From Acidobacteriota bacterium (GTDB lineage Bacteria > Acidobacteriota > Terriglobia > Terriglobales > Acidobacteriaceae), in assembly GCA_003225075.1 (NCBI GenBank), contig QIAP01000074.1:1-64000 (forward strand): 64,000 bases of DNA. Reading direction: 5' to 3'. A program made the translations under genes and the position numbers. Below the pieces are notes generated by a model, which searched no databases, had not been told where the DNA came from, and saw only the letters and a program-made list of their open reading frames with translations. Shown piece by piece: positions 1 through 64,000 of the stretch; the stretch's first letter is position 1, and the number at the start of each line of letters is the position of its first letter.

Positions 1-1
1 G

Positions 2-574
2 CAACAACTCAGCTTCTTCAACGGTGGTTATGGCCAGCACATGTATCACCCCATGCTGATCTTCGAGCGTCACACCGGATGTCTGCTGGCCGCACGCTTG
101 CGACCGGGAAATGCCTCCAGTCATGCTCGCATCGTGCCCATGCTGCTGCGCTTGGTACCGCGTTTGCAGTCTGCTTTCCCCGCCGTAAAGATCAAACTGC
201 GCGGCGATGCCGGTTTTGCTCTGCCCCTGCTCTACCAGTTCTGCGAGTTCTTCGCTATCGAGTATGTCCTCGACATCCCCGCCAACTGCGTCTTCAAGCG
301 TCGCGCCCAACCACGGCAGAAGCAGTTGCAACGGCGCTATCGCCGCACCCAATTACCCCAGCGCAGCTTTTCCAGCTTCCGCCATCGCCCCCGCAGTTGG
401 CCGCGCCAGCCCCGCATCTGTTACAAGGCCGAACATACCGTCGCCGCAACCAACCTGCGCTTCCTGATCACCAACTGCGACCGCCCTGCCTCTCAGGTCT
501 TCGCTTTCTACAACGATCGCGGAGAGTGCGAGAATCGCTCACTCAAACCACGAGAGTCACCTTTGGCGGAGTGA
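2..574 (+). pseudogene. IS1380-type transposase, truncated at both ends
   Basis: The frame is open from the window edge (first full codon at base 2), so the 5' part lies outside. The translation resembles IS1380-family DDE transposases: a stretch after 'FFNGGYGQH', a central 'LRGDAGFALPLLYQFCE' block holding the catalytic aspartate, 'YVLDIPAN', and a late 'FYNDRGECENR' block. In intact members the last motif continues into an 'IKELK'-like segment. Here similarity stops at about base 540 and the frame runs into unrelated sequence, ending at 574. The C-terminal catalytic part is therefore missing and the element is probably dead. No right terminal inverted repeat was recognised. Confidence 0.72.
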
Positions 575-690
575 AGGCGACAACGTTCACCGCTAACTCC
601 GATACCCAGGTGACAGCGACAGTTCCGACTGGCGCAGTGACCGGCAAGATCGGGATCACCACGCTAGGGAGGCACAGCGATCAGTTCAGG
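553..690 (+). pseudogene. IPT/TIG-domain gene fragment
   Basis: In a frame different from the transposase, bases 553-690 encode a peptide containing 'VTFGGVKATTF', 'SDTQVTATVP' and 'GKIGITT'. This is the usual beta-strand signature of an IPT/TIG immunoglobulin-like domain, common in large acidobacterial secreted or surface proteins. Only about half a domain is present, with no start and no downstream continuation. It is best read as debris of a larger gene that was interrupted or deleted where the transposase remnant ends. Confidence 0.5.
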
Positions 691-864
691 AACCTTTACG
701 GTAATGCCGTAAGGAGGATTTGGTTCAAGAAACACCTGGAGAAAGAATTATCTGGCGAAAAGATTGCACAGGGCGTGACTTCGCAAATGACACTAGGATT
801 CACTTCAGAGGCAAACCGATGACTCTGCTGTGGCCCTCCGTGCGCACGCGGCAGATCTCGATTT

Positions 865-2172
865 TTAGGGCTTCTTGTAAACCATCCCGCCCTTCATCAC
901 GAAATCCACTCTCTCCAAAATGCTGACGTCGGCCAGCGGATCGCCCGGCACCGCCACCATATCGGCCAGCTTGCCGGGTTCAAGCGTCCCGATCTTGTCT
1001 TGCATGCCGAGCAGCTCGGAGGCGGTTAGGGTTGCTGAATGTATGGCTTGCGCCGGTGTCATGCCGAACTTCACCATTGAAGAAAACTCTTTCGCGGGAT
1101 TAACCTTCCAATCGAAACCGCCGGCGTCGGTGCCGAAAGCAATTTTCACCCCCGCCTTCATGGCCCGGCGGAATGTTTCCTCGTGAATCTTCAGCATCTT
1201 CACCCATACTGGAGCACCCTCTTGCGCCCGACCCTGGGCGACGTATTCACCGACGAAAATTGTCGGAACATAGTAGAGGCCTTTGGCCGCCATGGTCCTC
1301 AAGTCTTCATCGCTGATGTAGTTGCCGTGTTCGATGGTGTCCACGCCGGCCTCGACTGAGTTGTGGACGCCGTTCAGCGCCATCGCATGAGACGCGACCT
1401 TGTGACGCTCGCGGTGGGCTTCGTCCACAATGGCCCGCAGCTCCTCCAGAGTGAACGTCGGTATGTCGTCCAGGACGCCGTCCTCGCGGACGCGATAGCT
1501 GCGATCGGAATACACCTTGATCCAGTCGGCGCCGAGCATGAGCTGTTCGCGCACCGCCTTGCGGCCGTCTTCCGGCCCGTCTACGACTTGGACCCCGTGA
1601 GGTACCGGAACGTTGGGCGCGTAACCCAGTAGGGGATATGCTCCGGTAACATCCATGGCGCGACTTGCTACCTGCATGCGCGGCCCGGGAATCACGCCCC
1701 GGTCGATGGCATTGCGCAGATCCACGTCGGCATAGCCCGCGCCCTCGGTCTCCAGATCGCGAATTGTGGTGAAACCATATTCCAGCGCGCGCCGCACGTT
1801 CACCGTCGCCAGAATGGTGCGGTACTCCGGCGATTGCTTCAAAAGCTGCTCATCGTAGTCAGCCGCCGTGATATCGCCCTGCAAGAGCACGTGGGTATGC
1901 GTATCAATCAGGCCGGGCATGCAAGTGTGCGAGGCAAGGTGAATAACGTCCGTGCCGCTTGTATTCGCCGCGGGCCCGATACGGGAAATCTTGTCACCTT
2001 CGATAACTACAAGAACATTCTTGCGAAGCTGATCGGATTTGCCATCGAGCAGGCTGTCGCAAAGAATGTAAGTTGTTTTCGCGGGCGATTGTTCTGGTTT
2101 GCTTTGCGAGGATGCAGGCGAGGTAAGGCTCAAACCGATAAATAAAATCACAAGAAGTCGCATCACGGCCAT
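865..2172 (-). CDS. Secreted metal-dependent amidohydrolase
   Basis: This is an amidohydrolase-superfamily TIM-barrel enzyme with an N-terminal signal peptide (hydrophobic 'LLVILFIGLSLTS', ending near 'ASS'). The metal-site residues are all visible: HxH in 'DTHTHV' near residue 93, a lysine suited to carboxylation in 'ADWIKVY', histidines in 'ASHAM' and 'DTIEHG', and aspartate in 'FGTDAGG'. These resemble secreted imidazolonepropionase- or Xaa-Pro-dipeptidase-like members, but the substrate cannot be told. The ATG at 2172 is preferred over 2214 because the signal peptide then starts at the N-terminus and a purine-rich GAAGAA lies just upstream. The gene is convergent with the transposase debris and probably monocistronic. 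Confidence 0.85.
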   Translation of the reverse strand: MAVMRLLVILFIGLSLTSPASSQSKPEQSPAKTTYILCDSLLDGKSDQLRKNVLVVIEGDKISRIGPAANTSGTDVIHLASHTCMPGLIDTHTHVLLQGDITAADYDEQLLKQSPEYRTILATVNVRRALEYGFTTIRDLETEGAGYADVDLRNAIDRGVIPGPRMQVASRAMDVTGAYPLLGYAPNVPVPHGVQVVDGPEDGRKAVREQLMLGADWIKVYSDRSYRVREDGVLDDIPTFTLEELRAIVDEAHRERHKVASHAMALNGVHNSVEAGVDTIEHGNYISDEDLRTMAAKGLYYVPTIFVGEYVAQGRAQEGAPVWVKMLKIHEETFRRAMKAGVKIAFGTDAGGFDWKVNPAKEFSSMVKFGMTPAQAIHSATLTASELLGMQDKIGTLEPGKLADMVAVPGDPLADVSILERVDFVMKGGMVYKKP

Positions 2173-2596
2173 CCATTCTTCTGACGCGCAAGCGCGTCCA
2201 TGGTTCATTCGCATTCTCTATCAGAACGGCGAACTAACTTACAACCGACCACTACTTTTCTGCATTTCCTGTGCGCCCATGTGGAAATTACGGCTGGCGA
2301 GTGTAGCAAACTTTGGATTTGTGCGGAGAGATTTGCTAAAAACACGCCTACAAACGTTGTAAACAAAGCGCTGCGCAATTTATTCCCAGACTCTCTCTCG
2401 CGCGAAAATTGTTAGACATTTTTTTTCAAACTGCACCAATCTTTTGGAATTGACCGCGACTGATATGCCGCGTACATTCGTCGCACCTCGGCCGACATTT
2501 CCCAGCCAGAAATTGACAGAGAATTTGTAGAGCAAAACTACCGGCAGCATTAGCAGACTTAAAGTCCCAATTCATCTCTCCCTCCCCCAAGGGCGA
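2173..2596. other. Intergenic spacer, nothing recognised
   Basis: About 420 bases lie between the divergently transcribed amidohydrolase and the small PGDYG-like gene. The spacer is comparatively AT-rich, as expected for a divergent promoter region. I see no RNA gene, no strong hairpin with a T-run, and no open frame with a convincing start. Confidence 0.5.
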
Positions 2597-2905
2597 ATGC
2601 ACGTGAGCAATGCAGCAAGTGAATGGAGAATCTACCGCACACGATTTCTGATTAGCGCCAGGCAACTGACCGAATCATTCTCTTTGGTGGATGCACTCGG
2701 TCGCGAGCATCACGGTGAGCCAGGGGATTACCTGGTGGAGTCCTCCGATGGTGCGCAGCGGATTGCCCCGCGCGAAATCTTTGAAGACATCTACGTGCCC
2801 ATCGGCGCGGCTGGTGAAAACTGGCCCGTGCCGGATAAGCGAGCTCTGCCATTGGAACCGGCGGCTGCCCGTCGCACGGCCTCGCGGCGCGCCATTATGG
2901 TCTAA
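2597..2905 (+). CDS. Small PGDYG-like protein
   Basis: This 102-residue protein has a central 'PGDYLVESSDG...I....FEDIYVP' pattern, which resembles the small PGDYG-type domain ('PGD[YW]xV...DG...I....F...Y.P') found in uncharacterised bacterial and phage proteins. No signal peptide or membrane segment is seen. The ATG at 2597 has AAGGG four bases upstream, so the start is plausible. Function is unknown. Just downstream lies the nrdJ promoter region; the gene is probably not part of that transcript. Confidence 0.6.
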   Translation: MHVSNAASEWRIYRTRFLISARQLTESFSLVDALGREHHGEPGDYLVESSDGAQRIAPREIFEDIYVPIGAAGENWPVPDKRALPLEPAAARRTASRRAIMV

Positions 2906-2974
2906 GTGGAAAAAGTGTCTTTTTGTGGTTAGTCGGGCAGTGGGGGCTCGCATCTGTGCCGTTAAGCTGTTGAT

Positions 2975-3026
2975 ATACAATATATAGCGATACCCTCTTG
3001 ACAGGTACTATATACAGGCGTACTGT
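2975..3026 (+). promoter_or_regulatory. Two NrdR-type boxes on a sigma-70 promoter
   Basis: A good sigma-70 promoter is visible: TTGACA (2998-3003), a 17-base spacer, and TACTGT (3021-3026). Two copies of a NrdR-box-like sequence overlap it. Box 1 (2975-2990, ATACAATATATAGCGA) matches the consensus ACACWATATATWGTGT at 13 of 16 positions. Box 2 (3005-3020) matches at 10 of 16 and lies between -35 and -10. Their equivalent bases are 30 bp apart, the helical spacing usual for tandem NrdR boxes. NrdR is the ATP/dATP-sensing repressor of ribonucleotide reductase genes, and nrdJ follows downstream, so the assignment fits its context. The match is by eye. Confidence 0.65.
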
Positions 3027-3032
3027 AGCGAT

Positions 3033-3282
3033 CCCATAAGGTGATGCAGGCCCCCGAAATCGGCAATGGAAGAGTTCGGCGGCTAAGAAAAAACTGGGGC
3101 GGACGCGTCGGTTGAGGTGACCCCGCACCGCCCCGTCAACTGGTTCCGTTCCCCGTAAGTGAACGGAACCGCAGCAGGCCTGTCCGGCATGCTGCGGGTT
3201 GGAGCGCGTGGCTTGCGGTGGCTGTTCCCCCGGTTCGGCGTCAGCCGAATATCCCCTCGGGGGATTGACTTGGCATCATTTT
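3033..3282 (+). ncRNA. Predicted structured leader RNA upstream of nrdJ
   Basis: From the expected start site near 3033 the transcript can close on itself. Bases 3038-3047 pair with 3273-3282 (10 pairs, two G-U) and 3051-3057 (CCCCCGA) pair with 3257-3263. Inside are hairpins 3096-3102/3128-3134, 3142-3151/3161-3170 (10 perfect pairs), 3171-3176/3190-3195 and 3234-3239/3244-3249. CCCCCG at 3227-3232 competes with 3051-3056 for the same partner, giving two mutually exclusive folds. I could not match it to 6S, tmRNA, SRP, RNase P or the cobalamin riboswitch. It could be a cis-regulatory leader of the nrdJ operon or an independent RNA. Confidence 0.45.
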
Positions 3283-3421
3283 GGCACCGCCTTTAAGGCG
3301 GGGATTGATCGTCGTGGCGGCAAGCTTTACAGAGGTGAAATTGGTCGAACCGCGGCCACTGCCACCTTCTGCCGCGCCGCTAGTCCGGAGTGTCGCGGCT
3401 TGGAGGCGAAGGGAGCCCTCG

Positions 3422-4075
3422 ATGGAAGGTTTAGCCCGCCTGGTTGCTGATTCCCTGGCACGACATGGTTTCGAGACGCCCTTAGATTACCGTCGCCTGC
3501 AATGGTCGCGCTGGTTTCGCTGTGAATCCAGCTTTAGCTTCCTTTTAGTTCCCGGCGAATCCGGCCTGTTTGCCTTGGGCGAGGAAGTGGTGGCGCCGGG
3601 CGAGGTCCCTGCTACCGGCGGCAAACGCATGCTGGCCATATTTCAGATCGCCGAGGCCGCTGATCTCGGTATGGCAATGGCACGTCTTTTCGCTCCCAAC
3701 AGCCCGCTGCGTCAACGATTCGCCGAGGGGCGCTGCTTCGCCCGCTATGTGGTAATCGAAGATGATGTCCAGCGGCGCACGGCTCTCGCAGCCCTGCAGC
3801 AGTGGCTGGCATCGGCGGTTGAATCGGTATCAGGCATTCCGGCTGACTTCTTCCACCTAGGTGAGCCGTCACAAAGCACGTCCGTGGAGACGAAGCAGGT
3901 ACGAGACATTCGTGAGGAGACGACGCCAGTCGCATTGCCGCTGACTGAGCCGGAAAGCCGAGAGCTTTTTCCCGGAAAGAGACAGTCTGAAAACGTTTGT
4001 GAGAGAAGCAGACCAGCCGAAACCCCGCGGCGTGAAAAAATGGTGCAGCCGGCGCCATTACCGTCCGGTTTTTAG
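3422..4075 (+). CDS. Conserved hypothetical protein upstream of nrdJ
   Basis: The family was not recognised. From the ATG at 3422 the product is 217 residues. The first ~150 look like a globular alpha/beta domain ('LDYRRLQWSRWFRCE', 'GKRMLAIFQIAEAADLGMAMARLF', 'CFARYVVIEDD', 'ALQQWLAS'). The last ~60 are charged, Pro/Glu/Arg-rich and probably disordered. ATG 3422 is chosen because GAAGGGAG lies about seven bases upstream; the frame stays open to a TTG at 3281 but that part looks non-coding. No signal peptide or membrane helix. It sits between the NrdR-type promoter and nrdJ (59-base gap), so it is probably co-transcribed with the reductase. Confidence 0.7.
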   Translation: MEGLARLVADSLARHGFETPLDYRRLQWSRWFRCESSFSFLLVPGESGLFALGEEVVAPGEVPATGGKRMLAIFQIAEAADLGMAMARLFAPNSPLRQRFAEGRCFARYVVIEDDVQRRTALAALQQWLASAVESVSGIPADFFHLGEPSQSTSVETKQVRDIREETTPVALPLTEPESRELFPGKRQSENVCERSRPAETPRREKMVQPAPLPSGF

Positions 4076-4134
4076 GCCCAAGGATCACGGAATCAACCAG
4101 TTGTGGTTCGGAATCTAATCAGGAGAGAGAAGAG

Positions 4135-7164
<3,030 letters not shown>

Positions 7165-7199
7165 ACTTGACGCCAGATCATTAGCTCTCAATTAAAAAC

Positions 7200-7239
7200 T
7201 TCCTACTCCGTTTGGTCTATATACCTAACGGAGTAGGAA
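7200..7239. repeat. Perfect 13-bp inverted repeat
   Basis: TTCCTACTCCGTT (7200-7212) is exactly complementary to 7227-7239, leaving a 14-base loop. No T-run follows on either strand, so it is not an ordinary intrinsic terminator. It lies 36 bases after nrdJ and immediately before the truncated Fic fragment, so it may mark the end of a lost mobile element, or it may form a processing or 3'-end hairpin for nrdJ mRNA. Confidence 0.6.
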
Positions 7240-7246
7240 TCTAAGA

Positions 7247-7543
7247 TGTAAGGATACCCCCCTCCATCAAGCTGCGTATGTGCTCTGGAAAGTAAAACAC
7301 ATTCATCCCTTTAACGGTGGGAATGGGCGCGTGGCAAGGGCGCTGGCGTATCTGGTGATGGCTTCAAAAGTTGCGCCGATATTCAAGGGAGAGCCACTTC
7401 CCGCAAAACTCAAGAAACGCAAGAGCGAGTATGTGACAGGTCTGAAGGCAGCCGATAAGGGTAATTTGGGCCCCCTTCAGAACCTCGTATTGGAGTGCTT
7501 CCAAGAACAGATCGCGGAAATCTCGTTAATGCTCAAAGTCTGA
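7247..7543 (+). pseudogene. Fic/DOC-family protein, N-terminally truncated remnant
   Basis: The frame carries the Fic core motif 'HPFNGGNGRVAR' preceded by the usual helix ('LHQAAYVLWKVKHI'). Fic enzymes transfer AMP or related groups to target proteins, using the motif histidine. The canonical motif is HPFx(D/E)GNGRxxR; here the metal-binding acidic residue is Gly. Only about the last 95 residues are present, whereas a Fic fold needs roughly 150 including helices before the motif. No good start or ribosome site exists; a GTG at 7280 falls inside the core. Loss of both the N-terminus and the acidic residue argues for a dead remnant. Confidence 0.7.
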
Positions 7544-7786
7544 ACTTCTGGATCGAAATGTCTTCGGCTTCAGGGCCGCAATCCCGATTCGGGAATTTCG
7601 TTCGGGGAAAAGCGGAGTTTTCTCGATTTGAGAAAAATCTTGTCAAGCCCCTTTGGGAGGCGGTTTTCGCGTAAGTTGTTCATTGTATTGGGAAGATAAT
7701 GGTTCCGAAAATGTCCCATTCACCCCCTCGGATTTGCTAGCCTAAATATAGGGGCAGAATTTCTGGCCCCCCAAGGACATTAGGAA

Positions 7787-7880
7787 GCGTGCCAGACGCG
7801 CGTTTGTGCGCCCAAAAACGGGGCGCGTCGCGCGGCACGCCTAGATCCTTCGCCCGGCAAAGGACGCCGGGCTCCAGGAT
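7787..7880. repeat. Two adjacent palindromic elements (REP-like)
   Basis: Two strong hairpins lie side by side. First: GCGTGCC (7787-7793) with 7834-7840, enclosing GACGCGC (7795-7801) with 7823-7829. Second: ATCCT (7845-7849) with 7876-7880, enclosing CCCGGC (7853-7858) with 7866-7871. The second, framed by 'ATCCTTCG' and 'CAGGATGAC', resembles short palindromes often seen between genes in acidobacterial genomes (from memory). The spacer 7544-7786 before them contains nothing I recognise. Confidence 0.5.
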
Positions 7881-7999
7881 GACATTTTTTCTTGAGGATT
7901 GATTTGTTTTGAGACGCGGCTGATTCGGGCCGCGTTTTTATTTTGGCGACGGTGCAGGCACAAAAACAGAGGAAAGAGACGGGCCGAACTCATGAGGAA

Positions 8000-8113
8000 A
8001 AACAACGTGAAGAAAAACAAGAATGTGAAAAAAGACGAGAATGGGAAAAAGGCGAGAACGCGAAAAAAGATAAGAATACGAAAAAAGACAACGTGAAGAA
8101 AAATAGAAAGAAG
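8000..8113 (+). repeat. Degenerate purine-rich tandem repeat
   Basis: Bases 8000-8113 are a run of related 9-12-base units of the type GAAAAA-rAnrAr, almost entirely A and G on the plus strand. Two frames translate as Lys/Asn/Arg-rich strings. It immediately precedes the PD-(D/E)XK gene. It may be an expanded lysine-rich N-terminus or non-coding. Confidence 0.5.
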
Positions 8114-8636
8114 ATGCGGGGAAGCCGGCTGAAGGGGTGCAAGGAACGCGGGGAGCGGGCCCGAGCTATGTTTTATGGCGCGGGCGGCGGAAGAGGGAGT
8201 GAGAGTTTTCAAGCCGCACGGGGATTGTGCCAAATACGACGTGGGAGTGGAATATCGCGGGCGATTTTTGCGGGTGCAGGTGAAATCCACGATCTTCAAG
8301 CGACGCGGGGAAGGGTACAGCTTAAATGTGATGGGTCCCAAACGTAAGCGCTATGAGAGTGAAGTGCTGGATTTTTTTGCGGTGTATTTGATCCCAATTG
8401 ATGCCTGGTACATCATTCCATATGAACTGACGGGCTGGAAGAACTGCTCGCTGCATTTCACGCCGAACAGCCCTCGCCACAAATACCGGCGATATCGGGA
8501 GGCATGGCATTTGCTGCGAGGCGAGGGAAGGATCGAGACGCTGCACGGGTGCGCGGAAGAGGAATCGTTTTGTGCGTCGAGTGCCGATGGGTGGGAGTTC
8601 GCCATTCGGGCGATGCACGGCGAGGGACAGCAATGA
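8114..8636 (+). pseudogene. PD-(D/E)XK nuclease-like gene with frameshift
   Basis: The main part (8175-8636) encodes 'VFKPHGDCAKYDVGVEYRG' then 'LRVQVKST', the D...QxK core of the PD-(D/E)XK endonuclease group that includes intron-associated nucleases. The expected N-terminus ('LKGCKERGERARAMF') is present in a neighbouring frame from the ATG at 8114. The two frames join at a T4 run (8171-8174): with one T fewer the protein would read '...RAMF-MARAAEEGVRV...' without interruption. The gene is thus broken by +1, slips during expression, or contains a sequence error. The downstream frame alone could start at ATG 8175. C-terminal 'WYIIPYEL' fits the family. Natural substrate unknown. Confidence 0.7.
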
Positions 8637-8740
8637 TCGAGCGTTTCATGATCTAATACGCGGTCTAACGAAACAGACGCGGGACGCCGCCGTGGGTTCT
8701 GCCAGACGTCTGTTACTCGCCAGGTAGGAGGGCCGTTTCC

Positions 8741-9721
8741 ATGAAATTGCTGTGGAGGTTGCGACACGCAATGTGGGCGCTGTGTCTTCTCGTCTGCGCC
8801 TTGGCCTACATGGTTTCGTCGGTGGCTGTCGCTGGGCCCGACCGGCAAGTGGCCGTCACGGTGGATGACTTGCCGGCGGGGGCGGCGAATGCCATGTCGG
8901 CGGCGACGATTACCGAGATGACATCCAAGTTGCTGGCGGCTTTGCGGCAACAAAAGGTTCCTGCCGTCGGATTCGTGAATGAGAAAAAACTCTATAAGTT
9001 CGGCGAAGTGGACGAAAGGATCAAAGCTCTCGGCATGTGGGTGGACTCGGGCTTTGAACTTGGGAACCACACTTATAGTCACTCGTCGCTGAACAGGGTT
9101 GGGTTGCAAGCGTGGGAGGACGACGTCATACAGGGCGAGTCGGTGACACGGCTTTTGCTGGCCCAGCACAATATGAAGCTGAGATATTTCCGGCATCCGT
9201 ATTTGGACACGGGGCGGGATCTGGAGACGCGGCGCCAGGCGGAAGCGTTTCTTGTCGCCCGCGGGTATCACATTGCTCCGGTGACGCTTGATGCGTGGGA
9301 CTGGATGTATGGGGGAGTTTACGAAGACGCCAAGAAACGCGCGGATGTGATGCTGCAACAGCAACTGGTCAAAAGTTATCTGGAGTATACCGACGCGGTG
9401 TTCGCGTATTCGGAACAGTTGTCAAAGGAAATCATTGGGTACGAGCCCAAACAGATTTTGCTGCTGCATGGCAATCAATTGGAAGCCGACCACTTCAATG
9501 AGCTGGCCGAGGTGATCAGAAAGCGCGGGTACCGGTTCATCACGCTGGAAGATGCGTTGAGCGATCAGGCTTATAGCCTGCCGGACACGTTTGTGGGCGA
9601 AGAAGGGACGGGCTGGCTCGATCACTGGGCGATTACGCGGGGCAAGCCTCCACAGGGTGCGCCGGAGTTTCCGGCGTGGGTGATTGAAAAGTCGAGGGCG
9701 ATTCAGAAACCGCCGCCATAG
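8741..9721 (+). CDS. Secreted polysaccharide deacetylase family protein (NodB fold)
   Basis: This 326-residue protein has an N-terminal signal sequence (hydrophobic residues 10-30, 'VAVAGP' near the cleavage region) and a NodB homology domain. Visible motifs: 'TVDDLP' (catalytic and metal Asp-Asp, 42-43), 'GNHTYSHSS' (metal HxxxH), 'RHPYLDTG' (motif 3) and 'LLLHG' (motif 5 histidine). Such enzymes remove acetyl groups from cell-wall or other polysaccharides, so a periplasmic peptidoglycan or glycan deacetylase is likely but the substrate is not shown. It stands alone between two frameshifted genes. AGGAGG lies upstream of the ATG (spacing about 10). Confidence 0.88.
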   Translation: MKLLWRLRHAMWALCLLVCALAYMVSSVAVAGPDRQVAVTVDDLPAGAANAMSAATITEMTSKLLAALRQQKVPAVGFVNEKKLYKFGEVDERIKALGMWVDSGFELGNHTYSHSSLNRVGLQAWEDDVIQGESVTRLLLAQHNMKLRYFRHPYLDTGRDLETRRQAEAFLVARGYHIAPVTLDAWDWMYGGVYEDAKKRADVMLQQQLVKSYLEYTDAVFAYSEQLSKEIIGYEPKQILLLHGNQLEADHFNELAEVIRKRGYRFITLEDALSDQAYSLPDTFVGEEGTGWLDHWAITRGKPPQGAPEFPAWVIEKSRAIQKPPP

Positions 9722-9770
9722 GTGGCGGCTGAACGTCCGCCGTACGTGCGCGAAATGATGCAGGAGAGAT

Positions 9771-10170
9771 TCAGGCGGCTTTGCGCTCCTGCACGTCCTT
9801 CTCTTTCTCTTTTACTTTGATGTCCACTTGCTCGTGCTTGATGTCGAGGCGTAGCCGGTTATAGATGCTCATGTATTGGTTGGCGACCCACACCAGGGCG
9901 AACAGGGCGAGCAGGTAGCCACGCCAATCCGAATAGAGCAGCTTGTAGCGTGATGATGAGAAATAAGATCGTGACGTAGTAGCTGAAGCAAAATTCACAG
10001 GTAAACAGATAGAAGAATTTTCGCTTCAATACGCTGCGTGCTTCCTGGCATTCCCGTTTGCAGTATTCGCGCGGCTCGCGAAAGATTTCTTCGTGGGTGA
10101 CCGTCCAGGCAACACAGGCGATGGGAATTGCCAGGGCGAAAAGCCAGAAGAGATTAAGCGTAATGGACAT
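9771..10170 (-). pseudogene. Small membrane protein gene with frameshift
   Basis: From the ATG at 10170 the frame encodes a signal-anchor ('SITLNLFWLFALAIPI'), 'THEEIFREPREYCKRECQ', then 'CEFCFSYYVTILFLIIT', after which it leaves the conserved pattern. The expected continuation ('RYKLLYSDWRGYLLALFALVWVANQ' region, then a charged coiled tail) is in the next frame and ends at 9771. The two meet near 9948-9955. Joined, they would form a ~130-residue three-helix membrane protein with a cysteine pair. Function unknown. Either a real frameshift mutation or a one-base sequence error. Confidence 0.6.
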
Positions 10171-10245
10171 GCCAAAACATCCGGGGACAAAGCTTTGATG
10201 CAAAAAGCTTTGTTGCAGCGGCGCAAAATGGCACAATGAGGTCGC

Positions 10246-10467
10246 ATGGCGAGACCACAGCCGCAAAATCCGTCTGAAGATTTTTCTCGCGATGAACAAG
10301 GCGGTCCGCAGGAGAAATTGCCGCCTTCTTTCGTTCCGGAAATTGACCGGCTGCAAGCTGAGCTATCGCGCTTCTGTCCAAATTGTTCGGCGCGGTTGCA
10401 GGAACATCGCTGCAAGCTAAGTTGCCCGCAGTGCGGCTTCTATCTGAGCTGTTCGGATTTCTACTGA
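10246..10467 (+). CDS. Small zinc-ribbon protein
   Basis: This 73-residue protein ends in a compact zinc-ribbon pattern: '[14 protein letters not shown]' followed by '[14 protein letters not shown]', giving two CxxC knuckles and additional cysteines. The first 35 residues are polar and probably disordered. It is divergent from the frameshifted membrane-protein gene, with a 75-base shared upstream region. Such short ribbons often bind nucleic acid or partner proteins; no specific role can be assigned. The following 285 bases up to osmC contain nothing recognised. Confidence 0.68.
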
Positions 10468-10752
10468 GGTATACGGATTTCTACCGATTGACTCGGCTCT
10501 CGTGAAGGATTAATCTGGCTGTCGAGATGGGGTGAGGACGGTACAGGTTTTTGCCGTTTCCTCTGTTTCAGGCCGGCCGAAGGAGAACGGCAGCCAGGCT
10601 GGCCACGTCCCTCACCTCGTCAGCATCTTCTTTTCAAATCTTCAATCCTTCTCTGTTTCAAAAACTGACGACGCCTACCTGCCTCGCGCTAAACATGGTG
10701 CTCCGTCTACAATGGCCGGGCACGAATTTCAAATAGTAATCAGGAGACAAGC

Positions 10753-11178
10753 ATGCAACGCAAGGCAAGTGCGGTGTGGAAGGGCGGACTCAAAGACGGC
10801 AAAGGAACGGTCTCATCCACGAGTGGAGTTCTTTCTAACACGCCTTACTCTTTCAGCACGCGTTTCGAAAATACGCCGGGAACCAATCCAGAAGAACTGA
10901 TTGCGGCGGCGCACGCAGCCTGCTTCTCCATGGCGCTGTCGGCGCAACTTGGAAATGCGAACCTCACGGCCGAAAGTATTTCAACTTCGGCGACATTGAC
11001 TATGGAAAAGCTCGATGCGGGCTGGACTATCACGGCGGTGCAACTTGATGTCGTCGCGCGGGTGCCGAAAGCGGACGCGGCGGCTTTTAACAAAGCAGCC
11101 GAGAATGCGAAGTCGGGATGTCCGGTATCGAAGGTGCTGAAGGCTGACATCACGATGAACGCACGGTTGGAAGGATAG
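10753..11178 (+). CDS. osmC: OsmC-type peroxiredoxin
   Basis: The 141-residue protein belongs to the OsmC/Ohr family of thiol-dependent organic-hydroperoxide reductases in the cytoplasm. The two redox cysteines are C57 in 'AAHAACFSMALS' and C123 in 'SGCPVSKVL'; the N-terminal 'ASAVWKGGLKDGKG' and 'GTNPEELIAAAH' are typical of the OsmC subgroup rather than Ohr. AGGAG lies eight bases before the ATG. It appears monocistronic. Confidence 0.92.
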   Translation: MQRKASAVWKGGLKDGKGTVSSTSGVLSNTPYSFSTRFENTPGTNPEELIAAAHAACFSMALSAQLGNANLTAESISTSATLTMEKLDAGWTITAVQLDVVARVPKADAAAFNKAAENAKSGCPVSKVLKADITMNARLEG

Positions 11179-11245
11179 CAGCAGTTCTCAGTTGAACGCG
11201 CGCGAAATGCTGGGCTCTCTTTTTTTGGCACGGATCAGGATTCGA

Positions 11246-11500
11246 CTACTTCTGGCTGCGCAGAATTTCGCGGATGGAGCGATTGATGCGGGCTGCATCC
11301 TGGGCGGCATTGTCTGCGAGTTCGACCCATTTCGCCCCGTTACCTGCCAGCTTTGCCTGACCCAGGAGATAGCAGGCCTGCATGATGGTCTCGATTGAAT
11401 TGCTGAGATCGTGCGCCAGGGCGCGCAGGCGGCTGGCCACATCGGGTGGCAAGTTGCGAGAACCTTCTACTGCGGGCGGCAATTTTTGAGAGTCTGCCAT
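11246..11500 (-). CDS. Stand-alone HisKA-like dimerisation/phosphoacceptor domain
   Basis: This 84-residue protein contains 'RLRALAHDLSNSIETIMQACYLLGQ', which looks like the dimerisation/histidine-phosphotransfer helix of a sensor kinase (candidate phosphoacceptor His30 in the 'HDLSN' H-box), followed by a second helix ('NAAQDAARINRSIREIL'). There is no ATP-binding HATPase domain, sensor or receiver. It could accept phosphate from another kinase, dimerise with one, or just be helical. There are no two-component genes nearby. Confidence 0.55.
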   Translation of the reverse strand: MADSQKLPPAVEGSRNLPPDVASRLRALAHDLSNSIETIMQACYLLGQAKLAGNGAKWVELADNAAQDAARINRSIREILRSQK

Positions 11501-11616
11501 AGCATTCCAGGCGCCGACTATTTAGAGGTAGCTTACGCCTTTTTTCGTTGCATCGGAGACCATGCCAATTGTGGTCCGCCGCTTGACACACGTTATCAAT
11601 GCTATATGCAGTCGGT

Positions 11617-11644
11617 TTGACAGGCAGGGGAGCCTTTGTAGAAT
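11617..11644 (+). promoter_or_regulatory. Promoter of tRNA-Leu
   Basis: TTGACA (11617-11622), a 16-base spacer and TAGAAT (11639-11644) form a strong sigma-70 promoter. The start site would fall near 11651, about 54 bases before the mature tRNA, a plausible 5' leader for RNase P processing. Confidence 0.6.
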
Positions 11645-11704
11645 ATATCTCGTAGTCCTTTCCTGAAAGGTGGCCCAGGCGGGCGCCGCGCAAAGATGTA
11701 AATT

Positions 11705-11791
11705 GCCATCGTGGCGGAATTGGCAGACGCGCATGGTTCAGGTCCATGTACCCGCAAGGGTGTGGGGGTTCGAGTCCCTTCGATGGCACCA
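11705..11791 (+). tRNA. tRNA-Leu (anticodon CAG)
   Basis: The 87-base sequence folds as a class II tRNA. The acceptor stem is GCCATCG/CGATGGC; the D arm contains GGCGGAATTGGCAGACGC. The anticodon stem CATGG/CCATG holds the loop TTCAGGT (anticodon CAG, reading CUG). A long variable arm, GGTTCGAGTCC in the T arm, discriminator A and an encoded CCA at 11789-11791 complete it. The long variable arm and G18-G19 region fit leucine. A small hairpin (11804-11829) follows and may help 3' processing. Confidence 0.96.
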
Positions 11792-11888
11792 GCTTTTCCA
11801 GAACTAAGACATCACTGATGGTTCTTAGGGTAAGGTTTGTGAATCAATGATTGGCTCATACCTTCCCTTATAATCATCAGACTTTCTT

Positions 11889-12698
11889 ATGGTTGCCAGC
11901 CTTGATCATATCGTCGCAGCTACGCGTAGACGTATTGCCAAAAGCAAGCGGAGCGCGGATTTGGCGGGTCTGGAACGCCAAGCTCAGAAGCACACGCCCC
12001 GAGGCTTTCGTTCAAAACTGGAGAAAGCCGCCGAGTCAGGTGTGGCCATTATTGCTGAGTTGAAGAAAGCATCGCCCTCGAAGGGGCTGATTCGTTCGAA
12101 ATTTGATGCGGCGGTGCTGGCGGAGGAGTTGGAATCGGCGGGCGCAGCAGCGTTGTCGGTACTGACGGACGAAGAATTCTTTCAGGGATCACTGGAAAAT
12201 CTGCGGCAAGCTTCGTCGCAGACACACCTGCCGTGTTTACGCAAAGATTTTATTGTTGACGAGCTTCAGATTCTGGAGGCACGCGCCAACCGAGCGGATG
12301 CGGTGCTGCTGATTGTGGCGGCGCTGTCGTCCGCGGAATTGGCTGCGTTATTGGGAGCAGCTCGCCAGTTTGGGCTTGACGTGCTCTGCGAAGTGCATGA
12401 TGAAGAAGAGCTCAAGAGAGCTGCAGACGCCGGGTGCGGCTTGATTGGCGTGAACAGCCGCGACCTGCGAACATTCCAAGTAGATTTGAAGACAGCGTTC
12501 CGGCTGGCGGAGAGCATTCCTAAAAATGTTCTAAGTGTGGCGGAAAGCGGCATTGCTACAGGAAGCGACGTCGCCCGGCTGCGAGCCGCTGGATATCAGG
12601 CATTTTTGATTGGAGAATCGCTGATGAAAGCGGAGTCGCCGGAACATGCCTTGCGGGCACTACTGGCGGAGGCTGCGGTGACAGCGCTGAGGGATTGA
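11889..12698 (+). CDS. trpC: Indole-3-glycerol phosphate synthase
   Basis: TrpC closes 1-(2-carboxyphenylamino)-1-deoxyribulose 5-phosphate to indole-3-glycerol phosphate in tryptophan synthesis. The 269-residue (beta/alpha)8 barrel has the family motifs: 'IIAELKKASPSKG' (catalytic Lys), 'LSVLTDEEFF', 'LRKDFIVDE' (catalytic Lys and Asp), 'IGVNSRDL' and 'VAESGI'. Length is normal. It is the first gene of the aromatic cluster, 97 bases after tRNA-Leu. It is a mono-functional TrpC, unlike the enterobacterial TrpC-TrpF fusion; trpF follows after 44 bases. Confidence 0.95.
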   Translation: MVASLDHIVAATRRRIAKSKRSADLAGLERQAQKHTPRGFRSKLEKAAESGVAIIAELKKASPSKGLIRSKFDAAVLAEELESAGAAALSVLTDEEFFQGSLENLRQASSQTHLPCLRKDFIVDELQILEARANRADAVLLIVAALSSAELAALLGAARQFGLDVLCEVHDEEELKRAADAGCGLIGVNSRDLRTFQVDLKTAFRLAESIPKNVLSVAESGIATGSDVARLRAAGYQAFLIGESLMKAESPEHALRALLAEAAVTALRD

Positions 12699-12735
12699 AA
12701 CATTGAGCGATTGAAACACAGAATCATTAGCGAGA
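12699..12735 (+). repeat. Dispersed ATTGA(A)TCATTGA-type repeat, trpC-trpF spacer
   Basis: The spacer contains ATTGAGCGATTGAAAC and GAATCATTAG, short units shared with the spacers at 14679-14722, 18183-18222 and 21740-21842. Units are variations on ATTGA-ATCATTGAGCG-ATTGAA. Confidence 0.45.
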
Positions 12736-12742
12736 ACCAACC

Positions 12743-13429
12743 ATGACGTGGGTGAAGATTTGCGGGACTACGAATCTGGAGGATGCGCTTACCGCCGTAG
12801 ACGCCGGGGCGGATGCGCTGGGATTCATTTTCTACGAGAAGAGCCCGCGAAGGATTGATCCTGAAACCGCCAGCGGGATCGTGTTTCAACTTCCGCCGAA
12901 GGTGGAAAAGGTCGGCGTTTTCGTGAATGAGTCTCCGGCGCGCATGATCGAGATCGGGCGGCGGGCGGGGCTTACAGCCTTTCAGGTGCATTCCGGCGCT
13001 CTGGCAACAAAGACCGATCCGCAAGCCGGATGGTACCCGGGTCCTGGTATAAGAATCTACCTTGCCTTGCCTGCGGCGCCTTTTTTTGAGCAAAACATTC
13101 AATGGGTGCCCTCTGGCAGAGGCTTGGCAGACCCTGTGGAGGGGATTGCTGCGATCTTCCTGGACTCGGGCACTGAGCAGCGACCGGGTGGTACCGGTGC
13201 GACGTTTGATTGGGAAAAAGCCGCGCCGGTGATTGCCTCCATGAGCCAAGATACTCATGTTGTGGTTGCTGGTGGGCTCAATCCCAGCAACGTCTGCGAC
13301 GCCATTCGGATTCTGCATCCCTGGGGCGTGGATGTTGCTTCGGGCGTAGAAGCGAGGCCCGGCAAGAAAGATCCAAAGAAGGTTCGGGAGTTCGTTCAAG
13401 CGGTGCGACGGGCAGAGAAGAGTGCTTAG
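12743..13429 (+). CDS. trpF: Phosphoribosylanthranilate isomerase
   Basis: TrpF isomerises N-(5'-phosphoribosyl)anthranilate to the ribulose form, the step before TrpC. The 228-residue barrel begins 'VKICGTT' (catalytic Cys) and has '[14 protein letters not shown]', 'VGVFVNE', 'FLDSG' (catalytic Asp) and '[10 protein letters not shown]', with 'VDVASGVE' in the phosphate site. A slightly long central segment (residues 95-130) separates the conserved strands. It lies between trpC and trpB and ends two bases before the trpB start, so it is translationally close to trpB. Confidence 0.95.
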
Positions 13430-13431
13430 CA

Positions 13432-14694
13432 ATGGCTACTGCGAGCGTCAGTAAGAGGAATTCGAAAGCAAAGAAGACCGGCGGAAAAAAAACGGTCGCG
13501 AATGCGGCCATCCCCGGCCGCTTTGGGGCGTACGGTGGTCGCTACGTTCCGGAGACGCTGATGGCGGCTCTGGGGGAACTGGAGCGGGAATACGAGCGGG
13601 CGCGCCATGATCCGAAGTTCCGGCGCCGCTTACATGAACTGTTCGAGCAGTATGCGGGACGTCCTACGCCGCTATTTTTGGCGCGACGACTCACGGACAA
13701 GCTTGGCGGCGCCAAAATTTACCTAAAGCGGGAAGATCTGCTGCACACCGGCGCGCACAAGATCAACAACTGCATTGGGCAAGCGTTGCTGGTAGAGCGC
13801 ATGGGCAAGCATCGCGTGATTGCGGAAACCGGGGCGGGGCAGCACGGGGTGGCGACGGCGACGGTATGCGCGCTGTTCGGGTTCGAATGCGTGGTGTACA
13901 TGGGAACCGAGGATATGCGGCGGCAGGAGTTGAACGTATTTCGCATGCAGTTGCTGGGCGCCGAGGTTCGCGGTGTAGAGTCCGGTTCGCGCACACTCAA
14001 AGATGCCATCAACGAAGCCATGCGCGATTGGGTGACGAACGTGCGCACCACACATTACTTGCTGGGTAGCGTGTTGGGTGCGCATCCTTATCCGACAATG
14101 GTTCGGGATTTCCACTCGGTAATCGGACGCGAAGCACGACGGCAAATTCTGAAGGCTGAAGGCAAGCTTCCGGCCGCGATTATCGCCTGTGTTGGCGGTG
14201 GGTCGAATGCAATCGGCATCTTTCATGAGTTCATAAAAGACAAGAAGGTACAACTCGTCGGCGTGGAAGCCGGCGGCCGTAGTGACTGCCTGGGTGATCA
14301 CGCGGCGCGCTTCCGCGGTGGTTCGCCGGGGATTTTGCAGGGCACGTACTCTTACGTACTGCAGGACCCCGGGGGACAGATTGCGGGCACGCATTCGATA
14401 TCGGCTGGCCTCGACTACCCGTCTATAGGGCCGGAGCATGCGTGGCTGAAAGATACGGGACGCGCGGAATACGTTTCCGCATCGGATGCGGAAGCACTGG
14501 AAAGCTGCACGCTGCTGGCGCGTACAGAAGGTATTATTCCGGCGCTGGAGTCGGCGCATGCAGTCGCCGAGGTGGTGAAGAGAGCGCCGAAGATGAAAAA
14601 GTCGGATGTGGTGATCGTGAATATTTCCGGGCGCGGGGATAAGGATATGGGGATATTGCAGGAGAGTTTGAGCTTGAATCAATTGAATCATTGA
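13432..14694 (+). CDS. trpB: Tryptophan synthase beta chain
   Basis: TrpB condenses indole with serine using pyridoxal phosphate. The product (420 residues) starts at the ATG at 13432, two bases after trpF. A 25-residue Lys-rich N-terminal extension precedes the conserved '[15 protein letters not shown]'. The PLP lysine is Lys110 in 'HTGAHKINN'; '[12 protein letters not shown]' forms the substrate loop and 'GGGSNAIG' binds the cofactor phosphate. It pairs with TrpA 45 bases downstream. The last codons (LNQLNH) are encoded by the dispersed ATTGAATCATTGA repeat, so the C-terminus appears to have been extended or replaced by it. Confidence 0.97.
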
Positions 14695-14722
14695 GCGATT
14701 GAATCATTGAATCATTTGTCTT
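14679..14722 (+). repeat. Dispersed ATTGAATCATTGA repeat at trpB end
   Basis: Repeated units AATTGAATCATTGAGCGATT and GAATCATTGAATCATT overlap the last codons and stop of trpB and fill the trpB-trpA gap. Related copies occur at 12699, 18183 and 21740. Confidence 0.55.
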
Positions 14723-14738
14723 TTCTGACGGAAGCTGG

Positions 14739-15530
14739 GTGCCACTCTCTTTTACAAAACGGCCTTCTCTGGTCGCTTACGTCACCTGCGGCGATCCCGA
14801 TCTTGCGACTACACGCGCCGTGGTTCTTGCGGCGATTGAGGCTGGGGCGGACGTGATTGAACTGGGTGTGCCCTTCAGCGATCCGCTGGCGGATGGTCCG
14901 GTGATCCAGCGGGCCAGCGAGCGGGCGTTGAAACACGCCACTACGCTTGATCAGATTCTCAAACTAGCGGCGGAGGTTCGCCAGCGCTCCCAAGTCGGGG
15001 TTATTATTTTTTCTTATTTGAATCCAATCATGCGGATGGGAGTACCTGAGTTTTGTGCTGCGGCGGCAACGGCTGGAGTGGATGGTGCGCTGATTACCGA
15101 TCTGCCAGTGGAGGAAGCCGGCGACTACCGGCGCGAAATGGGTAAGCGAAATCTTGTCACGGTATTTCTGGCCGCACCCACCAGCACGGATGAACGTCTA
15201 AAATCTATCGCCAAGGCATCGACGGGATTTGTTTATGCCGTGTCCCGCACCGGCATTACCGGCGTGCGCAAGCAGCTTCCAGAGGGCGCGCGCGATCTGG
15301 TGCGGCGGATCCGCCGCCACACGAAACTTCCGATCGCGGTTGGATTTGGCATCTCGACTCCGGAACAGTTCGCCGCCGTCGGGGAATTTGCCGATGCGGC
15401 AGTGGTGGGCAGCGCGATTGTTGAAACCATCGAGCACAATCCGGGGCAGGAAGCGGAAGCGGTTGCGGCGTTTGTGAAGAGGCTGACCGCGGTCAGCCGT
15501 GAGTGCTCAGCGACAACTGGCAAGGGCTGA
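14739..15530 (+). CDS. trpA: Tryptophan synthase alpha chain
   Basis: TrpA cleaves indole-3-glycerol phosphate to indole, channelled to TrpB. The 263-residue barrel has both catalytic acids in 'ELGVPFSDPLADGP' (Glu and Asp), plus 'YLNPIMRMG', 'DLPVEEA', 'FVYAVSRTGITG' and 'GFGIS', the phosphate-site glycine segment. The start is GTG at 14739 (no better ATG upstream). Located directly after trpB as in most trp operons. Confidence 0.95.
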   Translation: MPLSFTKRPSLVAYVTCGDPDLATTRAVVLAAIEAGADVIELGVPFSDPLADGPVIQRASERALKHATTLDQILKLAAEVRQRSQVGVIIFSYLNPIMRMGVPEFCAAAATAGVDGALITDLPVEEAGDYRREMGKRNLVTVFLAAPTSTDERLKSIAKASTGFVYAVSRTGITGVRKQLPEGARDLVRRIRRHTKLPIAVGFGISTPEQFAAVGEFADAAVVGSAIVETIEHNPGQEAEAVAAFVKRLTAVSRECSATTGKG

Positions 15531-15563
15531 GGATCCGGGTCCCCAGCCCGGTGTGAGTCTCAT

Positions 15564-15887
15564 ATGGACATTGCTGATTGGCGAAGGAAAATCGACGAGA
15601 TTGACCGCAAGCTGGTTGAGTTGCTGAATCAGCGCGCGCAGGCGGCGCAGGAGATTGGGCGGCTCAAGCGCAATACGAAGATGCCTATTTACGAGCCGGA
15701 TCGCGAACGCGCTGTTTTCGACAACGTGCGGCAGGTGAGCCAGGGGCCTTTGCCGGAACGGGACTTGACGCAAATTTACGAGCGCATCATGGACGTGATG
15801 CGGAAAATTCAGAAAGAGGAGATCGTGCCGCAGGCGAAATCCAGGACTGCCGCCGACACAGAATTGGATTCGGACGTGAATGACTGA
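15564..15887 (+). CDS. aroQ: Chorismate mutase, AroQ class
   Basis: This converts chorismate to prephenate, the branch to Phe and Tyr. The 107-residue all-helical protein has the AroQ pattern: 'IDEIDRKLVELLNQRAQAAQEIGRLKR' (Arg and Lys of the active site), 'YEPDRERAVFDNV', and the last helix 'IYERIMDVMRKIQ'. It is a stand-alone mutase without dehydratase or dehydrogenase fusion. Its position between trpA and aroF fits supply of prephenate to TyrA downstream. The acidic 20-residue tail is non-conserved. Confidence 0.9.
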   Translation: MDIADWRRKIDEIDRKLVELLNQRAQAAQEIGRLKRNTKMPIYEPDRERAVFDNVRQVSQGPLPERDLTQIYERIMDVMRKIQKEEIVPQAKSRTAADTELDSDVND

Positions 15888-15951
15888 GCAGTTGCGATTG
15901 ACAGATCGCTGTATGCCAATTGAAGGCTAAGACAGACTTTCGAAGCTTCTT

Positions 15952-16971
15952 ATGATTATCGCGATGCAAGAATCCGCGAGCGAAGAACAGATTCAGCAGG
16001 TGATTGATCGCCTGGTCAACCTGGGCTTCGAGGTCCACCGCAGCACGGGGGCCCGACAAACCGTGCTGGGAGCGGTAGGCGCGCAGGTTGAGTTCGACAT
16101 TCGTAATTTGGAGCTGCTGCCGGGGGTGCAGGAGGCCCACCGGATCAGTTCGCCATACAAGCTCGCCGGAAGAAGTTTCCGGCCCGAGGGCACCATCGTG
16201 AGTCTGGCGAATGGGGTGAAAATTGGCGGGGGCAGCGTAGTGGTGATGGCTGGTCCATGCTCGGTGGAATCGCGAGAGCAGCTTTTCGGAACCGCAGAAG
16301 CGGTGTCTAAAGCGGGAGGGCGGGTGCTGCGCGGCGGCGCTTTCAAACCCCGCAGTTCGCCGTATTCATTCCAAGGTATGGGCGAAGAGGGCCTGAAATT
16401 GCTGCGCGAGGCAGGGAACAAATTTGGATTGCTGGTCATCAGCGAAGTGATGGAAATCGCGCAGATCCCGGTCTTGATGCCTTATGTTGATATTCTGCAA
16501 GTGGGCGCTCGCAACATGCAGAATTTCAATTTGCTGCGAGAATTGGGCAAGCTGCGAAAGCCGGTGCTGCTGAAACGTGGGATTGCAGCGACGCTGGAGG
16601 AATTGCTGCTGTCGGCGGAGTACATCATGGCGGGTGGTAACTACGAGGTCGTCCTCTGCGAGCGAGGCATCCGTACTTTCGAAACTTACACCCGTAATAC
16701 GATGGACATATCGGCCATTCCCATCATTAAGAAACTGTCGCATCTTCCCATGACCGCCGATCCATCGCATGGCACCGGGCGCCGGGACAAAGTGGCACCC
16801 ATGGCGCGGGCCGCGGTGGCAGCCGGCGCCGACGCGCTGCTGATCGAAGTTCATTGCGATCCGGACAAAGCGCTGTCGGATGGCGCGCAGTCGTTGTATC
16901 CCGAACAGTTCAGCAAATTGATGGACGAGTTGCGGATGATCGCACCAGCTGTGGGAAGAACCATCGCTTAG
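15952..16971 (+). CDS. aroF: 3-deoxy-7-phosphoheptulonate synthase (type I-beta)
   Basis: The enzyme joins phosphoenolpyruvate and erythrose 4-phosphate, the first step of the shikimate pathway. The 339-residue protein carries an N-terminal ferredoxin-like (ACT-like) regulatory domain (about 1-70) ahead of the barrel, as in the Thermotoga-type enzyme. Barrel motifs: '[12 protein letters not shown]', '[17 protein letters not shown]', '[11 protein letters not shown]', 'LLKRG', 'ERGIRTFE' and '[10 protein letters not shown]'. The last codons are the first copy of a 120-bp tandem repeat that extends beyond the stop. Confidence 0.95.
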
Positions 16972-17263
16972 CGGTGTTTGCCACGGAGACGCGGAGACAC
17001 GGAGAACTGACTGGCTAATTCCTTACAGTTCAGCAAATTGATGGACGAGTTGCGGATGGTTGCGCCAGCCGTGGGGCAGAAGATTGCTTTAGCAGTCTTG
17101 CCACGGAGGCACGGAGACACGGAGAGCTGACTGGCTAATTCCTTACAGTCAGCAAATTGATGGACGAGTTGCGGATGATTGCGCCAGCCGTGGGACGGAA
17201 GATCGCTTGGCAGTCTTGCCACGGAGGCACGGAGACACGGAGAGCTGACTGGCTAATTCCTTC
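16905..17263 (+). repeat. Three-copy 120-bp tandem repeat including the aroF 3' end
   Basis: Copies lie at 16905-17024, 17025-17144 and 17145-17263 (periods 120 and 119). Each starts with the codons for the AroF C-terminus ('LMDELRM(I/V)APAVG'), runs through the stop region and ends with a CCACGGAGGCACGGAGACAC-type sequence and 'CTGACTGGCTAATTCCTT'. Copies 2 and 3 agree better with each other than with copy 1. So the 3' end of a functional gene plus its flank has been tandemly copied downstream as untranslated duplicates. Confidence 0.93.
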
Positions 17264-17298
17264 GGCCTTGGACGAGTCCTAGCACTGAGCCACAATCC

Positions 17299-18189
17299 AT
17301 GCCCATTCGCCAATTAACGATTATCGGCACGGGACTGATCGGAGGCTCTTTCGGCCTGGCGCTGAAGAAGCATCGCTTTCTGGGGCGCATCGTAGGTTGC
17401 GATCGGGCGCCGATTCTCGAGCGGGCGCGGCAGAAAGGCGCAATTGACCGGGGTTATACGGATCCCGTTGAGGCGGTGCGCGGCAGCCAGGTGGTATTGC
17501 TCGCGACTCCCGTGGGAGGGATTATTGATTTGATGGAGCGCATCGGACCAGTGCTTCCCGCGCGTACCCTGCTGACGGATGTTGGGAGTACGAAGGTAGA
17601 GGTGGTGGCGCGAGCGGGTGCAGTCTTCGGAAAAAACGCTGGCCGAAGATTTCTGCCTGGACATCCCATGGCGGGGAAAGAACAGTCGGGGGTGGAGTTT
17701 GCCGACGCAGATTTGTTTCAAGGGGCGACCTGGGTTTTCACTCCTTTGAATAATCAGAATATTTATAACGGGCTGAGCGGTGAGTTCGTCGCAGGGGTGG
17801 AAAAGATCGGGGCGCGAGTGGCCAGCATGGATGCGGCGGAGCACGATCATCTTTGCGCGTGGATCAGTCAACTGCCGCAGATGATTTCTACCGCGTTGGC
17901 AGCGTCCCTGGTGGATGAATTTGGGGAAGACGCTCCATTGCTTGAGACCGGAGGGCGGGCGCTGCGAGAAATAACACGTATTTCCGCGAGTCCTTACTCG
18001 ATGTGGCGTGACATTGCGCTCACCAACAAGAAGAACCTGCAGAAAGCTCTGCTGAAGCTCGAGCAGCGACTGGCTCACGTCCGCGAGAATCTAGGGACGC
18101 GGGAGCTGGCGATGGAATTTGAGCGCGCGCATCAGTTGAAGAAAGGTTTGCCACGGAGGCACAGAGGCACTGAGAAGGTCAATCGTTGA
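17299..18189 (+). CDS. tyrA: Prephenate dehydrogenase
   Basis: TyrA oxidatively decarboxylates prephenate to 4-hydroxyphenylpyruvate with NAD(P). The 296-residue protein starts with a Rossmann motif ('IIGTGLIGGSFGLALKK'), then 'VLLATPVGGI', 'DVGSTK', the conserved 'GHPMAGKEQSG', and 'HDHLCAWISQLPQM' with the catalytic-domain histidine. It completes the tyrosine branch with aroQ and aroF just upstream. The final ~11 residues ('GLPRRHRGTEKV') are encoded by a copy of the CCACGGAGGCAC-type repeat seen after aroF, so the native C-terminus seems to have been overwritten. Confidence 0.94.
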   Translation: MPIRQLTIIGTGLIGGSFGLALKKHRFLGRIVGCDRAPILERARQKGAIDRGYTDPVEAVRGSQVVLLATPVGGIIDLMERIGPVLPARTLLTDVGSTKVEVVARAGAVFGKNAGRRFLPGHPMAGKEQSGVEFADADLFQGATWVFTPLNNQNIYNGLSGEFVAGVEKIGARVASMDAAEHDHLCAWISQLPQMISTALAASLVDEFGEDAPLLETGGRALREITRISASPYSMWRDIALTNKKNLQKALLKLEQRLAHVRENLGTRELAMEFERAHQLKKGLPRRHRGTEKVNR

Positions 18190-18222
18190 ATCATTGGCGC
18201 ATTGGATCAATGAATCACTGCA
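18183..18222 (+). repeat. Dispersed ATTGAATCATTG repeat after tyrA
   Basis: GTTGAATCATTGGCGCATTG and GGATCAATGAATCACTG follow the tyrA stop. They belong to the same short repeat family as 14679 and 21740, slightly diverged. Confidence 0.45.
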
Positions 18223-18318
18223 GCGATGGTGGAAGGCTACAAACAGTCTTCACTTCAATTAATTTGGTTTCTCAGCTGGCGCGGGTGGCGGCAGAATTTC
18301 ATTTAGAATCGCTCTTCT

Positions 18319-19017
18319 ATGAACAAGGTTGTGGCGAGTGCTGACGAGGCCATTCGCGATGTGTTTGATGGCGCCACCATCATGGTGGGCGGGTTCGGGC
18401 TTTGCGGCATTCCGGAAAATCTGATTCGCGCGCTGGTGCGCAAGGGCGTGAAGAACCTTACCACCATCAGCAACAACGCCGGGGTGGATGGCTTCGGCAT
18501 GGGGTTATTGCTCTCCGCGGGGCAGATTCGAAAGCATATTGGGACATACGTGGGAGAGAACAAGTTGCTGGAAGCGATGGTGCTGAACGGCAAGATGGAA
18601 CTGGATCTGGTGCCGCAGGGGACTTTTTCGGAACGCATTCGCGCGGCAGGCGCCGGTATCCCTGCGTACTTTACTCCGACTGGCGTGGGGACGATCGTGG
18701 CTGAGGGCAAGGAGACGCGTGAGTTCGATGGCCGGGCTTACGTGATGGAACGGGCACTCAAAGCAGATTTCGCCTTCGTCAAGGCTTGGAAAGGCGACAA
18801 GTGGGGCAATCTCGTGTATCGCAAGACGGCGCGCAATTTTAATCCCATGATGGCTACCGCCGCGAAGGTCACGATTGCCGAAGTCGAGCACCTGGTCGAG
18901 GTGGGCGAACTGGATCCTGAAATAGTTCACACGCCCAGCATTTTTGTGAAGCGGATCTTTCAGGGCGAATTGTATGAGAAGCGGATCGAGCGCAGGACGG
19001 TGAGGAAGGCGAGTTAG
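18319..19017 (+). CDS. scoA: 3-oxoacid CoA-transferase, subunit A
   Basis: Family I CoA-transferases move CoA from succinyl-CoA (or acetyl-CoA) to acetoacetate or related oxoacids. The 232-residue alpha subunit has '[18 protein letters not shown]' (CoA-binding loop), '[15 protein letters not shown]', '[29 protein letters not shown]' region and '[15 protein letters not shown]', all typical of SCOT alpha subunits. The beta subunit follows after ten bases. Likely role: ketone-body or short-chain acid metabolism. The exact substrate is not shown by sequence. Confidence 0.92.
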
Positions 19018-19027
19018 AGAACTACTT

Positions 19028-19711
19028 ATGGGGACGATAACTAAACCTGGGAAGGACGTGGAAAAGCGCGAGCGCATTGTGAAGCGGATTGCGCGCGAAC
19101 TGCGCGACGGCTTTTATGTGAACCTGGGGATTGGCATGCCTACGCTGGTGGCGAACTATGTCCCGGCGGGCGTGGATGTCATTTTGCAAAGTGAAAACGG
19201 CATGCTCGGTATTGGGCCCTTTCCAATCGAGGGGGAAGAAGACGCCGACTTGATCAATGCCGGGAAAGAAACCGTCAGCGAGATGCCCGGGACGGCGTAT
19301 TTTTCCAGCGCAGATTCTTTTGCCATGATCCGCGGCGGCCACGTGGATCTAAGTGTGCTGGGGGCGATGGAAGTGGACGAGAATGGAAACCTGGCTAACT
19401 GGATGATCCCGGGAAAAATGGTGAAGGGTATGGGCGGAGCGATGGATCTGGTGGCGGGCGCGCGCAGGGTTATCGTCGCTATGGAGCACACCACGCGTGA
19501 AGGCCAGCCCAAGATCCTTAAGAAATGCACGCTGCCGTTGACCGGAGTGAAAGTTGTCCACAATATTGTGACCGAGATGGCGTTTATCAGCGTGACATCG
19601 GGCGGGCTGGTGCTCGAAGAGGTGGCGCCGGGATTGACGGCGGACGATGTGCAGCGAGCAACCGAACCCGCTTTGATCGTGAGCCCGAAGTTGACGACCA
19701 TGAAGTGCTAA
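19028..19711 (+). CDS. scoB: 3-oxoacid CoA-transferase, subunit B
   Basis: The beta subunit (227 residues) carries the catalytic glutamate in '[12 protein letters not shown]', which forms the enzyme-CoA thioester. '[17 protein letters not shown]' at the N-terminus and '[20 protein letters not shown]' are family hallmarks, and '[14 protein letters not shown]'-like sequence ends it. Ten bases after subunit A; the two form a heterodimer or heterotetramer in the cytoplasm. Confidence 0.93.
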
Positions 19712-19718
19712 CCCGAAA

Positions 19719-19919
19719 CTAAATTCGGAATGGGGCGCTCAGCAGTCGCGCCGGTAGCACTATAGCGGCGAACACCAGCGCCAGCACGCCGTGGACAGCG
19801 ATTCCAACCAAACGAAACGGAAGCAGCAGCAACCAGATGAAAGGATAAAGTAGTAGTGCCAGCAAAGCGACCGGCCAGCAAAGCACGAACAAGATGCACC
19901 AAAGGAGAAAGGTAAACAT
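19719..19919 (-). CDS. Small hydrophobic membrane protein
   Basis: This 66-residue protein is almost entirely hydrophobic with two to three predicted helices ('FTFLLWCILFVLCWPVALLALLLYPF', 'LVGIAVHGVLALVFAAIVLPARL'; each shorter than a long motif). The ATG at 19919 is chosen because GAGGAGGT lies seven bases upstream; an upstream ATG at 19946 overlaps that site. Not recognised as a named family. It is convergent with the CoA-transferase operon, eight bases apart. Confidence 0.6.
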   Translation of the reverse strand: MFTFLLWCILFVLCWPVALLALLLYPFIWLLLLPFRLVGIAVHGVLALVFAAIVLPARLLSAPFRI

Positions 19920-19991
19920 TTCTGGGACCTCCTCGCTACTCTCCATAATGTACGAACGAAAAGAAGCAAAAGTTCCTAGCCAACGGATTAG

Positions 19992-20543
19992 CTAAACTTG
20001 TGTACCCGAAGAGTCGCTGCTCTGGCCTAAGTGTTTCTTTAAAAACGCCAACGTACGCAGGCCTGCGTCACGCCAGATTTCGCCAGTGAAGCTGTGTCCG
20101 ATGCCGGGATAAATCTGCATTTCGTAGGGCACACCCTTGCCCTCGAGCACCTGTTGTAGATGATAGGCCTCCTCGACGGGAACGGTAGGGTCGGATTCTC
20201 CGTGCAGAATTAGAACCGGTGGAATGCGGCGGACGAAGAGCTTCATCTCTTTAGGCAATCCGTCCCACAAAGTCTTCATCCAGAGAGGAAAATTTCTGAA
20301 GATGGTTTGTTTATCGGCGAAGGTGGTTCCAGTGCGATCGAAGTAATGGAGCACGTAGACGGCGAAACCGTGGCGGGCTAACAAGGTTGCGGGTTCCGAC
20401 ATGGTGGTGTGTCCACCGCCGGAGCCGTGAAGAGCTACCACGGCGGGGAAAGCTTTGCCATTGGCGCTGGGCAGGAAGGAGTCGAGGCGAATGGATTTTC
20501 CGCCGCTGATGAATGACGCCTGGGATTGGGTGACGGGATACAT
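19992..20543 (-). CDS. Dienelactone hydrolase-like protein lacking the nucleophile segment
   Basis: The fold is alpha/beta hydrolase (dienelactone hydrolase type): 'FPAVVALHGSGGGH' (oxyanion strand), 'PPVLILHGESDPTVPVEEA' (catalytic Asp) and 'YPGIGHSF' (catalytic His). The nucleophile elbow (GxCxG or GxSxG) expected between residues ~95 and ~105 is absent: 'FPLWMKTLWD' runs straight into 'GLPKEMKLF'. The length is 183 residues against roughly 230-250 for relatives, so about 50 codons appear deleted in frame. It is probably inactive as a hydrolase. Upstream is a run of AATCAGC-type units (20556-20590). Confidence 0.7.
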   Translation of the reverse strand: MYPVTQSQASFISGGKSIRLDSFLPSANGKAFPAVVALHGSGGGHTTMSEPATLLARHGFAVYVLHYFDRTGTTFADKQTIFRNFPLWMKTLWDGLPKEMKLFVRRIPPVLILHGESDPTVPVEEAYHLQQVLEGKGVPYEMQIYPGIGHSFTGEIWRDAGLRTLAFLKKHLGQSSDSSGTQV

Positions 20544-20664
20544 GGGGAAGCAATCAGCAATCAGCAGTCAGCACTCAGCATTCAACCCATGACGTGTCGA
20601 GATAAAAAAGCCAGGCACAAGTTAAACGGTCAACGTGAAGTCAAACGCCTCAATGGCCCAAGTG

Positions 20665-21723
20665 CTACGTGCTGAGGGCCGCCGCCGGTTCTTCGGACAG
20701 CTTTCGCAAGCCCTCTTCGTAAGGAGCGCGGACGATGCCCCGTTCGGTGATGATTGCCGTGACAAACCTGGCGGGAGTCACATCGAACGCCGGATTCTCT
20801 ATTTCCACGCCTTCGGGCGTGACAGCTTTACCGGCGAAGTGTGTGACCTCGCGTGGATTGCGCTGCTCGATGGGAATCTTGCTGCCGTCGGGAGTGTCGA
20901 GATCAATCGTCGAAAAAGGGGCGGCGACATAAAAAGGAATCGAGTGTTCTTTAGCCAGCACGGCAACGGTGTAGGTCCCAATCTTGTTGGCGACGTCGCC
21001 GTTTGCAGCGATGCGGTCGGCCCCGACCACGATCGCTCCAATCTTGCCTTGGTTCATCATTGCGCCGGCCATGTTGTCCGAAATAACTGTTGTGGGGATG
21101 CCATCTTTCATCAACTCCCAGGCGGTAAGACGCGAGCCTTGCAGAAAAGGACGGGTTTCGTCTGCGTAGACGTGGATTTTTTTGCCTTGTTCGATGGCGG
21201 CGCGAATCACGCCGAGGGCGGTACCGTATCCGCAAGTGGCCAGCGCGCCAGCATTGCAATGAGTGAGCACGCCGCCGCTGGCGGGCATGAGAGTGGCGCC
21301 ATGGCGTCCCATGGCTTGGTTGGCCGCGATGTCTTCCGCGTGCATGCGCTGGGCTTCTTCGATGAGTGCCTGCTTGATCTGTGGGACGGGTCGCATGCGA
21401 AGATATTCAAATTTGTCCTGCATGCGGCGGATGGCCCAGAACAGATTCACGGCCGTGGGACGAGTCTTTCCCATGACATCACAGATCTGATCGAATTGTG
21501 GTTTGAGTTCGGCTCCTGTCGCGGCTTTTGAGTTCTTCATGCCGAGTGCAATGCCCATCGCAGCGGCGACGCCGATTGCAGGGGCGCCGCGAACCACCAT
21601 GTTGCGGATGACGTCCGCGACCTGCTCATGGGTTTTGCAGGTGACGTAGGTTTCTTCCGTAGGCAGCTTCGTCTGATCGATGAAGCGTACGCCGGAGTCG
21701 GTCCATTCGAGAGTTTGAATCAC
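20665..21723 (-). CDS. mtnA: S-methyl-5-thioribose-1-phosphate isomerase
   Basis: MtnA converts methylthioribose-1-phosphate to methylthioribulose-1-phosphate in methionine salvage. The 352-residue protein has '[15 protein letters not shown]', '[20 protein letters not shown]' (catalytic Cys), '[17 protein letters not shown]' and '[18 protein letters not shown]' (catalytic Asp), all diagnostic. Normal length. No other salvage gene is in the window. The minus-strand pyrE ends 99 bases upstream of its start, separated by the ATTGAATCATTGA inverted repeat. Confidence 0.94.
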
Positions 21724-21739
21724 AGGTCAGTTCTCAACG

Positions 21740-21842
21740 ACATTGAATCATTGAATCAGTGAGCGATTGAATCATTGAGGCACTGCTCGCGGGATTTTCA
21801 ATAACTCAATCATTCAATCGCTCAATGACTGAATGATTCAAT
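21740..21842. repeat. Long imperfect inverted repeat of ATTGAATCATTGA units
   Basis: The left arm (about 21740-21778) contains CATTGAATCATTGAATCAG and GAGCGATTGAATCATTGAG. The right arm (about 21803-21842) is its imperfect complement (CTCAATCATTCAATCGCTC ... GAATGATTCAATTG). The arms could form a ~38-bp mismatched stem between pyrE and mtnA, both on the minus strand. No T-run follows, so this is more likely a mobile-type palindrome than a terminator. It is the fullest member of the family seen at 12699, 14679 and 18183. Confidence 0.65.
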
Positions 21843-22400
21843 TGCTTTAAGGTGTTCTTTCCGTACCTCTTCAGCCTTGAACACGGAGACGAATTTGGCC
21901 GGGCCCGCGGCCCTTTCCACATTCACGCGTCCCTTTGCTTCTTCACGCTCAACCAGACACATTACGCCGGCGATTTGGAATCCGAAATCGCGGGCGGCAT
22001 CAATCGCCTGGACCGTGGAGGAACCGGTGGTGCAGACGTCATCCACAATTACCACGCGAGCGCCCTTCTCGCGAAATCCCTCGATTCGCTGGCCGGTGCC
22101 GTGCTGCTTCTCAGCTTTTCGCACCAAAAAGCCGTTAAGCTCGCCACTGACGACCGAAACCGCAGTGACGATAGGATCGGCGCCCATGGTAAGTCCGCCG
22201 ATGGCTTGCGGCTTCCAGCCATGGGCACGGATCTCATCCCAAAAAACCTGGCCGGTCAGTCGCGATCCCTTGGCGTCCAGCGTGGTGGTGCGGCAATCCA
22301 CGTAATAGTCGCTGGTCCCGCCAGACGAGAGTTTGAATTCGCCAAGGCGAAAGGACTTTGCGGCGAGCAGACGCAATAGATCCTGACGAGCGGATGACAT
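21822..22400 (-). CDS. pyrE: Orotate phosphoribosyltransferase
   Basis: PyrE makes orotidine 5'-phosphate from orotate and PRPP. The product (192 residues from the ATG at 22400, 'MSSARQDLLRLL') has 'GEFKLSSGGTSDYYVDCR', 'IGGLTMGADPI' and the PRPP-binding signature 'VVIVDDVCTTGSS'. An upstream ATG at 22472 would add 24 unconserved residues that overlap the CPBP gene, so the shorter form is preferred. The last codons (IESFSH) lie within the right arm of the inverted repeat. Confidence 0.93.
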   Translation of the reverse strand: MSSARQDLLRLLAAKSFRLGEFKLSSGGTSDYYVDCRTTTLDAKGSRLTGQVFWDEIRAHGWKPQAIGGLTMGADPIVTAVSVVSGELNGFLVRKAEKQHGTGQRIEGFREKGARVVIVDDVCTTGSSTVQAIDAARDFGFQIAGVMCLVEREEAKGRVNVERAAGPAKFVSVFKAEEVRKEHLKAIESFSH

Positions 22401-22425
22401 AGAAATTCTACGATAACACGCGAGC

Positions 22426-23232
22426 TCACTGTTGCAGGCGCTCCAGATGTCGGAAGCCGCCGGTGTAGACAAACATCACCAGTGAAATGGTGGCGTTGTA
22501 GGCGACGTGGACGAGGAGGCTGGCAGCAACTGATTTGGTAAGGGCACGCACGATAGTGAGCGCAAGACCGACCAGGAAGATGACCAGTACGGGTCCCCAG
22601 GAGAACAGTAATTGCGCGCCGTGGATTAAGGCAAAAGTTAAGGCCGTGAGAAACACTCCGACTATCACGCCGAGGCGGCGAGCGAGGACGGGGTAAAGAA
22701 ATCCCCGAAAAAATAGTTCTTCCAGCAGCGGAGCTAGAGTCACTCCAAATACCGAGAGCAAATAGGCTTCACGAGTGGTCTGAAAAAATTGGTCAATCGG
22801 CAGGTGCTTGGGTACAGGCAGAAGATGCGCGAAAGCCTGCAACCCTAGAGCCAGGACGAATCCACCAAGAACGTATCCCGACCATGTGCGCGGCCAATTC
22901 CAACGGATAGCTTGCCAGAAGTCCTGGCCGTGACTTTTCACCGTCAGATACATGAGCACCAAAACCAAAATGTAAGCCAGCAATTGAGATAGCACGATCA
23001 GGCCCGGGAACTTGGCCACTTCCATCCAGGGAACGCGGGGATGGAAGATGCGTTGGGCGGCAAGGGTCACGACGATGACGAAAAGAAAAATCGCGATGAC
23101 TGTGGCACAGGCGAGAGACAGGACTTCCCAACCTGTCCAAACGGGGTTTTCGTCACGCGATGGGGCAACCGTGGATGGGAGTTCCGTGGTTGTGTAGGCG
23201 GGATCGGAGAACGGGTTGGGGGGAGAAGACAA
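22426..23232 (-). CDS. CPBP (CAAX-type) intramembrane metalloprotease
   Basis: This 268-residue membrane protein has a ~30-residue soluble N-terminus followed by about seven to eight hydrophobic segments. The CPBP catalytic motifs are present: 'LLEELFFRGFLYP' (Glu171-Glu172, Arg176), 'FALIHGAQ' (His204) and 'LLVHVAYNAT' (HxxxN). Bacterial members act in membrane protein processing or bacteriocin immunity, and the target here is unknown. It is 25 bases upstream of pyrE on the same strand. Confidence 0.88.
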   Translation of the reverse strand: MSSPPNPFSDPAYTTTELPSTVAPSRDENPVWTGWEVLSLACATVIAIFLFVIVVTLAAQRIFHPRVPWMEVAKFPGLIVLSQLLAYILVLVLMYLTVKSHGQDFWQAIRWNWPRTWSGYVLGGFVLALGLQAFAHLLPVPKHLPIDQFFQTTREAYLLSVFGVTLAPLLEELFFRGFLYPVLARRLGVIVGVFLTALTFALIHGAQLLFSWGPVLVIFLVGLALTIVRALTKSVAASLLVHVAYNATISLVMFVYTGGFRHLERLQQ

Positions 23233-23299
23233 GGACTAAATTCCAGCGTAGAGCTGATTTGAATTTACACGAAATGTAGTCTCTTCGCTCCGAACTGGA

Positions 23300-26113
23300 T
23301 CAGGCGATTGAAGTTTTAGCCTGCCCGGCGCGTGAGCCGTTGCTACTGAAGAAGTGCGCCAGAGCCTGGCCAGTATAGGACTTCTTGTTTCTTGCGATCT
23401 GTTCGGGCGTGCCCTGGGCAATGATGCGGCCGCCCTCCTCGCCGCCTTCGGGGCCCAGATCGATGATCCAGTCAGCATTGCGAATCACGTCGAGGTTGTG
23501 CTCGATAATGATGGCCGTATTTCCCAGGTCGGTGAGACGGTGCAGTACCTCAAGCAATTTCTTCACGTCGTCGAAGTGGAGGCCGGTTGTAGGCTCGTCG
23601 AGGAGATAAAGGGTCTTTCCCGTCTGGCGCTTACTCAATTCGCGAGCCAGTTTGATGCGCTGCGCCTCGCCACCGGAGAGGGTTACGGCAGATTGTCCGA
23701 GGTGGATGTAGCCGAGTCCTACGTCCACCAGGGTCTGCAATTTTTGCTTTACCAGCGGGATGTTTTCCAGAACGGGTAGAGCATCGGAAACCGTGGACTC
23801 CAGCAAGTCGGCGATGGAGTAGTCCTTGTATTTCACGGTCAGGGTCTCGTGATTGTAGCGTCGTCCACCGCAGACTTCGCAGAGCACGTAGACGTCAGGC
23901 AGAAAATTCATTTCAATGCGCCGCTGACCTTCGCCCTGGCAGGCTTCGCAGCGGCCTCCGGAGACGTTGAAAGAAAAACGTCCGGGCTTGTAGCCGCGCT
24001 CCCGGGACTCAGGGAGCATGGCATAGAGATCGCGAATCTGGGCGAACACGCCGGTATAGGTTGCCGGGTTGGAGCGCGGAGTGCGGCCGATTGGGGACTG
24101 GTCGATGCGGATCACCTTGTCAATGTTCTCTGCGCCGGAGATTGCCTTGTGCGCGCCGGGCTGTTCGCGGGAGCGGTAGAGTTGTTTGGCCAGCGCCCGA
24201 TAAAGAATGTCGTTCACGAGGGTGGATTTTCCGGAGCCGGAAACGCCGGTGACAACAGTCATTATGCCCAGGGGGAAGGCGACGTCCAGATTCTTGAGAT
24301 TATTTTCCCGCGCGCCGAGGATGCAGACGGCGTTTCCGTTTGCCGATCGCCGCTCGGGCAGCATATCGATCTGCATCTTTCCCGAGATGTAGGCGCCGGT
24401 GAGCGAGTCGGGCGAGTTCATGATTTCCGTGGGAGTTCCGCTGGCGACCAGGTTCCCGCCGTGGCGTCCGGCGCCAGGACCAAGGTCGATTACGTAGTCG
24501 GCGCGCCGAATGGTGTCTTCGTCATGTTCAACCACCAGCACGGTGTTCCCGAGATCACGAAGATTTTCCAGGGCGGCAAGCAGACGGTCGTTGTCGCGAT
24601 GATGCAGGCCGATGGACGGCTCGTCGAGTACATAGAGAACGCCGCGCAGGCGCGAGCCGATCTGGGTGGCTAGCCGGATGCGCTGCCCTTCGCCGCCCGA
24701 GAGTGTTGCGGCTGAGCGCTCCAGCGAGATGTAGTTTAGACCGACTGCATTCAGAAACTGCAGCCGCTCGACGATTTCGTGCATGATGCGGCCTGCAATG
24801 AGCTCTTCGCGTCCGGTCAGCTTGATTTTTTGCGCAACCTCCAAAGCGCGTGAAACCGGCAGCGCGGTGAAGTCGGCGATTGACAGGCCATTTACTTTTA
24901 CTGCCAGGCTTTCGGGGCGGAGGCGGTTGCCGTGGCATGCGGGACACTCCGTCGCGGACATGAAATCCAGCAGATACTCGCGGTAGTTTTCAGAGGTGGA
25001 ATCGTCCAAGACCTGCTTGAGGTAGGCCACGATTCCGCGAAAGCCGCTCTTACCGCCGCGTTCCGGCTCGCCGTAGAGCAGCAGAGTCTGAATTTTGTCA
25101 GGCAGCTTCTCGAAGGGCGTGCTGAGGTCAAATCCGTAGGCGGCAGCGGTGATCTGCAGCATGTGTATCAAATTCTGCGAGGCGGAGCCGGGACCGAGGC
25201 CACCTTCGAGCAGGGGTTTGGACCAGTCCACGATGATCTTTGCGGGGTCGAAATCATAGCGGCTGCCGAGGCCATGACACTCGGGGCAGGCGCCGTAGGC
25301 ACTGTTGAAGGAGAACGAGCGGGGCTCCAGTTGAGGCACGCTGATGCCACAATCGGGACAGGCGAGACGCGAAGAGTAAAGCGTCTCCTCGCCGCCAACG
25401 ACGGCGACTTGCACCAGGCCACCGGCGAGTTTCATCGCCAGTCCGACAGAGAGTTCGAGGCGATGCTCGATCCCCGGCTTTACCAGAAGACGGTCGATGA
25501 CAACTTCGATGGTGTGGTTTTTTCGCTTGTCCAGTCGAATGTCATCTTCAAGATTCACGATCTCGCCATCAACCCTGGCGCGGGTGAAGCCGTGCTGGAC
25601 CAACTTCTCCATTTCTTTTTTGAATTCGCCTTTGCGGCCGCGAACGATGGGGGCCATAACCATGACCCGGTCCTCGGGAGTTAAGGACATCACCCGCTGA
25701 ACAATCTGTTCGGCCGATTGGCGCGTGATGGCGCGACCGCACTTTGGACAATGCGGAACCCCTATGGAAGCGAATAGAAGTCGAAGATAGTCGTAGATCT
25801 CAGTAATGGTCCCGACTGTGGAACGGGGGCTGCGGCTGGTGGTCTTTTGCTCGATGGAGATCGAGGGACTCAGACCGTCGATGGCGTCTACATCGGGGCG
25901 CTCCATCTGGTCAAGGAACTGGCGGGCGTAGGCGGAAAGCGTCTCCACGTAACGGCGCTGCCCCTCGGCGTAAATGGTGTCGAAGGCCAGGGAGGATTTG
26001 CCGGATCCGCTGAGTCCGGTGATGACAGTCAAGGTGTTACGGGGAATTTCAACATCAATGTTTTTGAGGTTATGCTGGCGCGCCCCGCGCACCGAAATCT
26101 TGGTAATAGCCAT
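23300..26113 (-). CDS. uvrA: Excinuclease ABC subunit A
   Basis: UvrA recognises DNA lesions in nucleotide excision repair. The 937-residue protein has two ABC modules: Walker A '[14 protein letters not shown]' and '[13 protein letters not shown]', signatures '[12 protein letters not shown]' and '[12 protein letters not shown]', and Walker B regions '[10 protein letters not shown]' and '[10 protein letters not shown]'. Zinc modules show as 'CPKCG', 'CPDCG', 'CPECHG', 'CPACHG' and '[10 protein letters not shown]'. The start is 26113 ('[17 protein letters not shown]'), the family norm; an extension to 26206 is not conserved. A divergent small gene lies upstream. Confidence 0.97.
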
Positions 26114-26328
26114 GCAGATGCCGACAGTAATGCCGCCTAATGTCCTTCCGTAATGTGGACGGGTCCCCTGATTTGTTGGAGAGTGAGTGTACGCAATTCT
26201 ACTCACGTATCTTATTTGCTAACAGCAGCGGGCGTCAACGCGGGTAGATTGAATGCGGGCCGCACGGTCGCAAATTAAGAGACCGGCAGCGAAAAATGCA
26301 GAGTTGCGGCTGCGGCAGCTAAGGGAAA

Positions 26329-26514
26329 GTGGGCCGAATCTTGAACGCTTTGTTGGGACCGGTGATCCTCCTCTTGACAGTGGTAACCGCGGTGGCTCTG
26401 GGTATTCTTACCACCTATGCCGTAGTAAACACCATTCTATCTACCTTTGCGCAGCAGTCGCGGGAGCCGGCCGGCGCACCAGTTTTGATTGAGCATCACG
26501 CCAGCGGAGACTAA
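26329..26514 (+). CDS. Single-pass small membrane protein
   Basis: This 61-residue product starts with GTG at 26329 (AAGGGA a few bases upstream). It has one long hydrophobic helix (about residues 8-33, 'LLGPVILLLTVVTAVALGIL') followed by a short polar tail. Divergent to uvrA. The family was not recognised. A small real gene is likely from the ribosome site and clean helix, but evidence is limited. Confidence 0.5.
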   Translation: MGRILNALLGPVILLLTVVTAVALGILTTYAVVNTILSTFAQQSREPAGAPVLIEHHASGD

Positions 26515-26591
26515 GCGATCAGTCGCAGATAGAAGTTCCGAACCTCTTCCACGCAACATTCCACACAGTTACAAAACTTGTGCGATTCCCG

Positions 26592-27509
26592 CTATTGTTC
26601 TTGAGGCGGCGGTTGCTGTTGCGGTTGCACATCGGGCCGGTTGGGCGGTAAAACCATAGGTTGCCGCTGCTGCAGCTGTTGTTGCCCCTGCTGTTGCTGC
26701 TGGAGTTGTTGTTGCTGTTGTTGCTGTTGCTGCTGCTGTAGTTCCATGAGAAGCTGCTCGGGGGTTTTGACCGCGGGCTGTCCATTCTGCTGCTGCTGCC
26801 CGTTTGGAGGCAAACCCTCTGGCGCCCCCTCCTGTTCTGTAGCCTGTTCCGCCTGGTCAGCGTTCTCGTCGCCGGAGGCTTCAGCTCCATTATCGCCTTG
26901 CATCTCTTCCGGAGGCGTCTCCGGCTGTGGCTGAGCTTCAGCTTGGCCTTGGGCACCCGGAGGGACCGGGAATCCGACGGGATGGCTTCCCGCATTCATC
27001 ATCGCATCGGGATGGTTGACGGAGGGAGACGCAGCCGCGGTCGTCGTGCCCCCGGACTTGGAGGTAAGAATCACCTGCTGCACAGCTCCAGGGTCAGTTG
27101 CAGAGCCTACCATGACGTAGTTAAAGTGAGATCCATTCAACAGGCTGGCTAGAACTTCGCGGGCAGGACCTGGGCCCAGACGTCCGACTACGCGCTCGTC
27201 GGCGTTGGATGGAATGTCCACCGAAGCGCCTGTCTTGGCGCGGACAGCGCGCAGAATATCACCCAACGTCGAATTTTGCGCCTGAATCGTAAGCTGACCA
27301 GCCTGATAGGTTACCTGCGGCGGAATGGCGGGCATCTGATCGAGGGTAGGCTGCGGCAGCGGGCCCTGAGGAACGACCGGTTGCGGCGCAGATGATTGTT
27401 TCTGCTTGCGCGCTACTGGGTGTTGAGAGGCCTGCGCCAATCCCCCGAAGAGGAAGGTCAGAAGTGCTGAAAGAATAACGAGTATGATTTTGCGAAGAAT
27501 GCGTGACAT
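26592..27509 (-). CDS. Secreted STN-domain protein with Gln-rich tail
   Basis: The 305-residue protein has a signal peptide ('IILVILSALLTFLFGGLAQA'). A secretin/TonB N-terminal short (STN) domain follows at about residues 65-150 ('LTIQAQNSTLGDILRAVRAKTG', 'VLASLLNGSHFNYVMVG', 'VILTSK' region). The last half is Pro/Glu/Gln-rich, with uninterrupted Gln runs encoded by CAG/CAA tracts near 26690-26750. No secretin barrel or TonB plug follows, so it may be a periplasmic adaptor for a secretion or uptake system. Function not determined. Confidence 0.72.
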   Translation of the reverse strand: MSRILRKIILVILSALLTFLFGGLAQASQHPVARKQKQSSAPQPVVPQGPLPQPTLDQMPAIPPQVTYQAGQLTIQAQNSTLGDILRAVRAKTGASVDIPSNADERVVGRLGPGPAREVLASLLNGSHFNYVMVGSATDPGAVQQVILTSKSGGTTTAAASPSVNHPDAMMNAGSHPVGFPVPPGAQGQAEAQPQPETPPEEMQGDNGAEASGDENADQAEQATEQEGAPEGLPPNGQQQQNGQPAVKTPEQLLMELQQQQQQQQQQQLQQQQQGQQQLQQRQPMVLPPNRPDVQPQQQPPPQEQ

Positions 27510-27716
27510 TTTGGAGCCCCACCCCGGGCACTGGTTAATATGATGTCTTGCGGCAATCAGGAGGACGAACTTGACCTACGTTAATTACGATTGTAACACC
27601 GGAGAGCAGCCGATAACATCATCTAATCTTTGAGAGGTATCGCGGTCCAGGAAGCACTCACAGCCGCCAGACGTTCGGTTGCATCCTAAGGTGTAGAAAG
27701 GGGTTAGGAAGATCAT

Positions 27717-28775
27717 ATGACTGGAGAACGCGAAACCACGCGTGGCATATGGCAATGCATTCGAGTGGGGTCCCGGCCAGCAAGGCTTTTAGTACTGGTC
27801 TCGGTGGTCATTTGTTATGTGCTGGCTCTGTCTCTGGGGGTTCAAGCCGAAACTTGCTTCACGGCTAGCGATATGGATGCCGCTACGCGCTCGGCACTCG
27901 AAAATACTGCAAAACGATACTTCGATATGGCGTCGCGAGGGGACACCGCGTCCTTGCGACAGAACTCCATTCCGAGTGTGGCAAGCAATTTTTCGGGCAT
28001 CGAAGCGGCTGTAAAGGATAATCAGTCTAACTTTGCCGGGGCACAGGCCACGCCGCGCCCACCGTTTTTATTGCAGGCACCCGGCACGGCTCCTATCGCG
28101 CGCGCGGAATTTTTTTGCGGCGTGTTCGGCAGGAACGGTCAAACTTCCGATAGTGCCGAGTTCATTCTTCCTAATCTGCCGCCGGGAAATTATGGCATCG
28201 TGATCTTGGATGTCACCGGTGGCAAAATTCCGAACACTCTTTCCTTCGTGCTGGAACAGCAGGGCGCCGCATGGAAGCTAGGCGGATTTTTCGCGAAGGC
28301 GGCGCAGGTCAGTGGACATGATGGCAAGTGGTTCCTTCAAAAGGCCGACGAATTCAAAGCCAAGGGACAGCTTCACAATGCATGGTTCTATTACATCGAA
28401 GCGCGCGATCTGATGGCGCCTGTCCCGTTCATGAGTACGCTGGCCACCGACAAAATCTATGATCAGGCGCAGAGTGCCAGGCCGTCAGATATTCCCGCCG
28501 GCGGGCCGGTTGATCTGGTTGCCGGCGCCAAGACCTACAAAGTGACGACACTTTTCCCGCTCGTAGTCGGGAATGACCTTAACCTGGTGGTGAAGTTCCA
28601 GTCAGCCGATGTCTCCAATACCACCCAAGCGTTCCAGGACAATATGGCAGTGACCAAGGCGCTGGTGACGAAGTACCCCGAATATCGGGACGCATTTGCC
28701 GGAATTGTAGCGCGGGCGGTGGAACCTTCCGGGCGCGATTACGGGTCGCTGATGCCGATGAAGGATATTAAGTAA
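27717..28775 (+). CDS. Secreted hypothetical protein
   Basis: Not assigned to a known family. The 352-residue product has a signal peptide (hydrophobic 'LLVLVSVVICYVLALSLG' then 'VQAETC'), and two cysteines in the mature part ('ETCFTASD', 'FFCGVFGRNG'). A helical N-terminal region ('TRSALENTAKRYFDMASRGD') and a beta-rich middle ('PPGNYGIVILDVTGG', 'AWKLGGFF') are followed by a TPR-like helical segment ('FLQKADEFKAKGQLHNAWFYYIEARDLM'). Probably periplasmic or outer-membrane associated. Monocistronic and convergent with the ligase gene, with which it overlaps by 8 bases. Confidence 0.7.
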   Translation: MTGERETTRGIWQCIRVGSRPARLLVLVSVVICYVLALSLGVQAETCFTASDMDAATRSALENTAKRYFDMASRGDTASLRQNSIPSVASNFSGIEAAVKDNQSNFAGAQATPRPPFLLQAPGTAPIARAEFFCGVFGRNGQTSDSAEFILPNLPPGNYGIVILDVTGGKIPNTLSFVLEQQGAAWKLGGFFAKAAQVSGHDGKWFLQKADEFKAKGQLHNAWFYYIEARDLMAPVPFMSTLATDKIYDQAQSARPSDIPAGGPVDLVAGAKTYKVTTLFPLVVGNDLNLVVKFQSADVSNTTQAFQDNMAVTKALVTKYPEYRDAFAGIVARAVEPSGRDYGSLMPMKDIK

Positions 28776-29781
28776 CAGCCACCTGCTCAAACACACATTC
28801 CCGCGGCAACTTGTCGTGACGTAAACCTAAAAATACCGGCGCGCGCAATTTAGGGCCGCCCTCGTGAGTTTCGTGGGTCCATTCGGAGAATTTAATTTCC
28901 GCCACCAATTCCGGCTTGACGAAGTGTACCTTGCGCAGGGCTTCGACTCCGCTGTAGAACGGATTCTGGTTGGTCTCGAGTTCTTTTAGTCGCGCCCACA
29001 TTTCGCGTAGGCCCTTCTGGTCGAAACCGGTGCCCGCCTGTCCTACGTGGATCAGACGTCCTTGTTTGTCATATAGCCCGAGAACGAGGGAGCCGAAGTG
29101 TTCGCGGCTGCCCTCGGGTTCCGTGTAGCCCCCAATGACGCATTCCAAAGTCTGTGTAATTTTTATTTTGAGCCACTCGCGGCTGCGGCGTTCTTCATAA
29201 CAACTATTTCGGTGCTTGCCGACGATGCCTTCCAGCCCTCGCTGACGAGCTACTTCAAAAAGGGCTTTGCCGTTCTCCGGATAATGATCTGAGTAACGGA
29301 GCAGATCGCCGGACGTCGTTATCTGGGCAAGAGCCTGCTTGCGCTCCTCCAGGTTGACCCGGCGCAGATCGTATCCATCCACGTAGATGAGGTCGAAGAC
29401 ATAGTAGAGCACGGTGACTCCAGCGCGGCCGGGAATACGGTGGCCGCCAGGACGGAAACCGGTGCGTTGTTGCATGAGGCTGAAAGAAGGGCGGCCTTCT
29501 TCGTCAAGTGCGACGATTTCTCCGTCGAGCACAGCTTTCTTGGCTTTCACCAACCCGGGCAGAGTGCGCAGTTCGGGATATTGAGAGGTCAACTCATTCT
29601 GATTGCGGGAAACCAGGCGAAGGTTGTGGTCGTTGATGAAGGCGACGGCGCGGTAGCCATCCCATTTGATTTCGAAGAGCCATTGCGGATCGTCAAAAGG
29701 TTTGGTAATTGGAGTGGCCAGCATGGGACGGATTACCGAAGGCATTGGCGCACGGACCACGCCTTTTAAGTCTTTAATCAC
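28768..29781 (-). CDS. ligD: LigD-type ATP-dependent DNA ligase domain protein
   Basis: This 337-residue protein is the ligase module of LigD, used in bacterial non-homologous end joining. Motif I 'EIKWDGYRAVA' holds the adenylated lysine; 'DGEIVALDEEGRPSF' (motif III region), 'EGIVGKH' (motif IV) and 'WLKIKI' (motif V) follow, then the OB domain ('FGSLVLGLYDKQGRLIHVGQAG'). The start is GTG at 29781, but this frame is open upstream through 29873 and into the phosphoesterase gene, with a plausible linker. It is probably the second half of a phosphoesterase-ligase fusion split at the A9 run described for the next gene. No Ku gene is in the window. Confidence 0.88.
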   Translation of the reverse strand: MIKDLKGVVRAPMPSVIRPMLATPITKPFDDPQWLFEIKWDGYRAVAFINDHNLRLVSRNQNELTSQYPELRTLPGLVKAKKAVLDGEIVALDEEGRPSFSLMQQRTGFRPGGHRIPGRAGVTVLYYVFDLIYVDGYDLRRVNLEERKQALAQITTSGDLLRYSDHYPENGKALFEVARQRGLEGIVGKHRNSCYEERRSREWLKIKITQTLECVIGGYTEPEGSREHFGSLVLGLYDKQGRLIHVGQAGTGFDQKGLREMWARLKELETNQNPFYSGVEALRKVHFVKPELVAEIKFSEWTHETHEGGPKLRAPVFLGLRHDKLPRECVFEQVAVT

Positions 29782-29873
29782 GGAGGGCGCGGACGAAGTT
29801 CGAACGGATGATGTGGCGGGTAATGTGACACGAGCTCGCTTGGGAAAAGTAGCTACGTCGGCAGCTGTGGCTG

Positions 29874-30653
29874 TTAAGACCGTCTCAGTTTTGCGTTCTT
29901 TGTTTTTTTTTCCGCTGAGCTGCCTTGTACCTTTTGTGGTGATCGTTTCATCCTTTGCTTCTGATCAAGTTTGGCGACGGCTTTGGCCAGCCAGGGAGCT
30001 TTCAGCTTGCCCCGAGCCGCCGGACGATCGCTTTCCCATTCCGCCGACTCGTCATCCCCACCTATTTGGGCCATCGTACGTTTGCTGAGCACGGACGTGT
30101 TGTCTTTCTCGATATCGTAACCTTCCACCGCATTGTCGTCGTGTTTCTTGATCAGCAGCCACTCGTTTCCTTTGCTGCCCGGGCGCCGTGCTTTCATGCG
30201 AATCAGCGCGAAATCCCCCTTCAGACGTTTGCCGTTCAGGCGGAACTTGAGGTCCCCTTTGGCTAACATGGCAGCGGCCTCAGTGTCAGTCCCGGGAACA
30301 TATCTCCCGTTCACCGGAGTGGGAGAGAGTGGTTGCCAGGTCCCGACATCCCACACCATGACCGTCCCAGCTCCGTAGTTGCCTTCGGGGATAATGCCTT
30401 CAAAATCGAAGTAAGATACGGGATGATCCTCAACCTGCATGGCCAGACGCTTGTCGCCGGGATCGAGGGATGGGCCTTTGGGCACGGCCCAAGACTTGAG
30501 CACGCCATCCATCTCGAGGCGGAAGTCGTAGTGCAGGCGAGTAGCACGATGCTTCTGTACTACGAAGCGGTGGCTGGACTTCTTTTCCACCTTGGGAGGA
30601 GGTTCGGGAGTTTCTTCAAAGCGGCGTTTACGTTTGTATTCTTCTAAGGGCAC
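29874..30653 (-). CDS. LigD-type 3'-phosphoesterase domain protein
   Basis: The 259-residue protein is the LigD phosphoesterase (PE) module that trims 3' ends in end joining. Hallmarks: '[16 protein letters not shown]' (metal-binding histidines), '[18 protein letters not shown]', '[18 protein letters not shown]' and '[14 protein letters not shown]'. A basic 60-residue tail ends at 29874. On the coding strand the tail contains an A9 run (29903-29911). With ten A's the frame would pass directly into the ligase gene ('[16 protein letters not shown]' linker), giving a single ~630-residue PE-ligase protein. Confidence 0.85.
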
Positions 30654-30739
30654 AAGACCATTTTAACTGGGACGGCGGGCAAGCGCACGGGGGCGGCAGT
30701 CAGTGCCAGTGGTCGTGGAGCAGAACAGAAAAGAAACGT

Positions 30740-30770
30740 CCCCGGCGGGCGAGCGCATTACCTGCCGGGG
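30740..30770 (-). terminator. Terminator of the ABM-protein gene
   Basis: CCCCGGC (30740-30746) pairs with GCCGGGG (30764-30770). On the minus strand the stem is followed by ACGTTTCTTTTCTG, a moderately U-rich tail, 43 bases after the ABM gene. Confidence 0.55.
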
Positions 30771-30812
30771 CATGTTTATAGAGATTTACTTACGACTTGC
30801 TGAAGCAGCGAG

Positions 30813-31136
30813 TTAGGCCGCCCTGCTTGCGGCAATGCGCTGCGAGGTGGAGGTGTCTACATTGAAGGTCTCCACCTTAGGATCTTTCTTCAGGACGGGC
30901 TTGAGCGTCTCAACGATGCGACTGTACTGTTCTCGGTGATAGCGCTCCGCATCCTCCTTGGTGTTCCAGAAGCTGATGGAGAGAGCCCGTTCGCGGTCAT
31001 TCTCCGGTGCCAGGCCGATCAGATCCACGAAGCCAGGCTGCTTCTGCAGGATGGGCAGAACGTCATTGCGCAGTTTTTGATTAAATTCGTCCCTCTTGTC
31101 CGGTTTTACATGGCATTCCACAATGCGGGTAAACAT
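30813..31136 (-). CDS. Antibiotic biosynthesis monooxygenase-domain protein
   Basis: The 107-residue product from the ATG at 31136 ('MFTRIVECHVKPDKRDEF') is a dimeric alpha-beta ferredoxin-like ABM-domain protein: 'VLPILQKQPGFVDLIGL', 'ALSISFWNTKEDAERYHREQY' and 'ETFNV' are typical. Members include quinol monooxygenases and stress-related small enzymes, and the substrate here is unknown. AAGGAG precedes the ATG by about 10 bases; a frame extension to 31289 is not conserved. Confidence 0.78.
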   Translation of the reverse strand: MFTRIVECHVKPDKRDEFNQKLRNDVLPILQKQPGFVDLIGLAPENDRERALSISFWNTKEDAERYHREQYSRIVETLKPVLKKDPKVETFNVDTSTSQRIAASRAA

Positions 31137-31450
31137 AAGTAGTTGACTCCTTTCGTCATTGTTGGAAGGGGAAGTTTCCGGCCCGCCGTAAGGACACTCA
31201 AGGATCAAGCAGAAACGACGGGGAAGGTTAGTAAAGTTTATTGGAAACGTCAGCAAAATTATATGCTCATCTGGCGATGAGATTTCCACAAAAAAGAGAG
31301 AATTTATGGGGACCGCTATCTTGTTGTTGAGCTTTTACTTAGAATCGTTCCGGTTGAGACATGGGCCGTCTCAAAATGGAAATAATTGCTGATGCTGATC
31401 GCTAATCGCTTCAGTTCCGATTCGCCTATTCTCACTGGCACGCGAAGATC

Positions 31451-31879
31451 ATGAACCGAGAATATCCGAATAGACCGCTAGTAGGCGTGGGCGCGATCAT
31501 CGTAGAAAGCGATCGCGTCGTATTGGTCAAGAGGGGGCATGCGCCACTGCTCGGTGAATGGTCCATCCCCGGGGGCGTGCTGGAAATCGGCGAGACCATG
31601 CGGGAAGCGGTTGTGCGGGAGGCGAAAGAAGAGACTGGCCTTATTGTCGCGCCTGGCGAGTTGCTTGGCGTGTATGACCGCCTGATCCGTGATGGTGAGG
31701 GGCGGGCGAGATACCACTATGTTCTTATCGATTTCCTTTGCCGTCAGGTATCGGGAGAATTGCTGGCAGCAGACGACGCCATTGATGTCCAATGGTTTAC
31801 GCGGGAAGAATTGAAGGATGTTTCGCTGGCGCCGGAGACTCTGGATGTAATCCTGAAAGGGTTCGAGAAGGCGGGCTAA
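31451..31879 (+). CDS. Nudix hydrolase
   Basis: The 142-residue protein has a complete Nudix box, GX5EX7REUXEEXGU ('GGVLEIGETMREAVVREAKE' then 'ETGL'), preceded by 'GVGAIIVESDRVVLVKRG'. It hydrolyses a nucleoside diphosphate linked to another group. Close resemblance of the N-terminus to ADP-ribose pyrophosphatase/MutT-like ADP-sugar members is suggestive only. Convergent with the structured RNA at 31922-32221, sharing the terminator hairpin between them. Confidence 0.9.
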   Translation: MNREYPNRPLVGVGAIIVESDRVVLVKRGHAPLLGEWSIPGGVLEIGETMREAVVREAKEETGLIVAPGELLGVYDRLIRDGEGRARYHYVLIDFLCRQVSGELLAADDAIDVQWFTREELKDVSLAPETLDVILKGFEKAG

Positions 31880-31932
31880 CCAAATCTTTACTGTCGGCTG
31901 AAATTCATTCTTAGGGAGCGGCAGAAACAGAA

Positions 31933-31960
31933 CGGCCCGCACTTCTAAAGGCGCGGGCCG
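31933..31960 (-). terminator. Intrinsic terminator of the structured RNA
   Basis: CGGCCCGC (31953-31960 complement) and GCGGGCCG (31933-31940 complement) form a perfect 8-bp GC stem with a 12-base loop. The minus strand continues TTCTGTTTCTGC. The hairpin also lies 54 bases after the Nudix stop and may serve it in the other direction. Confidence 0.65.
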
Positions 31961-32143
31961 CCCGGTGGACTGTTTGGGATTGACCAAGAGGTGGTCACTC
32001 TACGTGGCCCCTTCGGAAAACTCCGGGGTCCCGGCACAACATCAACGCCGGGTGGATCCAACCCTAACTCACCGGTGTTCTTGCGAGGTATGCATCTCTG
32101 AACACTGACCAAGCGTCCTGAGATACGCCTTAGAGCGACCGCT

Positions 32144-32197
32144 CTAAGTCTCAGCCACCTCACCTGGTCTACTACGACTACAATCAGAACTTGTCAT
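32144..32197 (-). CDS. 17-codon ORF MTSSDCSRSRPGEVAET
   Basis: The ATG at 32197 has a near-perfect Shine-Dalgarno (GGAAAGGAGGT) with 6 bases of spacing, one of the strongest in the window. The product is a 17-residue polar peptide with one cysteine and two Arg-Ser repeats, ending at TAG (32144-32146) within a hairpin stem. No hydrophobic segment, so it is neither a type I toxin nor a signal peptide. It may be a regulatory leader peptide whose translation changes folding of the RNA, or a real micro-protein. Confidence 0.5.
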   Translation of the reverse strand: MTSSDCSRSRPGEVAET

Positions 32198-32360
32198 CCG
32201 ACCACCTCCTTTCCGGTGTAAATCCACATTATTACGAAATGCTTTCAGACGTCAACTGGCACGAAAGTGGGCATCGGGGAAGGCAACAGTACAACAGCCA
32301 GCCCAAAGACGATCAATTTCATGGCGTCGAGGCCACGAACAGCGGCCATGAACTAACGCT

Positions 32361-32440
32361 TATCCAGGGGCCATGTCCCGCAGACATCTGTCCCCGCCAC
32401 TTCGGGGTTCTTTACACTGAAGTCTCCCCCTGGACATAGC
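32361..32440. repeat. Inverted-repeat element upstream of the structured RNA
   Basis: TCCAGGGG (32363-32370) and CCCCTGGA (32427-32434) bound a segment with inner stems CCCCG/CGGGG and ACTTC/GAAGT, and a repeated 'ACATG/CATGT' pair. The arrangement resembles the tip of a mobile or miniature inverted-repeat element. The interval between it and the RNA promoter (32256-32360) contains only a weak hydrophobic 25-codon ORF without ribosome site. Confidence 0.4.
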
Positions 32441-32475
32441 CGATCTCCCCTAAGTAGCTGCAACTCGATGGTGTT

Positions 32476-33090
32476 TCAGCCTTTCCAGCGGTAGGCATTC
32501 GACTGTGGGATGCCAATATGGGCAAGCACCCGGTAAGCGAACTCGCGAGCCATGACTTCGACATCGGAAGGGCGGTTGTAGAACGCGGGGATTAGCGGAA
32601 AGACGGTGGCACCGGCGTCGGCAGCGCGGTACATGTTGCGGATGTGGATTTTATTGAGCGGGGTCTCGCGGACGCACAGCACGAGTGGGCGCTTCTCCTT
32701 GAGGCACACGTCGGCGGCGCGCTCGATTAGCTGAGAGGCGATGCCGTTGGCGATACGGGCGAGGGTTCCTACACTGCAAGGCAGAATGACCATGGCGTCG
32801 GCGGGGTAGGAGCCGCTGGCAATGTTGGCGCCGATATCGGCATTGGATTGCTGCTGGATCTTGCGCGAGGCTTTGCTGGAAGCGTGTCCCAAGATCTGCG
32901 CGACAAGGTTGCTGCGACCGCGGAGGCCGAGTTCCTCCGCCATAACACGCAGGGCGCTGTCGGAGGCAATGAAGTTCACGGTCTTGACGCGCTGATCGCG
33001 TTCTACCGTGAGCAGGAATTGCCGCAGAAAAAGTGAGCCGCTGGCGCCGGTAGTGGCGATAGTAAGGTTCTGAGGAGGTTGGCTGGGCAA
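32476..33090 (-). CDS. ubiX: Flavin prenyltransferase UbiX
   Basis: UbiX attaches a dimethylallyl group to FMN, making the prenylated cofactor for UbiD decarboxylases. The 204-residue protein starts with 'ATTGASGSLFLRQFL' (FMN-binding) and has 'FIASDSALRVM', 'GSYPADAMVILPCSVGTLARIANG', 'LKEKRPLVLCVRETPLNKIH' and 'PLIPAFYNRP', all family marks. Normal length. No ubiD is in the window; the partner must lie elsewhere. Confidence 0.94.
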   Translation of the reverse strand: MPSQPPQNLTIATTGASGSLFLRQFLLTVERDQRVKTVNFIASDSALRVMAEELGLRGRSNLVAQILGHASSKASRKIQQQSNADIGANIASGSYPADAMVILPCSVGTLARIANGIASQLIERAADVCLKEKRPLVLCVRETPLNKIHIRNMYRAADAGATVFPLIPAFYNRPSDVEVMAREFAYRVLAHIGIPQSNAYRWKG

Positions 33091-33262
33091 GTCGGCTCCA
33101 GCGAGGCTGGTCGGTAATTGCCTCGAAACATTGAGGATAGGGGCGAGGGCACTCGGCAGTCAAGACCGCCTGCTCGAGGGAAATTGGGCTGGGTAGTGCT
33201 TTGGTCGGGCGTCGATGGCCCCTCAGCGAAATTTGGCAAGTAAGCATCTAAGAGACGGACTT

Positions 33263-34942
33263 ATGGCAAGCACCTCTACCTCGAGTTTGCGATCTCGACG
33301 CAGCGCAGCGCAATTGCATGCGCTCGTGGCTGTGGAACGCGAAATCAAAGCCAACGATCACAACAGCCGCCGCAAATATTTGCAGGATTTCAGCCAAGCC
33401 TTCCGCTGCTACGAATCCGTTCTTGATTCAACTGAGGTACAGCAATCCATCTTCGAAGCAGATATTGTCCTGATAGGCGATTATCACGCGTTGCCTGCGG
33501 CACAATCCTTTGCGGCTTCACTGCTTGAGCAGCGGGCTGTGGCTGGTGGGCGTCCACTGGTTTTGGGCGTAGAGACGGTGTTTGCCCGCGATCAACACAT
33601 ATTGGAAGAATGGTTTCGCGGGGAAATTGATGAAGGCGAGTTGCGTGAACGCATTCGCTTTGAACTGGACTGGGGATACGAGTGGGAGCCTTTCTACGAA
33701 CTGCTGGAAAAGGCGCGGCAGCACTGCGCTGCGATCTACGGACTGGATTGCATGCCGCGGGAAGATCTGCGCAAGATCGCGGCGCGCGATCGCCATGCCA
33801 CCGACAAGATTGCTGAAATTCGCCAGCGGCATCCGGATGCTGCGGTGATGGTCTTGTTTGGCGAATCACACCTGGCGCCCTCGCATCTTCCGCAACTCTT
33901 GCAAGAACGGCTGCCGCGCGAGCGGGTGCTCACGATTTTGCAGAACGTGGACGCGCTCTACTGGCGCGCTGCCGGAGAACCTCGGGACCGGGTGGAAGCG
34001 GTGCGAGTGGCCGATAACGTTATCTGCGTTTTTAATTCCACGCCACTGGAAAAATACGAGAGTTACCGGCTATGCCTGGATCGCTGGGGACGAGAGGGAT
34101 CAGGCGCTCCAGATCTGGGTCCGACCATCTACAACCTGATTGACGGTCTACTGCGTTTCCTCGATATCAATCGCTACTCCTCTCATAACGGCACGCAACC
34201 GAAATTCCTTGTAGACCTATTGCCCGAAGTTTACTGCCGCAATTCTGATGGACTGTTGCGCAGGCTGCTCTCCCGCAAAGGAGTGACCGAGGAAGAGAAG
34301 AAATTCATGTTGCGGAGAGTGGAGGAATGCGGCAGCGCCTATTTGCCGCGAGTCAATGCTTTTTATGTTCGGGAATTCCACATGATGTACGCGGCGGAAG
34401 AGGCGGCGCGGTTTTTGCATCATGCCTGCCGGGGCCTGCCTTTGCGGGTGAACGGGCATACCACTGAACCCCTCGCCGCGGAAGACTCGTTCTATGCCCG
34501 TGCCTTGGAAAACGCGCTGGGTTATCTGGGATCGCGAGTGATGTATCCGGCGCGTCCGGCGCTGCGCGAGACCGATTTATATGAGCTCTACGAGCAGACA
34601 CATGAGGATTTGGAGCAGCAGAGTGCCTTCGGCTTCGAAGAGTTCGTGAAGCTGGTGGATTTCATGGTCCTGCACCGGCAATTTGAACTTAATCCCCAGC
34701 GTTTTTCTGAAGTCCCAAAACCTATCGAAGAAGGCGTCGTCGTGGCTGGCGAAAAGCTGGAATACGTTACCCGGCAGCTCGGATATCTGTTGGGTAGCGA
34801 ACTTTACAACGGCTACCTCGAAGGCCGCGTGACGCGTGGCTGCTTGCGGCGTCTGTTTCTGACTCACCTGGGGCAACCGGGCGCGGCGCGGGAGACGTAT
34901 TTTTCTTTAGTTCGCAAATTGCGAGCCGGGAAGAAGAAGTAG
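33263..34942 (+). CDS. ChaN/TIKI-superfamily protein with C-terminal extension
   Basis: The 559-residue product has an N-terminal ChaN-like (TIKI superfamily) domain with two GxxH signatures, 'IVLIGDYHALPAAQ' and 'VMVLFGESHLAPSH', and a conserved 'GVETVFARDQ' acid. ChaN proteins are haem- or metal-binding, and some superfamily members are metalloproteases. After residue ~310 there is a large helical region of unknown type ('FHMMYAAEEAARFLHHACRGLP', 'FGFEEFVKLVDFMVLHRQF'). No signal peptide or lipobox, unlike enteric ChaN, so it is probably cytoplasmic. ATG 33263 (purine-rich AAGAGACGGA upstream) is preferred to 33215. Confidence 0.72.
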   Translation: MASTSTSSLRSRRSAAQLHALVAVEREIKANDHNSRRKYLQDFSQAFRCYESVLDSTEVQQSIFEADIVLIGDYHALPAAQSFAASLLEQRAVAGGRPLVLGVETVFARDQHILEEWFRGEIDEGELRERIRFELDWGYEWEPFYELLEKARQHCAAIYGLDCMPREDLRKIAARDRHATDKIAEIRQRHPDAAVMVLFGESHLAPSHLPQLLQERLPRERVLTILQNVDALYWRAAGEPRDRVEAVRVADNVICVFNSTPLEKYESYRLCLDRWGREGSGAPDLGPTIYNLIDGLLRFLDINRYSSHNGTQPKFLVDLLPEVYCRNSDGLLRRLLSRKGVTEEEKKFMLRRVEECGSAYLPRVNAFYVREFHMMYAAEEAARFLHHACRGLPLRVNGHTTEPLAAEDSFYARALENALGYLGSRVMYPARPALRETDLYELYEQTHEDLEQQSAFGFEEFVKLVDFMVLHRQFELNPQRFSEVPKPIEEGVVVAGEKLEYVTRQLGYLLGSELYNGYLEGRVTRGCLRRLFLTHLGQPGAARETYFSLVRKLRAGKKK

Positions 34943-35117
34943 CGGTTGCCGGCTGCAGTCAGCATTTGGCACTTAGCATCATCCCTAGTCCCTCTTTTGA
35001 TCGCCGTATCACCAAAAACTTTGGGTCTTCACTGTTGAGCAGATTCCTCCTTTCTCGCCAGGTGCTAATCTAGAAATCGTTTATCGTATTGCTTTGCTGA
35101 GCGTCAGAGTGTCCGTC

Positions 35118-35864
35118 ATGAATGCTGAGTCCATTCGCAAATTGTTTGATGAAGTGCGTAAGGGCCGGCTCTCGCCAGATGACGCCGTGCAAAAGCTGCG
35201 ACATCTTCCATTTGAAGATCTCGGATTTGCCAAGGTCGACCACCATCGCGCGCTACGCGCCGGGATGCCCGAGGTGATTCTGGGGGAGGGGAAGACACCA
35301 CACCAGGTAGCACAAATCTTTTTGCGGCTGGCGAAGCACGGGAAGAATGTTCTGGCGACTCGTGCCAGCGATGCTCAGTTTGCGGCCGTAAAGAAAAAAG
35401 TGCCCAGAGCGGAATACCGGGCGTTGGCGCGCGCCATTGTTCTGCGGCGCGACAGGAAAAAATATGGGAAGGGAACCATTGCCGTGGTATCGGCGGGGAC
35501 CAGCGACATTCCGGTAGCAGAAGAAGCTGTGGTCACGGCGGAGGTCATGGGCAACGACGTCGAACACCTGTATGACGTGGGAGTAGCGGGGATTCATCGT
35601 CTGTTGGCTCACCGTGATTCTCTGACCACAGCGCGGGTGGTGATTGTGTGCGCCGGGATGGAAGGAGCCCTGCCCAGCGTGGTTGGCGGACTGGTGGGTG
35701 TTCCCGTAATCGCGGTTCCTACCAGCGTGGGTTACGGGGCGGCATTCAAAGGACTGGCCGCGCTCCTGGGCATGATGAATTCATGCGCTTCCAACGTGAG
35801 CGTAGTGAATATTGATAACGGCTTCGGGGCGGGGTGTGTGGCATCGTTGATTAACCGTTTGTAG
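35118..35864 (+). CDS. larB: Nickel-pincer cofactor biosynthesis protein LarB
   Basis: LarB carboxylates and hydrolyses nicotinic acid adenine dinucleotide, the first step to the nickel-pincer nucleotide of lactate racemase-type enzymes. The 248-residue protein has a variable N-terminal domain and a PurE/AIRC-like domain with '[17 protein letters not shown]', '[12 protein letters not shown]', '[19 protein letters not shown]', '[11 protein letters not shown]' and '[12 protein letters not shown]'. ATG 35118 ('[16 protein letters not shown]') matches the family start better than 35094. larC and larE are not in the window. Confidence 0.92.
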
Positions 35865-35867
35865 ATG

Positions 35868-35896
35868 AAAAAACAGGCACGGCTCGCGCCGTGCCT
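35868..35896 (-). terminator. Intrinsic terminator of the BON-domain gene
   Basis: GGCACGG (35876-35882) pairs with CCGTGCC (35889-35895) around a six-base loop. On the minus strand the stem is followed by TGTTTTTTC, a clear U-run. It lies 24 bases after the BON gene and may stop convergent larB transcripts too. Confidence 0.82.
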
Positions 35897-35919
35897 TCGA
35901 GTGAGAGAGAGTTTAGCAG

Positions 35920-36693
35920 TTACATTCCGCTATTCGATTGGTCTTCCACGACCAGATGATTGTTTACGCTGAACGCGCCGGGTACTGAGTTGACCCGTAT
36001 GCCGGCGATTTGCTTGTCCATCAAGCTGTCTACAGTGCCGTAGAGACTGATGTTGCCGTGATTGACGATGATCCGGACAGGTCGAGCGGGATCGATCGCA
36101 TACTTGCCCAACGCTGAATCACCATAAATTGCTCGTGCCGCACGCAGGCGCAGACTGTCATCGAAGATCGAAGTCAGCGAGACTCTAATCTCATCTACCA
36201 CGTCCTTCACGCCAGGCATGCGCTGAACCAGAGCTAGCGCAGAGTCGCGTCCTACTTCGTTGTAGGTTTCGCCACCGACAGTTGCGACGCCGTTCTGCAC
36301 CGCAACGGTCAAATAATCGAATGCGGCGTCGTAATAGCCGACCCGGTCGTAATACAGCTTTTCTGCCAGCTTCTGTTGCAATTGCTGATCAGGGACGCTG
36401 GGACCGGCAACTTGAATCAGGTTGCGCACGCCCTGCAAATTTGCAGTCTTGTGGATCTTGCGGGCGGCGTCGATCTTGTCCTGATAGAGATCGACGGTAC
36501 CTGTCAAAATCACAATGCCGTCTTCTACGCTCGACCGGACGTCGCTCCACTGTTTATGGTTCTGCAGTTTCTGGGTGACCTTTTGCTGGATGGCACCGTC
36601 GTATCTTGCCGCGCCGGCGGGCTGCGCCATAAGTCCGACGCTCAGCACACCTATCGACAAGAATGAAACGAGAATTTTCAAAATGTTTTTCAT
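35920..36693 (-). CDS. Secreted triple-BON-domain protein
   Basis: The 257-residue protein has a signal peptide ('ILVSFLSIGVLSVGLMAQPAGA') and three BON domains in order: about 35-95 ('VRSSVEDGIVILTGTVDLYQDK'), 105-170 ('LTVAVQNGVATVGGETY') and 185-255 ('VRIIVNHGNISLYGTVDSLMDK'). BON domains bind phospholipid or help attach to the outer membrane, as in OsmY. A periplasmic envelope-stress role is likely. It has its own terminator and no co-directional neighbour nearby. Confidence 0.88.
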   Translation of the reverse strand: MKNILKILVSFLSIGVLSVGLMAQPAGAARYDGAIQQKVTQKLQNHKQWSDVRSSVEDGIVILTGTVDLYQDKIDAARKIHKTANLQGVRNLIQVAGPSVPDQQLQQKLAEKLYYDRVGYYDAAFDYLTVAVQNGVATVGGETYNEVGRDSALALVQRMPGVKDVVDEIRVSLTSIFDDSLRLRAARAIYGDSALGKYAIDPARPVRIIVNHGNISLYGTVDSLMDKQIAGIRVNSVPGAFSVNNHLVVEDQSNSGM

Positions 36694-36832
36694 AATCTAC
36701 TTACTCCCTAACCGGGATAATTTATTAACTGGTTAGTTAATTATTTGATGCAACGAGGAGGGCGAAAGATGCGCCCCAAGGCGCTTGGTGGGCTGTAGAT
36801 GTAAGTCCTTATTTACCAGTAGCTTGTAATAC

Positions 36833-38197
36833 TCATCGGGTGCGCTTGGTGGATGCCTTAACGGACTTTACCTGCTTGCCCGAATGCGCTACTTGCGATC
36901 CGGCGTTACTAAATACGCGAGCAAAGATCTTGTCGATGTTGCGCAACTGGCGCTTCAAATCAAATGCACGTTCGATCTTCTGGTGAGGTACGAGGCCGGT
37001 GATCTCCTTATCGCTCATCACCAGTTGACGAAAATGCAGGCCTTCCTTCCAGGCACGCATGGCGTGATTTTGAACCATGCGATAGGCGTCCTCTCGGGAG
37101 ACGCCGTGTTCCACGAGGTCGAGCAGCAACTGGCCGCTAAAGACAAGACCCCGAGTGCTCTCAAGATTGGCCATCATGCGCTCGGGATAGACGAACATGG
37201 TCTCAATCAAGTTTGTCGTCTTGTTGAGCAAGTAGTCCACCAGCGTGGTGGAATCCGGCAGAATGACGCGCTCCGCCGAAGAATGGGATATGTCACGCTC
37301 ATGCCACAAGGCCACATTTTCAAAGCCGACCTGGGCGTTGGCGCGCACCACACGCCCCAACCCACTGATCTGCTCGCAAGTGACCGGATTCCGTTTGTGC
37401 GGCATGGCGGACGACCCCTTTTGCTTTTCGCTAAAGAACTCTTCCGCTTCGCGGACTTCTGTCCGCTGCAAGTGGCGAATCTCAGTGGCGATTTTGTCGA
37501 GAGTACAGGCAATCACAGCAAGGGTCGCCAGGTAGTGGGCGTGACGATCACGCTGGATTACCTGCGACGAAACCGCGGCGGCTTTCAATCCCAGACGAGC
37601 GCATATTTTTTCCTCCAGTTCGGGAGTGAGGTGGGCAAAGGTGCCGACAGCACCGGAGAACTTGCCGACGCGCAAGTCCTCGGCGGCAGCGGAAAAGCGT
37701 GCGATATCGCGCTGCACCTCGGAATACCAGTTGGCTAATTTGAACCCGAAAGTGATGGGTTCGGCGTGTATGCCGTGGGTTCGGCCCACCATGGGAGTGT
37801 TCTTGAATTCCCAGGCGCGCCGCTGCAGCGCATCGCTTAATCGATTGAGATCGTCGGCAATAATGCTGGACGCCCGAAGAATCAGCAAAGCCTGCGCGGT
37901 GTCCACGACATCATTCGAAGTCAGGCCGTAGTGAAACCAGCGCGCATCCGGGCCGACAATTTCAGCCACGGCGGTGGTGAAGGCGATCACGTCATGCCGC
38001 ACTTCAGCTTCGATCTGGTGGATGCGATCCACTTTGAAGTCGGCGCGCTCGCGAATAGCGCGGGCGGCGTCTTTCGGGACCAGGCCAGCTTCCGCCAAGG
38101 TCTCAGTTGCCGCCACCTCGACCGCCAGCCAGGTTCGAAAACGGTTTTCGTCACTCCAAATGTGCCCCATCTCGGGGCGGGTATAGCGCGGGATCAC
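36833..38197 (-). CDS. purB: Adenylosuccinate lyase
   Basis: PurB eliminates fumarate from SAICAR and adenylosuccinate in purine synthesis. The 454-residue protein has 'MIPRYTRPEMGHIWSDENRF', 'FHYGLTSNDVVDTAQALL', 'VGRTHGIHAEPITFGFK' (catalytic His), and the signature loop 'KGSSAMPHKRNPV' with the catalytic serine. Length and motifs fit the short bacterial type. Divergent from the marR region. Confidence 0.96.
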   Translation of the reverse strand: MIPRYTRPEMGHIWSDENRFRTWLAVEVAATETLAEAGLVPKDAARAIRERADFKVDRIHQIEAEVRHDVIAFTTAVAEIVGPDARWFHYGLTSNDVVDTAQALLILRASSIIADDLNRLSDALQRRAWEFKNTPMVGRTHGIHAEPITFGFKLANWYSEVQRDIARFSAAAEDLRVGKFSGAVGTFAHLTPELEEKICARLGLKAAAVSSQVIQRDRHAHYLATLAVIACTLDKIATEIRHLQRTEVREAEEFFSEKQKGSSAMPHKRNPVTCEQISGLGRVVRANAQVGFENVALWHERDISHSSAERVILPDSTTLVDYLLNKTTNLIETMFVYPERMMANLESTRGLVFSGQLLLDLVEHGVSREDAYRMVQNHAMRAWKEGLHFRQLVMSDKEITGLVPHQKIERAFDLKRQLRNIDKIFARVFSNAGSQVAHSGKQVKSVKASTKRTR

Positions 38198-38344
38198 GGC
38201 AGCGCCCTCTCTAAAAGTTGCTGAGAATGATGGACTAGGGATTCTAAAGGAGGTTCGCTCCGCTTACCAGTCGTCTCCTGCAGGCAGTACCAGGTCAAAC
38301 GTCAGAGTGGCCCGCCATCTCAACTGGGGCTTTCGTTCGCAACA

Positions 38345-38393
38345 TATATCGTGATACGATATAACGTGAATATGGTAACCGCTACGATATAAT
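38345..38393 (+). promoter_or_regulatory. Palindromic operator and -10 box of the marR-clc unit
   Basis: TATATCGT-GAT-ACGATATA (38345-38363) is a perfect palindrome with 8-bp arms, the size of a MarR-family operator. A second half-site, ACGATATA, is at 38384-38391 and overlaps a TATAAT -10 box (38388-38393). With the start codon at 38401, transcription would begin at about the ATG, giving a nearly leaderless message. The MarR protein is the natural candidate to bind here. Confidence 0.6.
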
Positions 38394-38400
38394 CCGCGGA

Positions 38401-38856
38401 ATGGAAACGACGCTTACGCCAACTGATTATGAATCGTTAGCCGAGCTGCGCTACCAGATCCGACGTTTTCTTCACTTCAGCGAGCAGGCGTCCCGAGCTG
38501 CGGGTTTGGAGCCGCGACAGCACTAGTTACTGTTGGCGCTGAAAGGCCTTCCGAAAGATACGCGTCCGCGAATCGGAGAACTGGCTGAGCGCCTGCAAAT
38601 CCAACACCACAGTGCGGTGGAGCTGGTGAATCGGCTGTCGAGAAGTGGCTATGTGAAACGCCGGCCAGGAGAGGATCGACGAGAAGTATTGCTGTCGCTG
38701 ACCCCGAAGGGTGAGAAGGTGCTGCGAGAGCTGTCGCTGCACCATAAATCGGAGCTGCGCAACGCAGGTCCGTCACTGGTGGGTGCACTCAAACGCGCCA
38801 TGCAGACGAACAGAAATTCCACGCGAAGGTCTGCAAAGACAACCCAACGGAATTGA
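38401..38856 (+). pseudogene. MarR-family regulator interrupted by an amber codon
   Basis: From ATG 38401 the frame encodes 'LAELRYQIRRFLHFSEQASRAAGLEPRQH' (split here for reading) and then TAG at 38524-38526. In the same frame it continues with the winged-helix: 'RIGELAERLQIQHHSAVELV', 'NRLSRSGYVKRRPGEDRRE' and 'LSLTPKGEKVL'. Codon 42 would be Gln in relatives (CAG to TAG). Only a TTG at 38533 could restart, losing the N-terminal dimerisation helix. It may therefore be inactivated, or read through. The clc gene starts 21 bases downstream, so loss would leave the operator unmanned. Confidence 0.78.
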
Positions 38857-38877
38857 CACAAGGAGAACTGGGCAAGA

Positions 38878-40767
38878 ATGACAGGAGACGACGGGCGCGA
38901 AATGTCTGGAGCGCAGCCGGGATCATCGTCAACAAATGGCGAGCGGAACGGCGCTGTCGCCGCAGAATGGGTGGGCAGAAGCCTGCTAGCTGAGGGGGCG
39001 GTAGCGCCACCAGCACAATTTCGAATGGTATTAGTTTCTTGTCTGGCAGCCGGTATCGGTCTGGTCGCTGGATTCATAGCGTATTTGCTCTACAGGCTGA
39101 TCGGGTTCTTGACCAATGTATTTTTCTTTCATCGCCTATCGGCCGACTTCGCCAGTGCCCGGCTAAATCATCTTGGGCCCTGGGTGATCGCTATACCTGT
39201 TATTGGCGGATTGATTGTCGGAGTCATGGCGAAATATGGCACTCCGAAAATCAGGGGTCACGGCATCCCGGAAGCGATGGAAGCGGTTCTGGTGAACCGT
39301 AGCCGTATCGAACCGCGGGTCGCGATTCTGAAACCGATTTCCGCGGCCATCGCCATCGGCACCGGAGGCCCGTTTGGCGCCGAAGGACCGATCATCCAGA
39401 CGGGAGGGGCGGTTGGTTCACTGGTGGGCCAGATTGTGCACACGACCGCGGTAGAGCGGAAGGTGCTACTGGCGTGCGGAGCGGCGGCTGGCATGTCCGC
39501 CACGTTCAACACACCCATCGCCGGAGTAATTCTTGCGATCGAGCTGCTGCTCTTCGAATTCAAGTCGCGTTCGTTCATTCCCCTTGTGGTGGCCAGTACG
39601 TTGGCCACTGCCGTACACCTGCAATTGCTGGGAGGCGGCCCGATGTTTCAGGTCGCAGCAATGGATTTCGGCATCCCGCGCGCTTTGCCCTTCTACCTGC
39701 TGCTGGGAGGAATCTGCGGTCTGGCTGCGGTCGGATTCAGCAAGGCACTTTATTGGATGGAAGATAAATTTGAAAAACTTCCAGTGGATCAACTATGGTG
39801 GCCCGCCATTGGCGGGCTGGGACTCGGCATTATCGGCTATTTTGTACCTCGCGTTCTGGGGGTTGGGTACGACACGATTGGTGACATTCTCAATGCGCGG
39901 CTCGGCCTTGAAGTTCTCTTGATTGTAATGGTCGCCAAGGCCGTGGCACTGATGGTCTCTCTCGGTTCGGGGACATCAGGCGGATTACTGGCACCCATGT
40001 TCATGTCCAGTGCGGCACTCGGAGGCGGATATGCCATGCTCATGGACCGAGTATTCCCAGCCGCAAACCTGGCACCCGGCGCGTTCGCCCTGGTAGCTAT
40101 GGGAGCAGTTTTCGGGGCAGCCTCGCGAGCCACCTTCACCTTCATCATTTTTGCGTTTGAGATCACGCGCGATTACAACTCGGTGCTTCCCTTGATGCTG
40201 GTAAGCGTGATTGCGGATGGTGTGGCGATGTTGTTCATGCCCGGTTCCTCCATCATGACGGAAAAGCTGGCCCGGCGCGGGCTTCGCATCCATCACGATT
40301 ATGAGACTGACGTGCTGACGCATGTGACGGTGTCGGAAACCATGGACCATGAGGCGCCTTTGGTTGCCGCTGACATGCGGGTCGGCGAACTGGCGGAGCG
40401 AATTGCGCGGCGGGATCCGGAAGTGAGCCGTCACCAGGGAATGCTGGTGGTGGATGAGGAGCGAGAACTAGTCGGTGTCATCACTCGCGGAGACATTTTG
40501 CGAGCGCTGGACAAAGATCCTGTGGGGACAATGACTGTACGTGAGGCAGGTTCCTCACGTGTGGTGGTCACCCATCCGGATGAGTTACTTTCAGAAGCAT
40601 CGGCCAAAATGCTGCGCCATAACATTGGACGCTTGCCGGTAGTGGACCGCCATGATCCGCATCGAATTCTAGGGTCTCTTGGACGTCCCGGGATTATGTC
40701 GGCCGGCCTGCGCCGGCTGGAAGAGGAACACGTCCGTGAGCCGGGCTGGATTGCTCGATTTTTCTGA
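38878..40767 (+). CDS. ClC-family chloride channel/transporter with CBS domains
   Basis: The 629-residue protein has a ~50-residue polar N-terminus and about ten or more membrane helices with the ClC ion-pathway motifs 'GHGIPEAM', 'FGAEGPIIQ' (gating glutamate kept) and 'GTSGGLLAPMF'. Two C-terminal CBS domains follow (about 480-600, 'HEAPLVAADMRVGELAERIA', 'GVITRGDILRAL'), which usually bind adenine nucleotides. It would move chloride, by H+ exchange or as a channel. AAGGAG lies 11 bases upstream of the ATG. It follows the broken marR gene in the same transcript. Confidence 0.93.
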   Translation: MTGDDGREMSGAQPGSSSTNGERNGAVAAEWVGRSLLAEGAVAPPAQFRMVLVSCLAAGIGLVAGFIAYLLYRLIGFLTNVFFFHRLSADFASARLNHLGPWVIAIPVIGGLIVGVMAKYGTPKIRGHGIPEAMEAVLVNRSRIEPRVAILKPISAAIAIGTGGPFGAEGPIIQTGGAVGSLVGQIVHTTAVERKVLLACGAAAGMSATFNTPIAGVILAIELLLFEFKSRSFIPLVVASTLATAVHLQLLGGGPMFQVAAMDFGIPRALPFYLLLGGICGLAAVGFSKALYWMEDKFEKLPVDQLWWPAIGGLGLGIIGYFVPRVLGVGYDTIGDILNARLGLEVLLIVMVAKAVALMVSLGSGTSGGLLAPMFMSSAALGGGYAMLMDRVFPAANLAPGAFALVAMGAVFGAASRATFTFIIFAFEITRDYNSVLPLMLVSVIADGVAMLFMPGSSIMTEKLARRGLRIHHDYETDVLTHVTVSETMDHEAPLVAADMRVGELAERIARRDPEVSRHQGMLVVDEERELVGVITRGDILRALDKDPVGTMTVREAGSSRVVVTHPDELLSEASAKMLRHNIGRLPVVDRHDPHRILGSLGRPGIMSAGLRRLEEEHVREPGWIARFF

Positions 40768-40769
40768 AT

Positions 40770-41780
40770 CTAATTTTGATTGCGCTTCAGCAATTGATGT
40801 ACGGCGGCGGGTGTAAGAGTCGCGGGAGCTGGAGCGCTCCTTTTTTGCGCTGCGGCGATTAGGGGGCGCAACGCGTCGGAGGAAATGCCGAGCGTGCCCC
40901 CGGCAAAGCCATCCAGATAAGCAGAGTTGATTCCTATGACTTCGCCGCGACTATTGAATACGGGGCCGCCGCTGCCTCCGTGGGCCGTGGGGGCATCGTA
41001 AACCAGCTTGTCGCCTACTACATCGCCCAAGTGCCCGTAGGTTGCTGACGGACGAATCAGCGACAGAGCGGCGAGTTCATTCGCGGCGCCGATGTCATCA
41101 TGCCGGTATGCGAGTCTTTCGTATACTTGCGTGGGTGATTTCGCCACCATGCCCGCAATTCCCATGGGATATCCGATCACGGTGACTAGTTCGCCAGGCG
41201 GCGCCGGTCCGCTGGCAAGGGGAAGCGGTGCCAGTTGGTGAATTGCGGCGGCGAAGTCAACGCGCAAAACTGCCAAATCTCCCTCCGCGGAAACTACCGA
41301 AGGCGTGAGAATGACCGGAGTTGGCAAGCCGGGAAAGAAGGCCAGTAATTTTTCAAGCTGAGGAGTCGCACCACGACGAATCAGGGCGTCGGCTTCAGGG
41401 TCGCCGTACCAGGGTTCTGCGACATGGCGATTGGTTGCCAGTAAGCCGTCGGCGACAATGAATCCCGTGCCGGAAATGCGGGCCCGCACCGAAGACGGCT
41501 CGCCCGGAAAACCCACGCGGTATACGCCATATATGTAGCAAATGGAGTTGCGATACCGGTTCAGCACCGTTGCCGGCATGCCGTGTTCCTGATCCACCTG
41601 CTGAAGTTGTTGCTTGATTTGCCGGACCTGGAGCTGAAGATCATCGGTGGGAGGCGGCGCGTAGTAGTGCACCACCATTCCGGTCCCGCCGAGCAGGACG
41701 AGTGCAAGCACGGTTTCGAGCAGCCATCCCCACTCGATTACAGCGCGGTCGGGTTCCGGTTGTGGATCTTGTTCGGGCAT
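40770..41780 (-). CDS. Membrane-anchored trypsin-like serine protease
   Basis: This 336-residue protein has one N-terminal transmembrane helix ('LLETVLALVLLGGTGMVV'), a short coiled-coil ('LQVRQIKQQLQQVDQEHG') and a trypsin-like domain of the DegP/HtrA type. The triad is visible: His in 'ATNRHVAEP', Asp in 'GDLAVLRVD' and Ser in 'HGGSGGPVF'. No PDZ domain follows. It is probably periplasm-facing envelope proteolysis. Ends two bases after the ClC stop, convergent with it. Confidence 0.85.
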   Translation of the reverse strand: MPEQDPQPEPDRAVIEWGWLLETVLALVLLGGTGMVVHYYAPPPTDDLQLQVRQIKQQLQQVDQEHGMPATVLNRYRNSICYIYGVYRVGFPGEPSSVRARISGTGFIVADGLLATNRHVAEPWYGDPEADALIRRGATPQLEKLLAFFPGLPTPVILTPSVVSAEGDLAVLRVDFAAAIHQLAPLPLASGPAPPGELVTVIGYPMGIAGMVAKSPTQVYERLAYRHDDIGAANELAALSLIRPSATYGHLGDVVGDKLVYDAPTAHGGSGGPVFNSRGEVIGINSAYLDGFAGGTLGISSDALRPLIAAAQKRSAPAPATLTPAAVHQLLKRNQN

Positions 41781-41926
41781 AATGTGGGCTGCCGGTGGGG
41801 AGCGATTTGTCAGGCAGGCGCGCCTTACGCATTCCTATGTTGCAGCTTGAGGGCGTGGTTTCCTACGGTACGGAAGTGGATGTACGGGTGAGTGCGTCTT
41901 CGAGTATGTCGTTCTAAATAAGAAGG

Positions 41927-42184
41927 TTACGGCTCCGGGACTCCCAGGAGCTCAGACATTTCCTGATACAGGAATCCTTCTCCGGGACGGTAGGGCTGAA
42001 TCCACTCGCCATTGATGACGAACTGCGGGATCGCACGTTTGCCAGTGCGCGCGACAACTTCGTCCGCGGCACCGGGCGTGTTTTCTATGTCGATTTCTTT
42101 GTAAGGAATTTTGTGGTGAGCGAGAAAGCGCTTGGCCTCTCGACAATCCGAACACCAAAAAGCGGAATAGACAATCAGTTCCAT
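41927..42184 (-). CDS. Glutaredoxin-like protein
   Basis: The 85-residue protein has the thioredoxin fold with an active site 'FWCSDCREAK' (Cys11, Cys14), 'KIPYKEIDIENTPGA', and 'AIPQFVINGEW' with the cis-proline. The CSDC active site is unlike the classical CPYC, which suggests a role as a reductase of a specific partner. A 145-base gap separates it from the protease; clpC lies upstream on the same strand. Confidence 0.88.
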   Translation of the reverse strand: MELIVYSAFWCSDCREAKRFLAHHKIPYKEIDIENTPGAADEVVARTGKRAIPQFVINGEWIQPYRPGEGFLYQEMSELLGVPEP

Positions 42185-42200
42185 AATTGTTGAGTTCTCG

Positions 42201-42233
42201 AAAAAAGAAAGCCGTCAATAAAGCTGACGGCTT
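42201..42233 (-). terminator. Intrinsic terminator of clpC
   Basis: AAGCCGTCA (42209-42217) pairs perfectly with TGACGGCTT (42225-42233) around seven bases. The minus strand continues TTCTTTTTTCGAG. It lies 15 bases after the clpC stop and ends that transcript before the glutaredoxin gene. Confidence 0.88.
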
Positions 42234-42247
42234 CTGTCGGTTGACCA

Positions 42248-44692
42248 TCAGTTCTCGTAGAGCAACACGCCCTCGGTTTCCTTCGAATCCACGGGCCGGT
42301 AATAGAGCTTTTCGCCCTCGAGGAAGACCTCGATGAATGCCGGCCGGGTGGTGATGGTGCCTTGAATCAGAGCCTCCGATAGCGGATCTTCGATGTACTT
42401 CTGCAAGGCGCGGCGCAGCGGACGGGCGCCATAGCTGCGATCGCTCAGCGTCTGATTGAGGATCCACTTCTTGGCCTCGTCGGTTACCGTTACGGTAATC
42501 GATTTCTGTGCCAGATTCTGATTCAACTGGCTGACCATGAGCTCCAGGATCTGGATGAGGTCGTTTTCGCTCAGAGCGTTGAAGATGATGACTTCGTCCA
42601 GACGGTTCAGGAACTCAGGATTGAAGGTACGCTTCACTTCGTTCCTCACCAGGTCTTCAATCTTTTCCGAGATCATGTCCTCCTGAGTGGACTGGAAGCC
42701 CAGACCCTCGCGCTTCTGCAAGTGACGCGCGCCAATGTTGGAGGTCATGATAATGACGGTATTCTTGAAATCCACGGTGTTGCCCAAGCCGTCGGTGAGA
42801 TGACCGTCCTCAAATACCTGCAACAGGATGTTGAACACATCAGGATGCGCCTTCTCAATTTCGTCCAGCAATACGACCGAGTAGGGGGCACGCTTAACTC
42901 GCTCGGTGAGCTGACCACCCTCTTCGTAGCCCACGTATCCGGGAGGCGAACCGATCAACTTCGAGACCGAGTGCTTCTCCATAAACTCGGACATGTCGAA
43001 GCGAACCAGCGACTTCTCGCTGCCGAACATGAACTGGGCGAGAGTGCGCGCGACTTCGGTTTTTCCCACGCCAGTGGGGCCGAGGAACAGGAACGAGCCG
43101 ATCGGACGGTTCGGATTCTTGAGGCCGGCGCGAGAGCGCCGGATGGCGCGCGCTAAAGCGCTGATCGCCTTTTCCTGGGAGATCACGCGTCTATGCAGCT
43201 CTTCTTCGATGCGCAGCAGCTTCTGGGTTTCTTCTTCCTTGATGGAGGTGATGGGCACGCCAGTCCAGCGTGAGACCACGTCTTCGATGTCCTCGCGGCC
43301 GACAACGCCCGTGGAGGACTCATCAAGATGGTATTTTTCGCGAAGAGCGCGCAAGTTCTCGCGCTCTTTGCGTTCCTCGTCCGAATAGAAGCGCGCCTTC
43401 TCGAACTCATGATTCGCGACGGCGTTTTCACATCGGTGCACGATGAACTTGATTCGCTTCTGCACCTCAGTGATCTCCTCCGGCAGCGAGGTCTGACGCA
43501 GCTTGACGCGCGCGCCCGCTTCGTCGATGAGATCAATGGCTTTATCCGGCAAAAAGCGGTCCGGTATGTAGCGGTTGGAATGCGAAACCGAGAAGTTAAT
43601 GGCCTCATCGGTGTAGCTGACCGCGTGGAACTTCTCGTAACGATCCTTGATGCCAAACAGAATCTTGATGGCATCGGCTTCATTGGGTGGCGGAACTTTC
43701 ACCGCCTGGAAGCGGCGTTCGAGGGAGCGATCCTTTTCGATGGATTTGCGATATTCGCCTGGCGTGGTGGCACCGATGCATTGAATCTCTCCCCGCGACA
43801 AGGCAGGTTTCAGAATATTTGCTGCATCAAGTGATCCTTCCGCCGAACCGGCGCCCACCAGAGTATGCAACTCATCGATGAAGATGACGGCATTTTGTGA
43901 CTCCATCAATTCCTTCATGATGGTCTTCAGGCGTTCTTCAAACTGTCCACGATATTTTGTGCCAGCGACGATGAGGGACAGATCGAGTGCCAGAATGCGC
44001 TTATCGGCTAAAAATGATGGCACCTCGCCGTCAGCGATGCGCTGTGCCAACCCTTCAACGATCGCGGTCTTGCCGACACCCGGTTCACCAATCAGCACGG
44101 GATTATTCTTGGTGCGGCGGCAGAGGATCTGGACCACGCGCTCCAACTCACCTTCTCGACCGACTAGCGGATCGAGTTGGGTGTCCATCGCGGCCTGGGT
44201 CAGGTCGCGGGAAAATTCGCTGAGGAGAGACGATTCCCGCTGCCGCTGCGGCTGAGCTTTCTCCTGACTGCTACGGGCCAATTCTTCACGAATGGTCGAA
44301 AGACGGAGGCCGCGTTCGTGCAAAATCTCGGCGGCAAAACATTTTTCTTCGCGCAGCAATCCCAGTAACAGATGTTCGGTTCCGATATGCTTGTGAGACA
44401 GCCGTTCCGCTTCCTCGGCGGCATAGGCGAGCACTCGCTTGCATTCATTACTGAGAGGCAAATCCACCGAGGTGGAAACCTTCTCCCGAATCGTGGTATG
44501 TCCTTCGATTTGCTTGCGGATGGACTCTACCGATGCATGCGAGCGCAGAAAACGGTTCGTGAGGGCTTTGTCTTCGCGCAGAAGTCCCAGTAGCAGATGC
44601 TCTGTCTCAATATAAGGAGAGCCGAACTGGCTGGCCTCATAACGCGCAAAGAAGATGACGCGCCTGGCTTTCTCCGTATAGCGTTCAAACAT
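42248..44692 (-). CDS. clpC: Clp protease ATPase subunit ClpC
   Basis: ClpC unfolds proteins and feeds ClpP. The 814-residue protein has two N-domain repeats ('[16 protein letters not shown]', '[16 protein letters not shown]'), D1 with Walker A '[10 protein letters not shown]', a UVR-type coiled-coil middle ('[19 protein letters not shown]') that marks ClpC rather than ClpA, and D2 with '[10 protein letters not shown]' and '[17 protein letters not shown]'. ATG 44692 ('[17 protein letters not shown]') is the family start; a longer frame to 44782 is not. GGGAAGGG lies just upstream. Confidence 0.96.
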
Positions 44693-44931
44693 ATGCCCTT
44701 CCCTGAGTTCTCGGGAGAAACGGGTCGGCTGGTGCTGGCCCAAAACTCCCAGGGAGCAGTCGTACCTCAATACATTATGCAATCAACGTGCCACGGACCC
44801 AATAGTTAAATCGTATCACTAAATCGTTCTGTTACTAATGGCACTTCAGTCGAATGCCTAACGCAACCATTGCAAGAGATTGCAACCCATCCTTCCAATT
44901 GTGCTGCGAACAAACTTTAACCGGTAGTTAC

Positions 44932-45557
44932 TCACGTGAAAAGCGACTCCGGCGATACCTCTTCCATCTTACCTTGATGCAATCGCAATACCCGATGGCA
45001 GCGCCCGGCAAACGCGATGTTATGAGTAGCGATGAGGGACGTGAGTTGATAATCGCGATGCAGCCTGGCAATTAACTCAAAAACTGAATCCGCCGTATGG
45101 CTGTCAAGATCGCCGGTTGGCTCGTCGGCCAGCAAAAGCTTGGGCCGGGTTATAAGCGCACGCGCCAGAGCCACTCGCTGCTGCTCCCCACCTGACAACT
45201 CTCCAGAGCGATGATCCGCACGCTGATCCAACCCTACCTCGTGAAGCCAATGAGAGGCTTCGGCCTGTGCTTGCTGCTTGGCAAGCCCTCGCACGAGAAG
45301 TGGCATAGCCACGTTTTCCAGGGCGGTAAATTCCGGCAGGAGATAATGAAACTGCCACACGAAGCCGATCTCGCGGTTACGGAACTCGGCAAAAGGGTAC
45401 TCTTTCCGGCACCGGATTGCCCGACGATCGCCAGCATCTCTCCTTTGCGCACCTGAAAGGACAAGTTTTCAAAGAGCACGAGATCTGATTCGCCGGAGCG
45501 AAAGATCTTTTTCAAACCCGCGACCCGCACGATCGGGTCTTGGTCTATTTGATGCAA
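44932..45557 (-). pseudogene. lolD: LolD-type lipoprotein export ATPase, internal deletion and frameshift
   Basis: The first frame (45557 on) gives 'LVLFENLSFQVRKGEMLAIVGQSGAGKSTLL' (Walker A; shown here in part). The second frame, ending at 44932, gives 'AEFRNREIGFVWQFHYLLPE' (Q-loop), 'LSGGEQQRVALARAL' (signature) and 'LLLADEPTGDLD' (Walker B). They meet near 45390-45394. LolD proteins have about 29 residues between these blocks, so roughly 88 bases are missing and the frame is shifted. As assembled the gene cannot make a working ATPase. The partner permease is intact upstream. Confidence 0.8.
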
Positions 45558-45751
45558 ACCGCCGCTCCTCCGTCACAATTAGGGTCCGGCGCAACAGCAG
45601 GCAACCTTTCTGCCACTTGGGAACGGCGCGGTTGCCCTATGCCATTAGAACACGAGGCGCGAGCTAAGCAATAACACCCTCCCGATTCCGGAATGCATCT
45701 GCAGAAAACTGTATACCTGATCGGCGTCAGAGGAACATAACGTTAGTCACT

Positions 45752-47068
45752 TCATTCATATCGTAGGGCCTCGGCGGGAAGTATCCGGGCGGCGGACCAG
45801 GAAGGATACATGGTTGCGATAAAAGAAACCCCGATCGCCACCAGTGCTACCAGAAGACCGTCCATGGGGCGGGGTGCGAACGGCACGTAGTCAATTGAAT
45901 AAACTTCGGGAGCGAGCGAGATGAGATGGTAGTGGGCGCCGGCCCAAGCCATAGCGTAACCGAGTACAAGCCCAACCGCCGTCCCAATAACACCAATGAG
46001 CACGCCTTGGGCGATAAACATCCATCGCACCTGCGCCTTGCGCGTGCCCATAGACATGAGCACGGCGATGTCTTTGGTCTTTTCCATGACCATCATGGTG
46101 AGCGAGATGAGGATGTTCAATCCGGCGACGAAGACAATAAGACCAATGGTGATGAACGTCACTACACGCTCCAGACGCAGAGCACGGAAGATCGCCTTGT
46201 TCTGTTCCATCCAATTGGTGGCCATAAAGCCCGGTCCCGCCGCCTGCTCCAGCATTCTGGCAACCTCGCCGGCTTTGTAGATGTCGTCTACCTTGAATTC
46301 GAGTACGGCAACTACGTCATCCTCACCGAACAGATGTTGTGCATCGGAAAGGCGTGTGAATGCCCAGGAACTGTCGTAATCGTAAAATCCGGAGTTGAAG
46401 ATTCCGGTCACGCGGAAGCGAAGGTACTTGGGCACCATGCCATAGGGAGTGAGTTCGCCTTGCGGGCTGGTGACCAGGACGACCGAGCCAGCGGTGGCAC
46501 CGAGGTTGTCAGCCATATCCTTACCCAGCACGATCGGCGGCATGGCCGCGAGGCGCTCTTGGACGCCCTCAAGTGAACTGGGGGATGGATCCACTGGCTT
46601 ATCGCTGCCATTGCCTGTGACCAATGGTGCCGGCGGTGATGATTCCTCCAACGCAGCCGCGGAACCGATGTTGACTGAGTTCAGCAAGCGGCTGACTTTT
46701 CGTTCGTAAGCCGGAACCATTCCCTTTAATACGGCGCCACGAGCTCTTGGGCCGCGCGAGATGAGTACCTGTTCGTAGATAGCAGGTGCGACAGCCACCA
46801 CATGAGGGGTCTTGACAAGAGCGTCCATTAGCGGGCGCCAGTTTCTGATGCCATCGCTCTGTATGCGCAATAGGCTGACGTGCGAGGTTGAGCCAAGGAG
46901 GCGGTCTTGAAGATCCTGGCGAAAGCCATTATTGATCGCCAGGGCAACGATAAGGGATGCCACGCCCGCAGCTACGCCGGCGATGGAAATGCCAGTAATG
47001 ACACCGATAACAGCCTGACGGCGTTTGGCGCGCAAATAGCGTGCTGCAACGAAAAGTTCAAAGCGCAT
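45752..47068 (-). CDS. lolC: LolC/E-type lipoprotein-releasing ABC permease
   Basis: The 438-residue protein has an N-terminal helix ('VIGVITGISIAGVAAGVASLIVALA'-type), a large periplasmic MacB-like domain (about 50-270), then three helices ('VVTFITIGLIVFVAGLNILI', 'GVLIGVIGTAVGLVLGYAMA', 'LLVALVAIGVSFIAT'). This is the FtsX-like LolC/E fold that extracts lipoproteins from the inner membrane for LolA. The cognate ATPase gene immediately downstream is broken, so the transporter may rely on another copy or be non-functional. Confidence 0.9.
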   Translation of the reverse strand: MRFELFVAARYLRAKRRQAVIGVITGISIAGVAAGVASLIVALAINNGFRQDLQDRLLGSTSHVSLLRIQSDGIRNWRPLMDALVKTPHVVAVAPAIYEQVLISRGPRARGAVLKGMVPAYERKVSRLLNSVNIGSAAALEESSPPAPLVTGNGSDKPVDPSPSSLEGVQERLAAMPPIVLGKDMADNLGATAGSVVLVTSPQGELTPYGMVPKYLRFRVTGIFNSGFYDYDSSWAFTRLSDAQHLFGEDDVVAVLEFKVDDIYKAGEVARMLEQAAGPGFMATNWMEQNKAIFRALRLERVVTFITIGLIVFVAGLNILISLTMMVMEKTKDIAVLMSMGTRKAQVRWMFIAQGVLIGVIGTAVGLVLGYAMAWAGAHYHLISLAPEVYSIDYVPFAPRPMDGLLVALVAIGVSFIATMYPSWSAARILPAEALRYE

Positions 47069-47092
47069 GGGAAGCTGTTAACTGTGAGCCCC

Positions 47093-49429
47093 CTACTTGC
47101 CGCGAATCAGGAATTTCGCCGAGCTCGTATTGTCATAACGATCAAAAACTCTTACCACAACCACGTGCTCACGGTTTGCGGTGCTCCGGTTCTGCAGATC
47201 TGGATCGGCTCCCGCGGAGTTACCGCCGTTCCCCGCAACCAGGGTTTCGGCAGTAGGTATCGGGGTTTTGAAATCGTAGCTTTCAGACTTCGCGTCGGAT
47301 AGTTGACCAACCGGCTCCACGAATTGCCAGTCATTGGCATCGATCGAATACTCCGCGCGCTTGATGGGCGAGAAGCTGTCAGCGGCACGGAATGAGACGT
47401 GGACCTGATTTCCTTCCACCGTTGCACTGAGCGCCTCCACCCGGGGCGGTGTAGTGTCAATATCGACGCGGGTGCTTTCTTTCTCAGCCGTCAGGGCTTC
47501 GCTCGGCGAATGCGAGGGCGCATCCGAAGCGATGATCTTGAAGGTGTATCCGCCGTCAGGCAGCAGGCTGGAATCGAAGGAATAGAACTTATCGGTGAGA
47601 TTGTCCTTCAAGAGCAGCCAGCGGGACTGTCCGTCCGCGCGATAGTAGACGGCGTAGACGAGTTGGTCGTCATTGTCGTCATGGGCATTCCACTTGAGTC
47701 CGATGGAATCCCGGTCATGCACCGAAGGTACCGGCGCATCGAAATGCTGCTGAGGCGCGTTGCCGCCTGTATTCGAAGCACTGTCACTTCCCACTGACTT
47801 TGGCGACGATTGATAGCGCATTCCGACCTGGACGCTGATGTCGTCGATATCTGGCGCGATATTCTTAGGCAGATAATTGAGAGTAACGCTTTCTACGCGC
47901 GGAGACGGACTTCCGTCGCGCAGTACGGCCCTCCACTGAATAAAACGTGCGGCCGGCACACCAGCTACCGGATTCTTCTGAAGATCGACTTTCGTCCACG
48001 GACTCCAGTTGCGGTCGGGATTATCCACATTTCCGCTACGGGTGAAGAGTTCCACATTGCCTGCGCCACGAAACTCAGCGTGCCCCCAACGAGAGAAGAT
48101 ATGAGCGTCAAATACATCACTGTCGTAGGTACCTTCTGAATCGGCGGCTGAACCCAGAAGGAAGAGCTTGCCTAGATTACTGGTGGAGACGTAAAGCCCA
48201 CCGCCGGGAGCTTTGGTAAAAGCTGTGACCTGGGTGGCGCTGGCTTTCAGCAGGTCAGTGAAATCGTCCTCGCCGTTGATAGCGAAGACGTGACCGCGAT
48301 TACCCGTTCCTGCCAGCAGGCGTCCGTGCTGATCGAAGGCCAGGGCATAAACCAGATCTTCGCGTGAAGTCCAGATACGATTGGGAGAGCCATCCGGTGC
48401 GATGCGGTAGACTTCCGAGCCTCCCCCGGCCCCTGAACTCGAAGAGGGGAAGTTTGCAGGTACGTTTGACGTGCTCGGTTGAGGAGCATTGATGACGATG
48501 CCCGGTTGCTGAATGCTCGAGGTAGATGGTGCTGGGCCAGTTGGTACCGAGGTCGAGGAGTAACTGGAGGGAGCCGCGCTGGGATGTTTTTCACCAGCTC
48601 CGGCGGCGTAGATGTTGCCGGCGGAATCAATGGCTAGGGCAGTGATTTCCTTCTTCGGCGCGCCATAGAGCACAAAAGCGTCGCCAGAAGGCGAGATGCG
48701 ATACACCAGGCCGCTGCCATCGGAACCAGCGATCAGATTACCCTTTGGATCAAGCGCGAGTACGCGAATGTGAACCTCGTCGCTCTTAAAAAAGAGCGAA
48801 TGTTCGCCTTTGGGCGTCACCCGGTAAATTTCACCATGATCGCCGGTAGCGACGTAAAGATTGCCTGCATTATCGAGAACCAGGTCCCAGATGTATTTTG
48901 TCCGCGGGTCGAAGTAAACACTGGAAGTCCAGGAAGGTTCGGCTTCGACTTTGCTCTTCTCCACGATAGCCTTTTTCTTACCGGTCTCTTTCGCAGTCAC
49001 GGCGGCTACCTGCTGGATTTTGTAAACTTTGCCGTCGGGCGAGGTGGCAGCGTAGAGGACACCATCGTTCTGAACAAGAGCCTGAACTTGTAATTCCTGA
49101 GGCTCAAAAATCGTGCTTGCCTGGCCATCCGGTGTGATGCGATAAACGCGGGCCGGCGCGCCGGCAGCGGCGTAGATGTTTCCGGCATCGTCCGAGGCAA
49201 GTGCCCAGATGTAGGTCGAAGGAGTGGTGTGGAGAGGTTTGAACGAGGGCGCCAGTTCGAGGCCTCCGGAACTGCGGATGGCCACTCCTTTGGGCGTGCC
49301 TTTTACGAGATCTTCAAACTTGGATTGTTCCCAGGTGCGAGTGCCTTCAGCAAAGGCGTCACTTACCTGACAAACCAGTAATCCAAGGAAAAGCACAGCG
49401 AGAGTTAGCGGCCGAATTGCCAATTTCAT
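47093..49429 (-). CDS. Secreted beta-propeller protein
   Basis: The 778-residue protein has a signal peptide ('LAVLFLGLLVCQVSDAFAEG'). The N-terminal ~420 residues are built from repeats of the type 'DDAGNIYAAAG..ARVYRITPDG', 'DNAGNLYVATGDHGEIYRVTPKG' and 'DSAGNIYAAGAGEKH', an NHL/SMP-30-like or two-component-sensor-like propeller. A Ser/Pro-rich insert lies at about 285-335. The C-terminal part is beta-sandwich ('YTFKIIASDAPSHSPSEALTA'), fibronectin/Ig-like. Probably extracellular or periplasmic; ligand unknown. It lies 24 bases upstream of lolC on the same strand. Confidence 0.75.
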   Translation of the reverse strand: MKLAIRPLTLAVLFLGLLVCQVSDAFAEGTRTWEQSKFEDLVKGTPKGVAIRSSGGLELAPSFKPLHTTPSTYIWALASDDAGNIYAAAGAPARVYRITPDGQASTIFEPQELQVQALVQNDGVLYAATSPDGKVYKIQQVAAVTAKETGKKKAIVEKSKVEAEPSWTSSVYFDPRTKYIWDLVLDNAGNLYVATGDHGEIYRVTPKGEHSLFFKSDEVHIRVLALDPKGNLIAGSDGSGLVYRISPSGDAFVLYGAPKKEITALAIDSAGNIYAAGAGEKHPSAAPSSYSSTSVPTGPAPSTSSIQQPGIVINAPQPSTSNVPANFPSSSSGAGGGSEVYRIAPDGSPNRIWTSREDLVYALAFDQHGRLLAGTGNRGHVFAINGEDDFTDLLKASATQVTAFTKAPGGGLYVSTSNLGKLFLLGSAADSEGTYDSDVFDAHIFSRWGHAEFRGAGNVELFTRSGNVDNPDRNWSPWTKVDLQKNPVAGVPAARFIQWRAVLRDGSPSPRVESVTLNYLPKNIAPDIDDISVQVGMRYQSSPKSVGSDSASNTGGNAPQQHFDAPVPSVHDRDSIGLKWNAHDDNDDQLVYAVYYRADGQSRWLLLKDNLTDKFYSFDSSLLPDGGYTFKIIASDAPSHSPSEALTAEKESTRVDIDTTPPRVEALSATVEGNQVHVSFRAADSFSPIKRAEYSIDANDWQFVEPVGQLSDAKSESYDFKTPIPTAETLVAGNGGNSAGADPDLQNRSTANREHVVVVRVFDRYDNTSSAKFLIRGK

Positions 49430-49572
49430 ACCTCAATACCAAAGTGATGGAAGGGTTAAGCTCAGGGTAACACGGTGCCGCACGAAAGTGCGCGACCGCT
49501 GTTATCGCGCGTTGTGGACGGCTCGCTAACAATTGCCAATCTATCCGAGCCCTGATGGCAGCATCGGCGCGC

Positions 49573-51366
49573 TTACTTAATGGTGATAGTTAATACCTGG
49601 CCGCCGGCCACCTCATAATCCAGAGGCGCGGTTGCAGCCTCGTTTACCGATGATTCTCCCAGCACGACCATCTCCTGGGTTCCCCGCATTCCCTCCATAA
49701 CGTTCATCACGGAGAGAGGCAGAGTGGGCATCACTTTGTCCGCAACCATAGCCTCGGGATCAGCTTCCAGCAAGGAGACGTAAACCCGGTTGTTGGCATG
49801 TTCTTTATTCAACAGAGCGATGGTGGGACCAAGTCCTAGTTTACGACCAAAGATGGATGAGCCGCGGCGCATGCGGTCGAGGGTTTCACCGTCGCTGACC
49901 AGAATGCGTAGAGATCCCTTGGACGTGGAGGTGGGAATATGGATTGGAATCTGGCGCAAGATTCTTTCCCCACGATAGGGACGAAGAACCGTCTCCACTA
50001 CAATTTCATCTCCCGGGCGAGCTTCGGTTACATCAGTGCGGGTGCTTTCCAGACGCGCCCAGCGGCGTTCCTTTACCAAATCGAAGTCTACCTTTACACC
50101 GCGAATATCCGGCACGTCATAGTGATTGTCATAGATCCTGCCAAAGCGGTCGCCGAGAGAAAGTGCTGCCAGTGCTGCGGCCGGCTGTCCGCTATCACCC
50201 GGGGCGAACATATTTTGCAGCGTCACGTCGGGATAACCCTTAACGCTGATGCTGCCGTTCATGCGATAGGTGATCTCTTCGCCATATTCGTTAATTCCAT
50301 GGAGCGCATTGAAAACCGTCGCCATCATTGCCACGGGGCTGAGTTTCGCGTTGTTAAGGACTTCGTAATGAAACTCTTTCGATGTTGGGCCACCATGGAT
50401 GGTCAGCGTGACCGGGATCATGTCGGGTTGCTTGTCAAACACGCCCATGATTCCGGTATGGCGATCCTGCACGAAAGTACCCACTGATTCCGTCGTATTG
50501 ACGATTTTGAAAGCGTTGAGAGGAGATGGCAGAGTAGCCAATACCTGCGCCTTGGTCATGGGAAGATCGACCATGCCGAATTGCAGCAAGGGATGGCCAC
50601 AGGCTAGCAGCCGCTGCGGATCCACATAGGTGACGGTGCAAGTGGCGGCTATATCCATATCGCCGCGTACAAGGATGGCGCTTACCGCAGAGCCCGGCTC
50701 CAACGGTTCCGGTTGTTTCACGTCGCTGTGCGAACCCGCGCCCATCACTGGAACAACGCCAGCGGATGCGAACTGAGGAGCAAAGCGACGAATGGTTTCT
50801 TCCGAAAATCCATTGAAGACCAATGGCGTATCGATCGGCCTGAGATAATTGCCAACGTTCTGCGAAATGGAAGCGGAATTCATCCCGGGGCCGGAAGTCT
50901 TAGTTTCCGCAGCTCCGGCTCTCGCCTGTATGGGAGCGGAGTCGCCGCCGGGCCTGCGGTCCATGGCATTAATCTCGAGCATTTCGGAGATTGGAGTAAC
51001 GCCAGCAATCGGTTCTTTGGAAAATTCGCCGATGCGAAAGGCAAGCGCCCCGGCAAGTTTGCCGTCAATGTAAACCGGGCTGCCGCTCATGCCGGCAACC
51101 ACGCCAGTGTATTCAGCCTTAGTGCCGTGAAGACGAATGAGAATGATGTCGCCCTTCGGCCCGTTGACGTTTTTCATCACGCCAAGGACTTCAACGTCCA
51201 TGGGCTCTGGTTTGACGCCCTGAAAAACGGTATAGGCGACGCCACGCATGCCAGCGTGGATCTCATCAACCGGAACGGTTTCAAACGGTTTCGGGCTCTG
51301 AGCTGTAACTGTGGCGGACGCCAGCAAACAGCAGAGGGCGGCAAGCGAGAGAACTGCTTTTCCCAT
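49573..51366 (-). CDS. Secreted S55 (SpoIVB-type) peptidase family protein
   Basis: The 597-residue product has a signal peptide ('VLSLAALCCLLASATVTAQ') and an N-terminal SpoIVB/S55 peptidase domain: 'VDEIHAGMRGVAYTVFQGV' and 'VAGMSGSPVYIDGKLAGAL' with the catalytic serine. In Bacilli SpoIVB processes sporulation factors, but non-sporulating Acidobacteriota carry many S55 proteins of unknown role. The ~350-residue C-terminus is beta-rich without a recognised domain. No PDZ segment is evident. Confidence 0.78.
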   Translation of the reverse strand: MGKAVLSLAALCCLLASATVTAQSPKPFETVPVDEIHAGMRGVAYTVFQGVKPEPMDVEVLGVMKNVNGPKGDIILIRLHGTKAEYTGVVAGMSGSPVYIDGKLAGALAFRIGEFSKEPIAGVTPISEMLEINAMDRRPGGDSAPIQARAGAAETKTSGPGMNSASISQNVGNYLRPIDTPLVFNGFSEETIRRFAPQFASAGVVPVMGAGSHSDVKQPEPLEPGSAVSAILVRGDMDIAATCTVTYVDPQRLLACGHPLLQFGMVDLPMTKAQVLATLPSPLNAFKIVNTTESVGTFVQDRHTGIMGVFDKQPDMIPVTLTIHGGPTSKEFHYEVLNNAKLSPVAMMATVFNALHGINEYGEEITYRMNGSISVKGYPDVTLQNMFAPGDSGQPAAALAALSLGDRFGRIYDNHYDVPDIRGVKVDFDLVKERRWARLESTRTDVTEARPGDEIVVETVLRPYRGERILRQIPIHIPTSTSKGSLRILVSDGETLDRMRRGSSIFGRKLGLGPTIALLNKEHANNRVYVSLLEADPEAMVADKVMPTLPLSVMNVMEGMRGTQEMVVLGESSVNEAATAPLDYEVAGGQVLTITIK

Positions 51367-51521
51367 TAATTTGCCCCGGAGGCCAGTCTTGGCCCAATTA
51401 TCTTTTAACTAGACTCCGCGTAATGTTTTTATTTTTGCCAGTGAGGGAGTGTCAAGCCGAGCAAAATATCCCAATCGCGAAGCTGTGCATCTATACTAGC
51501 AGGGTATTTCCTGGGGGAAGC

Positions 51522-52745
51522 ATGTTTTTTTGGCAGTTTGCCCGCAAAATCAGGCAAATCCTTACATTGCCGTTGGTTATCGCGCTCGCACTTTGGTACT
51601 CGGTGTTTTCCCTTAGCGCAGCGCCGCTGCCCAGGGCGCAGCACCAAGACCAGCAACAGCCACCGTCGCCACCGCCGGCGAATAGCCAGCAAAAACCGTC
51701 CGCAACACCACCCCCAGAGGCCGGTGGTCCGGGAAATGATGTCGGTCCGTACGCCATTCCCAAAAAGAAAGAAGAACCTCCGCCACCTCCTCCCCCTGAA
51801 AAACCCAAGAAGATTGAGGGCATGCCCGATTACTCCATCCAAGTGGATGTACCGCTGGTCAATCTCGACGTGCTGGTTACTACTAAGGACGGTCAATTTA
51901 TTCCCGGGCTGAAGAAGGATAATTTCCGCGTGCTCGAGGACGGAGTACGGCAGCCGATCAGTAACTTTAGTCAGGCAGAGGCGCCCATTACGGCTGTGTT
52001 GCTGGTGGAGTTCGCGTCCACTAATTATCAATTTCTGTATGACGCTCTCAACGCCTCCTATACATTTGCCAATGGCTTAAAAAAAGAGGACTGGGTGGCG
52101 GTGATTTCCTACGACATGAGACCTCACATCCTCACCGACTTCACTCAAGATAAGCGAGCCGTCTATGGTGCCTTGAACCAGCTCCGGATCCCCGGCTTTT
52201 CCGAACGAAATTTATTCGACTCGGTCTATGACACGCTGGACCGGTTGGATCGGCTGGAGGGACGCAAGTACATCATTCTTGTTTCAACCGGTGTCGACAC
52301 CTTCAGCAAGCTAAACCTGGACCAGATTCTCAAAAAGATCAAAACAACTCGCAACGTCACGATTTTTTCGGTTGGTATTGGTCGGGCGCTGGTGGAATAT
52401 CTCGAAACACGCGGCGCCATGGGTCCGATTTCGAGCCTTACTTACTTACAAGCCGAAAACCAGTTGAGCACTTTCTCGCGCATGACCGGTGGCCGAGCTT
52501 ATTTCCCACGGTTCCAAGGCGAACTGCCGGAAATCTTCCATGACGTCGCCAGCGACATTCGCAACCAGTACAACCTGGCATACCATTCCACCAATACCAA
52601 GCTGGATGGCACTTATCGCAAGCTGAAGGTAGAGATAGTTGGTCCCGACGGCAGCCCGCTGAAAGTTAAAGATCAGAAGGGTAAGGACGTTAAGATTCAG
52701 GTCATGGCCCGCGACGGGTACACCGCGAAACACACCGTCGAATAA
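51522..52745 (+). CDS. VWFA-related secreted protein, acidobacterial type
   Basis: The 407-residue protein starts at ATG 51522 (GGGGGAAG just upstream). A signal sequence ('LTLPLVIALALWYSVFSLSA') is followed by a Pro/Gln-rich linker (residues 40-100), then a von Willebrand factor A-like domain of the type named for Acidobacteriota: 'VPLVNLDVLVTTKDGQFIPG', 'FRVLEDGVRQPISNF', 'TAVLLVEFAST', 'YIILVSTGVDTFS'. The MIDAS DxSxS motif is degenerate (EFAST). It is divergent from the S55 gene and likely extracellular, with an adhesive or assembly role. Confidence 0.82.
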   Translation: MFFWQFARKIRQILTLPLVIALALWYSVFSLSAAPLPRAQHQDQQQPPSPPPANSQQKPSATPPPEAGGPGNDVGPYAIPKKKEEPPPPPPPEKPKKIEGMPDYSIQVDVPLVNLDVLVTTKDGQFIPGLKKDNFRVLEDGVRQPISNFSQAEAPITAVLLVEFASTNYQFLYDALNASYTFANGLKKEDWVAVISYDMRPHILTDFTQDKRAVYGALNQLRIPGFSERNLFDSVYDTLDRLDRLEGRKYIILVSTGVDTFSKLNLDQILKKIKTTRNVTIFSVGIGRALVEYLETRGAMGPISSLTYLQAENQLSTFSRMTGGRAYFPRFQGELPEIFHDVASDIRNQYNLAYHSTNTKLDGTYRKLKVEIVGPDGSPLKVKDQKGKDVKIQVMARDGYTAKHTVE

Positions 52746-52826
52746 CGTTCATCCCAGACCTTACGCGGTTCTTTCCGTTCTTCTTCGGTGCCAACTGGGA
52801 CTGTCTGGTATGCTGCTCTCCGCCCA

Positions 52827-53558
52827 ATGCACCCAATCTCCCTCAGTCTTACGCTGGGCCTTACTGCCGCCGCTGCGAATATATTTGGCGGCGCGATCAT
52901 CGTTCAGCGGCATTGGGAACGCCGTTACCTCAGATACTTTGTCGCGCTGGGCGCTGGGTTTATGCTGGCCACCTCGATCGTCGAGATGGTCCCGGCGAGT
53001 CTGGAACTGCGCGGCAAGAATGCAGCCTTTCTCGTCCTGATTGGATACCTCATCATCCATTTTTTTGAGCATACCGTCACCCCCCACTTTCATTTTGGGG
53101 AAGAGACGCACAAGGATGAATTCCTCCACCCTGGCAAGGGATATTCGGTGCTGATCGGACTGATCATCCACACCTTTTTCGACGGCATCGCTATCGCGTC
53201 TGGATTTTTGGTTTCCGAGTGGCTGGGCTGGATTATTTTCTTTGCTGTTTTCCTGCACAAGATTCCTGAGGGATTTACCGTAGCCTCGGTGATGCTCGCC
53301 AGCGGCCGCAGTCGCGGCTTTGCCTGGGGTTCGTCGGTTCTATTGGGAGCGGCCACGCTGGCTGGTGTTCTCACCATGGCGCTTTTCAGGCATCACGTGG
53401 CTGCCGGGCTTCCGTTGGCCGCTGGAGTGACCATTTACGTTGCCGCATCCGACCTTATTCCAGAGGTGAACAGGGAGCCTGGGGTGAAAATGGCTCTGGT
53501 GGTTTTTCTCGGGGTCGGACTGCTTTTTTTGCTCGATCATTTCGCGCACGCGCAATGA
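52827..53558 (+). CDS. ZIP-family metal transporter
   Basis: The 243-residue membrane protein has about eight helices with the ZIP metal site: 'LIIHTFFDGIAIASGF' in helix 4 (HxxxD) and 'FLHKIPEGFTVASVML' in helix 5 (HxxxE). A short His-containing loop ('EHTVTPHFHFGEETH') precedes them. It imports zinc or another divalent metal. ATG 52827 ('MHPISLSLTLGL') is preferred over GTG 52788, which adds 13 non-hydrophobic residues. Confidence 0.88.
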   Translation: MHPISLSLTLGLTAAAANIFGGAIIVQRHWERRYLRYFVALGAGFMLATSIVEMVPASLELRGKNAAFLVLIGYLIIHFFEHTVTPHFHFGEETHKDEFLHPGKGYSVLIGLIIHTFFDGIAIASGFLVSEWLGWIIFFAVFLHKIPEGFTVASVMLASGRSRGFAWGSSVLLGAATLAGVLTMALFRHHVAAGLPLAAGVTIYVAASDLIPEVNREPGVKMALVVFLGVGLLFLLDHFAHAQ

Positions 53559-53586
53559 TCCTGCCCGCCGAGCATCGGGACGGATC

Positions 53587-54672
53587 TCACCCTGAGTGCC
53601 GAATGTGCAGCACATCTCCATCCTGGACAATGTAGTCCTTACCCTCCAGCCGCAACGTGCCTTTGGCGCGGGCGTTGGCTTCGGAGCCGGCTTCCAGGAG
53701 TTGATCCCAACGGATGGTTTCAGCGCGAATGAAGTGCTTTTCCAAATCAGAATGAATAGCGCCGGCTGCTTCGACAGCTCGGGTATTGATCGGGATAGTC
53801 CAGGCGCGGCACTCATCTTCGCCGATGGTGAAGAAAGAGACTAGTCCGAGCAGAGCATATGTGGTGCGAATCAGGCGTACCAGACCGCTTTCGGTCAAAC
53901 CGTAGCTGGCAAGAAACTCAGCGGCATCTTCGTCGGGCATCTCTCCCAGTTCGGCCTCGACTTTTCCGCAGATGGCTGTGGCGCCGGCATTCGGACGGCC
54001 TGCGACTTCCTGCAACTTATATTTACTGACCGCGGCCTCCAAGTCCTGGCCTAAATGTGTTGTTTCACTCACATTCAGGACGTATAGGATTGGTTTTTCG
54101 CTCAGGAACATGAATCCCCGGATACGTTTCTTATCTTCTGGCGTCAACTCCATTTCTCGCAGTGGGTGCTCGGTTTCCAGATGAGCTTTAGCCCGCTGCA
54201 AGAGTTCGTTTTCTTTTTCGAGTTCCGGCGAGCGCATTTTTTTTAAGTCTTTCACCAGGCGCTCGAGACGCTTTTCAATCTGGCCAAGATCGCTGATCAT
54301 CAGGTCGAATTCAACATTTTTGATGTCCCGGACCGGATCAATGGGGCCAGCATGTGGAATCGAAGGGTCCTCAAAGGCACGGACGACGTGTGCCAGCGCA
54401 TCTACGCTGCGCAGGTGTCCGATGTATGCGGTCTCTTTGAGGGCTTCCTGGCCGATGGCCCCCACGTCAACATACTCAACCGAAGCATGGGTGAGCTTTT
54501 TGGGGTTGTATATAGCGGCCAGGCGGTCGAGGCGGTCGTCGGGTACTTTGGCTACGCCGATATGAGCCTCGCGGGGATTCGCGTAGGCCTGTGCCGAAAG
54601 GTTCGCTTTGGTCAGGATGCGAAAGAGAGACGTCTTGCCTACCTGGGGCAAGCCAATGATGCCGGTTTTCAT
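53587..54672 (-). CDS. ychF: YchF/Obg-like GTPase/ATPase
   Basis: YchF proteins are P-loop NTPases, often preferring ATP, that associate with ribosomes and the oxidative response. The 361-residue protein has the P-loop 'GLPQVGKTSLF' (canonical family GLPNVGKSTLF), a G3-like 'VDVGAIGQEAL', the non-canonical G4 'VLNVSE', a coiled-coil hairpin (about 130-185) and a C-terminal TGS domain ('GEDECRAWTIPINTRAVEAAG ... YIVQDGDVLHIRH', excerpted). The Asn-to-Gln and Ser-to-Thr P-loop changes and loss of the DxxG-A-x-x-G-x-G form suggest a divergent subgroup. Confidence 0.88.
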   Translation of the reverse strand: MKTGIIGLPQVGKTSLFRILTKANLSAQAYANPREAHIGVAKVPDDRLDRLAAIYNPKKLTHASVEYVDVGAIGQEALKETAYIGHLRSVDALAHVVRAFEDPSIPHAGPIDPVRDIKNVEFDLMISDLGQIEKRLERLVKDLKKMRSPELEKENELLQRAKAHLETEHPLREMELTPEDKKRIRGFMFLSEKPILYVLNVSETTHLGQDLEAAVSKYKLQEVAGRPNAGATAICGKVEAELGEMPDEDAAEFLASYGLTESGLVRLIRTTYALLGLVSFFTIGEDECRAWTIPINTRAVEAAGAIHSDLEKHFIRAETIRWDQLLEAGSEANARAKGTLRLEGKDYIVQDGDVLHIRHSG

Positions 54673-54754
54673 GTGGAAAGCTCGTAGCTCCTAAGCTTTG
54701 TTGTCTTGAATATCCCCTGCCAATTGCTTATGTCCTGGCTATATTATTTGCTGC

Positions 54755-55159
54755 ATGTCGAAAGCTGCCCAGCTCGCCTTAATAATCGTGATTCTAGCTC
54801 CGCTGGCGGATGCCAGCGGGTCTTGCCCGGTTACCCTGATCACCGGCACACGGGCCCTCGACTCTATCTCCATCACCTTTAGGAATGCCAGCAAACTGCC
54901 GATTCGGCGGCTGGAATTCAACTGCAAGGTGGTCGATGCTAAAGCCGACAAAACCCAACCTATCCACTGCCATGAGAAAAACGCTCTCTTCTTTCCGGGA
55001 ACGGAGTATACGGTAAACTATGCATCGCCCAGCGGCGTACGGGGGCCGGTTCGGGTATCTTTGAAAAGCGTCACGTTCGCCGATGGACCTGCGTGGAAGC
55101 CATCCAAGCGCGACTCTTGCCGCGTGCTGAAGATCTATCCAGCAAAAATCAAAAAGTAG
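54755..55159 (+). CDS. Secreted small hypothetical protein
   Basis: The 134-residue protein has a signal peptide ('LALIIVILAPLADASG') and a beta-rich mature domain with four cysteines ('GSCPVTL', 'FNCKVVD', 'IHCHEKN', 'DSCRVLK'), which could form two disulfides. The pattern 'ITFRNASKLPIRRLEFNC' is typical of small periplasmic Ig-like domains in acidobacterial proteomes. Function unknown. It is divergent from ychF, and its neighbour on the other side is convergent. Confidence 0.68.
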   Translation: MSKAAQLALIIVILAPLADASGSCPVTLITGTRALDSISITFRNASKLPIRRLEFNCKVVDAKADKTQPIHCHEKNALFFPGTEYTVNYASPSGVRGPVRVSLKSVTFADGPAWKPSKRDSCRVLKIYPAKIKK

Positions 55160-55163
55160 GCCA

Positions 55164-55652
55164 TTACCGAGGGCCAACTTCGAAATAACGAGCTGTCAGA
55201 TACACCAGCACCAATCCCAACAAAAACACCCCGACCTCCAGTCGTGTTGACCAGAGGTGCAGCGTATTGAATTCAACACGGGCCGGGTCAGACGCGGGCA
55301 CATTATCAATCTCGCCCAGCGAGGCACGCAGAGCGGCTATTTTCGGGGAGATCCCAAACTGCGAGGTCGCGGTCAATACCAGCATGCCTGCGATCAGCCA
55401 ATGACGCACGGCGAGTGGATGTGCTGAGCCGGAACTTAAACGCGAATAGAGCATCGAGGTCGCGAGGAAGACCAGACCTGAAACAAGACCCATCCAGTGG
55501 AGGGCAGTCAAAGACCGGCTGACTACCGAGCCGGCAAGATGGCGAGAGGGCAACACCGAGAAGGCTGTGGGCGCGACAACGAACGAAAAGAAGATCAGGC
55601 CACCGAGCCAGACGATCAGCGAGAGCAGCATCAGGTAACGGAGAAAGGGCAT
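55164..55652 (-). CDS. DUF4149-type membrane protein
   Basis: The 162-residue protein has four predicted helices with 'LLSLIVWLGGLIFFSFVVAPTAF' at the N-terminus, the hallmark of the DUF4149/TMEM205-like family. A final helix 'VGVFLLGLVLVYLTARY' follows a conserved 'LHLWSTRLEVG'. Function unknown. It ends five bases after the convergent secreted protein. Confidence 0.8.
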   Translation of the reverse strand: MPFLRYLMLLSLIVWLGGLIFFSFVVAPTAFSVLPSRHLAGSVVSRSLTALHWMGLVSGLVFLATSMLYSRLSSGSAHPLAVRHWLIAGMLVLTATSQFGISPKIAALRASLGEIDNVPASDPARVEFNTLHLWSTRLEVGVFLLGLVLVYLTARYFEVGPR

Positions 55653-55746
55653 GGCGCTACATTATGCGCGTTGGGAGTTGAGTCCGCCAGGGTTGTCGCA
55701 ATGAGGAAACGTCAACAAGAATTCTCGAACCAAAAATGACGATTGC

Positions 55747-56709
55747 TTACACCGGCACTGGAACGCTCTCCAATATGTCGCGAACTACCTGCTCGGTCTG
55801 CTCGGACTTCTTCAGCGTGGATGAATAGAGACTGTTCACCGCAACGCGGTGGGCGAACACAGGAATGACGAGAGGTTTGAAATCCTCTGGCGTGCAGAAG
55901 TTGCGGCCATCGAGAAAAGCGCTGGCTTGCGCCGCGCGGTAGAGCATCTGCGCGCCCCGCGGCGAAACGCCCAACGAGAGATGCTCAGACTGCCGTGTTT
56001 TGCGGACTATTTTCAACGTGTAGCTGACCAGCGACTCGTCAACTCGGACTTCAGTCACCGCCTGTTGCATTTCCAGTACATCGGCGCCAGTGAGCACCGG
56101 CTGCAGGTTTTCCAATTGCGCAGTGCCCGCTTGGGAACGAAGAATCTCTCGCTCCGCGTCTCCTTCGGGGTAGCCCATGCGCACGCGCATCAGGAACCGG
56201 TCCAGTTGTGACTCGGGCAGCGGATAAGTCCCGTGGTGCTCCACCGGGTTCTGCGTGGCAATTACCAAAAATGGTTGCGGCAGCGGATAAGAGCGCGCAT
56301 CTACCGTGACCTGACCTTCATTCATGGCCTCGAGCAGTGCGGACTGGGTCTTGGGAGTAGTGCGGTTGATCTCGTCCGCCAGCAGCACGTTGGTGAATAC
56401 CGGGCCACGCTTGAACTCGAACTGCTGCTCAATGGCAGAATAGATCGAGATGCCGAGAACATCGCTGGGCAGCATGTCGCTGGTGAACTGGACCCGCTGA
56501 AAACTGCAGTCGATAGCACGAGCCAGCGCCTGGCCAAGTGTGGTCTTGCCAACTCCCGGAACGCCTTCGATCAAAAGATGCCCGCGAGCAAAGATCGAAA
56601 CCAGAGCGAAACGAAGCACGTCATCTGCCCCACGGATAATCTTTTGCAGACTGGCTTCGAGTTGCGTGGCGCGCTGGGAAACGGCTGTGGCTGTCTCGGG
56701 AGACATCAA
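55747..56709 (-). CDS. MoxR-family AAA+ ATPase
   Basis: The 320-residue protein has Walker A 'GVPGVGKTTLGQAL' (49-56 region), Walker B 'VLLADEINRTTPKTQSALLEAM', sensor 1 'VIATQNPVEHHGTYPLPE' and 'SPRGAQMLYRAAQA' near sensor 2. MoxR ATPases act as chaperones for metal insertion or assembly with partner VWFA proteins. The usual downstream DUF58 and VWA partners are not next to it; a distant VWFA-type secreted gene at 51522 is unrelated in type. Upstream lies htpX. Confidence 0.92.
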   Translation of the reverse strand: MMSPETATAVSQRATQLEASLQKIIRGADDVLRFALVSIFARGHLLIEGVPGVGKTTLGQALARAIDCSFQRVQFTSDMLPSDVLGISIYSAIEQQFEFKRGPVFTNVLLADEINRTTPKTQSALLEAMNEGQVTVDARSYPLPQPFLVIATQNPVEHHGTYPLPESQLDRFLMRVRMGYPEGDAEREILRSQAGTAQLENLQPVLTGADVLEMQQAVTEVRVDESLVSYTLKIVRKTRQSEHLSLGVSPRGAQMLYRAAQASAFLDGRNFCTPEDFKPLVIPVFAHRVAVNSLYSSTLKKSEQTEQVVRDILESVPVPV

Positions 56710-56873
56710 ATTGGATTCTACTATGCGATGAGCTCTGAGTTGGGATTAGCCGCGAGGATATGAAGTTACGAACGTCACGGGGGACCTAGCAAGTGGCACC
56801 TGGCATTCAGCTGTTCACGTTTCTTCCAATTGAACTACACAAAAAGAAGGACAAGGTGCCAAACGCTAACTGG

Positions 56874-57731
56874 CTACTGCATAAACTCGGCTGGTCTTCC
56901 AGTAAGACGCTCGATGCGTTTCGCAATCGGAGGGTGAGTGGAGAACAAACTGCCAACGTTAACTCCGAGCAGGGGTTGAACGATGAACAAGTGGGCGGTC
57001 GAAGGATTTGCCATCATGGGTACGCGGCGGGAATAGGCATCCAGCTTGGCCAGCGCGCTGGCCAGGGCGTAGGGATTGCCGGTGTAGTGAGCACCACTGG
57101 AGTCGGCTTCGTATTCTCGTGAACGCGACACTGCTAACTGGATCAGCATGGCGGCAATAGGCGCGAGGATCAGCATGAGGAGCGCGGCAAATCCTCCGCC
57201 ACGATCGCGATTGTCACGATCCATACCGCCGAAGATCATGGCGAATTTGCCCATCTGCGCGAGGTAGGTAATGGCACCGGCAATCGTAGCCGCGATAGAG
57301 CTGATGAGAATGTCACGGTTGCGCACGTGTCCCAACTCGTGGGCCAGCACGCCTTCCAATTCTTCGTCATTCAGCAAGTTGAGAATGCCTTGGGTGACAG
57401 CTACCGAAGCGTGCGAAGGGCTACGGCCGGTGGCGAACGCGTTGGGAGAGTCGGTCGGAATCACGTAAATCTTCGGCACTGGAATTCCGATCTTTTGGGC
57501 CAGGCGTTCCACAACGCCATAGACCCGGGGTAATTCCTCGCGGGTCACGGGCTGGGCACGGTACATACTGAGGGCGATCTTGTCCGAGAAGAAGTAAGAG
57601 ACGAAATTCAACACCGCAGCAAAGATCAGGGCAAATAGCATGCCCCGTTCTCCGCCGAAGGCTCGTCCGATGAACAAAAGCAGCAGCGTCAGTCCCGTTA
57701 GAAGTAGCGCAGTTTTGAAGGCGTTGCCCAT
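56874..57731 (-). CDS. htpX: Membrane zinc metalloprotease HtpX
   Basis: HtpX degrades misfolded membrane proteins. The 285-residue protein has two N-terminal helices (8-25, 32-48), the zinc motif 'HELGH' at 131-135, two further helices, and '[13 protein letters not shown]' giving the third zinc ligand. Normal length for the family. It is co-directional with moxR (164 bases downstream) and with the ccm-linked operon upstream. Confidence 0.95.
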
Positions 57732-57804
57732 TAGTTATTGGATGTTATGGCTCCGGACACGATTCAGCCAAAGATAGAGAGTGGTTAAGGGAGCTACCCG
57801 ACGA

Positions 57805-59109
57805 TTAAACTTTCTGCGTCTCGCGCTTGATGGCGCGTTCGAGGGTCTGGTCGAGGGCGGCTTTAGCCTTTTCGTATTCCTCCGCGGAGACGCGTCCTAG
57901 TTTGCGGTCAACTTCGAGCTGGAAGATTTCTTCTTTCAAAGCTTCAAGCAGCATTCCTGTGCGGCCAGCTACCGCGCGACGCCGAGCCCGGGCGCTATCG
58001 GAAGGCGGAATTTCGAAGTCGGTCGCAGGAGCGGATCCAGCTCGGGCTACGGCTTGCTGACGTGTGGTCACGTAAAAGGCGCCGATTGCCAACAACGCGG
58101 CGCATCCACCCAGAATGTACCAGCGGTATTTCTGCAAAGGATCGGGAGCGTCGATGGGCGGTCCGAGTCCGCCTCCGGGACGGGAGTCCCGGCCGGTCCT
58201 GGTACTACTGCCCGCTTGGGCTTCGCCCGAACTCTCAGTTTCACCCGCCCCTTGTGCATCCGACGGGAAAACTCCCGTGCCGGCGACCTTGAAAGCCAGC
58301 GGCTGTCCTGGCTCGGTGTTGCTAGCAACCTCGGCAACGGTATCGGGTTGATTCGGGTAAGGTTTCACTTGGAATGATGCGCCACCCACAGCGGCGAACT
58401 GCATCGATTTGGGCAGCATTACTACGAAGTGCTCAAGCGGATAAAGCGACTTGGGATCTAGCGTTGCGTGGCCAGAATAGGGAAGGCTATAAGCGAGTTG
58501 AAACTGAGTTTCGCCGGGCCGCAAGGGAAAAACGAAGGCGTACCGGTTCTTCTCACTCAGCGGGACTGGTGCGGAATTCACTGGCTGGCCACCGGCCGTC
58601 ATAGCGACCGATTCCTCGGTCTTGGCGCCTTCTGGCAGGTAGAACTCAAAATTGTGGTCATTCATCTGGGTGCGCTGCGGGTTCGACTGGTTATTCACCG
58701 CGAACAAACGGATGATTTCGAGTTGATTTTCTTCAGCCTGCACCCGCATGACGTCGGCGGTAACAGTTAGACCATCGATTTTGTTAGCTACATCGAAGAC
58801 TTCGAGGCTGACGGAAGTTGTCGTTGGAGGCGCCATGCGGTGATAAGTCACCCCTTGATGGATGGCGCGAATCAGGTGTGGCGACCCGGCGTCGTCTATG
58901 TTGAAAGTGAAGTTTCCCTGGGCATCGGTCTTGGTGCGGCCCGCTTCCTCCATACCTTGAGCGAGTTTGAGCAGCACCACGTCATCACCAGCCGCTGGCT
59001 TACCGGTGGTGCCGTTCTTGATGGTGCCGGTCAGGGTGGACGACCCAAAGGCCAAGGCGGTGAAAAGGGGCACTAAAGACAGCACGAAAAGTCGCTGCGG
59101 AACTTTCAA
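57805..59109 (-). CDS. Secreted/membrane carboxypeptidase-regulatory-like domain protein
   Basis: The 434-residue protein has a signal peptide ('LFVLSLVPLFTALAFGS'), an N-terminal carboxypeptidase-regulatory-like beta-sandwich ('GTIKNGTTGKPAAGDDVVLL', 'TDAQGNFTFNI'), a beta-rich middle, a Gly/Ser-rich linker, one transmembrane helix ('WYILGGCAALLAIGAFYVT') and a C-terminal coiled-coil ('EALKEEIFQLEVDRKLGRVS'). The start is TTG, overlapping the stop of the upstream gene (TTGA), so it is translationally coupled to the cytochrome maturation operon. It may act in envelope assembly of that operon's product; not tested. Confidence 0.68.
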   Translation of the reverse strand: MKVPQRLFVLSLVPLFTALAFGSSTLTGTIKNGTTGKPAAGDDVVLLKLAQGMEEAGRTKTDAQGNFTFNIDDAGSPHLIRAIHQGVTYHRMAPPTTTSVSLEVFDVANKIDGLTVTADVMRVQAEENQLEIIRLFAVNNQSNPQRTQMNDHNFEFYLPEGAKTEESVAMTAGGQPVNSAPVPLSEKNRYAFVFPLRPGETQFQLAYSLPYSGHATLDPKSLYPLEHFVVMLPKSMQFAAVGGASFQVKPYPNQPDTVAEVASNTEPGQPLAFKVAGTGVFPSDAQGAGETESSGEAQAGSSTRTGRDSRPGGGLGPPIDAPDPLQKYRWYILGGCAALLAIGAFYVTTRQQAVARAGSAPATDFEIPPSDSARARRRAVAGRTGMLLEALKEEIFQLEVDRKLGRVSAEEYEKAKAALDQTLERAIKRETQKV

Positions 59110-59414
59110 ACTCGCATTCCTTTTCTTTCAGCGGGTGGCGACGACGCAGTAATTCGTTCCAAACGAGAAATCTCAGCCAGAACGGAGGCGGCTTCCTCCT
59201 CCAGAGAAGCTTTCATGGACTGGTAATCAACTTCGGGAAGCTTGCCCGCCTTGTACTCGAAATTCAAGTCGCGGAGATTTTCGTAAACCACATCTTTGCG
59301 CTCGCGCAGGTACGCTACCCGGGTCTTCTCCGGAGCGATCAGCAATTCGCCCGGCATATAAAAGACATAAAAGAGGACGGCGACGGTGAAAAGAGCACAG
59401 ATAAAGAGGATCAT
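59106..59414 (-). CDS. CcmI-like membrane-anchored protein
   Basis: The 102-residue product from ATG 59414 has one N-terminal helix ('ILFICALFTVAVLFYVFYMP') and a helical coiled region ('AYLRERKDVVYENLRDLNFE', 'MKASLEEEAASVLAEISRLE'). This is like the first part of CcmI/CycH, which recruits apocytochrome c. The ATG overlaps the ccmH stop (ATGA). The long TPR domain of enteric CcmI is absent. The role is inferred from position and shape. Confidence 0.62.
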   Translation of the reverse strand: MILFICALFTVAVLFYVFYMPGELLIAPEKTRVAYLRERKDVVYENLRDLNFEYKAGKLPEVDYQSMKASLEEEAASVLAEISRLERITASSPPAERKGMRV

Positions 59415-59893
59415 GTTTCCGTCTCCTTCTGTGCCTGCTCGCGGAAATGTTCTAGCTGAGTGCCACTCACACGAGGCAGCGCCCCTGCGGGAACCGGTGC
59501 CGGGCGCATCTTCCACGTTCGCACCACAATGACAACTGTTGCCAGGCCAAGCACCAGCACAAGATAGGGCATCACCCAGGCGACACGATTAAACCCAGTC
59601 GCGGTGGGCGCGATTAAGACCGTCGGACCGTATTTCTGGACAAAGGCCTGCAAGGTCAAATCGTCGCTCTCGCCGCGATCCACCGAAGCGGCCAATTCCG
59701 CCCGCATGTGGCTGGAATAAGTACAGCCCACGTGGTTGCACTCCAGCAAGACCTGATTGCACCCCCCGCAAATGCACTTTACCTTGTGACCAAGGCTTTG
59801 AAAGCGAGCATCCTGGTCAGTGCCCAGCAATATGAACACAAGCGAGACAAGCAGAGTCAAATGCAGCACACGTTTTAAGAAATATCGCGGCAC
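59411..59893 (-). CDS. ccmH: Cytochrome c maturation protein CcmH
   Basis: CcmH reduces the apocytochrome c CxxCH cysteines before haem ligation. The 160-residue protein has a signal/anchor ('VLHLTLLVSLVFILLG'), the redox motif 'KCICGGCNQVLLECNH' (the usual form is RCxVCQ, here more cysteine-rich), a three-helix region and a C-terminal helix ('MPYLVLVLGLATVVIVVRTW'). The start is GTG at 59893, sharing its first base with the ccmF stop (TAGTG), so the two are translationally coupled. Confidence 0.86.
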   Translation of the reverse strand: MPRYFLKRVLHLTLLVSLVFILLGTDQDARFQSLGHKVKCICGGCNQVLLECNHVGCTYSSHMRAELAASVDRGESDDLTLQAFVQKYGPTVLIAPTATGFNRVAWVMPYLVLVLGLATVVIVVRTWKMRPAPVPAGALPRVSGTQLEHFREQAQKETET

Positions 59894-61905
59894 TAATCAC
59901 CTGCTCCCACCGGGGCTGCTTGCACCCGAACCGGCGCGGGCACGCGCACCGGAACAGCATTTGGAATCAGCGCAATCACCGTGCCGCAAATCATGATCCA
60001 CACCCCTACCCATATCCACATCACCAAGGGATTTAAGTGGACCTTGATAATCGGCCGGCCCGTTTCTTGATTCAGGCCCTCGTAGACGAGATACAAGTCC
60101 TCTTTGAAAGTGGAACGATTGGCCACGATGGTTGATGTCTGTTGGCTGGCGTTGTAGAAGCGCCGCTCGGGATAGAGCGTATCGATCTGCCGGCCGCCCT
60201 TAAAAACGTCAATGATGGCCCACTCGCTGGCGTAGTTGGGCTTGTACTCCTGAGTATAGGAACGGCAGACCAGAGTGTAGCCGCCGAGCGCCATCCTGTC
60301 CCCATAACCCATCTCCTGTTCTTTGTCTTGATTAAAAGCCGCGCCGGCGAAGCCGATCATGATGACGATTACTCCAAAGTGAACGATGTAGCCGCCGTAG
60401 CGCCGGGTGTTGCGGTGCGCCAGGTGGACCATCGAGGCGAACAGGTTTTGTCTAGTGTGGCGGCTGATCACCCGGCCGCCGCGGATGAATTCCGAAATCA
60501 CGGTCAGCGCGACCAGCACGGAAAGCGCGATCGTCATCAATGAATAAAGATAGGAACTGTCCTTCCACGGACGCAGGCCCAAGGCGATCAGCAACACAAC
60601 AGTTGCGAGAGATCCGATCGCAGGCCACAAAAAATTGCGTTTCAAGCTCTCGAGCGATGTCTTTCGCCACGCCAGAAGCGGGCCAACCGCGGTGAGAAGC
60701 AAGAGCAGGAGAGCGACTGGCACATTCACACGATTGAAAAAGGGCGCCCCGACAGTCACCTTAGTTCCCTGAACCCACTCAGAGAGCACTGGAAAGAGTG
60801 TGCCCCACAAGACCGTGAAACAGGCCACCAGCAGAAGAAGATTGTTAAAAAGAAAGCTTGACTCGCGCGAAACCAGCGATTCCAGTTTGTGCTCACTGCT
60901 CAGATGAGACCGGTTCTTGATGAAAGAAACCAGGCACACCACAAACGTCAGCGCAAGAAATGCGACAAACCAATCACCGATCGAAGATTGGGCAAAAGCG
61001 TGCACTGAGCTGACAACACCGCTGCGCGTCAGAAATGTGCCGAAGATCGACAGCAGGAACGTGGCGAAGATGAGCCACATGTTCCACACTTTCAACATCC
61101 CCCGCTTTTCCTGCATCATTACGGAATGCAGGAAGGCTGTGCCCGTCAACCAAGGCATCAGCGAGGCATTTTCAACAGGATCCCAGCCCCAGTAGCCGCC
61201 CCAGCCCAGCACGGAATACGCCCAATGCGCGCCGAGAAAAACCCCGCAGGTTAGAAATCCCCAAGTCACCATGGTCCAACGGCGGGTGATGTGGATCCAT
61301 TTTTCCCCTGGGTATCGCATAATAAGCGCTCCCAGCGCGAAAGCGAACGGCACGGTGAAACCCACATAGCCCAGGTACAGCATGGGTGGATGGATGACCA
61401 TCTCTGGATATTGCAGCAATGGGTTAAGCCCGTTGCCATCGCTAGGCAGAGAACCCTGCATAATGGCGAAGGGATGCGCCGCAAAGTTCAGCAGAAGAAG
61501 AAAAAATACCTGGACAGCGGCGATGATGACTGAAGCATGTGCGAAAAGTCGCGAATCGGTTTTGTGCCGGAGCCGCAAAACCAGGCCGTAGCTGGCTAGC
61601 AGCAAGGACCAGAACAGCAGCGAACCTTCCTGGCCTGACCACAGAGTAGCAAACTTGTAAGGCGCCGGCAGATCACGATTGCTGTGATGGAAGATGTAGG
61701 CAATGGAAAAGTCGTCACTGAAGGCTGCGGTAACCAGGACCACGGCTGCGAGCACCACTGCGGCAAAGGTCGCGATCCCAGCCCGGCGCGCCGTTTCGCC
61801 CAATCGTTCGGATCCGTCGTGCAGCAGGGCGATCAATCCCGCCACGAAGGAATAGCCACTGAGGGCTAAAGCGAGCAAGAGCGCATAACTGCCTATCTGT
61901 GGCAT
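59893..61905 (-). CDS. ccmF: Cytochrome c haem lyase subunit CcmF
   Basis: CcmF (670 residues) ligates haem to apocytochrome c. It has about fourteen to fifteen helices, the tryptophan-rich haem-handling WWD motif ('GWGGYWGWDPVENASLMPW'), flanking histidines ('QYPEMVIHPPMLYLG', 'AFLHSVMMQ'), and a C-terminal periplasmic domain ('RRFYNASQQTSTIVANRSTF'). It heads the operon ccmF-ccmH-CcmI-like-57805. ccmABCDE are not in the window. Confidence 0.95.
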   Translation of the reverse strand: MPQIGSYALLLALALSGYSFVAGLIALLHDGSERLGETARRAGIATFAAVVLAAVVLVTAAFSDDFSIAYIFHHSNRDLPAPYKFATLWSGQEGSLLFWSLLLASYGLVLRLRHKTDSRLFAHASVIIAAVQVFFLLLLNFAAHPFAIMQGSLPSDGNGLNPLLQYPEMVIHPPMLYLGYVGFTVPFAFALGALIMRYPGEKWIHITRRWTMVTWGFLTCGVFLGAHWAYSVLGWGGYWGWDPVENASLMPWLTGTAFLHSVMMQEKRGMLKVWNMWLIFATFLLSIFGTFLTRSGVVSSVHAFAQSSIGDWFVAFLALTFVVCLVSFIKNRSHLSSEHKLESLVSRESSFLFNNLLLLVACFTVLWGTLFPVLSEWVQGTKVTVGAPFFNRVNVPVALLLLLLTAVGPLLAWRKTSLESLKRNFLWPAIGSLATVVLLIALGLRPWKDSSYLYSLMTIALSVLVALTVISEFIRGGRVISRHTRQNLFASMVHLAHRNTRRYGGYIVHFGVIVIMIGFAGAAFNQDKEQEMGYGDRMALGGYTLVCRSYTQEYKPNYASEWAIIDVFKGGRQIDTLYPERRFYNASQQTSTIVANRSTFKEDLYLVYEGLNQETGRPIIKVHLNPLVMWIWVGVWIMICGTVIALIPNAVPVRVPAPVRVQAAPVGAGD

Positions 61906-61920
61906 GAGGGATACCAGCTA

Positions 61921-62111
61921 TTTTTTCAGAAACCTCAGGCAGAGGCAACTGAGGTCGCCACGCCTGCACGATGCGTAGCGATTATACGCAGGCGCGCCAA
62001 ACCGCTCGAATCAGCCCAGCAGTGGCGGCAGCAGGCTGCGGGACAGTCAGGGAAATCCTGATGGATTTGTTCAGGCCAGCCTGACTCACAACAAGGACAA
62101 TCGAACGGCTT
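61921..62111 (-). other. In-frame Cys-rich segment after the DUF2934 stop codon
   Basis: Immediately after the TAG (62112-62114) and in the same frame the sequence reads 'KPFDCPCCESGWPEQIHQDF' and then 'PDCPAACCRHCWA', with eight cysteines in about 30 residues and a zinc-ribbon-like spacing. No start codon lies between the stop and the cysteines, so it can only be made by readthrough, or it is the relic of a longer gene cut by a nonsense mutation. Confidence 0.35.
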
Positions 62112-62360
62112 CTAGGCGCTCTGCTGCTCACTGTAGCGCGACAGGATCTCGCGCTCCGCGATCAGCCAATCCTCGTGCTCATGTCCGGATTGACATCCGC
62201 GCTGCTCATAAAGTTCATAGGCGCGACGGCGGATTTCGTCTTCCAGATTGATAGGCACAACGTGCTTCTTCACGTCCGCCGTGAACTGTATTTCTGTAGG
62301 TACGGACGTTTGCTTGCTGCCGTTGATGGGGTTAGTGCGTGGGGTTTTTGCTCTGGCCAT
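62112..62360 (-). CDS. DUF2934-domain small protein
   Basis: The 82-residue protein from ATG 62360 ('MARAKTPRTNP') has a disordered N-terminus and the DUF2934 motif 'IRRRAYELYEQRGCQSGHEH' followed by 'EDWLIAEREIL'. The family is widespread in soil bacteria; function unknown. The frame remains open after its TAG stop and encodes a cysteine-rich segment, listed separately. Confidence 0.86.
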   Translation of the reverse strand: MARAKTPRTNPINGSKQTSVPTEIQFTADVKKHVVPINLEDEIRRRAYELYEQRGCQSGHEHEDWLIAEREILSRYSEQQSA

Positions 62361-62551
62361 ATTAGGGTACTCCTTACAAATACCTAGATTAAGTAATGGG
62401 TCGAATTGATGAATGAGCCACATACACGCTGACCTCAGATTTACGCGGGTCCCAGGTTAATTTTTAGCGGATACAAATAATATAAACCGAATCGCTGTGG
62501 TTGTGTGAGGTTGTAGATTATTTTTTTGTTAAAAACTGCGGTAGGGAGAAA

Positions 62552-64000
62552 TTAGTGAAAATCATGCGAGGTGGTTGCAGCGCCGGTAACGGATAGAGGA
62601 AACACACGTTCGGCCTTTACTGAAATAACGTTGTCTTGATTTTGCAGAATGCCTTCGATCATCAAGAAGCGCTCTGAAGTCACCAGCATACGGTTTTTTT
62701 GTAGTAAATCAGGCCTGAGAATGGCGTTGGCAATGCCGGTTTCGTCCTCCAGGCTGAGGAACACGAATCCATGCGCGGTTCCAGGTCGCTGCCGCGCGAT
62801 CACACATCCACCGATGCGTACGTGCTTTCCATCAGGAATATGACTGAGTTCGCATGCAGATCGAATATCGAGAGTTTTCATCTCAGCGCGGCGGTAAGCC
62901 ATAGGATGGGGACCGACAGTCAGTCCAGTGCCATGGAAATCCGCGATGAGGCGCTCTTCATGGTCCATGGGAAGAAGCGGCGAGGAGGAGTCGGGTTCAG
63001 GCAATTCTTCCAGCAACGGGCCGGAACGACGCACGGCGCGCTCGACCTGCCAGAGGGCGTCGCGGCGGTGAAGTTTAGTGGAGGCGTTGCCGGCTATGTC
63101 TTTATCTCTGCGTTGAAGATGATTCAGTGCACCAATTTCAGCCAGTGCGACCAATTCGGCCTTTCGCAATTCGGGCACTCGTCGAACCAGATCGTGGATG
63201 GAGGCGAACGGGACAATGTTTCGTTCGCGGACCAGCGCCCGCCCAACTTCTTCCCGCAGACCGCGAACGTAACGCAAGCCAAGGCGGAGAGCGAAAGAGT
63301 TTGGGACTTTCTCTTCTGCTTCCAGAGTACACAGCCAATCGGATTTCCTGATGTCGATAGGCAGCGCTTTCAAGCCATGCCGCTGGGCATCGGTTACGAT
63401 CGTTGCCGGGTGATAAAAACCCATAGGCTGATTGTTCAGCAGCGCCGTAGTGAACGCAGCGAGGTAGTGGCATTTCAAGTAAGCACTGGCATAGGCAATC
63501 AGCGCGAAGCTGGCGGCATGGGACTCCGGAAATCCATAAAGCGCGAACGACGTTATCGAAAGAATGATCTGCTCCTGCGCTTCGTGCGAGATGCTGTTGC
63601 GTTGCATACCTGCCCGCAACTTGGCCTCGATCTCCTTCATTCGCTGTTCGGAACGCTTAAATCCCATGGCGCGACGTAATTCTTCCGCCTCGCCTCCACT
63701 GAAATTGGCGGCAATCATCGCCATGCGCAGCAACTGTTCCTGAAAAAGAGGCACACCGAGAGTGCGCTCCAGCACAGGTTCAAGCGAAGGATGCGGATAG
63801 GTAACGGTTTCGCGTCCTTGACGGCGCTTTAGAAAAGGATTCACCATCTGTCCGACAATCGGACCGGGACGGATGATGGCGACCTGCACCACAATGTCGT
63901 AAAAATTCTGCGGGCACAGACGCGGCAGGCAGGACATCTGGGCCCGGCTTTCTATCTGGAACATGCCAACCGTATCGGCCTTCTGAAGAGCAGAGTAGAC
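62552..64000 (-). CDS. dnaE2: Error-prone DNA polymerase DnaE2, C-terminal part
   Basis: This is the 3' end of an alpha-type polymerase; the frame is open to the window edge ('YSALQKADTVGMFQIESRAQ' begins it), so the start is outside. Motifs: 'PGPIVGQMVNPFLKRRQG', 'VPLFQEQLLRMAMIAANFSG', 'RRAMGFKRSEQRM', 'FALYGFPESHAASFALIAYA' and a C-terminal OB domain ('VIARQRPGTAHGFVFLSLED'). These are DnaE2/ImuC rather than DnaE1 features. It normally works with ImuA/ImuB in SOS mutagenesis; neither is in view, and no LexA box can be seen because the promoter is outside. Confidence 0.92.
   Translation of the reverse strand, partial: VYSALQKADTVGMFQIESRAQMSCLPRLCPQNFYDIVVQVAIIRPGPIVGQMVNPFLKRRQGRETVTYPHPSLEPVLERTLGVPLFQEQLLRMAMIAANFSGGEAEELRRAMGFKRSEQRMKEIEAKLRAGMQRNSISHEAQEQIILSITSFALYGFPESHAASFALIAYASAYLKCHYLAAFTTALLNNQPMGFYHPATIVTDAQRHGLKALPIDIRKSDWLCTLEAEEKVPNSFALRLGLRYVRGLREEVGRALVRERNIVPFASIHDLVRRVPELRKAELVALAEIGALNHLQRRDKDIAGNASTKLHRRDALWQVERAVRRSGPLLEELPEPDSSSPLLPMDHEERLIADFHGTGLTVGPHPMAYRRAEMKTLDIRSACELSHIPDGKHVRIGGCVIARQRPGTAHGFVFLSLEDETGIANAILRPDLLQKNRMLVTSERFLMIEGILQNQDNVISVKAERVFPLSVTGAATTSHDFH

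What the first reader, a model, noticed from the sequence alone, without database searches (positions are those of the whole stretch)
3033..3282. Undescribed structured leader with mutually exclusive helices before nrdJ
About 250 nt can close into a multibranched fold: a 10-bp outer stem, a 7-bp inner stem and at least four internal hairpins. CCCCCG occurs twice (3051 and 3227), and each copy can pair with 3257-3263, as in a switch. It directly follows the NrdR-type promoter and precedes a cobalamin-dependent enzyme, so a nucleotide- or cobalamin-related sensor is a reasonable guess. No B12 box was found. From memory an 'nrdJ RNA motif' has been proposed computationally; I could not test identity.
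Basis: partly seen in the sequence, partly recalled or inferred. Interest (0 to 1): 0.75.

Follow-up and report, generated by a model that had tools for sequence, protein, structure and literature searches.

The report
New conserved RNA leader before nrdJ
The messenger RNA for the B12-dependent enzyme that makes DNA building blocks in a group of soil acidobacteria begins with a conserved folded RNA that matches no catalogued RNA family, and it is probably a control element for that enzyme.

Summary
A covariance model built from 11 relatives hit 39 of 250 genomes of the family, once each; 28 of these were not used to build it. Every one of 47 distinct loci checked lies just upstream of the nrdJ operon. 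Two hairpins (P2, P3) show strong covariation: 121 cells changed on both sides, against 29 in shuffles. A third (P1) is supported in one clade. The unpaired elements GAGGUG, GCGGUG and a C-rich bulge are nearly invariant. G-U pairs outnumber A-C mismatches 115 to 26, so it acts as RNA from this strand. No Rfam family matches, including nrdJ (RF03034), cobalamin and NAD+-I, although the cobalamin and NAD+-I models find true members in this same genome. Motif-bearing genomes never carry a class I reductase (0/39 against 68/211). The RNA precedes a small uncharacterised ORF and then nrdJ, and survives where that ORF is absent. Best reading: a new nrdJ-specific cis-regulatory RNA, a riboswitch candidate. 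Its ligand and output mechanism are unknown.

The parts
2975..2990 (+). NrdR box 1 (ATACAATATATAGCGA)
   Evidence: read from sequence; the same promoter block is conserved in relatives
3005..3020 (+). NrdR box 2 (GTACTATATACAGGCG), between -35 and -10
   Evidence: read from sequence; conserved in relatives
2998..3026 (+). promoter: -35 TTGACA 2998-3003, 17-nt spacer, -10 TACTGT 3021-3026; start of transcription inferred near 3031-3034
   Evidence: sequence; -35/-10 block conserved across the homologous loci
3031..3037 (+). conserved 5' end AUCCCAU
   Evidence: TCCC invariant in 33 homologues
3049..3084 (+). hairpin P1 (5' hairpin; divergent in the window)
   Evidence: window fold; covariation of P1 in the clade of L054/L070 etc.
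3096..3134 (+). hairpin P2: GGGGCGG/CCGCCCC outer stem, loop presenting GAGGUGA (3114-3120)
   Evidence: R1/R2 hit 3096-3273; covariation
3141..3200 (+). variable hairpin region between P2 and P3, not conserved
   Evidence: alignments A3/A4
3215..3222 (+). conserved unpaired GCGGUGGC directly 5' of P3
   Evidence: GCGGUG 47 of 47
3223..3267 (+). hairpin P3 (3223-3231 with 3259-3267), enclosing P3b (3234-3239 with 3244-3249) and C-rich bulge (3250-3258)
   Evidence: covariation; folds as P3 in 44 of 47
3422..4075 (+). ORF217, uncharacterised protein, first gene after the leader
   Evidence: no Pfam or NCBIfam hit; present after the motif in 37 of 47 loci; weak GIY-YIG-like fold
4135..7164 (+). 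nrdJ, adenosylcobalamin-dependent class II ribonucleotide reductase
   Evidence: NCBIfam NF005122 1463.6 bits, TIGR02504; Pfam

Best explanation
A new family of structured 5' leader RNA that regulates, in cis and after transcription starts, the operon of the class II ribonucleotide reductase in part of one family of Terriglobia (Acidobacteriota). SHOWN by comparison: the RNA lies between the NrdR promoter and the nrdJ operon. It has two covarying hairpins (P2, P3) plus a 5' hairpin (P1) supported in one clade. Unpaired GAGGUG (P2 loop), GCGGUG (5' flank of P3) and a C-rich bulge or loop in P3 are nearly invariant. It occurs once per genome and only at nrdJ. INFERRED: the invariant unpaired bases form a folded core that binds a regulator, most likely a small molecule reporting on deoxynucleotide or cofactor supply (an adenine nucleotide/dATP or adenosylcobalamin). 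Binding then changes read-through or translation of the leader, a second control layer below NrdR. My estimates: conserved structured RNA 0.95; cis-regulator of nrdJ 0.85; small-molecule aptamer 0.45. The confidence given is for the statement as a whole.
For: R1, built from 11 sequences, hit 39 of 250 family genomes, one hit each, 28 of them not in the training set. All 47 distinct loci have ORF217 or nrdJ downstream, and in 10 no ORF217 is found so the motif precedes nrdJ directly. Covariation in A4: 23 of 25 pairs with a double change, 121 cells against 28.9 +/- 5.1 shuffled and 10-30 in slid controls. Excess persists in sequence-only alignments (30 against 13.3; 60 against 36.6). P1: 30 against 11.2. 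G-U 115 against A-C 26, p 1.5e-14, so selection acts on RNA of this strand. Loop GAGGUG 45-46 of 46, GCGGUG 47 of 47, two C of the bulge 47 of 47. 0 of 39 motif genomes have NrdB against 68 of 211 others, p 2e-6; by genus 1 shared against about 6 expected, p 0.004.
Against: No expression platform was recognised: terminator-like sites after the motif in 4 of 47, 2.5 expected, none in the window leader, and no coordinated pairing of the C-rich loop with the start region. No ligand evidence at all. The motif covers only part of one family; other class members keep NrdR boxes without it, so it is not essential for nrdJ. In this window P1 and the base of P3 are degenerate. Covariation on CM-fitted alignments is flattered. 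On the sequence-only P3 alignment, the slide of -1 gives 33 double-changed cells against 30 at zero, so the clearer measures there are percent paired (80.8 against 66.1) and covariation score (0.216 against 0.178).
Confidence: 0.6

Rival explanations
1. A protein-binding leader: NrdJ itself, the ORF217 protein or a ribosomal/RNA-binding protein binds the invariant loops and autoregulates the operon; no small molecule is sensed by the RNA.
For: Invariant short loop sequences on variable stems are also typical of protein sites. An uncharacterised ORF217 with a weak GIY-YIG-like model sits directly downstream in 37 of 47 loci.
Against: 10 of 47 loci keep the RNA without a detectable ORF217, so ORF217 cannot be the general partner. 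nrdJ orthologues of other families lack the RNA.
Confidence: 0.3
2. A ribosome-linked element: the P2 loop GAGGUGA is a perfect 7-nt match to the 16S anti-Shine-Dalgarno and acts as a standby or decoy site for 30S, with the C-rich loop of P3 as a competing anti-SD mimic.
For: GAGGUG in 45-46 of 46 homologues and the C-rich loop (CCUCCCC or UCCCC) are conserved; complementarity of GAGGUGA to the 16S 3' end is from general knowledge.
Against: No conserved start codon follows GAGGUGA. Loop-to-loop and loop-to-RBS pairing is no better than permuted pairs (256 of 300 and 180 of 300). It does not explain GCGGUG.
Confidence: 0.12
3. A member of the published Rfam nrdJ motif (RF03034) or a degenerate cobalamin riboswitch that curated models miss.
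For: Same gene context: RF03034 lies before nrdJ in Streptomyces lividans (PMC8079986).
Against: No RF03034 or cobalamin match in the window at E up to 5 or in 20 relatives at E up to 3; no RF03034 match in 80 family genomes (but its control also rang nowhere). RF00174 finds true members in 36 of 41 relatives including this genome, yet not here.
Confidence: 0.03
4. The mutually exclusive helix switch of the first reader (either C-run pairs with GGGGG) is the working mechanism.
For: In this window the whole-leader minimum-energy fold uses the local hairpin AUCCCC/GGGGAU rather than P3, and the C-rich segment before the G-run is conserved.
Against: No covariation for the local hairpin; 44 of 47 homologues fold as P3, none as the local hairpin; the first CCCCCG copy at 3051 falls in P1 and is not conserved.
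Confidence: 0.07

Closest known systems
nrdJ RNA motif (Rfam RF03034)
   Same: Computationally found structured RNA in the leader of nrdJ; presumed cis-regulator
   Different: 80-position model that does not match the window, 20 relatives or 80 family genomes; reported in Streptomyces, not Acidobacteriota
Cobalamin (AdoCbl) riboswitch RF00174
   Same: Controls reductase and B12 genes in bacteria; in some relatives a hit lies about 3 kb upstream of nrdB (G021, G017)
   Different: No RF00174 match here even at E up to 5, while one real member exists elsewhere in this genome (C73)
NAD+-I (nadA) riboswitch RF03013
   Same: Acidobacterial; bulged stem-loops with a C-rich bulge (ACANCCCC; here ACAUCCCC in several members) and unpaired GYG contacting it; binds the ADP moiety (PMC7297122)
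   Different: Bulge lies on the 3' strand rather than the 5' strand, the A is not conserved, the intervening helix is 9-10 bp rather than 7, no Rfam match; the true NAD+-I pair of this genome is on contig C128
NrdR-regulated nrd promoters
   Same: The leader is transcribed from a promoter with two NrdR boxes
   Different: NrdR is a DNA-level control; the RNA is an additional element absent from most NrdR-box nrdJ loci

Membership tests
Rfam nrdJ motif (RF03034) | match to the covariance model | tested here: not met
   no hit at E up to 5, E up to 3 in 20 relatives, none in 80 family genomes; no positive-control genome was available
Cobalamin riboswitch (RF00174) | match to the covariance model / B12 box | tested here: not met
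   no hit at E up to 5; the model works in the same genome
NAD+-I riboswitch (RF03013) | tandem bulged stem-loops with ACANCCCC bulge on the 5' strand, 7-bp P1a, GYG loop | tested here: not met
   no Rfam hit; bulge on the other strand and helix 9-10 bp (alignments A4, A6); true members found at C128
conserved structured RNA | covariation of stems across homologues beyond controls | tested here: met
conserved structured RNA | strand asymmetry (G-U kept, A-C not) | tested here: met
   115 against 26
cis-regulatory RNA | fixed position between promoter and one class of gene | tested here: met
   47 of 47 loci upstream of ORF217 and/or nrdJ; one hit per genome
riboswitch | ligand-dependent structure and expression change | not testable with these tools
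   needs probing and reporter assays
riboswitch | recognisable expression platform (terminator or RBS sequestration) | tested here: inconclusive
   no terminator excess; no coordinated loop-to-RBS pairing

The most novel reading that the evidence does not exclude
A new riboswitch class that senses a deoxynucleotide/adenine nucleotide or adenosylcobalamin and tunes the only detected aerobic ribonucleotide reductase of these bacteria, by a fold unrelated to known cobalamin and nucleotide riboswitches (possibly convergent with the C-bulge nucleotide pocket of NAD+-I).
Probability: 0.35. Interest if true: 0.85.

Novelty: new variant of a known kind. Interest (0 to 1): 0.6.

Why it matters
Direct RNA sensing by ribonucleotide reductase genes is known mainly through cobalamin riboswitches on class I genes and the orphan RF03034 motif. 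A second, unrelated RNA devoted to nrdJ, confined to genomes with no detected class I enzyme, gives a defined orphan candidate with few plausible ligands (dATP, ATP, other dNTPs, AdoCbl). It makes the question of whether dNTP supply is read by RNA directly testable.

Tried and rejected
Outer 10-bp stem as the closing helix: only in the window. CCCCCG alternative pairing: no covariation in two registers. First P1 register on mixed clades failed because two loop types shift the columns; it works within one clade. Loop-loop pseudoknot between P2 and the C-rich loop, and C-rich loop with RBS: no better than permuted pairs. Intrinsic terminator platform: no excess. NAD+-I membership: geometry and strand differ. 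Spread beyond the family: none in 247 phylum genomes or in nrdJ upstream regions of other families of the class. Literature search found no description of this leader, but the main paper behind the Rfam nrdJ motif is not in the library.

Full report
Setting. The window lies on contig C210 of a 4.79-Mb assembly. Related loci with names come from Terriglobia metagenome assemblies, many called Candidatus Sulfotelmatobacter or Acidobacteriaceae. The finding sits between a two-box NrdR promoter and a 217-aa ORF (3422-4072) followed by nrdJ (4135-7164; NCBIfam NF005122 and TIGR02504). So the leader is that of an ORF217-nrdJ operon and does not abut nrdJ.

All quoted strings and stems are in the sequence and the leader folds better than shuffles (z -2.5). 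The 10-bp outer stem is found in this copy only. The two CCCCCG copies can pair with the G-run, but that alternative has no evolutionary support.

What is conserved. DNA similarity to relatives is mostly limited to the promoter. Reading the homologous leaders by their downstream ORF showed a shared pattern. A model R1 from 11 leaders then found 39 of 250 genomes of the family, one hit each, 28 of them new, and none outside the family in 247 genomes spread over the phylum. Of 47 distinct hits, 37 precede ORF217 and 10 precede nrdJ with no ORF217 detected. The association is therefore with nrdJ.

Structure. P1: a 5' hairpin with a GAAA or CGGGAA loop. P2: a stem of about 12 bp with the loop GAGGUGA. 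P3: CGUUCCCCG/CGGGGAACG, directly preceded by GCGGUG(G/A)C, enclosing either a second hairpin P3b plus the bulge AUCCCCU or a 9-nt loop such as AUCCUCCCC. Covariation in A4: 23 of 25 pairs with double changes, 121 double-changed cells against 28.9 shuffled and 10-30 slid. Because A4 was fitted by the model, the hairpins were realigned by sequence alone; P3 and P2 still exceed controls on percent paired and covariation score, less strongly, and for P3 the double-change count alone does not beat the -1 slide. P1 is supported within one clade. G-U cells outnumber A-C cells 115 to 26, which a DNA palindrome would not show. The invariant unpaired bases on variable stems look like a recognition core.

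Known families. The window scanned against Rfam 15 gives nothing in the leader at gathering scores or at E up to 5, nor do 20 relatives at E up to 3. The published nrdJ motif is RF03034 (PMC8079986; also named in PMC8388888); it has no match in 80 family genomes, though no positive-control genome was available to me. Cobalamin and NAD+-I models detect real members in this very genome on other contigs, so the silence is not a general failure of detection. The C-rich bulge recalls the ACANCCCC pocket of NAD+-I, but on the opposite strand and with a different helix length; I treat this as a lead only.

Physiology. None of 39 motif genomes has the class I small subunit PF00268, against 68 of 211 other family genomes (p 2e-6; by genus p 0.004). 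Phylogeny is not fully controlled and the RNA search used strict filters, so the motif count is a lower bound. In relatives with class I genes, cobalamin riboswitch hits lie about 3 kb from nrdB. Carriers of the RNA thus appear to depend on NrdJ alone among aerobic enzymes (anaerobic NrdD was not tested).

Mechanism. Shown: conserved folded RNA, transcribed-strand selection, position, restriction to nrdJ. Inferred: binding of a regulator by the unpaired core and control of the operon. Not found: the output device. A small-molecule sensor is my first choice (0.45), a protein-binding leader second (0.3).

Limits. Nearly all sequences are from metagenome assemblies. The transcription start is inferred. 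There are no expression data. Covariation tests do not remove relatedness fully. The literature library is partial.

Noticed in passing
window 3422-4075: ORF217, a family-specific protein without Pfam/NCBIfam match, lies between leader and nrdJ in most relatives. The AlphaFold model (pLDDT 71) resembles the GIY-YIG domain of UvrC weakly (most Foldseek hits prob 0.6-0.94, E 0.1-0.5).
   Followed up: partly
L010 (G000 contig C171) and L007 (G001): The assembly holds a second nrdJ copy (84% identical over the first 200 aa) with the NrdR promoter but with most of the leader and ORF217 deleted; same arrangement in the congener G001. C171 is a 4.7-kb contig, so contamination is possible.
   Followed up: partly
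L036-L056 upstream of the promoter and about 25 nt after P3: DnaA-box-like TGTGGAAAA is conserved upstream of the NrdR promoter and again after P3 in one clade.
   Followed up: no
L036-L056, about 20-75 nt after P3: In one clade the tail UGUGGAAAA-GCCUCG-GAGGGC-UCGCA-GUCCCUUUCUUCG is conserved and offers two exclusive pairings of GAGGGC, a possible expression platform.
   Followed up: partly
window 41-571: Transposase DDE fragment (PF13701) near the start of the window, upstream of this nrdJ copy.
   Followed up: no
window 10535-10611: CyVA-1 RNA (RF02965) at 62.9 bits, above the gathering score.
   Followed up: no
G021:C68 and G017:C1: In relatives with class I reductase a cobalamin riboswitch hit lies about 3 kb upstream of nrdB on the same strand.
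   Followed up: no
window 2597-2905: A small conserved ORF (weak PGDYG match) lies upstream of the promoter in nearly all relatives with the motif.
   Followed up: no
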